From assembly GCF_026626705.1 (NCBI RefSeq), contig NZ_JAPNKC010000001.1:12959001-13023000 (forward strand): 64,000 nucleotides of DNA. Direction: 5' to 3'. The translations under genes were made by a program, and so were the position numbers. Positions 1 through 64,000 of the stretch are shown here, piece by piece. The notes below the pieces were generated by a model that worked only from the letters and a program-made list of their open reading frames with translations, had not been told where the DNA came from and searched no databases. Source of the stretch: Pyxidicoccus sp. MSG2 (lineage in GTDB: Bacteria > Myxococcota > Myxococcia > Myxococcales > Myxococcaceae). The first letter of the stretch is position 1. Every line of letters starts with the position of its first letter.

Positions 1-418
1 TGCGCGAGTAGCGGTGGAGTCCTCTCTCGTGCAGCACGGGCGGGGCCTCCCCCGCGTCCACGCCGATGCGGAACGTCGCGCCCATGCCGTACTGCGCCGC
101 CAGCATGCCCACCAGCCCGAGCACGCCCAGCGCCCAGCCCACCTCCGGCGGAAGGGCCAGCAGGGGCCGGCCCCAGGGCAGCTCGGACCAGCGCGGCCAG
201 AGCGCCGCCGCCACCACCGAGCCAGCCCACACCAGCGAGGCGCCGCTGATGCGCCGCGTGAGGCGCGTGTGGGCGGAGTCGGCCCCGGTGCTCCGGTAGG
301 CCAGCGGGCTGCGGCCGAAGCGCAGGCGGTAGACGAGGCTGGAGCCCAGGTGCCCCAGCAGCAGGTGCAGCGAGATGAAGCCCAGGTAGAGCGCGGGCGC
401 GTCGCCAGGCCCCTTCAT
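1..418 (-). CDS. Isoprenylcysteine O-methyltransferase-like membrane protein (C-terminus outside window)
   Basis: This is the 5' part of a minus-strand gene whose 3' end lies left of base 1. The ATG at 416-418 overlaps the stop of the upstream gene as ATGA, so translation is probably coupled. About 139 residues are visible. Hydrophobic stretches lie near residues 10-25, 60-75 and 95-110. They are followed by a GATFRIGVD-type segment and then HERGLHRYSR, which matches the start of the SAM-binding core of the ICMT/phospholipid methyltransferase family (R-x-G-l-Y-x-x-S-R-x-P). Known members methylate isoprenylcysteine carboxylates or lipid head groups in membranes. The bacterial substrate here is unknown. 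The neighbours, an acyltransferase-like and a GNAT-like gene, suggest joint work on one small lipophilic molecule, which is inference. Family call fairly secure, substrate open. Confidence 0.7.
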   Translation of the reverse strand, partial: MKGPGDAPALYLGFISLHLLLGHLGSSLVYRLRFGRSPLAYRSTGADSAHTRLTRRISGASLVWAGSVVAAALWPRWSELPWGRPLLALPPEVGWALGVLGLVGMLAAQYGMGATFRIGVDAGEAPPVLHERGLHRYSR

Positions 419-1689
419 GGTCCCACCACCTCCGCCGGAAGCCCGAAGCCCGAGGACGCCCAGCCCGCGAGCTGCTCGGTGAAGTCGCGCAGCTCGCCCC
501 GGGTCCACAGTCCCTCGAACGTCGCCGTGCTGATGTTGAGCGTGTCGCCAAAGCCCAGGCCCGTCGCGCCCCAGGTGGCCGTGTGGCTGCGCATGGAGTG
601 GATGCGGAAGGGCGCGTCCACGAAGTGCTTGTCGAGCCGCCCCAGGTAGGTCGCCACCAGCGTGTTGGTGCGGGGCTCGGCCACCAGCCCGGGGCGCGCG
701 TTGCGCCGCAGCACGGGCCCCGGGGCGAGCCGCGCCACCGCCATGCACTCCAGCGCCGTCGTCCAGTGCACGCCCTCGTCGAGCACGCGCCGCAGCGCCT
801 CGCGCACCAGCGCCGCCAGGGCGGGCGCGTCCTCCAGCCGGGCGCGGACCTCCCGCAGGGGCAGCTCCAGCGGCACCGTCGAGCAGCCATTGCCCAGCAT
901 CCGCCCCAGCCCCAGCATGCGCCGCAGGTCCACCGGCACCCGCAGGCGGATGAGCCCGTCCTTCGTGGGCTCGCGCAGCGCGACGCCCGCCAGCAGCGCG
1001 GCGAAGAAGACCTCCGAGGCCTGGACGTCCGTGCGGCCCGCCGGGAGTGTCAGTCGCGCCGTCGCCATCAACGAGCGGCCCGCGGTGTCTCCACTGCGGC
1101 GCAGGCCCAGGCCCCGCTGCGCGAGGAGCCGGCGGCGGGGGCTCGCGAGGCCCAGCACCCGGCCCGGCCCGCGCAGCGCCGCGAGCAGCACCTTGCCATC
1201 CGTCAGCGTCGAGGGGCCCAGCGGGGGCGACTCCGACGCGCGCCCCGCGCAGTGCAGCCAGAGCCGCTCCAGCAGGTGGGCGAGCGCTTTGGCGTCCCCA
1301 ATCGCGTGGTGGAGCTGGATGGCGAAGAGCCACGGGCCCGGCGCGCCATCGGCCAGGGGGTGGAGGTGCAGCCGCAGCGGCACGTCCCTCGCGAGGTCCA
1401 CCCGGGTGTTGATGACCCGCGTCACCGCCTCGGGCTCGCCCAGCGGCTCGGCGCCTTCCAGCAGGGCCGCGTCCACCGCCTCGTCCGTGCGCGGCGCGGG
1501 CACCCACGCACCGCGCGCGTCGTCCCAGGCCACGTTGAGGCGCTCGCTCTCGCGCACCAGGGCGCGCAAGGCCCCGCGCAGCCGCGCCACGTCGGGCCGC
1601 GCGTCGATGCGCAGCAGCACCGTGGCCCAGATGGTGGCCACCTCACCGTCCAGTCGCGCGAGGAGCGTGTCTATGAAGTTCGCGCGCAT
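415..1689 (-). CDS. Condensation/WS-DGAT-like acyltransferase
   Basis: A protein of about 424 residues, taken from the ATG at 1689. That start overlaps the upstream coding sequence by 19 bp. A second in-frame ATG lies at 1701. The reading frame is open much further upstream, but that stretch is out-of-frame shadow of the GNAT-like gene. Near residue 135 it carries LHHAIGDAKAL, a variant of the HHxxxDG active-site motif shared by NRPS condensation domains, wax-ester synthase/DGAT enzymes and alcohol acyltransferases; the usual Gly is Ala here. The C-terminal half has the NGxSTVPLELP-type segment typical of the second lobe of this fold. No signal peptide or carrier domain is seen. It probably transfers an acyl group between a thioester and an alcohol or amine. 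Its stop overlaps the ATG of the methyltransferase-like gene, so the three genes form one transcription unit. The substrate is not predictable. Confidence 0.65.
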   Translation of the reverse strand: MRANFIDTLLARLDGEVATIWATVLLRIDARPDVARLRGALRALVRESERLNVAWDDARGAWVPAPRTDEAVDAALLEGAEPLGEPEAVTRVINTRVDLARDVPLRLHLHPLADGAPGPWLFAIQLHHAIGDAKALAHLLERLWLHCAGRASESPPLGPSTLTDGKVLLAALRGPGRVLGLASPRRRLLAQRGLGLRRSGDTAGRSLMATARLTLPAGRTDVQASEVFFAALLAGVALREPTKDGLIRLRVPVDLRRMLGLGRMLGNGCSTVPLELPLREVRARLEDAPALAALVREALRRVLDEGVHWTTALECMAVARLAPGPVLRRNARPGLVAEPRTNTLVATYLGRLDKHFVDAPFRIHSMRSHTATWGATGLGFGDTLNISTATFEGLWTRGELRDFTEQLAGWASSGFGLPAEVVGP

Positions 1690-2720
1690 CGCTCCACCCA
1701 TCCGCTCCAAAGGGCCCGGGCCGCCTCGCCGTCCAGCCGCGCCCGCCCCACCGCCTCGCGCGCCCGCTCCGGCGCCGGCAGGTGCTGGAAGACGATGTCG
1801 TCGGGCGCGTCCAGGCGCGGGCGGAGGCCCGTCGGCAGGTAGCCCGCCGCGAGAAGCACGGGCGTGGCCTCGGCCACCCGCTGGGGCTCGCCCATGGACA
1901 GGTGGACGAGGTCCACGCGCGCCCGCGAGGACGGGAGCGCCGTGGCCCCCTGCCCTTCCCCGGCAGGCCCCACCAGCTCCCGCCGTTCGAGCCGCAGGGA
2001 CTCGTTCCAGTCGAGCGGGCGCAGCACGAGGCCCCCGGCGCGAGGGCGGCGCTCCAGCGGCGTCAACTCCACCGTCCCCGGCAGGCCCGAGGCGGCGAGG
2101 ATGGACGCGAGCCACTCCCCCCACGGCCCCGCGGGCAGGAAGCGCCGGCGCGGAGGCAGCGGCGCGAGCACCGTCGTCATCGCCAGCGCCTGCATCGGCA
2201 GGCCCGAGCCCTCCACCCCCACCAGCGTCTCCCCCTCGGTGTAGTCGACGATGAGGCCCACCGGCACGGCCCGCATGAAGCGCGACGCGTAGCGCTGCGC
2301 CATGAGGTGCAGCGTGGACGTCTGCTGGTGCAGGAAGCCCACGCGCGCCTCGAGCCGCTCCAGGAGGTGGCTCCACAGCCGCTCGTGCTCGGAGCGGTCC
2401 ATGGCGGTGCGCCGGCTGGGCAGAGCCATGGAGAGCCCCGAGTCCAGGGAGTCCCGCCCCGGCTTGCACCACAGCCCCGTGTGCCAGAGGAGCGTGCCCC
2501 GGGCGTCGAACTCCCCCAGGCTGAGCAGCGCGCCGGCCCTCCAGAGCCGCGAGGCCCCTCCAGGCTCATGGAGGAAGCGGTAGGAGTAGCTCCCGGCGTA
2601 GCGCGCGTGGAGCAGCTCGCGCAGCGCGGGCTCATCGGGTTCCGCCAGCCAGCGGGTGTGCTCGCTGGGCTGGGCGGCGCGAAGGCCGTGAAAAGGGGTG
2701 GCGGCGCGTTCCCGGCACAT
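1671..2720 (-). CDS. GNAT-like N-acyltransferase family protein
   Basis: 349 residues, first gene of a minus-strand three-gene unit. Two motif blocks support the call. One is an N-terminal segment (about residues 25-60) of the form EPDEPALRELLHARYAGSYS, which resembles the opening of GNAT-like proteins that begin with an (E/P)-x-D-x-x-x-(L/V)-x-x-L-(Y/F) helix. The other is a central stretch (residues 85-140) in the position of the acyl-CoA binding core. A second half (residues 190-330) has similar alternating strand/helix composition, suggesting a duplicated fold. The annotated start has no clear Shine-Dalgarno, so the true start could lie slightly downstream. The overlap with the condensation-like gene indicates a common pathway. 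GNAT membership is moderate confidence; the acyl donor and acceptor are unknown. Confidence 0.45.
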   Translation of the reverse strand: MCRERAATPFHGLRAAQPSEHTRWLAEPDEPALRELLHARYAGSYSYRFLHEPGGASRLWRAGALLSLGEFDARGTLLWHTGLWCKPGRDSLDSGLSMALPSRRTAMDRSEHERLWSHLLERLEARVGFLHQQTSTLHLMAQRYASRFMRAVPVGLIVDYTEGETLVGVEGSGLPMQALAMTTVLAPLPPRRRFLPAGPWGEWLASILAASGLPGTVELTPLERRPRAGGLVLRPLDWNESLRLERRELVGPAGEGQGATALPSSRARVDLVHLSMGEPQRVAEATPVLLAAGYLPTGLRPRLDAPDDIVFQHLPAPERAREAVGRARLDGEAARALWSGWVERCARTS

Positions 2721-2936
2721 GGAGTTTCAGCAATGCACCAACAGGGCCAGCCGGGAAGCCCCCCTCCTTCCGAGGGGATGGGCCCGGCCGCCGCCCCGCG
2801 CCCCCACCGGGTGTGCAGCCCGCTACACGAAGTGGAGTGCTCGGCTGCACAGGCGGCAAGCGCCTGCCCGGCCGTCCTGGTCGCGCCTCGAACCCCCGAG
2901 CACCCAGGGGCTCCAAGGTCGCGGCGCCAGCCCCTT

Positions 2937-3977
2937 TCACGGGTAGTGGATGCGGGCCCGGATGGCGCGGTGGCCGGAGTAGTTGAGCGGGTTGTCCGAG
3001 CCGGTGAACTTGCGGTCGGCGGCGTCGCCCTCGTCATAGGTGACGGTGTGGCCCGAGGACGAGCGGGCCGCCGCGTTGAAGAAGAGGAAGTCGATGCGCC
3101 CCCCTCCCCCTCCCGTCCAGTTGTCCCCCAGGCACGCCTTGCTCCCCCCGCAGACCTCGTAGATGGGGTCGTTCCAGCCGTAGTTGACCGTGCTGGAGAG
3201 CTGGCTGTTCGCCTGGTTGTACCACTGCTTGAAGTCGCCGCTGGAGTTGAGGTCCCCCTCGTTGGAGTCAACGCCCCAGATGATGAGGTCGGCGGTGCCG
3301 GTGCCTCGCACCCTGGCGTCCGTGCGCTGGATGTTGACCTCCGCGCACGCGGGGTCCGAGGCCGGGCCGCCCTGGTCTGTCGGCCAGTGCGTCGACCCGA
3401 GGATGACCCGCTTGCCGGTAATCTTGTCCCTGAAGGCCATGCGCACGCCGATGGAGCGCGACTGGCCATTCAGCACGCACGCGCCATTGGCGCCCTTGTC
3501 GGCCTGCCAGGTGTCTCGCGTTCCGGCGATGGGCTCCAGGCGGCCGGTGCGGTAGATGATGGCGTTGGTCTGGTAGCGCTTCGCCTCGCCGCAGGGGCTG
3601 AGCTGGGAGTCCGGGTTCGCCTCGGCGATGATGAAGTCATACAGCCCGGGCAGGTTCTGCTGCATGTATTGAGCGAGGTTGCCGGCCTGGCCCGCGCCGC
3701 TCATCTGGTGGACGATGAAGACGTCCGGCGAGTACGTCTGGTCCTTCATGTAATAGATGAGGTCCTGCCAGTCCCCCTCGCACGGGTTCTCACCGGGGTT
3801 GGGCAGGTTCTCGTAGTTCACGTTGTAGGCCACCAGGAAGCCCGGGTTCTCGTTCACCGTGACGCCCTGGGGGAGCGAGCCCACCGCCTCAGGCTCCGCC
3901 GTGTCCTTGACCGGGGTCTCCCCACAGCCAAAGAGGAAGAGAGAGGTCATCACCGACACTGCGACTCTGAATTTCAT
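2937..3977 (-). CDS. Endonuclease/exonuclease/phosphatase-fold lipoprotein
   Basis: 346 residues from the ATG at 3977, which has an AAGG-type ribosome site about 8 bases upstream; the frame is open further 5' but lacks a signal there. The N-terminus (MKFRVAVSVMTSLFLFGCGE) is a lipoprotein signal ending in LFGC, so it is probably anchored in an envelope membrane. The body reads as the EEP metal-dependent phosphoesterase fold: YNVNYEN near the start, DVFIVHQM, GSTHWPTD in the middle, WGVDSNEGDLN, and a C-terminal GRIDFLF followed by YSGHRAIRARIHYP. The SGHR ending matches the SDH-type catalytic His of DNase I-like proteins. Likely a secreted nuclease or phosphodiesterase. Free-standing: separated by 216 bp from the downstream operon and by ~630 bp from the plus-strand gene on the other side. 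Confidence 0.75.
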   Translation of the reverse strand: MKFRVAVSVMTSLFLFGCGETPVKDTAEPEAVGSLPQGVTVNENPGFLVAYNVNYENLPNPGENPCEGDWQDLIYYMKDQTYSPDVFIVHQMSGAGQAGNLAQYMQQNLPGLYDFIIAEANPDSQLSPCGEAKRYQTNAIIYRTGRLEPIAGTRDTWQADKGANGACVLNGQSRSIGVRMAFRDKITGKRVILGSTHWPTDQGGPASDPACAEVNIQRTDARVRGTGTADLIIWGVDSNEGDLNSSGDFKQWYNQANSQLSSTVNYGWNDPIYEVCGGSKACLGDNWTGGGGGRIDFLFFNAAARSSSGHTVTYDEGDAADRKFTGSDNPLNYSGHRAIRARIHYP

Positions 3978-4046
3978 GGGGACCTTCGATTGGGATGGGC
4001 TGAGGAATTCAGGCTCCATCCTGGATGAGGGCCCGTCCCGGCGGCC

Positions 4047-4542
4047 GTCTTGAAAAATCCGCTCCCGGCCTGGCCTGGGCGTCCGACTTGAACGCGCCAT
4101 CGGCGCTGAGTCGTCCCCGGGAGCAACGGCCAGTTGCCGGCGGTGTTGGCCAGGGACGGTCCGTTGCCGCGCCACTGCGTCACCAGCCGCCAGGCGCCGG
4201 CGGGCTCGAGAGGAAGGCAAGGAGCGGGTGGTTGTTGTTCAGCTCTGACTGGTGGACGTTGCCCGCGCCAATCGCGTCCACGCCCGAGAGCACCTGGATG
4301 GGTGTATGACTTTGCGTGGGCGCCGCGAGCGTCCGAACCTCAGCCCGCCCGGCCGCCGCCACCGCTTCCTTCTCCCAGGAGTAGAGGGTGGGGACGCTGA
4401 CGCCCGACTCCTCCCCTCGCCCCCGGCTTGCCCTACACCGCGCGCGCTTCCCCCAACATTGAACCAGAACATGCACGGATGGGCGGGTTGTTTTTCCTCT
4501 GAACCTCGCCACCTTCGAGGTCCAAGGACCCGCCGGGATCAT
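4047..4542 (-). pseudogene. Decayed coding sequence (possible transposase HTH and lectin-like remnants)
   Basis: The ~630-bp interval between the nuclease and the BON-like gene holds no intact gene. On the minus strand, translation gives GVSVPTLYSWEKE near 4400, which resembles the helix-turn-helix of IS3-type transposases. Further on, HPLLAFLSSPPAPGGW (near 4190-4240) continues in another frame as TQWRGNGPSLANTAGNWPLL, reminiscent of a secreted domain broken by a frameshift. The resemblance is weak and no single family can be asserted. The strand-consistent, codon-like composition suggests old coding DNA rather than a functional gene. Confidence 0.25.
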
Positions 4543-4563
4543 CCCTCACATGCACATGCGGAG

Positions 4564-4580
4564 CGCGACGCCGCGTCGCG
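4564..4580. promoter_or_regulatory. 17-bp inverted repeat upstream of the BON-like/phosphoesterase pair
   Basis: CGCGACG-CCG-CGTCGCG is a perfect 7-bp inverted repeat with a 3-bp centre, ending 27 bp before the ATG at 4608. Its position fits an operator or an mRNA leader hairpin. There is no T-run after it, so it is not a classic terminator. In high-GC DNA such palindromes arise by chance, hence low confidence. Confidence 0.3.
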
Positions 4581-4607
4581 TAACGCTTGTATGAATGGAG
4601 CGTATAC

Positions 4608-4847
4608 ATGGATGCCAGCGAGATGCTCCCCCAACATAGGGTCGGCCACCTGCGGCAGCTCCTCGCCACGGACCCACGAACCAACCTCCTCGACGTGCAG
4701 CTCAGGATCACGGGCAATCGCGTGTTCATCGCCGGTCGCGTCGAGTCGGACTCGTTACGCGCGGCGGTGGAGCAGGTGGTGCGCGAGGCACTTCCCCCGG
4801 AGATGCAGGTCGTGAACAATCTGTCCGTCACGGCCTACGTCCCATGA
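4608..4847 (+). CDS. Small BON-like domain protein
   Basis: 79 residues. The ATG at 4608 is preceded by GGAG with 7-bp spacing; a TTG at 4587 in the same frame is less likely. Residues 25-75 (LLDVQLRITGNRVFIAGRVESDSLR then VVNNLSVTAY) follow the BON pattern: a strand, a G-x-V-x-(L/I)-x-G-x-V turn, a helix, and a V-x-N-x-L/(V) strand. No signal peptide is seen, so it appears cytoplasmic, whereas many BON proteins are periplasmic. Its TGA overlaps the ATG of the phosphoesterase gene as ATGA, which indicates translational coupling and a shared function. BON domains are generally thought to bind phospholipid or other hydrophobic ligands. Its role here is unknown. Confidence 0.55.
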   Translation: MDASEMLPQHRVGHLRQLLATDPRTNLLDVQLRITGNRVFIAGRVESDSLRAAVEQVVREALPPEMQVVNNLSVTAYVP

Positions 4848-5581
4848 GAATCGCCGCCGTCGGGGATATCCACGCCGGAATGGACTCGGCGCCGCTGATC
4901 CGGGCCGCCGTCGAGCACTTGCGGGGCCGGGCCGACATTCTGGTGGTGGCCGGCGATCTCACGCAGCACGGCTCTGTCGAGGAGGCCCAGGTCGTGGCTC
5001 GCGAGCTCGCGCGCCTCGAGTTGCCGATGTTCGCGGTGCTGGGCAACCACGACTACCACATGGGCGCCGAGCAGGCGATTAGCGCCACGCTCGAGGACGC
5101 GGGGGTGCGCGTCCTCGAGGGCAAGGCGGTGGTCTGCGATGTCGATGGCGTGCGGGTCGCGGTGGCCGGGGTCAAGGGGTTCGGCTGCGGGTTCGCCGGC
5201 GCGTGCGGCACCGAGTTCGGCGAGCCCGAGATGAAGCTGTTCGTGCGGCGCTCCCGGGAGAGTGGCGAGCAGCTGGCCCGTGCCCTCGCCACCGCGGACG
5301 CCAACCTCCACGTCGCGCTCACGCACTTCTCGCCCGTCAAGGACACGCTCCTCGGCGAGCGCCCCGAGATCCACCCCTTTCTGGGCTCGTTCTTCCTGGC
5401 CGACGCGATCGACCAGGGTCCGTGCGACGTGGCGTTTCACGGCCACGCGCACAACGGCACTGAGTGGGGGCTCACCGCGGGCGGCGTCCCGGTGCGAAAC
5501 GTAGCCCGGTTCGTCCTACGTGCCGCCTACAAGGTGTACGAGCTCGACCCGGCGGCGCCACCCGGCTCGCGCCTGCGCTGA
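4844..5581 (+). CDS. Calcineurin-like metallophosphoesterase
   Basis: 245 residues, a complete single-domain metallophosphoesterase. The five metal/active-site motifs are present in order: GDIHAG (residues 7-12), GDLTQHG (about 42), GNHDYH (about 66), LTHFSP (about 160) and GHAHNGTEWG (about 200). These are the D-x-H, GD-x-x, GNH-D/E, H and GH-x-H blocks that bind two divalent metals. No signal peptide, so it is cytoplasmic. Family members hydrolyse phosphomonoesters, diesters or nucleotides; the substrate cannot be told from sequence. The start codon overlaps the stop of the BON-like gene, so the pair is one operon. Confidence 0.85.
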   Translation: MRIAAVGDIHAGMDSAPLIRAAVEHLRGRADILVVAGDLTQHGSVEEAQVVARELARLELPMFAVLGNHDYHMGAEQAISATLEDAGVRVLEGKAVVCDVDGVRVAVAGVKGFGCGFAGACGTEFGEPEMKLFVRRSRESGEQLARALATADANLHVALTHFSPVKDTLLGERPEIHPFLGSFFLADAIDQGPCDVAFHGHAHNGTEWGLTAGGVPVRNVARFVLRAAYKVYELDPAAPPGSRLR

Positions 5582-5774
5582 CCGAGCGACGGACGAGCCC
5601 GCTGGCCGAAGCCGGACAGCCTTGCGCGTCGAACTTCCTCCGCGCACTGGACTGCGGCGCGCCTGGAGCGGTTGCACTGAAGGAGAACTGGCCGCTCCTC
5701 GACACCTGGGTGGACGACCGCACAGCTTGCACGAGGGGCTTTGATGGCACCCCTTCGACCGAGGGAGAATTCCC

Positions 5775-6527
5775 ATGAGCGAATCGCCGTACTCGAGCAG
5801 CTCTCAAGCTACCGTGAGCCTTGCGGACGAAGAGACGACACTGCGTGTTGTCACCGACACCGTCTTCGGACTCTGGACCGCCGTGAACAACCTGACCCGG
5901 CTTCGGCCGTCACGCCGAACGCGCTACCGCGTCACCATCTTCGGTTCAGCGCGGACGAAGCCTGGCCACTGGGCCTACGACGAAGTCCGGAGAATGGCGG
6001 CAGGTCTGACCACGTTGGGTTGCGACATCGTCACGGGCGGCGGTCCAGGGTTGATGGAGGCCGCGAACCAAGGCGCCAGACAGGCTCAGGGTCCCAGCCG
6101 GACGCAGTCCACCGGAATCCGCGTGGACCTGCCATTCGAGCAGGAGTCAAACGCCTTTGTCGAACAAGCCTATGTGCATCAGACGTTCTTCACCCGCCTG
6201 CACCACTTCGTCCTGATGTCCGACGCCTACGTGGTCGTTCCAGGGGGAATTGGCACGGCGCTCGAATCGTTGATGGTCTGGCAACTGCTTCAGGTCAGAC
6301 ATCTGCGTGACACGCCACTCGTCTTCGTGGGTGCGATGTGGGGCGGGCTCGTCGACTGGGCACGCACGCACATGCTACGGCCCGGCAACGAGCTCATCAG
6401 CGCCCCTGACCTGGAGATCCCGCGCTGCGTGAACGGCGCGGACGAAGCAATTGCGATCATCCGCGAACATCACGCCCGGTGGCAAAGCGACGCCGGTGCA
6501 CAGCCCGCCGAGGAAAGGACTCACTGA
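5775..6527 (+). CDS. TIGR00730/LOG-family Rossmann-fold protein
   Basis: 250 residues. The ATG at 5775 follows a GGGAG ribosome site. The central part has the family hallmarks: a VTIFGSAR opening strand (about residues 52-59), GGGPGLMEAANQGA (about 87-100), and VVPGGIGTALE (about 155-165), the PGGxGTxxE motif of LOG/'lysine decarboxylase-like' nucleotide-5'-monophosphate phosphoribohydrolases. Related proteins release cytokinin-type bases or hydrolyse nucleotide monophosphates. The two catalytic motifs are intact. The final residues (GAQPAEERTH) run into an ISAzo13-like transposase remnant that begins at the stop codon, so the native 3' end could have been altered. It lies 193 bp after the phosphoesterase gene and is probably separately expressed. 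Confidence 0.8.
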   Translation: MSESPYSSSSQATVSLADEETTLRVVTDTVFGLWTAVNNLTRLRPSRRTRYRVTIFGSARTKPGHWAYDEVRRMAAGLTTLGCDIVTGGGPGLMEAANQGARQAQGPSRTQSTGIRVDLPFEQESNAFVEQAYVHQTFFTRLHHFVLMSDAYVVVPGGIGTALESLMVWQLLQVRHLRDTPLVFVGAMWGGLVDWARTHMLRPGNELISAPDLEIPRCVNGADEAIAIIREHHARWQSDAGAQPAEERTH

Positions 6528-6529
6528 GG

Positions 6530-6700
6530 GCGCTGACCGGATGGAAGGCCGAGTCGCAGCGGCTGGCGGACGCAACGGGCCTGGCCATCAGCGTCTGCCA
6601 CTTCCCGCCCGGCACGAGCTGGACCGGCGGCGCTACCGCACGGGAATCAGCTTCTCTCGAGCTGCAACGCCTTGAAGCGCGCACCGCATTCCTACCAGCG
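6530..6700 (+). pseudogene. ISAzo13-family transposase remnant
   Basis: Directly after the LOG-gene stop, the plus strand translates to WKAESQRLADATGLAISVC then HFPPGTS. This closely resembles the conserved 'LADATGLAI-V-HFPPGTSKWN' block of ISAzo13-type DDE transposases as I recall it. About 3 codons later, in a shifted frame, comes ELDRRRYRTGI, matching the family's C-terminal 'LDxRxYPTGIKVSD' block. The ~100 residues normally between the two are missing and the frame is broken, so this is a deleted, inactive fragment. No terminal inverted repeats were seen. Confidence 0.6.
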
Positions 6701-6713
6701 CAAGCTGGCGGTC

Positions 6714-6861
6714 TGGAACGAAGGTTCCTTCCGCGCTCGCCCGGCGCCGGGCAGCCCAGTGTCAGGCGAGGCATGAGCACGCCCCCGAGGGGTGCCGACG
6801 TGGAACGAACGTTCCTTCCGCGCTCGACCCGCGCCGGGAGGCAGGGAGTAAGGCGGGGATG
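6714..6861. repeat. Two imperfect ~60-bp direct repeats with a GGAACGAACGTTCC palindrome
   Basis: Copies at 6714-6775 and 6801-6861 (period 87 bp) share TGGAACGAA(G/C)GTTCCTTCC and then CGCTCG, a CGCGCCGGG-like block and a GG(C/A)G-rich tail ending in ATG. The second copy holds the perfect 14-bp palindrome GGAACGAACGTTCC at 6802-6815. A 20-bp version with one difference recurs inside the NRPS gene at 30664-30683. No gene is evident across the copies. Confidence 0.7.
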
Positions 6862-6968
6862 GCCGTCCTGAGTCGTTTTCCGGCAATGGTGGCGGGTGCC
6901 GCCCGGGTTCTCACCCGAATTGTCGGGGCGTGAGGGGGGCTTATAGTTAGGGAACCGCCCGTTTAAGA

Positions 6969-7035
6969 GTTCGATTCCTGTCGGAGTCACTCGCCCTGCT
7001 TCCAGAATCCCCGGAAGCAAGGCGTTTTCCTGTCC
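6969..7035 (+). repeat. Left flanking repeat: tRNA T-arm-like 3' fragment plus hairpin (attL-like)
   Basis: Starts GTTCGATTCCTGTCGG (T-loop TTCGATT), runs through a GTCA-type end and then into a CGCCCTGCTTCC/GGAAGCAAGGCG hairpin followed by TTTT and CTGTCC. The same series, with about 85% identity by eye, recurs in the same orientation at 38098-38162, just after the NRPS stop. In this left copy the 5' side of the T-stem does not pair, so no complete tRNA is present. The arrangement is what integration into a tRNA 3' end would leave. Which tRNA is not clear. Confidence 0.6.
6992..7028 (+). terminator. Terminator-like hairpin in the left repeat
   Basis: The 12-bp arms at 6992-7003 and 7013-7024 pair with one mismatch, the loop is 9 nt and four T's follow. 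It acts for plus-strand transcription. It faces the 3' end of the minus-strand carbamoyltransferase gene and may also limit readthrough from the left. Confidence 0.6.
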
Positions 7036-7092
7036 GCGTGCGTCCGCTCAAGCCGGTACCCGTTGGGGACCGGAACCGAGCCGTCCCCGCCC

Positions 7093-9129
7093 TCAGGACA
7101 TCTGGAAGACGCGGAGCAGCACGAGCGCGCGCTGCAGGTCTCCAATGACGGAGATCTTCCCCGCACCGAACATCGACATGGCCTCGCCCGGGTCGTTGTA
7201 GAGCCGCTGGAAGTCGCTCTCGGAGAGCGCGAGCGAGATATCCGGCGTGCCACGGCCCTCGTACACGGTGGGCTGCGCGCGCGACAGGTCCAGGGTGAAG
7301 GTCCGCACGCCGCTCAGGCGCAGCTCGTACACCCCGCCCAGCGTCCGGGCCTCCTCCGCGTTGCGCTCCAGGGCCGGCTTGATCCGCTCGAGCAGCAGCG
7401 CTTCCAGGGACAGGTCCACGGCCGCCTCTGTCGCCGTCTTGAAGAAGATGCGGTCCTCCAACACCAGCGCATCCAGCGCGCAGCCGAGGAAGAACTTGAT
7501 TGCGTCCGCGGGCGTCTCGACGATGGGCATGCCCTTGCGGTTGAAGGAGGTATTCAGCAGCACGGAGATGCCGGTGACCGCCTTGAAGTCCTTCAACAGC
7601 CGGTAGTACGCGGGGGACACGTCCTCGGTCACCGTCTGGATGCGGGCCGAGTTGTCCTGGTGCACCACACTAGGCAGTTTCGAGCGCCACTCGGAGCGCA
7701 CCGGCGCCACCAAGATCATGTACGGGCTGTCGTATTCGCAGTCGAAGTAGGTGGAGCAGTCCTCCCGCAGCACGGACGGGGCGAAGGGGCGGAAGTCCTC
7801 GCGGAACTTCACCTTCGAGTTGATGAAGTCGCGCATCTCCGCCCGGCGCGGATCCGCCAGGATGCTGCGGTGGCCGAGCGCCCGCGGGCCGAGCTCCGAG
7901 CCGCCCTGGAACCAGCCCACCACCTTGCCATCCGCGAGCAGCTCCGCGGTACGCCGTGAGACGTCCTCCACCGGCTCTTCCTTCAAATGCTCGCCGTGCT
8001 GCTTCACGGCCGCCTCGAGCTCGTCGCGACGGTAGTGCCGGCCGAACGCCGAGGCGCCCGTGGCCTTTACCCGCTCCCGCTTGAGCACCTCCAGCCAGCC
8101 GTAATACGCGCAGCCCACCGCCAGGCCGTTGTCGCCCGCCGCTGGCTGGATGAACAGGTTCTTGAAGCGCGTCTGCGTGCGGATGAGCCGGTTGGCCACC
8201 GCGTTGAGCGCCACGCCGCCCGCGTAGACGAGGTTGTCCGACGGGGAGACCTCGTAGCGATGGTTCACCACGTGGAGGATGGCCCGCTCCACCTCGCGCT
8301 GCACCCACCACGCGAAGTCCGCGTGCGCCTGGAAGTGCTCCTTGAAGTCGGTCTTGTTGCGCGCCGGGCGCGTGAAGCGCTCCTGCCAGTCGTAGCGCAC
8401 GAAGACGCGGCCGTCCTTCAGGTCGAAGATGGGAAAGTCATGCTGGCCGGGGCGGCCGTAGGGCGCCAAGCCCATCAGCTTCCCAGGGTCCTCGAAGCCC
8501 GCGAAGACGTAGGTGCTCGCCGCCAGGTACATGCCTCCAATGGAGTGCATGGTGCTGCCAGGCCGCAGGGGGTAGTTCTTGAGAGCGAGGCCGCCCTCGG
8601 AGAAGTCCTTGTACACGGGGCGCAGCTGGCCCTGCGCGTAGCGGTAGTAACTGTCCTTCTCGTAGAAGAGGTGCCCCAGCTTCTCGGGCGGAACTTCCGG
8701 GAGGGTGCACCCCTTCAGGTCGAGGCAGTCGTCGTAGGAACTGCCACAGCCGTCGATGATGAGCACCGCGGCCTCGTCGAACGGCGAGGCGCCAATGGCG
8801 CTGTAGGCATGCGACAGGTGGTGGGAGATGGTGACGATGGGGACGTTCGTCCCCTTCACCATGCGGGGTCCGCGGTACCAGTCGTCGGCCCCCACGAGCA
8901 TGCCGAAGTTTTCGTTCTGCACCACGGCGGCCACGTCGTCGATGGTGATGCCCTCGGCCTGCAGGCAGTAGCTCACCGCGTCCGAGTCGTTGCCTCCATC
9001 ATGCTTGCGCCGGGTGATGCGCTCCTTCTCGATGGCCACGCAGATTCGCCCGTCCTTGATGAGGCACGCCGAGCCATCGTGGGAGAGGCCCGTGCCAAGG
9101 ACATAGGTGGGTCTGGTGCTCCGAGTCAT
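7093..9129 (-). CDS. NodU/TobZ-type O-carbamoyltransferase with C-terminal SCP2-like domain
   Basis: 678 residues. Enzymes of this family make carbamoyl-adenylate from carbamoyl phosphate and ATP and pass the carbamoyl to a hydroxyl of a natural product. The N-terminal Kae1-like part opens with GTGLSHDGSACL (residues 12-23), contains SHHLSHAYSA (102-111) with the metal-binding histidines, and DGCGSSYDD near 126. The C-terminal catalytic part (about 380-570) has ELGPRALGHRSILADPR, FREDFRPFAPSVL, and LLNTSFNRKGMPIVETP. Beyond about residue 580 there is an extra ~95 residues (YELRLSGVRTFTLDL, then DISLALSESDFQRL, then GAGKISVIGDLQRAL) that read as an SCP2 sterol-carrier-like domain, an unusual fusion. 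The gene is divergent from the dioxygenase-NRPS genes with 71 bp between the chosen starts. A tailoring enzyme for the NRPS product, acting on hydroxy-Asn or Ser, is inference. Confidence 0.88.
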   Translation of the reverse strand: MTRSTRPTYVLGTGLSHDGSACLIKDGRICVAIEKERITRRKHDGGNDSDAVSYCLQAEGITIDDVAAVVQNENFGMLVGADDWYRGPRMVKGTNVPIVTISHHLSHAYSAIGASPFDEAAVLIIDGCGSSYDDCLDLKGCTLPEVPPEKLGHLFYEKDSYYRYAQGQLRPVYKDFSEGGLALKNYPLRPGSTMHSIGGMYLAASTYVFAGFEDPGKLMGLAPYGRPGQHDFPIFDLKDGRVFVRYDWQERFTRPARNKTDFKEHFQAHADFAWWVQREVERAILHVVNHRYEVSPSDNLVYAGGVALNAVANRLIRTQTRFKNLFIQPAAGDNGLAVGCAYYGWLEVLKRERVKATGASAFGRHYRRDELEAAVKQHGEHLKEEPVEDVSRRTAELLADGKVVGWFQGGSELGPRALGHRSILADPRRAEMRDFINSKVKFREDFRPFAPSVLREDCSTYFDCEYDSPYMILVAPVRSEWRSKLPSVVHQDNSARIQTVTEDVSPAYYRLLKDFKAVTGISVLLNTSFNRKGMPIVETPADAIKFFLGCALDALVLEDRIFFKTATEAAVDLSLEALLLERIKPALERNAEEARTLGGVYELRLSGVRTFTLDLSRAQPTVYEGRGTPDISLALSESDFQRLYNDPGEAMSMFGAGKISVIGDLQRALVLLRVFQMS

Positions 9130-9145
9130 TCGTGGGTTCTCCAGG

Positions 9146-9173
9146 TTGAGAGCACCTCGATTCTAACTGTATT
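9146..9173 (+). promoter_or_regulatory. Candidate sigma-70-type promoter for the dioxygenase-NRPS genes
   Basis: In the 71-bp divergent intergenic region, TTGAGA (9146-9151) and TGTATT (9168-9173) are spaced 16 bp apart, 5/6 and 4/6 matches to the -35 and -10 consensus. A start about 7 bp on would place the mRNA 5' end some 20 nt before the ATG at 9201. The same AT-richer stretch must also hold the promoter for the carbamoyltransferase. Assignment by eye only. Confidence 0.35.
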
Positions 9174-9200
9174 GTGCCGCGCGACCGCCAGCCCTCCCCC

Positions 9201-10160
9201 ATGCTTCCCCTCACCCTCGATCCTCCCTCCCCGGACACTTCTCTTCTCGACTGGGTCGAACAACACCGCGAGCGTTGGCGCACGGCGCTCCTGGAGCACG
9301 GCGCCGTGCTCTTCCGGGGCTTCCACTTCGAAGGGCCCCAGGACTTCGAGAAGCTCTCCGGCGCGCTCTACGTGGACCCGCTGCGCTACGTCTACCGCTC
9401 CACCCCGCGCACGGAGGTGGGCCGAGGCGTCTACACCGCGACCGAGTACCCGCGGCAGGAGACGATTCCGCAGCACAACGAGAACGCCTACTCGGACAGC
9501 CGTCCGATGAACCTGTGCTTCCACTGCGTCACTCCCGCCGAGCAGGGCGGAGAGACGCCTCTGACGGACAACCGGCTGACCACCGCGAACATCCCCGAGC
9601 CCATCCGGCGGCGCTTCGAGGAGCGGCGCATCATGTACGTCCGCAACTACGGGCCTCGTGTGGACCTGCCCTGGCAGGTGGTGTTCCAGACGCAGGAGCG
9701 CTCCGAGGTCGAGGCGTACTGCCAGGCGCACGGCATCGAGTTCGAGTGGAAGGACAAGGACGGCACCCGGCTGCGCACGCGCCAGGTGCTGCCCGCCGTG
9801 GCCCGGCATCCCCTCACGGGAGAGACGTTCTGGTTCAACCAGGCGCACTTGTTTCACGTGAGCAGCCTGGCCCCCACCGCGCAGCAGGCGATGCAGATGC
9901 TCTTCAAGAAGGAGGATCTGCCGCGCAACGCCTACCACGGCGACGGGAGCGATATCGACGTGGCCGACCTGGAGGCCATTCGCAAGGCGTACCAGGACAC
10001 CCTCGTCACCTTCCCCTGGCAAAAGGGGGACGTGCTGCTCGTGGACAACATGCGGGTGACCCATGGGCGCAAGCCCTACGAGGGCACGGGCCGCAAGGTG
10101 CTGGTGTCCATGGGTGACTGCTACGCAGCCGACGTGAAGTCCCTCCAGACTCCGCGTTAG
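9201..10160 (+). CDS. TauD/TfdA-family Fe(II)/2-oxoglutarate dioxygenase (SyrP/AsnO-like hydroxylase)
   Basis: 319 residues from the ATG at 9201; an in-frame GTG at 9174 would add nine residues. The iron-binding facial triad is visible: His92-x-Glu94 in IPQHNENAYS and the distal His288 in VTHGRKPYEG, with Arg298 (TGRKVLV) as the 2-oxoglutarate anchor. The HxE form, rather than HxD, is typical of the SyrP and AsnO-like hydroxylases that act on amino acids in NRPS pathways. No signal peptide. It lies 188 bp upstream of the NRPS gene on the same strand and probably shares its transcript. Most likely beta-hydroxylation of an Asn or other residue, free or carrier-bound, creating a site for the carbamoyltransferase. 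The substrate is inference. Confidence 0.82.
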   Translation: MLPLTLDPPSPDTSLLDWVEQHRERWRTALLEHGAVLFRGFHFEGPQDFEKLSGALYVDPLRYVYRSTPRTEVGRGVYTATEYPRQETIPQHNENAYSDSRPMNLCFHCVTPAEQGGETPLTDNRLTTANIPEPIRRRFEERRIMYVRNYGPRVDLPWQVVFQTQERSEVEAYCQAHGIEFEWKDKDGTRLRTRQVLPAVARHPLTGETFWFNQAHLFHVSSLAPTAQQAMQMLFKKEDLPRNAYHGDGSDIDVADLEAIRKAYQDTLVTFPWQKGDVLLVDNMRVTHGRKPYEGTGRKVLVSMGDCYAADVKSLQTPR

Positions 10161-10348
10161 CGCGCCTGGGAAAGGATGACGGCCGCGGGCCCGGCGGGCT
10201 TTGCGCCAGGGGCGAGCCAGGGGGTATCGTCGCTCGGCTGCCTCCCCCTCCTTGTTGAAGTTCTTCGGAGCCTGCGCTCAAGGCGGCTGCGTCCTCGTTA
10301 CAGGGCGAACGCCGTGCCGAGCCTGGCGGTCCACAGCGATTCGTGACC

Positions 10349-38083
<27,735 letters not shown>

Positions 38084-38097
38084 ACCGCAGGCCTCAG

Positions 38098-38162
38098 GTT
38101 CGATTCCTGTCGGGTCATCGCCCTGCTTCCCAAGGCCTTGGAAGCAGGGCGTTTTTCTGTCC
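38098..38162 (+). repeat. Right flanking repeat: T-arm-like fragment plus terminator (attR-like)
   Basis: GTTCGATTCCTGTCGG is followed by GTCA and a CGCCCTGCTTCC...GGAAGCAGGGCG hairpin, TTTTT and CTGTCC. It begins 14 bp after the NRPS stop. Here the T-stem pairs (CAGG/CCTG around TTCGATT), so this copy keeps a little more of the ancestral tRNA-like structure than the one at 6969-7035. No upstream D- or anticodon arm was found; the preceding bases are NRPS coding sequence. Confidence 0.6.
38119..38156 (+). terminator. Strong Rho-independent terminator after the NRPS gene
   Basis: A perfect 12-bp stem CGCCCTGCTTCC / GGAAGCAGGGCG with a 9-nt loop, directly followed by five T's. It sits 36 bp beyond the NRPS stop in the right orientation to end the dioxygenase-NRPS transcript. 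Confidence 0.88.
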
Positions 38163-38281
38163 AGACCCCGGTCCTGAAGACTTTATCGGCAACTCGGTGC
38201 GCACCTCTCCCGACAATGGGAAATCCCCGCTTGGCGTGCGCCCCCCGTTCGAGAGCGTCGCTCTGATCCGAAGGAACCGAC

Positions 38282-39814
38282 ATGGCCATTGACTCGACCA
38301 GCCGCTCCACGACTCGCGTCTCCACTCCGCCGCGGACGAGCGCGCTTGTCGCGCCGACCTCGACGTCGTCCGGGCGGGGCACCACTCCGACGAACAACCG
38401 GGTGGGCACCTCCGGGGTGAGCTCGTTCGAGGGGACGAGCCGGACGGACCCCAATGCCATCCTGGGCCGCTACAACCCGACGGGCGCCTCGGACCGGACC
38501 GCGCGCCAGGACGGCATCCGGCAGGGAGGCCCTGCCGCCTCGCGCCAGATGGCGATGACCGACCTGCCGCGGCTGCAGCAGTACAAGGCGGACATTGAAT
38601 CGGTGGCGCAGGAGTACGGCTTCCCGCCGGCTTTGCTGGCCGCGATCATCAGCCGCGAGAGCCGCGGTGGCCAGGCGCTGGACGCCAACGGGCGCGGCGA
38701 CAACGGCAATGGCTACGGCCTGATGCAGGTGGACCGGCGCACCGCGGCGGGCGTCGGCGGTCCCCGCAGCCGCGAGAACATCGCGCAGGGCGCTGGAATC
38801 CTCCGGGACAAGCTCAACCAGGTGAAGCGCGACCACCCCAACTGGACCCCCGAGCAGCAGCTGCGCGGCGCGGTGGCCGCCTACAACGTGGGCGCCGGCA
38901 ACGTGCGGACCATCGAGGGGATGGACCGGGGCACCACCGGCGACGACTACTCCAGCGACGTGTGGGCCCGCGCGCAGGCGCTGGCGCCGCACTTCGGTGG
39001 CGCGCCGACCGGCGGCACGGAGAACCGGCCCGAGATCAACCCGGACCGTCCCGCCCCCGAGCGGAACCGGACGACGACCCCCTCCACGCGCGTGGCCAGC
39101 TTGAAGCAGGGCGCGGAGAGCCCGCAGGTCGGCTCGCTCCAGCGGCAGCTCAAGGCGGCCGGCGTCAACCCGGGCCCCATCGACAACAAGTTCGGCCCGA
39201 AGACCGAGGCGGCGGTGCGCCGGTTCCAGCAGGAGCACGGCCTGAAGGTGGACGGCATCGTGGGGCCGCGGACCCGGGCGGCGCTCGAGGCGAGCAGCGC
39301 TCCGGGCCAGCGTCCGACGACCACCGGCGGCGGCCGGCCCACCACCGGCACCACCGGCACCACCCCCAACCGGCCCACCACCGGCACCGGCGTCAATGGC
39401 ACCGCGCGGCTCAACAACTATCCCGCCGGCAAGGGCATGGCCACCGGCACCGTCACGGTGAACGGCAACACGTACCAGTTCAACTCCGGCTCGCGCAGTC
39501 TCTTCTCGGTTCCGCAGGGCGAGTTCCGGGTGACGGCGCATCGCAACAGCCGCTCCGACGCGGGCTTCACGCGGGATGGCGTCGGCTTCAGCTTCCGGCT
39601 CGAGGATCCTCGCCGCCCGGGCTCCGACAAGTTCTATGACTCTCGCGCGGGTCGCGACCGTGAGGCGCTGCGCATCCACCCGGACGGTGGCGCGACCGGC
39701 ACCGCGGGCTGCATCGGCATCGTCGGTGATGCGGCGACGTTGCGCCGGTTCCGCGACGACATGAACGCGGAGCTCCGCCGCAACGGCGGCTCGTACACGC
39801 TGCGCGTGCAGTAA
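38282..39814 (+). CDS. Multidomain peptidoglycan enzyme (lysozyme-like, PG-binding, L,D-transpeptidase-like)
   Basis: 510 residues. The ATG at 38282 follows an AAGGA site at 7-bp spacing. The first ~90 residues are Ser/Thr/Arg-rich and look disordered, with no signal peptide. Residues ~95-240 form a goose-type/transglycosylase-like lysozyme domain: YGFPPALLAAIISRESRGGQ (catalytic Glu in SRES), GYGLMQVD, AVAAYNVGAGNV. Residues ~285-335 are a PG_binding_1 domain (SLQRQLKAAGVNPGPIDNKF, AVRRFQQEHGLKVDGIVGP). A Thr/Gly/Pro linker leads to a C-terminal domain with LRIHPDGGATGTAGCIGI, a His...Gly-Cys pattern like YkuD-type L,D-transpeptidases. It probably cuts or remodels cell wall. The lack of an export signal suggests release by lysis, a dedicated secretion system or phage origin. 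Confidence 0.82.
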   Translation: MAIDSTSRSTTRVSTPPRTSALVAPTSTSSGRGTTPTNNRVGTSGVSSFEGTSRTDPNAILGRYNPTGASDRTARQDGIRQGGPAASRQMAMTDLPRLQQYKADIESVAQEYGFPPALLAAIISRESRGGQALDANGRGDNGNGYGLMQVDRRTAAGVGGPRSRENIAQGAGILRDKLNQVKRDHPNWTPEQQLRGAVAAYNVGAGNVRTIEGMDRGTTGDDYSSDVWARAQALAPHFGGAPTGGTENRPEINPDRPAPERNRTTTPSTRVASLKQGAESPQVGSLQRQLKAAGVNPGPIDNKFGPKTEAAVRRFQQEHGLKVDGIVGPRTRAALEASSAPGQRPTTTGGGRPTTGTTGTTPNRPTTGTGVNGTARLNNYPAGKGMATGTVTVNGNTYQFNSGSRSLFSVPQGEFRVTAHRNSRSDAGFTRDGVGFSFRLEDPRRPGSDKFYDSRAGRDREALRIHPDGGATGTAGCIGIVGDAATLRRFRDDMNAELRRNGGSYTLRVQ

Positions 39815-40151
39815 CGAGCACGAAGAGGCCGGAGCGGGTGCGCCCCCTCGTGGGGCGGCCCCGCCTCACGCAGGCGTCCCGCCCGGCGCCCGGCGTCTGG
39901 CCAGGTGGCGTCCTGGGCGAGCAGCGGCGAAAACTCCGGCCGCTGCTGCTCCAGGCCCACCCGCGGCGCCATCGACCCGGATTCGTCGCCCGAGACGTGG
40001 CGGCCTGCGCGCGGTAGCTCAAATCTCTCCGAGCAACCCAACGGGCCCCTGCCCTCAGTTGGGGCCCCATCGGATATAGCCGGCGGTGGTCACGCCATGG
40101 CTGTTCGCGAACGTCGTCTGTGCGCTGGCTTCCCCCGCGGGTTGTCTTCGC
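39815..40151. other. 337-bp interval without a recognisable gene
   Basis: It lies between the 3' ends of two convergent genes. It contains GC-rich inverted segments (for example CGCCCC...GGGGCG near 39840) that could stop transcription, but no T-run. Minus-strand frames are open but match no family that I recognise. No RNA gene is visible. Confidence 0.4.
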
Positions 40152-41489
40152 TCAGCGGCAGCCCTCGGCCGCCTTGCCAGGTCCGCCGTAGAAGAACCGG
40201 TTCTTCGTGCGCGAGGTGCTGCTGAAGGTGGGCTCGCTCACGGAGTAGCACCTGGCATCGGTGGCGACCGGCTTGGTGCTGGCGTCCCACCACCAGTAGG
40301 TGGTCGGGGCCCAGAAGTAGGTGAGGTTTCGGAAGTAGGCGGCATGGCTCCAGCCCTCGGACGCGAAGCGGCCGCTGCCCATCTGCGTCGCCGTGGCCTC
40401 GGGCGCGGAGGAGTCGTAGACCTCGCCGTACCAGGTGAGCTTGTCGGCGTTGTTCCGGATGCCCTGCGTCGAGAAGAGGAAGCCCTCGTTCTTGCAGGTG
40501 GAGGTCGTGTCGTTGTCCTTGCAGCGTGGGTAGTAGCCGATCCACTCGCCCAGGACCCGCACCCACCAGTTGCCCTGGTGCAGGCGCACCTCGATGTCCA
40601 TGACGTACTGTGCCTTCCCCTGGGCGCTCATGCCGATGAGCTTCGCGCCGGGCACGATCTTGGTGCTGACCTGCCGCCAGCCGTCGCACAACTGGTTGTA
40701 GCCCCCCTCCCAGTCTCCGTCCTCGGAGCCGTTGGTCCGGAAGTAGGTGAAGAGGTGGGGCTGCTTGTCACCATTGAGGGACTCGAGCTCGATCTTTCCC
40801 ACCTCGATGGCCTGAATGGGACTGCCCCGCATGACGGCGACCTGCGCGATGGACGTCTCATTGTCCACGGGCCCGGAGGTGTCCCAGAGGTTGACGATGG
40901 CCGCGCTGCCGAAGAAGGGGCCGCCCGTCTTGTTCCAGTTGCCGTAGTAGCGGTCATTCGAGGCGGGGGAAGGCTCGGGGAGGCGCTCGAAGACGTCCTC
41001 CGGGTTCTCGGGGGGCTCGGTCTCCAGGCGCAGGTAGTTCTCCACGTCGAAGCGGACGACGGGCACGGTGCCCTCAGGGCCTTGCGCCCACGGCTGGAGC
41101 TGGAGCTCCGTCTGCACGGGCGCGTCCTTGTCCTCGGGCCCCGGCGTCTCGGGCAGCGGCCTCGTGCCCTCGGGCATCTTTTCGTCGGCGGGCGGAGGCA
41201 TCTCCGGCACGTCGCGCGGGGCGGGCACCCAGTCGATGACCTGTCCCGAGTCCGTCTTCGTTGTGGCCACGATGTTCAGCCGGGCGAGGCGCGCGCGGAA
41301 GAACTCGCGGATGCGCTCGCGGCGCAGCTCCAGTTCCTTCTCGGTGAGCGGGGCCGTGGTGCGCCCGGTCCGGTCCGTGGAGGGCTCGGCCACGGTGGCC
41401 TCGGAGGCGGGCGCCTCCTGCGAGCCGCAGCCAGACAGAAACAGGTAGAGGAGGGTGACGCCCCGCAGGGCGGAGGACTTCCTGAGCAT
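40152..41489 (-). CDS. Neprosin-domain lipoprotein
   Basis: 445 residues from the ATG at 41489 (AGGAAG ribosome site). The signal peptide ends with LSGC at about residue 21, predicting a lipoprotein. The C-terminal ~250 residues match the neprosin (DUF239) fold: SIAQVAVMRG, NQLCDGWRQV, WWVRVLGEWIGYYP, a cysteine-bounded FLFSTQGIRNNADKLTWYGE segment, and QMGSGRFASEGW. In plant neprosin two glutamates are catalytic for cleavage after proline; the WYGEVY Glu lies where the second one is expected. The residues 60-170 are Pro/Glu-rich and probably a flexible stalk. Likely a surface or periplasmic prolyl peptidase or a related wall/protein-binding protein. Confidence 0.72.
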   Translation of the reverse strand: MLRKSSALRGVTLLYLFLSGCGSQEAPASEATVAEPSTDRTGRTTAPLTEKELELRRERIREFFRARLARLNIVATTKTDSGQVIDWVPAPRDVPEMPPPADEKMPEGTRPLPETPGPEDKDAPVQTELQLQPWAQGPEGTVPVVRFDVENYLRLETEPPENPEDVFERLPEPSPASNDRYYGNWNKTGGPFFGSAAIVNLWDTSGPVDNETSIAQVAVMRGSPIQAIEVGKIELESLNGDKQPHLFTYFRTNGSEDGDWEGGYNQLCDGWRQVSTKIVPGAKLIGMSAQGKAQYVMDIEVRLHQGNWWVRVLGEWIGYYPRCKDNDTTSTCKNEGFLFSTQGIRNNADKLTWYGEVYDSSAPEATATQMGSGRFASEGWSHAAYFRNLTYFWAPTTYWWWDASTKPVATDARCYSVSEPTFSSTSRTKNRFFYGGPGKAAEGCR

Positions 41490-41667
41490 GGCGCTTCCTG
41501 GGACGGATGTGATTGGGACCTGCCTCCCTCCAACGCGCGCGGCTTCAGTTCTTCCCGGCGCCGAGGAGATCGCCGATGGCAACCACGGGTAGGACTCCAC
41601 GAGTTGGACGAGGGTGCCCTGGCTCGCTCGTCATTGGAGGTATGGTCGCCGTTGAAGGAGAAACTCC

Positions 41668-42615
41668 ATGGCCTCGCCGTCCAGCACGCCGATTCACCTC
41701 GCGATCCACGCTGTCCGCCTCAACGCCAACAACCTGCTGCAGGACCCCAACGTGATGGGTGTTGCGGTCGGCAAGAAGCTCTCCGGCGGAAAAGACACCG
41801 GAGACCTCGCGGTGACCATCTTCGTCGCGCGCAAGCTGGGGCGCGGCGCGCTGCCCTCGAGCGCCCTGCTACCCTCGAAGCTGCTGATCTCCGGCAACGA
41901 GGTTCCCACCGACATCGTCGAGGCGAGCGGTCCGTTCTACCAACACGCGAACGTCTCCAGCGCCCTTCCGGCGAGGCCCGGCACCAGCATCGGCGAGGTC
42001 AGCGTCACCGCCGGCACCTTCGGCGCGGTGGTCTATGACAACAAGAGCGGTGCTCCGCTCATCCTGTCGAACAGCCACGTGCTCGCCAACAACAACCAGG
42101 CGCCTCTGGGTTCGCCCATCGTCCTACCAGCGCCCTATGACGGTGGCGTGGCACCGAGCAACACCATCGCAAAGCTGTCGAGGTTCATCCCCCTCATCCC
42201 CCAGGCCCAGGGCACGAACACGGTGGACGCGGCGGTGGCCAGCCCACTGGACGCCTCCAGCATCGACAACACGCCTCTCAACGGTGTGCCGGGGCCTGGC
42301 AAGAACAACCCCGCGGTCGGCCTGCTGTGGGGCGGTGACGGCGTCACCCTCAGCTTCTATTCGCCCATCGACACGGTGCTCGCCCTGCTCGATGTGCGCT
42401 TCGCGAGCGCGGACTCCACCCTGGCGCCAGCCATCGGCCAGCAGGTACAGAAGACGGGGCGCACCACGGAGAAGACCACGGGGAAGATCACCCACGTGAA
42501 CGCCACGCTCAGGGTTTCCATCATCGGCATCGGGATCGCCCTCTTCACCAATCAGTTCATCACCACGCTCATGTCGCAGGGAGGCGACAGTGGCGCGGTC
42601 GCCATCGCCGTGTAA
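41668..42615 (+). CDS. Trypsin-like serine protease, short C-terminus
   Basis: 315 residues. The ATG at 41668 follows AAGGAG. Catalytic triad candidates: His137 (SNSHVLAN), Asp187 (NTVDAAVA) and Ser308 (QGGDSGAV). The N-terminal ~80 residues (AIHAVRLNANNLLQDPNVMG, then VAVGKK) resemble the lead domain of Nal1-like trypsin-fold proteases. There is no signal peptide. The chain ends seven residues after the nucleophile, where chymotrypsin-fold proteases normally continue for another 20 or more residues (the last strands). It may therefore be truncated or of a minimal type. It is on the opposite strand to the neprosin-like gene, sharing an upstream region. Confidence 0.68.
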   Translation: MASPSSTPIHLAIHAVRLNANNLLQDPNVMGVAVGKKLSGGKDTGDLAVTIFVARKLGRGALPSSALLPSKLLISGNEVPTDIVEASGPFYQHANVSSALPARPGTSIGEVSVTAGTFGAVVYDNKSGAPLILSNSHVLANNNQAPLGSPIVLPAPYDGGVAPSNTIAKLSRFIPLIPQAQGTNTVDAAVASPLDASSIDNTPLNGVPGPGKNNPAVGLLWGGDGVTLSFYSPIDTVLALLDVRFASADSTLAPAIGQQVQKTGRTTEKTTGKITHVNATLRVSIIGIGIALFTNQFITTLMSQGGDSGAVAIAV

Positions 42616-42694
42616 CGCGGGGAGGCGCTCGACCTCTCCCTCTTCGAGCGGCTGATGCGCATCAAGGCTGAAGCAGGTAGCCGCGGCTGGCGAA

Positions 42695-42714
42695 CCCACC
42701 ACCCACGTGGTGGG
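42695..42714. promoter_or_regulatory. Inverted repeat upstream of pilY1
   Basis: CCCACCAC-CCAC-GTGGTGGG, a perfect 8-bp inverted repeat about 180 bp before the pilY1 start. A second palindrome, CGACATGTCG, lies at 42785-42794. Either may be an operator or a weak terminator for the protease gene; no T-run follows the first. Function is not known. Confidence 0.35.
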
Positions 42715-42895
42715 GGACGTCAGAACGATGGCGCACATGCCAGCGGAGGGTTTCGAGGGTTTCGCCCCTCCGGGTCGCGCGATTCGACATGTCGTCATGT
42801 GGCCATTTTCGCGGTTGGGGGGTCTTCCTTGGCCCACCAAAGGTCCGCCGGGCCCCTCCCCTCCCCGGGCACCTTCGCAAAGCCAGGAGAGTGGA

Positions 42896-45800
42896 ATGCG
42901 CTCGCGTTGGTCGATTCCGAGTCCCAGAGAGCTGACGCGACTCTTGCTGTTCGCGGGCCTGTGGCTCTTCGCGGGCGAGGCGAGCGCCCAGAGTGACATC
43001 GTCACGTTCAGCCGCGGCTCGCTCATCATCCCCGAGCAGGCCTCCTTCCAGACGGGCTGTGGCAGCATCTCCGCGTACGGGCTGGTGTGGCGCCTCCTCC
43101 AGTCCAACGAGCCGGGCGGCTACAACGAGAGCCACCCCGTCACCGTCTACTGGGTCATCAACAACTCGAAGAGCTCGCCCAACCGCTGTGTCCCCACCAA
43201 CCGGCACACGTCGCCCAGCCCCAACAACGGGAGCTGGAACGACCCACGGTGGAACGACGGCTGCGACCTCGTCATCCGCAACGACACCCAGCAGCCTGTA
43301 GTGCCCGTCAATGCCGCCGTCGCGCCCGGAGCGGGCGGCATGTATCCGACAGGCAATCTCCCCAACTACACCACCAGTGCGGCCAACGTACGGCCGGCCT
43401 TCAACAGCATCACGCTCAATGACACGGTGACGCCGCGCTTCACCACCATCCAGTACATGGGCGGGCCGTTCGTCATCGACGCGGCGGACGCGCCGAACGT
43501 GCTCGGCTTCCTGCGCAGCGCCACGGACCCGGCCATCTCCCAGTACAGGAACAGCTGCACCTGCAACACCTTCCCCACCGCCGGCTGCCGCTTCGTGCAG
43601 ATGCACCAGGCCACCGTCCAGTTCACCGCGCCGGTGTCCAAGCGCATCAACAAGCTGCCGCCCAAGATTGCCCTGCTGGACATGGGCACGGGCGTCTCCG
43701 CGGGCATCCTCGACGACTACCTCACCAATGCGGGGCTCAACTTCACCGGCGCCGCGGGGTGCCCGGCGGGGACCTTCTCCGGCTGCGGCACCAACGGCGG
43801 CCAGCCGGGAAAAATCTACGACCGCTTCCACGCCAACGCGGACCTCATCAGCACGGCCGCGCACCCCCACGGCCTCCTCAACACCGCGGATGCGCGCGGG
43901 CGGCCGCTCTACCGCGTCTTCTGGGCACCGCACTGGGTGTCCAACGATTCCTCCTTCTCGCAGTACGTCGCCAACGGGGATGGCTCTGCGAACCAGAAGG
44001 CCAACGCGCTGAACAACATCGCCTACTATGCCAACCGCAAGGGCACCGGCCTGTTCGCCGAGTGCGCCAGCCTGGAGAGCTACGAGGGCTCCTACGAGGG
44101 CGGCGCCCTGCGAGTGGCCCAGGCCACCCCGGCCACGGCCTTCCACTACACCCGCAACATCGACACCAACGGACTGTCCAGCGGCAACGACTGGGACGGC
44201 CGCAACTGCACGGACCCGGACTACCTGGCGCTGCCGACGCCCCGACCCCAGTGCGTCATCTACCCGAACCCAGCGGACCCGTTTTCGCAACTGGGTGACT
44301 TCCGCTACAACAGCACCGGCGGGCACGTGCACAACTACCGGCCCAACCCGTCCCCTGTTTCCACCTACCAGCCCGGCCTGAAGCGGCTGGCGGTGTCCTG
44401 GCGCAACTACCAGAGCGGGGACTTCCCGGCGAACGCCAGCGCCCACAACGACAACAACTGGGACTTCTTCACACTGCGCCTCAAGGACAACGACACCAAC
44501 AAGGCCACCATCGTCTACCTCGCCGGCCACAGCTACACCGACACGGTTCCGGGCAACCGCATCGTCCTCAACACGCTGATGAACCTGGGCGCGGACCCGG
44601 TGGGCCAGGAGCGCGCGCTGTCGGCGCCGGTGGCGTACGACGACCCGAACGGCACGGACACCAACGGCACCCGCGCGCTGGTGCTGGCCCCCACCTTCGA
44701 GGCGGTGACGGGCTACCCGCCGGGTGTGGACCTCTATGTCCACGCCATGGGCTCGCAGTGGGTGTTCCCCTACGTCCCGGGGCACCTGCGGACCCACTCG
44801 CTCATCGGCGGCACCGCGCTGGCCGCGGGCGCCAGCGCCCTGGACGCCGCCACCCTGTGGGACGCCGACGAGCGCATGCCCCTGCCGGCCCAGCGCAACC
44901 TCTTCACCTACTTCGGCGGCCGCTTCGTGTCTCCCGCACCGCTGGGGCCGGCAGCCCGCGTGCGCAACGACGTCCTCCAGGTGGGCTGGGTGCCGGAGAA
45001 GGTCGCCGGCACCACGCTCAACGGGAACTTCCTCGTCGCGCCCAACCCCGGCTGCGTGGACGTGCTGAAGATGGGGCGCGGGCTGGCACGCGACGGCACC
45101 TACCGGTTCGACCTGGTGGAGGGCGCCGACGGCGTCTGTGATCTGCAGGAGGCCATGCAGTACACCGCGCTCAACCCCGGCAGTGACTTCGGTGTCAGCG
45201 AGCTCGCCAACAACCTGGCCCGGCTGCTGACGGACCTGCCCGCCTTGCAGCAGATGCTCCAGCGCGTGCGCGGCCACTGCTTCGCCACCACCACGCGGCT
45301 GGACGGCAGTGGCGCTCCCATCCTCGAGCCCTCCGACCTGCAGTGCAACAACGCGGACGCGGACAACCGCGCCCACCTGGGCGGACTGGTGCACTCGAGC
45401 CCCGCCGTCATCCCGCCCAGCCCCAACATCCAGGACAACGGCGCCCCGCGCCCCACGGTGGCGTACGTGGGCGGATTCGACGGCCAGCTCCATGCCCTCT
45501 ACGTCTCCGGCGGCGCGGGCTACACCGGGCCGCGGGGCGGGCGCACCTCCCACAACACCGGCGCCTCCACGAAGTTCTCCGTCGACTGGGCGCAGCGCTT
45601 CGCGAGCAACTCCAGCCTGCCGCAGCCTGGCACGGAGCTGTGGTCCTTCCTGCCTGCCACGCAGTTGCCATGGCTCAAGAGCAACAGCGCGCGGGTGGAC
45701 TCGACGCCGGTGGTGCAGGACGTCTTCGCCGACTTCACCGGCAACGGCCTGCGCGAGTGGCGCACCGTGCTGGTGGCATCGGTGGGCCCCGCCGGGAGGG

Positions 45801-47119
45801 ACCTCTTCGCGATGGACATCACCCACCCGCTGAAGCCGGTGCTGCTGTGGCACCTGGTGGGCAGCGTGGCCCGGGCCGGTGGCCATCCCCCGTACTCGGT
45901 GGTGGCGCGGGCCGACACATCCATCGGAGGCACGGACGTCTCCGCGAAGTGGCGCCAGCCGGACGCGCTCTTCCTGGAGCGCCCCGCGACGGACCCCGGA
46001 CGCCTGCCTTCCGGCCTCTATGACTACTCGGACCTGGGCGGCGCGAGCGGCCTGTCCATCGGGCAGCTCCGGCGCGGGCTGGAGCCCGTGTACGCGGTGT
46101 TCGCCGCCACCAACGCGTCGGGCGAGAATGGCGTGTCGCGAGGCCTGGAGGTCTTCTCCATCGACGTGGCCACCGGGCAGAAGCTCTGGCAGTGGGAGCA
46201 GCCCTACACGCAGGCCTGGGCGGACAACACCGTGCCGCCCGTCGTGTCGGTGCTCCCCGGCCGGGAAGGCGTGTCCCGGCTGCTGGTGGGCGACATGGAG
46301 GGGCGCCTCTGGGAGCTGGACGCCGGCTCCGGCATGAACGCCAACGTGCTCCGCGACGTGCCGGGCTGCCCCCGCTCCACGCCCTGCGCGCTCGCCGCGT
46401 TCGACACGCGCTCCACCGCCGGCGAGCCCCAGCCGCTCACCACCAACGTCTCGGTGGCGCGCCTGCCCCAGACCCCCACCGGGGCGCTGGCGTCGTATGG
46501 CGGCACGCTGGTGGCGCTGGTGGGCACGGCGGGGGCGGACTGGGTGAGCGGCACGGTGCCCGGCAGGCTGCACGTGCTGCTGCTCGACGAGCGCTACCGC
46601 AAGCCGGTGCGCGCGGACGGCCTGCACCTCGATGGGACGGCCTGGCCACAGAACAACGCGCTGAGCTCGGCGCGGCTGGAGGGGCTCCTCCAGGAGCCTG
46701 CGCCCTTCCCGGTGACGTTCACCGCGGGCTCGCATCTGCACGGCACGATTACGGTGGCGGGCCGCACCGCCTTCTTCCAGACGGCGACCGGCCCGGTGAA
46801 TGACCCCATGTCGCTCAGCGGGCGAAGCTCGGGCGCCACGTACTCCATGGACCTTGGCGACGTGTCGGCGGTCTCGCCCGCCACGCAGTTGGGCGCCACC
46901 AGCTACGCCAACTTCGGCGGCGTCACCGTGTACCACCGCGACACCGGCACGAGCTCGAAGGACTTCATCGTGGGGCAGGAGGTGTCCCGCATCACCAACA
47001 CCGTCCTCAACAACACCGGCACGAAGGGCGCCGCCAGCCCGGACCCGACGCAGTCGGTGAGCACCAACCCGGGCCTGATGTACCGGTTGCTCAACTGGAT
47101 GCAGCGCCACCTGAGGTGA
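42896..47119 (+). CDS. pilY1: PilY1-like type IV pilus tip/biogenesis protein
   Basis: 1,407 residues from the ATG at 42896, preceded by AGGAGAG; the frame is open earlier without a signal. The signal peptide is MRSRWSIPSPRELTRLLLFA then a GEASA|Q cleavage site. The N-terminal ~700 residues are Asn/Thr/Cys-rich, as in adhesive N-domains. From about residue 840 comes the PilC/PilY1 beta-propeller: TVAYVGGFDGQLHALYVS, ELWSFLPATQLPW, STPVVQDVFADF, GRDLFAMDITHP, VYAVFAATNASG, LLVGDMEGRLWELD. PilY1 proteins cap and promote pilus extension and can carry adhesion functions. The downstream prepilin-like genes, with overlapping starts, confirm a minor-pilin operon. Myxobacteria usually have several such clusters. 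Confidence 0.85.
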   Translation: MRSRWSIPSPRELTRLLLFAGLWLFAGEASAQSDIVTFSRGSLIIPEQASFQTGCGSISAYGLVWRLLQSNEPGGYNESHPVTVYWVINNSKSSPNRCVPTNRHTSPSPNNGSWNDPRWNDGCDLVIRNDTQQPVVPVNAAVAPGAGGMYPTGNLPNYTTSAANVRPAFNSITLNDTVTPRFTTIQYMGGPFVIDAADAPNVLGFLRSATDPAISQYRNSCTCNTFPTAGCRFVQMHQATVQFTAPVSKRINKLPPKIALLDMGTGVSAGILDDYLTNAGLNFTGAAGCPAGTFSGCGTNGGQPGKIYDRFHANADLISTAAHPHGLLNTADARGRPLYRVFWAPHWVSNDSSFSQYVANGDGSANQKANALNNIAYYANRKGTGLFAECASLESYEGSYEGGALRVAQATPATAFHYTRNIDTNGLSSGNDWDGRNCTDPDYLALPTPRPQCVIYPNPADPFSQLGDFRYNSTGGHVHNYRPNPSPVSTYQPGLKRLAVSWRNYQSGDFPANASAHNDNNWDFFTLRLKDNDTNKATIVYLAGHSYTDTVPGNRIVLNTLMNLGADPVGQERALSAPVAYDDPNGTDTNGTRALVLAPTFEAVTGYPPGVDLYVHAMGSQWVFPYVPGHLRTHSLIGGTALAAGASALDAATLWDADERMPLPAQRNLFTYFGGRFVSPAPLGPAARVRNDVLQVGWVPEKVAGTTLNGNFLVAPNPGCVDVLKMGRGLARDGTYRFDLVEGADGVCDLQEAMQYTALNPGSDFGVSELANNLARLLTDLPALQQMLQRVRGHCFATTTRLDGSGAPILEPSDLQCNNADADNRAHLGGLVHSSPAVIPPSPNIQDNGAPRPTVAYVGGFDGQLHALYVSGGAGYTGPRGGRTSHNTGASTKFSVDWAQRFASNSSLPQPGTELWSFLPATQLPWLKSNSARVDSTPVVQDVFADFTGNGLREWRTVLVASVGPAGRDLFAMDITHPLKPVLLWHLVGSVARAGGHPPYSVVARADTSIGGTDVSAKWRQPDALFLERPATDPGRLPSGLYDYSDLGGASGLSIGQLRRGLEPVYAVFAATNASGENGVSRGLEVFSIDVATGQKLWQWEQPYTQAWADNTVPPVVSVLPGREGVSRLLVGDMEGRLWELDAGSGMNANVLRDVPGCPRSTPCALAAFDTRSTAGEPQPLTTNVSVARLPQTPTGALASYGGTLVALVGTAGADWVSGTVPGRLHVLLLDERYRKPVRADGLHLDGTAWPQNNALSSARLEGLLQEPAPFPVTFTAGSHLHGTITVAGRTAFFQTATGPVNDPMSLSGRSSGATYSMDLGDVSAVSPATQLGATSYANFGGVTVYHRDTGTSSKDFIVGQEVSRITNTVLNNTGTKGAASPDPTQSVSTNPGLMYRLLNWMQRHLR

Positions 47120-47127
47120 GGCCCCCC

Positions 47128-47694
47128 ATGCGACGAAACCATGCCCCGGGCTTCACGCTCATCGAGTCGATGATTTCGCTGGCCGTGCTGGCGCTCGCGA
47201 TGGCCGGCACGCTGGCCGGCCTGCTCCACGCCTCCTCGGAGCTGCGCGAGGGCGAACTGCTCCAGGCAAGGAAGGCGCTGCTGGACGCCAGCACGCAGCG
47301 GCTGTGGCTGGCGGACAAGGCGCTCGTCGCCGCGCGCGCGGTGGTTCGGCCCGCCGCCGCGCCCACCACGCTGGCCATTGGCGCCGCGCCCTGGACGGTG
47401 GACACGTCCGCGCCCGTCACCGGGGACCCGGGCACCGGGGCGTACTTCCAGGTGCTACCCACCGGCCAGATCAGCCATGTGCCGGGCATCCCCCTGGGAA
47501 CGTCCTGTACCGATACCCGCCTTCGCAGGGGCACCTACTGCCGCGAGGTGCTGGTCACCGAGGGCACGCCCTACGCACTGAGCGCGGGGCAGGTGCCCGC
47601 GGGCGTGCGGGCCTACACCGTCTGGCTGCGTATCAGCCGTCTGGGCGAGCCCCTCGAGCGCGCGGTGGTGCACACGGAGGTGGTCATCCCATGA
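47128..47694 (+). CDS. pilV: PilV-like minor prepilin
   Basis: 188 residues from the ATG at 47128 (GAGGTGAGG six bases upstream); a GTG at 47116 overlapping the pilY1 stop is an alternative. It has the type III (prepilin) signal: a short positive leader, then GFTLIESMISLAVLALAMAG, with cleavage after Gly and Glu at +5. The cleaved pilin is cysteine-containing (TSCTDTRLRRGTYC, probably a disulfide loop). Processed by the PilD prepilin peptidase and assembled as part of the priming complex at the pilus tip with PilY1. Its stop overlaps the next start. Confidence 0.8.
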   Translation: MRRNHAPGFTLIESMISLAVLALAMAGTLAGLLHASSELREGELLQARKALLDASTQRLWLADKALVAARAVVRPAAAPTTLAIGAAPWTVDTSAPVTGDPGTGAYFQVLPTGQISHVPGIPLGTSCTDTRLRRGTYCREVLVTEGTPYALSAGQVPAGVRAYTVWLRISRLGEPLERAVVHTEVVIP

Positions 47695-48743
47695 GACGCT
47701 GGCACGCACGTGGGTTCTCCCTCATCGAGCTCATCGTCGCGATGGCGGTGATGCTGGTGGCGATAGCGGCCGTCTCGTACCTGCTCATCGCCACCCTCCG
47801 CATGAAGCACAACACGGAGAACGCCATCGAGAGCAACGACGCGGCCCGGCTGGCGCTGGAGCCCCTCGTGAAGGACCTGCGGCTGGCGGGCATGGGCGCC
47901 TCCGGGGGCCTCTGGCTCAACCAGGGCGGTATTCCCACCCAGGTCAACGCGGTGTTCGGTCTGGACGGCGCCGCGGCGGCAACGACCTTCGAGCGTGACG
48001 ACCTGTGGCTCGTGCTCCCGGACCCGCAGGCCCTGCGGGAGAGCTGTGTCGACCGTGGAGCCTCCACGTCGGTGGTCAGCGCCGGCGTGGGCGCGCTGTC
48101 GGTGACGTGTACGACCAGCCTGCGGGACACGGACCTGTTGATGGTGAGCAACATGACGTCGGCGGCGTTGCTGACGGGCCTCACCCTCACGCCCGCGCAG
48201 CAGACGACTCCGGGGAGCATCGACTACGCCGAGTCCACCCTGTCGGGCTTCTCCAACGCACCGGGGCGGGGCGGCTTCCAGGTGGGGGACTTCGTCTTTC
48301 CGGTGACGCTCGTGCACTACTACATCGACGTGGACCCGGCCTCGTCGCGGCCCGCGCTCTACCGGGCCCAGGGTCGGCTGGCGCCGGACGCGCGGGGGCG
48401 GCCCTTCTCGGACGTGGCCGGCTCCGAGCGGATGGTGCAGCTCGACATCGAGGACCTGCAGGTGGCCTACGGCTTCGACGCGGTGGGCAGCGGGCGGCCG
48501 GAAGGCTACGCGTTCCAGCACGGCCTGGGCCCGGCGTGGCTTCCCGGAATGCGCTCGCTGCGCGTCAGCATCGTGGGCCGGGGCCCTCAGGTCCAGCGCG
48601 ACGCGCGGGACGTCGTGGTGTCGGGCCTGAGGCCGGTGAGCATCGAGAACCATGACCCGGCCGGCGCGCCCGAGGACGGCTTCCGCCGAAGCCAGTACAC
48701 GCGCCGGGTGGAGCTGCCCAACATGGCAGCGGGAGTCCTGTGA
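47691..48743 (+). CDS. pilW: PilW-like minor prepilin
   Basis: 350 residues. The ATG at 47691 overlaps the preceding stop (ATGA), so the long upstream open frame is not coding. Prepilin signal RRWHARGFSLIELIVAMAV, cleavage after Gly and Glu at +5. The length and the mid-region (AARLALEPLVKDLRLAGMGA, a pattern common in PilW; later YYIDVDPAS, LDIEDLQVAYGFDA) fit PilW, the large minor pilin that bridges the tip complex. Part of the pilY1-pilV-pilW-pilX operon. Confidence 0.82.
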   Translation: MRRWHARGFSLIELIVAMAVMLVAIAAVSYLLIATLRMKHNTENAIESNDAARLALEPLVKDLRLAGMGASGGLWLNQGGIPTQVNAVFGLDGAAAATTFERDDLWLVLPDPQALRESCVDRGASTSVVSAGVGALSVTCTTSLRDTDLLMVSNMTSAALLTGLTLTPAQQTTPGSIDYAESTLSGFSNAPGRGGFQVGDFVFPVTLVHYYIDVDPASSRPALYRAQGRLAPDARGRPFSDVAGSERMVQLDIEDLQVAYGFDAVGSGRPEGYAFQHGLGPAWLPGMRSLRVSIVGRGPQVQRDARDVVVSGLRPVSIENHDPAGAPEDGFRRSQYTRRVELPNMAAGVL

Positions 48744-49342
48744 TGGGCGCGGGTCGGAAGTCTCGTGGCAGCGCGCTGCTGACCACCGTTGCCTTCACGA
48801 TGCTCATCCTCGTGGCAGCCCTGGCGCTGCTCACCTATGCGAACCAGAGCCGGCGCCGGGCCATCAACAACACGCGCTCCATCGACAGACAGGCGTGCAC
48901 GGAGGCGGGGCTCCAGCTCGCGCGCGCGTACTTCGGCCGGAACTTCACCCTCTGGAACACCTACCTGGACACGCCCGCGTCCTACAACCCGGTGGCATCG
49001 AGCTGGAACACGGTCCCCGCGGCCCCCACCACCCCCGCGCTGAGGGGCAGCCGGCCCGAGCTGTTCTCCGACCTGGACGGCGACGGCGCGAGCGACGTGT
49101 ACATCTACATCCGCGACAACGAGGACGAACGCTTCCCGGCAACCATCAACTGGCGGCGGGACAACGACCACACCGTCATCGTGGGCGCGGTCTGCATCTC
49201 GAGGACGCTGGTTCCCCGGTTGGGTGGGGCCCCCGACCCGGACTCGCTCAGCACGGAGGGGCTGCTCAGCTACAACGACCCGGCCTCGGGCTACCGCTCC
49301 CAGGGCTACGGCGGCGCCTCCGGTACCGGGAACCTGAACTGA
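48743..49342 (+). CDS. pilX: PilX-like minor pilin
   Basis: 199 residues. The ATG at 48743 overlaps the pilW stop as TGATG; a GTG at 48740 is possible. The N-terminus (GAGRKSRGSALLTTVAFTML) is the PilX type: it begins R-G-S/A-A-L and lacks the usual Glu at +5. A helix with AINNTRSIDRQACTEAGLQLARAYF follows, and the C-terminal part is polar and Asp/Asn-rich. Last gene of the minor-pilin operon; 222 bp without an evident gene follow. Confidence 0.75.
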   Translation: MGAGRKSRGSALLTTVAFTMLILVAALALLTYANQSRRRAINNTRSIDRQACTEAGLQLARAYFGRNFTLWNTYLDTPASYNPVASSWNTVPAAPTTPALRGSRPELFSDLDGDGASDVYIYIRDNEDERFPATINWRRDNDHTVIVGAVCISRTLVPRLGGAPDPDSLSTEGLLSYNDPASGYRSQGYGGASGTGNLN

Positions 49343-49564
49343 GCTGCCGAACGCCAGGCGTCCTCTACGCCTCCAGGCGGGCAACCCCGCGAGGCCAGGC
49401 ACTCCACCAGGCGTCCCATGCTCCCTCCGCCCGGAGGCCCTGCCACGGAGGGCGCCCCGGGCCGTCGTGTCGCCCCACGGCCCGGCAACACGCCCTGCCG
49501 GTCATCATGCCGCACCGTGTCCACCTCTCGCCGTGAGGACACTGACATCCACTTTGGGGGAGCC

Positions 49565-49933
49565 ATGGACGTCACCGAGGTCATTGACCGGGCTCGCGAC
49601 AGCATCACCGTGAAGCGCGTCTACGGAGAAGCCATCCATCAGAAGGGAGTCACCATGATTCCCGCGGCCCTGGTGGCCGGCGGAGGCGGAGGCGGAGGTG
49701 GCGAGGGGCTGGCTCCCCAGCAGGCCGGAGTGGAGGGCGAGGCCTCGAAGGCAAGCGGCTCGGGCGGTGGCTTCGGCCTGAGGGCCAGGCCCGCGGGCGC
49801 CTTCGTCATCCGCGAGGGTAGCGTCACCTGGATCCCCGCCGTGGACGTCAACCGCATCGTCCGGGGAGCGCAATGGCTCGCGGGCACGGCGCTCGTCCTC
49901 TTCGGCATCAACCGCATCCTGCGCGCACGCTGA
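49565..49933 (+). CDS. GerW/YtfJ-family protein
   Basis: 122 residues from the ATG at 49565 (GGGGGAG site); the frame is open earlier but without support. The pattern is that of the GerW/YtfJ family of spore-associated proteins in Firmicutes that also occurs in other phyla: VKRVYGEAIHQKGVTMIP, a glycine-rich stretch GGGGGGGGEGLAPQQ, then SGSGGGFGLRARPAGAFVI and a final hydrophobic helix (about 98-115). The helix suggests membrane association. The biochemical role of the family is not settled. It is not obviously in an operon with the pilin genes. Confidence 0.68.
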   Translation: MDVTEVIDRARDSITVKRVYGEAIHQKGVTMIPAALVAGGGGGGGGEGLAPQQAGVEGEASKASGSGGGFGLRARPAGAFVIREGSVTWIPAVDVNRIVRGAQWLAGTALVLFGINRILRAR

Positions 49934-50056
49934 GAACCAGGCCCCAGTCCACCGATACATGGCGGCGCCGCCCTCCCTGCCCGAGCCCCGGGAGTCCTCC
50001 GGCCTCGCGAGCCTCGCGAAGCCCCGGACTCGTTAGGTTCAACGCGAGGAGGGGTC

Positions 50057-50785
50057 ATGCGCGCACGCGAAGCGGGCATCGCGGTGCTGCTGCTGGCCAT
50101 GGGCTGCGTGTCCATGGAAAACCAGCTGTGGCCGAGCACGGAAGCACACGTCATCCAGGGCGAGCACCGGGTGGCCGCCGTCGCCGATGAGCAGGGCGTG
50201 CACCTGCTGGCGGATGGCAATGCCTGGAAGGGCTACCCCTCCGACCTCGAGCGCCGGCTCACGCCCATCTATGTCCGGCTGGAGAACGGGAGCGGCCGTC
50301 CGCTGCGCCTGAGCTATTCGGACTTCTCGCTCGTGGGGCAGACGTCGCGCTTCCGCTACACCGCGATTCCGCCGCTGTCCCCCCGGACTCCGTCAGTCTC
50401 CTCCTCGCCGGGGAGCTACATCGAGCCCACGTCGTGGCACGTGGGCGTCAGCGGCTGGTATGGCTGGGGCTGGGGTTGGGGGCTGGGTTGGGGCTGGGGC
50501 CCGTATTGGGGCTGGGGCAGCCCCTATTTCGGCGCTCCCTGGTACGGCCCCTACCCCTACTCCTGGGGCTACTCGTACGAAGTGCCGCTGCCCACCGAGG
50601 ACATGCTCACCCGGGCGCTGCCGGACGGCGTGCTGGAACCCGGAGGCGCGCTCGATGGCTTCCTCTACTTCCAGGGCGTGATTCGCCGCGAGAACGCGGT
50701 GTCGCTCCAGGTGCAGCTCGTGGACGCGAGGACGAACGAGCACTTCGGCACGCTCGACATCCCCTTCCAGGTGCACAAGGGCTGA
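50057..50785 (+). CDS. Trp/Gly-rich lipoprotein
   Basis: 242 residues; the ATG at 50057 follows AGGAGG. The signal peptide ends LLAMGC (Cys at 17), so an envelope lipoprotein. A domain of two parts (residues 30-110 and 180-242) reads as a beta-sandwich with YVRLENGSGRPLRLSYSDF and, near the end, LVDARTNEHFGTLDIPF. Between them is a ~70-residue low-complexity insert made of WGWGWG, PYWGWG and PYPYSWGY units. Such W/G/Y/P-rich loops occur in some myxobacterial surface proteins. No known function is recognised. Confidence 0.6.
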   Translation: MRAREAGIAVLLLAMGCVSMENQLWPSTEAHVIQGEHRVAAVADEQGVHLLADGNAWKGYPSDLERRLTPIYVRLENGSGRPLRLSYSDFSLVGQTSRFRYTAIPPLSPRTPSVSSSPGSYIEPTSWHVGVSGWYGWGWGWGLGWGWGPYWGWGSPYFGAPWYGPYPYSWGYSYEVPLPTEDMLTRALPDGVLEPGGALDGFLYFQGVIRRENAVSLQVQLVDARTNEHFGTLDIPFQVHKG

Positions 50786-50853
50786 CACGTGTGATTCCAC
50801 GAGGGGTCTTCAGTGAACGGCGGTGGGGTGACGCAGGGGCATTGGACAATCCG

Positions 50854-52326
50854 ATGCCGCGCGGCTTTTCTGGATGGATGAGCACATCATCGCGAGCGGC
50901 TTCGCGGGAGAGGCGCCTTCACGGACCGAGCACGAAGCTCACGGGCCACTCCACGCACATCATCGCCGCGGAGTGGTCCGAGGACTCGTCCCGACTCGTC
51001 TCGGCTGCCTCGAACGACTCCACGGTTCGCGTGTGGGACGTCGAAGCCGCGCGGACCGTGTCGAAGCTCGATATCGCGAAGGGGGTCAACAACGTCCGGC
51101 TGTCTCCGACGGGGGACCGGCTGGTCGCGACGTTCGACGACAAGGTTGCTCGGGTGTACGCGCTCACCTCCGGCGGGGAGCTTGCGAGCGCACGCCAGGG
51201 GGCGCGTACCCAGGCGCTGGAAGTGGCTCCGGACGGCGAGGTGTACTGGGCGGGCTTTGGCGCAGGTGACGACGTGGTCTGGTCGTGGCGCCCTGGCGAA
51301 GAGCCGAAGCCGCTCCTGAACGGCATCCACACCTTCGAGCCCCACTGCGGCCTCTCGTTTTCCCGCGACGGAACGGAGCTGTGGTGCTTCTTCGAGTGGG
51401 ACCTCGTGGGGTTCGACACGCGGACAGGTGCGGAGCTGGCGCGATTCAAGGGGGACCGGGACGTCGCCCTCGGGACCGGCTTCGTGTTGCCTCCGAGGCG
51501 CTGCGCGGTGGCCGTGAAATCACATCTCAACCGGGATGACGAACCGGTCCGGCCGCGCCTCTACAAGTGGGACCTCGAGTCCGGCAGGCATGACTGGAGC
51601 TCGGAAATCCTCAGGTTTGGCCACGGTGTCAGGCCGTTGCTGGCGATGGCCCGGAGCACGCGCTGGCTCGCGACGCTCGGTGACGATGGCGTGACGCTTC
51701 ACTCGAGTCGTAGCGGGCGGGTGCTCGGGGTGCTGCCATGCGAGGTGTCCGCGTGGGACATCTCCTGCCTGAGCGTGTCTCCAGATGAGCGCTTCGTCGC
51801 GGTGGGGACAGCGAATGGCGACCTGGTCGTCCACGACGTCGGCGACGCGGTCATCGAACCTGGCGTGGCGGTGCCGCGCATCGCCCGGCGCTCCCGTATG
51901 GGCAGTCCGCTCCTGCTGCGGCTGCAGAAACGGCCGGGACTGTGGCTCCGGGTGCATGAGAACGGCGACCTCGAGAAGGCCGAGGGCGATGCCCGCACCG
52001 ATTCGGTCATCACGACCCCGGTCCTCCGGGCCGGCCAGCAGCGTCCGGTGGCCGTTCATCCTGGCTACCTCGCCTCGGAGCTCTGCCGGCGTCTCTGGCC
52101 GCACGAGCTCTCGAAGCCTCCGCCCTGGAGCAGGGCCCATCCCGTGCAGGTCTTCGTCGGAGGCGAACTGGCCGTCGAGGGCCATGTCGGCATCGGGAGT
52201 GGCGAGGACATTCTCGGCATCGACAGCGACCCCGACGGCGTCGGGGAGCGGGTTGGCGGGGAGCTCGGTGCCCGGAAACTCCTCGCTGGCATCGAAGCCC
52301 TGCTGGCGTGGCTACCGGCCGACTGA
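50854..52326 (+). CDS. WD40-like beta-propeller protein
   Basis: About 490 residues from the ATG at 50854; an in-frame ATG at 50878 is an alternative start, and the frame is open well upstream into the lipoprotein gene without support. No signal peptide, so probably cytoplasmic. It shows WD-like units: THIIAAEWSEDSSRLVSAAS then STVRVWDVEAAR, with further blades at NNVRLSPTGDRLVATFDD, RTQALEVAPDGEVYW and LSVSPDERFVAVGTANGD (VVHDV). The C-terminal ~150 residues are a different region with no known motif. A scaffold or binding role is likely. It may sit with the lipoprotein gene, 68 bp upstream, in one operon. Confidence 0.65.
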   Translation: MPRGFSGWMSTSSRAASRERRLHGPSTKLTGHSTHIIAAEWSEDSSRLVSAASNDSTVRVWDVEAARTVSKLDIAKGVNNVRLSPTGDRLVATFDDKVARVYALTSGGELASARQGARTQALEVAPDGEVYWAGFGAGDDVVWSWRPGEEPKPLLNGIHTFEPHCGLSFSRDGTELWCFFEWDLVGFDTRTGAELARFKGDRDVALGTGFVLPPRRCAVAVKSHLNRDDEPVRPRLYKWDLESGRHDWSSEILRFGHGVRPLLAMARSTRWLATLGDDGVTLHSSRSGRVLGVLPCEVSAWDISCLSVSPDERFVAVGTANGDLVVHDVGDAVIEPGVAVPRIARRSRMGSPLLLRLQKRPGLWLRVHENGDLEKAEGDARTDSVITTPVLRAGQQRPVAVHPGYLASELCRRLWPHELSKPPPWSRAHPVQVFVGGELAVEGHVGIGSGEDILGIDSDPDGVGERVGGELGARKLLAGIEALLAWLPAD

Positions 52327-52348
52327 CCCGTCAGCTCGGTGGGTGGCA

Positions 52349-52846
52349 TCAGAAGAGCGGGCCTGCAACATCCACCACGAGCTCGCCCCGGTTGGCGGCG
52401 GCGATGAGCTGTTTGGCCAATTGCTCACGCTCGGCCGGGAGAAGCCGCGGCAGCAACTCCTGAAGCTGGCGCCGGTCCTCCGTAGACCAGGTGCGCCGCG
52501 AGAGTCCCTCCTCGACGACGTCCTTCGCGCCGATGAACTCGGGACTCGGCGGCGCGGCGTCGGCCTCGTCGGTGGGCGCGTCCTCGCCCTTCTCGGGCGC
52601 TGGCGCCACGGCGACAGCCGGAGCGGGCGCGGGAGGAGGAATCGCCGCCGCATGCAACTCCTGGCGCACGGCGGCGCGGATGGCCTCGACATCCGTGGCG
52701 GCGACCGGTGCCGGCACGGGAGTCACACCCACCGCCTGGACCTGGGGCGGCGTGGCCGGAGATGGAGCAGGCGCGACGGCCAGCCACATGCCCCCCGCGC
52801 CCAGGAGCACTCCTGCTACGACGGCCAGGACCAGACGTGGGCTCAT
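52349..52846 (-). CDS. Small membrane-anchored protein with Ala/Pro-rich periplasmic stalk
   Basis: 165 residues from the ATG at 52846 (AGG seven bases upstream). One N-terminal transmembrane helix (RLVLAVVAGVLLGAGGMWLA) is followed by an Ala/Pro/Val-rich stretch to ~residue 95 and then a charged helical C-terminus (RRQLQELLPRLLPAEREQLA, KQLIAAANRGEL). No domain match. The upstream gene, encoding a secreted protein, ends 7 bp before it, so the two are probably expressed together and may work in the envelope. Confidence 0.5.
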   Translation of the reverse strand: MSPRLVLAVVAGVLLGAGGMWLAVAPAPSPATPPQVQAVGVTPVPAPVAATDVEAIRAAVRQELHAAAIPPPAPAPAVAVAPAPEKGEDAPTDEADAAPPSPEFIGAKDVVEEGLSRRTWSTEDRRQLQELLPRLLPAEREQLAKQLIAAANRGELVVDVAGPLF

Positions 52847-52853
52847 GGCGGAC

Positions 52854-53237
52854 CTACCGCAGGTTGTAGGAAGCGTTGACGCTGATGACCCGGTCACACG
52901 AGCCGTCGGCGTTCGCCACGAAGTAGAGGTAGGACGCCGGGTTGAGCGTCTGCACCACCTTCAGCATGTCGGCGTTGCTGGTGTAGCAGGACGCGTACTG
53001 CCCCGTGGCCGTCGTCGCATAACACGTCGCGGAGAAGCTGCCCGTGTCATAGGAGTACAGCGAGCAGCCGATGTACTGCTGCGTATCCGAGCTGAAGCGC
53101 GCCGTGGACAGGGTACCGTTGGCATTCGTCTGCCCCAGGCTGTCCGTCCAGATGCTCACCTGCTGCCCACCGCTGCTGCCCGCAAGGGCCGTCGACGACG
53201 CCACGACCAGCGTCGCGACCAGAGCCAGCTTCTTCAT
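52854..53237 (-). CDS. Small secreted Cys-containing protein
   Basis: 127 residues from the ATG at 53237 with GGAGG five bases upstream. A clear Sec signal MKKLALVATLVVASSTALA|G is followed by about 108 residues with four cysteines (IGCSLYSYD, ATCYATT, ASCYTSN, GSCDRV), which may pair as disulfides, and a Ser/Thr/Tyr/Asn-rich surface. The composition and short length suggest a periplasmic or extracellular adhesive or inhibitor-like beta-protein. No family is recognised. Confidence 0.55.
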   Translation of the reverse strand: MKKLALVATLVVASSTALAGSSGGQQVSIWTDSLGQTNANGTLSTARFSSDTQQYIGCSLYSYDTGSFSATCYATTATGQYASCYTSNADMLKVVQTLNPASYLYFVANADGSCDRVISVNASYNLR

Positions 53238-53426
53238 TGCGTCCTCCAGTGGCCCGGTCCATCCGGGCCGTTCCCCCTCCGGGGAAGTTCGAGCCAGCAA
53301 ACCCAGGGCTTCGCTCCGGCACGCAGTGCGCGCCGCCAGGCCCCGGGGGCCAGGTGCAGGTCCGTCATGCGGCGTTCTGCACATTCGAACGAGGACGGCC
53401 GATTTCCTTCGGAGGCCGGGGCCGGC

Positions 53427-53954
53427 TCAGTGGGCGGGGAACAGCTTCGCGGCGTCCGTGTCGCGTCGCAGCACGAAGAAGTACGGCTGCGGCATGCCGC
53501 GTGCGTCCATCGCCCCGAGCACCGTGCCGTCGTCCACCTTCCGGAAGACGTCGAGAATCGGCCGGTCGTCGTAGAGCATCGTCGCGCTGACCTTCCCCCG
53601 GTACTCGGTCAGTCGCAGGCGAGCCTTGAACGCGTCGGTCTCGACGTCCGCGCGATGCTGCCCCACGGCACCTTGAAGCGTGGGGGACGGCCACTTCCTC
53701 GGGTCCACGGGAAACACCGCCGAGCGGTCCGTGGTGAAGAACAACAACGGGTGCACACGTTCCCCGTCGAGGAACTGCTTGCCGTACCAGCCTGTCGCAC
53801 CGAGCAGACCATCCAGCGCGTGGCCCGTCCGCAGCTCGCTCCCCTTCCAGGTGCCACGCATGAATGCGAGGTCCACGGTGGGCAGGCTGTCGAACAGCGC
53901 AAACGCCTCCTCCGGGGAAATCCGCTCGGCCTTCACCGCCTCGTCGAACGTCAT
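53427..53954 (-). CDS. GXWXG/DUF4334-domain protein
   Basis: 175 residues from the ATG at 53954 (GGAGG upstream; a GTG nine bases earlier is less likely). N-terminal GXWXG domain: MRGTWKGSELRTGHALDGLL then WYGKQFLDGERVHPLLF. C-terminal DUF4334: LRLTEYRGKVSATMLYDDRP then IDVFRKVDDGTVLGAMD and YFFVLRRD-like residues. The family often sits near zinc alcohol dehydrogenases and may bind hydrophobic small molecules. Here the ATG overlaps the stop of such a dehydrogenase gene, indicating a shared pathway. The exact function is not known. Confidence 0.78.
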   Translation of the reverse strand: MTFDEAVKAERISPEEAFALFDSLPTVDLAFMRGTWKGSELRTGHALDGLLGATGWYGKQFLDGERVHPLLFFTTDRSAVFPVDPRKWPSPTLQGAVGQHRADVETDAFKARLRLTEYRGKVSATMLYDDRPILDVFRKVDDGTVLGAMDARGMPQPYFFVLRRDTDAAKLFPAH

Positions 53955-55072
53955 GGACTGCACCCTCCTTCCATGCGCAGCACCGGCTTGATGGCCGTGC
54001 GCGTTTCCATGTCATGAACCGCGTCGTTGATGGCCTCGAACGCATAGGGGCGGCTCAGCCGCTCCAGCGGGAATCGCCCCTCCGCGTGCAGCTTGACCAG
54101 ACGGGGGATGAACGTCTTCGGGTCCGCGTCACCCTCGATGATGCCCACCAGCCGCCTGCCGACGAGCAGCCCCATCATCGGCAGGGTGACGTTCGGGTTG
54201 TCGCGGCCGGGCAGGCCCAGCAGTCCGCACGTGCCCAGGGGCCGCGTCACGTCGAACGCCTGGCGCAGCACCTGCGGCAGGCCGACACACTCCAGCGCGA
54301 AGTCGACGCCCCCTCGCGTGCGCTTGAGAATCGTCTTCGTGAGGTCGGGCTCCGTCGCCAGGAAGGTGTCCGTGGCGCCCAGTTCCCGCGCGAGCTCGAG
54401 GCGCTCCGGGCGCAGGTCCACGGCGATGACCGAGGAGGCCCCCGCGACACGCGCCGCCATGATGGCCGCGAGGCCCACGGCGCCCGCCCCGAAGACGGCG
54501 AGCTGCTGCCCGGCCTGGAGCCGGAAGGCCTCGAGCACCGCGCCCGCGCCCGTCTGGAAGCCGCAGCCCAGCGGAGCGAGCAGCTCGGGAGGCACCGAGG
54601 CGTCGACCTTCACCGCGTTGTGCTGATGCGCGAGCACGTGGGTGGCGAACGACGACTGGTGGAAGAAGCTCGAACGGACGGGCTGCCCCTTCCAGCGCAT
54701 GGGGAACGAGCCGTCCGGCCGCGCCCCCGAGACATTGCCCGCCGGCCCAAGCTGGCAGTACGCGGGGTGCCCACCCACACAGGTGTCGCAGGCGCGGCAC
54801 GAGAAGTAGCTGAGCACCACCGTGTCGCCCGGCGCGAAGTCCGTCACCCCCTCCCCCACGGCCTGCACCACGCCCGTCCCCTCGTGCCCCAGCACCGCCG
54901 GCAGCGGGAAGCGGCCCGCACCCGCTCGGTACGTGAGGTCCGTATGGCAGATGCCGCTTGCGGTGATGCGCACCAGCAGCTCGCTCGCGCGTGGCGACTC
55001 CAGCTCGACCTCGTCGATGACGAAGGGGCCATTCACCTCATGCAGTAGCGCGGCACGAACGGACTGACCCAT
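53951..55072 (-). CDS. Zinc-dependent NAD(P) alcohol dehydrogenase (aryl-alcohol/XylB-like)
   Basis: 373 residues from the ATG at 55072; an in-frame ATG at 55120 is also possible. Typical medium-chain dehydrogenase: SGICHTDLTYRAG with catalytic zinc Cys/His, GHEGTGVVQAVGEGV, the structural zinc cysteines (SYFSCRACDTCVGGHPAYC), a second catalytic Cys in LGCGFQTGAGAV, and the nucleotide fold GAGAVGLAAIMAARVAGAS. The length and the LGCGFQTGAGAV segment fit aryl-alcohol dehydrogenases that oxidise benzylic or related alcohols. The gene overlaps the GXWXG/DUF4334 gene downstream and is divergent from the citrate-synthase-family gene (~200 bp). Confidence 0.85.
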   Translation of the reverse strand: MGQSVRAALLHEVNGPFVIDEVELESPRASELLVRITASGICHTDLTYRAGAGRFPLPAVLGHEGTGVVQAVGEGVTDFAPGDTVVLSYFSCRACDTCVGGHPAYCQLGPAGNVSGARPDGSFPMRWKGQPVRSSFFHQSSFATHVLAHQHNAVKVDASVPPELLAPLGCGFQTGAGAVLEAFRLQAGQQLAVFGAGAVGLAAIMAARVAGASSVIAVDLRPERLELARELGATDTFLATEPDLTKTILKRTRGGVDFALECVGLPQVLRQAFDVTRPLGTCGLLGLPGRDNPNVTLPMMGLLVGRRLVGIIEGDADPKTFIPRLVKLHAEGRFPLERLSRPYAFEAINDAVHDMETRTAIKPVLRMEGGCSP

Positions 55073-55274
55073 GGACGCATTGTTGGCACTCTGCCAATAA
55101 CTTCGCCACGAAAAATTCATGCCCCGTCCGTGCGACGGTGCTCCAGCGGAAGCGCCCCACCCTGCTCGCCCCCGTCCTTCCCGCGCGTGTACAGGGACGC
55201 ACTCATGTCGATTGTCGAATCGCGTTTCCAGGCTCGTGGCCGGGTCTTACTCCTCGTGCAGGAGGAACCCGAGC

Positions 55275-56372
55275 ATGGGCACGACAGAGGCAGCACCGCA
55301 GGCGGGGCTTGAAGGCGTCATCGTCGCGGATACCCGGCTGAGCGAAGTGGATGGCGAGCGCGGACGGTTGGTGATCGCCGGGAGTGATGTGGAGTCGCTC
55401 GCGGGCGCCGTCTCCTTCGAGGAGGTGTGCGCGAGGCTCTGGGCGCCGTACGCCCAGGAGCCGCTGCCCTCCTCGCTCCAGGCCGCGCTCGGGGAGGCGC
55501 GCGCGCGGGCCTTCGGTTTGCTGGAGGGGCTGGGCAATGCCCTCTCGGCCGAGGACGGGATGGACGCGCTCCGGGCCGCGATGGCCCATGTCCCCATCCA
55601 GCCGGGCAACGAGCGGGAGACGTTCCTGCTGCTGACAGGAGCCGCCGCGGTGTTCGCGGGCGCGTGGGCCCGGCGCAGTCGCGGGCTGGCGCCCGTGCGG
55701 CCGGATCCCAAGCTGCCGCATGCCGCGGACCTGCTGCGCATGGTCACCGGAGAGCATCAGCCCGAGCGCGCCGCCGGGCTCGATGCGTACCTGGTCACCG
55801 TCTCCGATCATGGCTTGAACGCCTCCACGTTCACCGCGCGCGTGATCACCTCGACGGGCTCGGATGCGGTGTCCGCCACCGTGGGTGCCATCGGCGCGCT
55901 CAAGGGCCCGCTCCATGGTGGAGCGCCGGGGCCCGTGCTGGACATGCTCGACGCCATCGCCCGACCGGAGAACGCGGCGTCGTGGCTGGAAGAGGAGTTG
56001 AAGGTCGGCCGCCGCATCATGGGGATGGGCCACCGCATCTACCGCGTGCGAGATCCTCGCGCCGCCGTGCTGGAGCGCGCCATCGAACGGCTGGAGCGCG
56101 GCGGGCTTCGGACCGACCGGCTCGCGCTGGCTCGGGCGGTGGAGCACGCCGCCGAGGAGCTGCTTCGTCAGCGCTACCCGGATCGCCCGCTGCGCGCCAA
56201 CGTGGAGTTCTACACGGCCGTGCTGCTCGACGCGGTGGGACTCGATCGGACGCTGTTCTCCACGGTCTTCGCCTGTGGGCGCGTCGCGGGCTGGCTCGGG
56301 CACGTCGCCGAGCAGCGGGCCACCGGCAAGCTCATCCGGCCCGCCTCCCGCTACGTGGGCACGCTGCCGTAG
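55275..56372 (+). CDS. Citrate synthase-family protein
   Basis: 365 residues from the ATG at 55275 (GGAGGA upstream; the longer open frame is not supported). It has the citrate/2-methylcitrate synthase landmarks: a N-terminal GxIVADTxLSxVDGExG segment, SDHGLNASTFTARVITSTGSD with the catalytic His and downstream KGPLHGGAPG (His), GMGHRIYRVRDPRA (active-site His/Arg) and a C-terminal NVEFYTAVLLDAVGLDRTLF (Asp region). The length is short for the family (about 370-430). Condenses acetyl-CoA or propionyl-CoA with oxaloacetate; which one is undetermined. Confidence 0.8.
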   Translation: MGTTEAAPQAGLEGVIVADTRLSEVDGERGRLVIAGSDVESLAGAVSFEEVCARLWAPYAQEPLPSSLQAALGEARARAFGLLEGLGNALSAEDGMDALRAAMAHVPIQPGNERETFLLLTGAAAVFAGAWARRSRGLAPVRPDPKLPHAADLLRMVTGEHQPERAAGLDAYLVTVSDHGLNASTFTARVITSTGSDAVSATVGAIGALKGPLHGGAPGPVLDMLDAIARPENAASWLEEELKVGRRIMGMGHRIYRVRDPRAAVLERAIERLERGGLRTDRLALARAVEHAAEELLRQRYPDRPLRANVEFYTAVLLDAVGLDRTLFSTVFACGRVAGWLGHVAEQRATGKLIRPASRYVGTLP

Positions 56373-56388
56373 GAGCTCCCGCAAAAGG

Positions 56389-56420
56389 GCCCGTAACCCC
56401 TGAGGGTTACGAGCCGTTTC
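56389..56420. terminator. Bidirectional hairpin between citrate-synthase and PQQ-dehydrogenase genes
   Basis: Arms GGCCCGTAACCC (56389-56400) and GGGTTACGAGCC (56405-56416) pair with one mismatch around a CTGA loop. On the plus strand GTTT follows; on the minus strand the hairpin is followed by CTTTT. It closes the citrate-synthase transcript and could also stop minus-strand transcription. Confidence 0.7.
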
Positions 56421-56423
56421 AAG

Positions 56424-56453
56424 TGGACGCGGCGGGAATCAAACCCTCGGACA
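56424..56453 (-). ncRNA. Degenerate tmRNA/tRNA-like 3' end
   Basis: Read on the minus strand: GTCCGAGGGTTTGATTCCCG then CCGCGTCCAC, directly followed by the hairpin at 56389-56420. This closely resembles the 3' end of tmRNAs (GGACGCGGGTTCGATTCCCG then CCGCCTCCACCA). The T-loop has TTTGATT in place of TTCGATT, the C56 position lost, and the CCA is replaced by CTT. No upstream tag or acceptor partner is complete. It looks like a decayed copy left by integration rather than a working RNA. Confidence 0.45.
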
Positions 56454-56496
56454 AGGCCCCCCGGCGCCTCCACTGCCGCGGGACCTGAGAACCTCC

Positions 56497-58590
56497 CTAC
56501 TGCCCGAGCAGGACGCGGAAGATCTTCTCGTTGCTGTTATCGGGGATACTGTCCTTGTCGCCCTGGTTGGTGGTGGTCAGCCACAGGTTGCCGTCGGGGG
56601 TCGGCTCGACGGTGCGCAACCGGCCGTAGGTGCCGACGAAGAACTGCTGCACGTTGGTCAGGCTTGAGCCGCTGATGACCTCGCGGTAGAGGCGGGAGCC
56701 GCGGGCGCAGGCCACGTAGAGCACGTCGCGGACCACCGTGATGCCGGAGCAGGAGCCCTCCGACGTGGGGTAGGTCTGCTTCGGGGCGATGTACCCGGCC
56801 GTCGCGCAGCCCGAACCGCCCTGGGACATCGTCCCCTCACAGTTCGGCCAGCCGTAGTTCCCGCCCTTCTGGATGAGGTTGGTCTCGTCCATCACGGAGT
56901 TGCCGAACTCCTGCTCCCAGAGGCGGCCCTGGGAATCGAAGGCCAGCCCCTGTGGGTTGCGGTGGCCGTAGCTCCACACGAAGTTGCCGAAGGGGTTGTC
57001 GGACGGGATGGTGCCGTCGGTATTGAGCCGCAACACCTTGCCGGCCAGGTTGTTGATGTCCTGCGCATAGGCGCCGTTCTGGGCATCCCCGGTCGCCGCG
57101 TAGAGCTTCCCGTCCGGTCCGAAGCGCAGGCGCCCACCGTTGTGGAACTTGTTGCGGCCGATGCCCTGGAGCAGCACCTGGAGCGAGGCGGTGTTGAGGG
57201 TCCCGTTCTCGTACCGCAGGCGCACGATGCGGTTGTCGGTGGGCGAGGTGTGCATCACATAAAGCCAGCGGTCGCTGGAGAACGTGGGGGAGATGGCGAG
57301 CCCCATCAGCCCGCCCTCGCCGTCGGTGCTCTGCACGTTGGGGACGGTCCCCACCGACGTCTGCTGCCCCGTCGCCGGGTCCAGGCGGACGATGTTCTGC
57401 GCGTCCCTGCGACCGTAGAGCACCGAGCCGTCCGGCAGGTTCACCAGGCCCCACGGGATGTCCGTGTCGGTGGCGACCTGGGTGACGGAGCAGACGGCGT
57501 TCGTGCAGGCCTGGCCGGTGGTGACCGTCACGGCCGAGCTCCGGGCCGACGCATTGCCCTGGGCGTCGCGGGCGAGCACGGCGTAGGTATAGGCCGTGTT
57601 CGGAGAAAGGCCGCTGTCGACGAAGCTCGTCCCGGGCGGCGAGCCGGACACCGTTCCAATCTTCACGTCCCCTCGGAACACGTCATACGCGCTCACGCCC
57701 TGGTTGTCGGTGGACACGCTCCAGCTCACGGTCACGCTGGTACCCGTGGCGGTGGCGGTGACACCGGTCGGCACTGTGGGAGGCTGGGTGTCCGTCTGGC
57801 ACGGTGGCGGGGTGATGGAGAGCGTGGCACTGCCTTGCGAGACATTGCCCGCCGCGTCCCGCGCGTTCACGTAAAGGCCCCAGGTCGCGCCAGGGACCAC
57901 GGTCAGACCGGTGGACACCGTGGCGCCGGAGACGGACTTCATGAGCTGGCCGTCGTGGTAGACGTCATAGAAGGCGACCCCCTCGTTGTCCGTGGACGGA
58001 GACCACGAGAGCGTGGCCGAGTTGCACGTCACGTAGGACAGGGTGAGCCCCGTGGGCACCGTGGGGGGCTGGGCATCGGGCGGCAGCGACCACTGCTGGT
58101 TTGTCTGGCCGTTGCAGTTCCAGACAATCACCGGCGAGCTGTTGGCGGTGGCCTGGCCGGACACGTCGAGGCACAGCGACGACGCCGTATGGACCACCGC
58201 GCCATTGGCGTTGCGGCCCCACCGCTGGTTCGCCGCCCCGGTGCAGGCGCCGATGACCGCCCTGGCCCCGGCGCTGGCCGTCGCGGGCTGGACGCACCAG
58301 GCGCCGTCGAACACTCGCAGCTCGCCCTCGGGCGTGAACAGGAACCGCTGGTTCCCCTGCCCGTGGCAATCATAGATATTGAGCCCCTGCCCCGACGTCT
58401 GGCTGTTCTGGGCCACGTCGAGGCAGCGGCCGGACTGCACGCCGATAAGCCGGGTGCCCGCAATCAGCGCGGCGGCTTGCGTTGAGAGCCCGGGGTCGTC
58501 CTCCGACTGCACTCCACAGGCAGCCACGGCGGCGAAGAGCAAAACCAGTCCGGTGCGGCGCACTACGACGGGCAGGTGACGAACGTGCAT
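56497..58590 (-). CDS. Secreted lipoprotein: ricin-lectin, two FN3, PQQ-type sugar dehydrogenase
   Basis: 697 residues from the ATG at 58590 (AAGGAG seven bases upstream; the longer open frame lacks support). The lipoprotein signal ends AAC near residue 25. Residues 45-170 are a ricin B-type lectin domain (GRCLDVAQN, QGNQRF, NQRWGRN, SLCLDVSGQ, TNQQWSL). Two fibronectin III domains follow (PPTVPTGLTLS and PPTVPTGVTAT starts, about 180-360). The C-terminal ~320 residues are the soluble glucose/sorbosone dehydrogenase propeller (DIPWGLVNLPDGSVL, GEGGLMGLAISP, KFHNGGRLRFGPDGKLYA, YGHRNPQGLAFD, WEQEFG, NYGWPNCEG). It probably oxidises sugars at a carbohydrate surface. Cofactor use is inferred from the family. 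Confidence 0.82.
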   Translation of the reverse strand: MHVRHLPVVVRRTGLVLLFAAVAACGVQSEDDPGLSTQAAALIAGTRLIGVQSGRCLDVAQNSQTSGQGLNIYDCHGQGNQRFLFTPEGELRVFDGAWCVQPATASAGARAVIGACTGAANQRWGRNANGAVVHTASSLCLDVSGQATANSSPVIVWNCNGQTNQQWSLPPDAQPPTVPTGLTLSYVTCNSATLSWSPSTDNEGVAFYDVYHDGQLMKSVSGATVSTGLTVVPGATWGLYVNARDAAGNVSQGSATLSITPPPCQTDTQPPTVPTGVTATATGTSVTVSWSVSTDNQGVSAYDVFRGDVKIGTVSGSPPGTSFVDSGLSPNTAYTYAVLARDAQGNASARSSAVTVTTGQACTNAVCSVTQVATDTDIPWGLVNLPDGSVLYGRRDAQNIVRLDPATGQQTSVGTVPNVQSTDGEGGLMGLAISPTFSSDRWLYVMHTSPTDNRIVRLRYENGTLNTASLQVLLQGIGRNKFHNGGRLRFGPDGKLYAATGDAQNGAYAQDINNLAGKVLRLNTDGTIPSDNPFGNFVWSYGHRNPQGLAFDSQGRLWEQEFGNSVMDETNLIQKGGNYGWPNCEGTMSQGGSGCATAGYIAPKQTYPTSEGSCSGITVVRDVLYVACARGSRLYREVISGSSLTNVQQFFVGTYGRLRTVEPTPDGNLWLTTTNQGDKDSIPDNSNEKIFRVLLGQ

Positions 58591-58738
58591 TGAGACGCTC
58601 CTTGGTGTGCCACCTCCTTCCCGGTATTCACGGTGTGGCTCAAGCAATCTTTTTGCATCTGCATCAGCGTGTGTTGAACGCTGGGCAGCAGGAGCCTGGA
58701 CGTCCAGGCTCCGTGCCGCATTCCCACCCTCATGGGCT

Positions 58739-60121
58739 TCAGTCGCCCTCGCTCCCGGGAGCCACGGCGATGCCATGGCGCGCGAGCAACCGCCGGAGCT
58801 GCGTGCGATGCATGCCGAGCGCCCGCGCCGCGGCGGCCACGTTGCCACCCTGCTGGCGCAGCGCCTCCTCGATGCGCGCCTTCTCCCCGGCCTCCAGGGG
58901 TGGCGCCCGCGAGGACACTTCTCGCCTGACGCTTCCCGTCTCCATCGGCACCGGAGTCGACATCGCGGGCCCGAACGCGGTGCCGGCGCTCGGGCTCAGG
59001 TGGAGGGCCTTCACGCGCGCCTCGCCGCCCAGGAGCGCGGACTGGACGGCACTGCGCACCTCGACCCGCAGCTCCCGGACATTCCCTGGCCAGGGCCGCA
59101 GCAGGCACTCCTCCACCAGCGACACGTGCATTCCCAATCCGGGCGCCACCTGCCGCACCTCCTGCTGGAGCAACAGGGGAATCTCCTCGGGGCGCTGACG
59201 CAGCGGCGGCAGCATCACCTCCGGCCTGCCCAGGCGGAAGTAGAGGTCCTCCCGGAGATGCCCGCCCGCCACCCGCGCGCGCAGGTCCTTGTTGCTCGCG
59301 GAGCAGACGTGAAGGTCCACCGGCTTCGGCTTCGAGGCGCCCAGCGAGAGGACCTCCCGGCTTTCCAGCACTCGCAGCAGCTTCGCCTGGACGGACAGGT
59401 CCAGCTCCACCACTTCATCCAGGAACAGCGTGCCGCCGTCCGCGGCCTGGACGTAGCCCTGGGCATCCGCGTCGGCCCCGGAGTACGCGCCGCGCCTGGC
59501 GCCGAACAGCAGCCGCTCCGCGAGGCTCTGGGGAATCGCTGCGCAGTTGACCGCCACGAAGGGCCCCGCGCCTCGGGGCCCGCTCTGATGGAAGGCACGC
59601 GCCACGCCCTCCTTGCCCGCACCGCTCTCCCCGTGGATGTGCAGCGTGGACCCGACCTGCGCCAGCCGCGCCACTTCCGCCAGCAACCGTTGCATGGCGT
59701 GGCCGCGCACGAAGCCGTCCCGGAGCACCACGCCGTGCCGCGCCAGGGGACCCACGTCCGCGCAGGGGACGAACAGCGAGTCCCCCATGCGGAGGACCCG
59801 CTGGACTTCCTGCGGCGTTCTGGCGGGCACCTGCTTCCCCTCCACGAACGTGCCGTTCTGACTGCCGAGGTCCGTCACCCAGAAGCGTCGCCCATCGAAG
59901 TGGACGCGAGCGTGACGCCGGGACATGCGCGGGTCCTGGACCTCCCCCAGCTCAACGGCGCCCCGCCCCAACTCCAGGGCCCCGTCCCGCAGCGGCAACA
60001 CCTCCGCCATCGCCGCGTCCCCGCTGAACAGGCGCAAGAGACCCGGCACCTTCTCCTCACCGGAGCCGCTCGCGCCTCCGCTGGCTCCGCTCGGCTGCAG
60101 GGTCGATGGGTCCTTCTCCAT
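58739..60121 (-). CDS. Sigma-54-dependent activator with N-terminal FHA domain
   Basis: 460 residues from the ATG at 60121. FHA domain at about 45-110 (GRGAVELG, MSRRHARVHF, DLGSQNGTFV), which binds phosphothreonine. AAA+ domain at about 140-370: Walker A GESGAGKE (164-171), the sigma-54 contact loop GAYSGA (211-216, for GAFTGA), Walker B GGTLFLDEV (229-237), and WPGNVREL. The C-terminal Fis-type HTH is at 415-455 (GNVAAAARALGMHRTQLRRL). Myxobacteria use many FHA enhancer-binding proteins downstream of Ser/Thr kinases. The kinase-TPR gene (61642-64000) and the ADYC lipoprotein gene nearby could be partners. Inverted repeats just upstream (60145-60177) may be its own binding sites. Confidence 0.9.
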   Translation of the reverse strand: MEKDPSTLQPSGASGGASGSGEEKVPGLLRLFSGDAAMAEVLPLRDGALELGRGAVELGEVQDPRMSRRHARVHFDGRRFWVTDLGSQNGTFVEGKQVPARTPQEVQRVLRMGDSLFVPCADVGPLARHGVVLRDGFVRGHAMQRLLAEVARLAQVGSTLHIHGESGAGKEGVARAFHQSGPRGAGPFVAVNCAAIPQSLAERLLFGARRGAYSGADADAQGYVQAADGGTLFLDEVVELDLSVQAKLLRVLESREVLSLGASKPKPVDLHVCSASNKDLRARVAGGHLREDLYFRLGRPEVMLPPLRQRPEEIPLLLQQEVRQVAPGLGMHVSLVEECLLRPWPGNVRELRVEVRSAVQSALLGGEARVKALHLSPSAGTAFGPAMSTPVPMETGSVRREVSSRAPPLEAGEKARIEEALRQQGGNVAAAARALGMHRTQLRRLLARHGIAVAPGSEGD

Positions 60122-60144
60122 GGGCCGTCATCCTACGCGGCTCC

Positions 60145-60177
60145 TGGCACACGACGCAGGTGCCAGCAGGTGTGCCA
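60145..60177. promoter_or_regulatory. Nested inverted repeats upstream of the FHA activator gene
   Basis: TGGCACAC (60145-60152) and GTGTGCCA (60170-60177) form an 8-bp inverted repeat. A nested one, CTGGCAC/GTGCCAG, spans 60144-60166. They lie 24-56 bp upstream of the activator's ATG and ~200 bp before the ADYC gene, so they could serve as an autoregulatory or enhancer site. No clear sigma-54 promoter (TGGCAC-N5-TTGC) was found alongside. Confidence 0.4.
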
Positions 60178-60379
60178 CGCAGGGGGGCTCCACCCGGGAC
60201 GCGTGAAGAAGTGCCCGAGATGATTGACGAGCCCACGCTCCATCGCGCCAGAGTCCGTGTCAGCGAAGCAGGCACATGCCTTGCTTGGGCCGCGAGCGCT
60301 TCGTGCACGCGAAGCCAGTCGTTTCCATCCAGGGGCTGGGACGAACCCGCCCGCACACATCGAAGCGAGGGGACTCGAG

Positions 60380-61630
60380 ATGAAGCAGGTGAAGAACATA
60401 CGGCCTTCATGGCTCGGACTGATGGCACTGTTGCTGTGGGTGAGCGGATGCAAGACGTGCGGCTCTCACCTGCCGCCGCCCAAACCCGTCCCCGACAAGG
60501 AGGCGCCAGCCGACGCCGGCACCGTCACGTCCCCTGCTGACGAGCCGCTGTCCACCACCGGGTGCAGCGATGGGAAGTGCAAGGCTCCGTGGCCGCCACC
60601 CGAGGTCCCGACGAGCTTCGCCGCCTGCCCGACGGGCTCTTGTGGTCCCGGCAGCCAGAATGGCAGGGGAATCTACGTCTCCAACACCGATGTGCGGAGC
60701 TACTGCTTCAGGGACGAGCACGCCGCCTCACCCTCGTTCCCATACTCATTCTGCCCCGAGTTCTTCATCAACACCCCCACCGGGGTTCGACTCCAGGTGC
60801 GGGATTGGACCAATCCCAATTGGGTCCGCGATACCCCGGTCCAGGCCTGGCTCGAGCCCGCCTCAGGCACCCGTCAGTCCGTCACCCTGAAGAGCATCCG
60901 GAGTGACCAGAGCCGGCTCGTCATCACCTACGAGACGGCAGGTCAGGTGCATGAGGTCACCGGTGCCGGACTGGAGCAGGTGAGGCTCGGGTTCCAGCTC
61001 AGCGTCATTGATGACGCCTACGTGTACGAGATGAAGCTCAGCGCCGCATCGGGCGCCGGGGGTCCAGAGGAACTCCACCGGTATCGCCTCGACTACCGGT
61101 ACAAGCTGGGCAGCACGCCGTCCGCTTGGATGACTCACTGCGAGGACTCCGCCGCGGGAAACCGGATCTCCTTCCTGGGAGGAAAGAAGGTGGATGGCCT
61201 GACGGCTCGCGTGACGGATGAACCCGGCGTCACGACCCTGAGCTGCGAAACGGGAGCCATCAGCACCTGTCTGGCCTGGGGCTACACGCCGTGGAGCTCC
61301 CGGACGGGGGACCCCAAGTGGAGCGACTACCTCTTCCGTTCGTGCCTGCACGCCAAGCGCGCGGCCTACTTCGTCCAGTTCGGCGACTTCAAGAGCTACA
61401 CGGTTTCCGGAACCGAGATCTTCAAGCGGGACCCGTTCGGCATCAACTCCGAGCAGATGCCTCACTTCGAAGCGCTCTGGAGCCCCCGAGGCGCGGAGTG
61501 CCTCAACACGGAGAATGCTCGTCACGGAGAGCTCCTCCCGGCCTCCGCAAGGCTGCCCCCGTGCACGCCTATCGGCTGGGAAAAAACCGAGTTCGGGAGG
61601 CTCGCCACCAGCCCCCAAACCCTCCCCTGA
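60380..61630 (+). CDS. ADYC-domain lipoprotein
   Basis: 416 residues from the ATG at 60380 (AGGGGA upstream; the longer open frame is not used). The signal peptide ends VSGC (about residue 24), a lipoprotein. After a Pro/Asp-rich linker come GCSDGKCKAPW and RGIYVSNTDV, and the C-terminal portion has the repeated Cys- and Trp-rich pattern of ADYC proteins (CLAWGYTPW, CLHAKRAAYFVQFGDFKSYT, EIFKRDPFGINSE, HFEALWSPRGAECLN). Such secreted proteins are common in myxobacteria; their function is unknown. It converges on the kinase gene, with 11 bp between the stops. Confidence 0.75.
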   Translation: MKQVKNIRPSWLGLMALLLWVSGCKTCGSHLPPPKPVPDKEAPADAGTVTSPADEPLSTTGCSDGKCKAPWPPPEVPTSFAACPTGSCGPGSQNGRGIYVSNTDVRSYCFRDEHAASPSFPYSFCPEFFINTPTGVRLQVRDWTNPNWVRDTPVQAWLEPASGTRQSVTLKSIRSDQSRLVITYETAGQVHEVTGAGLEQVRLGFQLSVIDDAYVYEMKLSAASGAGGPEELHRYRLDYRYKLGSTPSAWMTHCEDSAAGNRISFLGGKKVDGLTARVTDEPGVTTLSCETGAISTCLAWGYTPWSSRTGDPKWSDYLFRSCLHAKRAAYFVQFGDFKSYTVSGTEIFKRDPFGINSEQMPHFEALWSPRGAECLNTENARHGELLPASARLPPCTPIGWEKTEFGRLATSPQTLP

Positions 61631-61641
61631 GACAACCACCG

Positions 61642-64000
61642 TCAGGGCTGTGAGAGCCGCTGCTCCACCTCGCGCAGCGGCTCCTCGTACTCCCTCCGCA
61701 GCAACGGATTGAGCTCGACGGCCCGCACGAGCGCGGCGCGGGCCTGACGAAGCGTCTCCATGCGTGTTGCCGCCTGACGCTCCAGCCGGGCCCGCGTCAG
61801 CAGGAGCCCTCCACGGATGGCGTGGGCCTGCGCCAGGGCCGGGTCGAGCTTCAGCGCCAGCCCCACCTGTTCCTCGCCTCGCGCGATGGACTCGAGCGCG
61901 GCGCTGGCGGGCTGTTCCTCCGCCAGATGCCAGTAGACGCGCGCCAATTCCTGGTGGGCCTCGTAGTACGGATACAGCTCCACGGCCTGCCGGGCCTCGG
62001 CGAGCGCCTGCTGGAGCAGTGGCACTCCCGGCCGTCCCCGCCGCTTCGCCCACGCCGCCTCCACCATGCTCAGCCGCGCGCTCACCACGCGGCAGTCCAC
62101 GCAGCCCGCGTCGTTGCGGTACGCCTCCACCAGCGCCCTCCGCCCGGCCTGGAGGTCACCGTCGGGATTGCGCGCCTCGCCCAGGGCGTGCTCCGCCGCC
62201 ACGAGGTGACCCCTGGCGCGGTGGAAGTACGTCCTCCCGAACGTGGCGTTGATACCCAGGGAGCGCGCCAGGTGCTGGAACGCGCGCTCGAGCGCGGGGC
62301 GCGGCGCTCCCCCACTGTCGAGGAGGTACTGCGCTCGCGTCAGCTCCGCGGCAGCCACCTGGTTCAGCACCAGGTAGAAGCGCCCGTCGATGGAGAGGGC
62401 CTGCTGGCCCACCTGGAGTGCCTTCTGGATTTCGGCCTCTGGATCCTGTCCGTGCGCCAGCGCGTGAGCCGCCTGGTCGTCGTACAGGTCGCCCAGGTTC
62501 TGGAAGGCGTAGAGGTAGCGAGGGTCCACCTGTATCGCCTGACGGAAATAGCGCTCTGCTTCCGCGAAGGCGTCGCGCGGGTCCTGGCCGTGCTCGCGCT
62601 GGTGGTTGCCCTTCCAGCGGTAGACCAGCGCCAGGTCATTGAGCCCCCAGGGATAGCGAGGCTGGAGCGCGAGCGCCTTCCTCAGCGCGGAGATGGCCTC
62701 CTCCCAGGCCGGCCCCGGATCCCTCCCGTCCCTGGCCTCCTGGAAGCCACGCAGGAAGAGGCCATTGCCCAGCGAGTCGTAGGCATACACGTCGCTTGAG
62801 TCCAGCTCCACCGCGCGAGTCGCCGTGGCGATCCACTCGGCGAGGATGGGCGCCGGGTCCTCGCTGCCGCCCTGGAACCGGTTCAGGTGGTAGCGCTTCA
62901 ACAGGACCTGGGCCTGCCGGGTGTACCCGGACGCGCGCAGCGGGGCCGCTTTCAGTGCCCTGCCTCCAGCCTCCAGCGCGCGCCGCAGTGCCTCCTGGGG
63001 AGGCCTTCCCTGCCGCTGGTCCAGCTCCGACTGTTGAAGCCACGCCTCCGCGAGCGCCTCATGAATCCGCGCGTCACTTCTCCCGGACTCGGCCGCATGT
63101 TCGTACTGGCCCACCGCCGCCTGGAGTCGCGAGCGCGCCGCGTCGTACTCGCCGCGCTCCAGCAGCTCCATCGCCCGCGTGTATTCAATGTCCGCGGCGA
63201 GCTTCAGCGCCTCGTAATCCCACGGAGCTTCCGCGGTGGCCTCCGCCGCTGCCCGTGCCGCCGCGTCGTAGTCCCGGCGGTAGAAGGCGATGAGCCCTTC
63301 GAGGTAGCGAGGTGACTCCAGCGCGAGCCCCTGGCTGCGCTCGAGTGACTGGAGCGCCGGCTCCAGGTACTGCTTCTCCAGCTCCCGCTGCCGACCGGCC
63401 AGCCACTCCGCGCCACCGCTGCGCCGCGCGTCCTCCATGGCCCGGTGGTACAGCTCGCCCAGCACGCGGCCCCGAGCCAGATGCAGTTCGCGCGTGTCGA
63501 TGCCCAATCCCCACGCCTTCGTCAGCGCCTCGTGCGCCTTCTCGAAGTCGAGCATCGCGAGGTGGCCACGTCCCAGGGCGTACTGCACGAGCCCCTCGCC
63601 GGCCTCCCCGAGCGCGTGCTCCCGCGCCGCCATCCTCTCCATGAGCGCGTGGACGTGCTGCTGCTCACGGGTCGTGTCGTGCAGTGGCAACCCATGGGCC
63701 ACGCGGAGGAAATACTCCAGATCCTTGACCTGCTGACCCAGTTGCTCCGCCAGCAGCGCGCGGCCCGCGGACTGCTCCCGCGTGTGCCGTGCTTCCAGCC
63801 AGGAGCGCACGCCGAAGGCGGAGAGGACGAGGATGCTCACCAGCGACAGCGCCGAGATGGCCACCAGGGCCCGGTGCCTGCGCGCCCCCCGCTTCAGCCG
63901 ATACAGCAGCCCCGGGCGCTGCCCGAGGATGGGCTCGCCGTCGAGATAGCGTCCCAGGTCCTCGGCCAGTGCCCGCGCGGACGGGTAGCGCAGGTCCGGC
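61642..64000 (-). CDS. Ser/Thr protein kinase with TPR sensor region (N-terminus outside window)
   Basis: The 3' part of a minus-strand gene; the coding frame continues past base 64000. The first visible residues (PDLRYPSARALAEDLGRYLD then GEPILGQRPG) are the end of a Hanks-type kinase domain as seen in TPR-kinase fusions. A transmembrane helix follows (LVAISALSLVSILVLSAFGV, near 63810-63880). About 720 residues of TPR-like helical repeats follow (for example ALRKALALQPRYPWGLNDLA, YFRQAIQVDPRYLYAFQNLG, ARQAVELYPYYEAHQELAR). The ATG at 63864 is internal and not the true start. It probably senses a partner through the TPRs and phosphorylates proteins, perhaps the nearby FHA activator. Confidence 0.8.
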   Translation of the reverse strand, partial: PDLRYPSARALAEDLGRYLDGEPILGQRPGLLYRLKRGARRHRALVAISALSLVSILVLSAFGVRSWLEARHTREQSAGRALLAEQLGQQVKDLEYFLRVAHGLPLHDTTREQQHVHALMERMAAREHALGEAGEGLVQYALGRGHLAMLDFEKAHEALTKAWGLGIDTRELHLARGRVLGELYHRAMEDARRSGGAEWLAGRQRELEKQYLEPALQSLERSQGLALESPRYLEGLIAFYRRDYDAAARAAAEATAEAPWDYEALKLAADIEYTRAMELLERGEYDAARSRLQAAVGQYEHAAESGRSDARIHEALAEAWLQQSELDQRQGRPPQEALRRALEAGGRALKAAPLRASGYTRQAQVLLKRYHLNRFQGGSEDPAPILAEWIATATRAVELDSSDVYAYDSLGNGLFLRGFQEARDGRDPGPAWEEAISALRKALALQPRYPWGLNDLALVYRWKGNHQREHGQDPRDAFAEAERYFRQAIQVDPRYLYAFQNLGDLYDDQAAHALAHGQDPEAEIQKALQVGQQALSIDGRFYLVLNQVAAAELTRAQYLLDSGGAPRPALERAFQHLARSLGINATFGRTYFHRARGHLVAAEHALGEARNPDGDLQAGRRALVEAYRNDAGCVDCRVVSARLSMVEAAWAKRRGRPGVPLLQQALAEARQAVELYPYYEAHQELARVYWHLAEEQPASAALESIARGEEQVGLALKLDPALAQAHAIRGGLLLTRARLERQAATRMETLRQARAALVRAVELNPLLRREYEEPLREVEQRLSQP

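Follow-up and report, generated by a model that had tools for sequence, protein, structure and literature searches.

The locus described here raises the question of why a carbamoyltransferase (CTase) should end in a domain of a kind that binds fatty acids or sterols, an association that suggests fat-tagged peptide precursors as its substrates. The protein is encoded in the window, the 64,000-nucleotide stretch of Pyxidicoccus sp. MSG2 DNA that was analyzed as a whole, and comprises 678 aa; it is a class III (NodU/TobZ-type) O-carbamoyltransferase with an SCP2 domain as its last ~104 residues. The gene and its domains are arranged as follows:

7093..9129, minus strand: CTase-SCP2 fusion gene, 678 aa plus stop, in a single open frame
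8107..8874, minus strand: Carbam_trans_N (Kae1-like) match, residues 86-341 (Pfam PF02543, E=6.6e-37)
7444..7947, minus strand: Carbam_trans_C (YrdC-like), residues 395-562 (Pfam PF16861, E=4.3e-70, 235 bits)
7408..7431, minus strand: linker, residues 567-574 (pLDDT <50 at 567-572 in the full-length model)
7096..7407, minus strand: SCP2 domain, residues 575-678 (PF02036, 40.6 bits; fold matched by Foldseek and VIA-align)

The catalytic part

Both domains of the class III CTases are thus present in the front part of the protein. The full-length model superposes on TobZ with a Z score of 41.9 over 502 residues, aligned from residue 7, and in the structural search run with this model the matches listed were taken up by the catalytic domains. 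The conserved residues H17, K441, M471, R496 and S528 map onto catalytic positions of TobZ, the numbering being carried over through the TobZ alignment and the TobZ variants being taken from PDB titles; H17, K441, M471 and S528, the counterparts of TobZ H14, K443, M473 and S530, are found in all three full-length proteins of the SCP2 type. What is known of the family suggests that the enzyme transfers a carbamoyl group onto a hydroxyl. The first-pass annotation had called the enzyme NodU-type, which is apt for the superfamily, but the protein is not NodU itself, as it scores 167.5 bits against NF041651, for which the NCBIfam cut-off is 1000.

The C-terminal SCP2 domain

Sequence and predicted fold support the assignment of the tail to SCP2. 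In the whole protein, Pfam places the SCP2 match at residues 588-675 (E=1.3e-8, 35.5 bits), and the tail alone (575-678) matches PF02036 with an E value of 3.5e-10 and 40.6 bits, against a gathering cut-off of 21.3 bits; the tails from three other genomes score 42.6-49.7 bits. A phmmer search of the PDB with the tail returned SCP2 proteins first (4jgx, E=0.0023; 2c0l/1qnd, 0.02), annotated SCP2 proteins were matched by the tail of the orthologue from genome G062 in tblastn with E values down to 8e-5, and the significant matches of a tail profile on plasmids were likewise annotated SCP2 proteins.

Structural models were generated using AlphaFold2. The full-length model, built from 20 alignment rows, has a pLDDT of 83 overall and about 80 across the tail, a region covered by the four orthologous rows only, and orders the tail as helix-helix-four strands-helix-helix-strand-helix-helix. 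A second model of the tail alone, predicted from the 4 orthologous rows, is of medium confidence (pLDDT 79.5); since it was built without outside SCP2 sequences, the comparison of folds is not circular. Among the best 25 Foldseek matches in the PDB, nearly all were annotated as SCP2 or SCP2-like (E values of 7.3e-6 to 8e-4), while 3cnu (8e-4) carries the annotation "predicted coding region" only, and alkylsulfatases with SCP2-like domains come after the SCP2 entries. With VIA-align, rank 1 was the liganded human MFE-2 SCP-2L domain (1ikt; Z=9.1, 93 residues, rmsd 3.2). The predicted tail therefore shows the SCP2 fold (helices, sheet, helices, closing helix) and matches solved SCP2 domains best with both programs, although a shared fold alone does not prove lipid binding, for which SCP2 domains use a hydrophobic tunnel that takes up acyl chains or sterols.

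The proposal that a CTase and an SCP2 tail are joined in one protein is borne out by Pfam, by phmmer against the PDB and by the predicted fold; it is right because, in the search of solved structures, the front part matched CTases and the tail matched SCP2 proteins. The motifs on which it had been based occur as quoted, DISLALSESDF from residue 630 and GAGKISVIGD at 655-664. The C-terminal position of the domain also stands, with a start that lies slightly earlier than had been given, at residue ~575 (window ~7407). A frame or assembly artefact was ruled out, since the same junction is kept in frame in three further genomes.

Tails of related carbamoyltransferases

Nor is the tail a standard extension of the CTase C-domain: TobZ ends before it, GdmN has a dimerisation domain, and the nearest relatives carry other tails or none, on which grounds this explanation was rejected. 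The CTases L001-L003 and L008-L013, of actinobacterial and myxobacterial origin, share 36-61% identity with the fusion across the catalytic part, but their tails, of about 90-140 residues, are winged-helix/PqqD-like or have no family assignment and are not SCP2. The closest other CTases are the actinobacterial ones, 54-61% identical up to residue ~569, and their tails give weak winged-helix/PqqD matches in Pfam that lie below the cut-offs; the myxobacterial CTases without an SCP2 tail are about 39-43% identical, and the tails of L008, L010 and L011 had no family match. A profile of the non-SCP2 tails searched against structures matched PqqC/D with an E value of 0.0047 and the GdmN tail with only 0.17. 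Winged-helix/PqqD-like tails were located at L001:3375-3749, L002:2565-2951, L003:11672-12022 and L063:3142-3438, and are possibly peptide-recognition elements. Class III CTases appear to carry interchangeable C-terminal domains, namely none, a dimerisation domain, a winged-helix-like domain or SCP2.

Distribution of the fusion

The fusion is real and rare, and it is the architecture that is new, the parts being known. A survey for the same tail was run with profiles built from four close sequences, which can miss distant SCP2 tails; it detected the CTase-SCP2 fusion in 4 of 195 Myxococcota genomes, all belonging to the genus of the window. In an actinobacterial class, of which 395 genomes were covered, no CTase had an SCP2 tail, and the single match lay in a 185-aa frame. 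The four fused copies were the only strong matches in the Myxococcota; all other matches fell in frames that either stand alone or are longer and unrelated. Full-length orthologues with the same architecture occur in G073 (92% identity) and G062 (83%). The copy in G054 retains just residues 439-678 in a 283-aa frame (L062:11729-12458), and the surrounding 20 kb gave no NRPS or TauD match, which together mark it as a 3' remnant. Recent capture of the other SCP2 gene of the same genome (L049) was also considered and rejected, tblastn giving no similarity of note. Separately, several Myxococcota have open frames of ~1000 aa with two tandem SCP2 domains (G048:C7:7050-7733, G092:C78:5973-6626, G095:C226:5401-6066).

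Genomic context

Two further genes of the window are relevant to the possible substrate:

9174..10160, plus strand: TauD-family Fe(II)/2-oxoglutarate dioxygenase (Pfam PF02668, E=1.1e-42)
10343..38083, plus strand: 8-module NRPS, 9246 aa (Pfam domain counts, motif positions)

The TauD gene is divergent from the fusion gene, with 44 bases separating the start codons, and is kept beside the fusion in G073. The NRPS, downstream of it, has an N-terminal C domain followed by the layout (C-A-T)x5-E-(C-A-T)x3-TE, with one E domain. We take the A-domain pocket codes to be asparagine-like in modules 1-4 (DATKVGEVGK), serine in module 5 (DVWHVSLVDK) and glutamate-like in module 6 (DAKDLGVVDK), those of modules 7 and 8 being uncertain. 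The first four A domains (window 10343-23000) hardly differ around the pocket, and internal C domains are up to 82% identical. Between G073 and the window, the CTase, TauD and the first C domain are 92-94% identical while the first A domain differs, being alanine-like in G073; the near-identical modules and this difference indicate, at the level of sequence, a recent duplication or exchange of modules.

The N-terminal C domain (C1) had been described as a starter type. C1 looks LCL-like, with 49-53% identity to the internal LCL-type C domains, so its starter type is unproven. Its best solved matches are Txo1/Txo2 proteins, and the C domains of CDA and 7c1h/7c1k, which we take to be of the starter type, come last in its match list; with the limit unchanged, C2 does not match them. 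In the window, neither a gene for a fatty-acyl-AMP ligase (FAAL) nor one for a penicillin amidase was seen.

The lipid link is backed, circumstantially, by the 83%-identical orthologue in G062. There, the NRPS opens with a FAAL, made up of an AMP-binding and a DIP2-like domain, together with a C domain. Besides the CTase-SCP2 protein, the cluster also encodes a penicillin amidase, a methyltransferase, a glycosyltransferase and one protein without an assignment (L060:5859-8447, L060:2-5680); no TauD was found in this cluster. Such a gene content fits an acylate-then-deacylate, prodrug-like pathway. The fusion is therefore found near an NRPS in two distinct contexts only, NRPS plus TauD (window and G073) and a FAAL-initiated NRPS (G062). 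Of nine loci around relatives without SCP2 (L001-L003, L067-L072), none gave FAAL, penicillin-amidase or TauD matches at E<=1e-15 and two had NRPS modules nearby, a contrast of context drawn from few loci with short flanks (about 1-11 kb by locus).

Proposed function and alternative explanations

The best reading, to which we give an even chance, is that a lipopeptide intermediate of the NRPS is held by its acyl tail in the SCP2 domain while the catalytic domains carbamoylate one of its hydroxyls. In the mechanism that we infer, in which acyl binding, the substrate and the sequence of steps are all part of the inference, carbamoyl phosphate and ATP would yield carbamoyl-AMP, from which the carbamoyl group would pass onto the hydroxyl, as in a class III O-carbamoyltransferase. 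The SCP2 domain would have taken the place used by other auxiliary domains in relatives; the fatty-acyl tail of the NRPS-made lipopeptide, either the final product or an acylated precursor, would be bound in its putative pocket, and this binding would select the lipopeptide and bring its peptide portion to the catalytic cleft. The target hydroxyl in the window could belong to serine or could be introduced by the TauD dioxygenase encoded next to the fusion. As a precedent, the SCP2 domain of UbiJ is a proposed binder of the polyisoprenoid tail of biosynthetic intermediates (PMC9499169); the SCP2-like domains of the alkylsulfatases among the structural matches are another. Against the acyl-tail reading count the C1 domain of the window NRPS, which is not clearly a starter, the faster evolution of the tail, and the restriction to two distinct gene contexts compared over short flanks. 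In a narrower version, which we regard as less likely than not, SCP2 would recognize a prodrug-type NRPS intermediate by its fatty-acyl tag, and only the acylated precursor would be carbamoylated, before a deacylase takes the tag off; if true, this would be a lipid-tag-gated tailoring enzyme in one polypeptide.

The strongest alternative to binding of the acyl tail is a structural role like that of the GdmN C-terminus or the auxiliary domains of MycE and SpnK, in which the SCP2-fold domain would dimerise the enzyme or cap its active site with no lipid ligand. We consider this a minority prospect, though a serious one: the domain occupies the site at which GdmN has the dimerisation domain that its activity requires (D574-L674; PMC9633730), other CTase relatives have different domains at the same place, and VIA-align matches the tail model to domains of two natural-product methyltransferases, SpnK and MycE, and of the acetyltransferase Eis (Z about 4-6). 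The best matches are nonetheless true SCP2 proteins (Z up to 9.1) and not auxiliary domains, and a structural role leaves unexplained the association of the SCP2 form with an acylating NRPS cluster. A literature search on the MycE auxiliary domain gave nothing relevant. It seems unlikely that the domain instead anchors the enzyme, either on membrane lipids or on carrier-bound acyl intermediates of the NRPS, providing localisation and not substrate selection; the NRPS neighbours in two contexts would fit, as would the UbiJ-UbiK2 complex, modelled in close membrane interaction (PMC9499169), but neither a docking element nor a membrane helix was recognised.

Least probable of all, and in our judgment quite improbable, is that the tail is a recently gained, weakly constrained appendage with little function. 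Its narrow distribution would agree with this, as would the excess of amino-acid over synonymous changes in the tail between G000 and G073 (tail, 19 and 2; CTase part, 31 and 25; Fisher p=0.004, from small counts and a test picked after seeing the data). However, the dN/dS of the tail against G062 is 0.60 for G000 and 0.43 for G073, below 1 although above the values of about 0.23-0.26 in the catalytic domains, and the domain is intact and SCP2-like in all copies. The faster change of the tail could mean relaxed constraint or adaptation to different ligands.

Returning to the acyl-tail reading, the SCP2 version is an example, open to testing, in which a tailoring enzyme would bring along a lipid-binding module of its own; if lipid binding is true, SCP2 could help direct tailoring enzymes to acylated substrates. 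The fusion can also guide genome mining for acyl-prodrug pathways or carbamoylated lipopeptides.

Comparison with known systems

Literature searches, which covered few subscription papers, found no paper on a fusion of carbamoyltransferase and SCP2, nor on a carbamoyltransferase with a sterol carrier protein in a biosynthetic gene cluster. Among solved structures, TobZ (PDB 3ven-3vf4) resembles the fusion in its two catalytic domains, its fold and its catalytic residues, but, with 576 aa in the PDB, stops where the SCP2 domain of the fusion starts. GdmN (7vyj) and NovN (9s2t) are class III CTases as well and have ~100 extra C-terminal residues at the same place. Homodimerisation of GdmN runs through its C-terminal domain (D574-L674), which was described as having no known fold (PMC9633730), whereas the tail of the fusion is recognisably SCP2; the phmmer match to GdmN ends near the close of the catalytic part (query 586, chain 585), and some structural alignments extend into the tail, a comparison that does not discriminate the fold.

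Human MFE-2 SCP-2L (1ikt), the Yarrowia SCP2 protein (4jgx) and UbiJ (6h6n-p) share sequence family and predicted fold with the tail, but, unlike the fusion, none of these entries is joined to a carbamoyltransferase. At the level of the pathway, the closest parallel is corramycin, a myxobacterial NRPS product line with a FAAL start and a proposed deacylation of a fatty-acid-linked precursor (PMC10099666), the same logic as in the G062 cluster, whereas in the window no FAAL or amidase gene accompanies the NRPS. Carbamoylation is absent from the main text of the corramycin paper (PMC10099666), whereas the fusion clusters encode a CTase.
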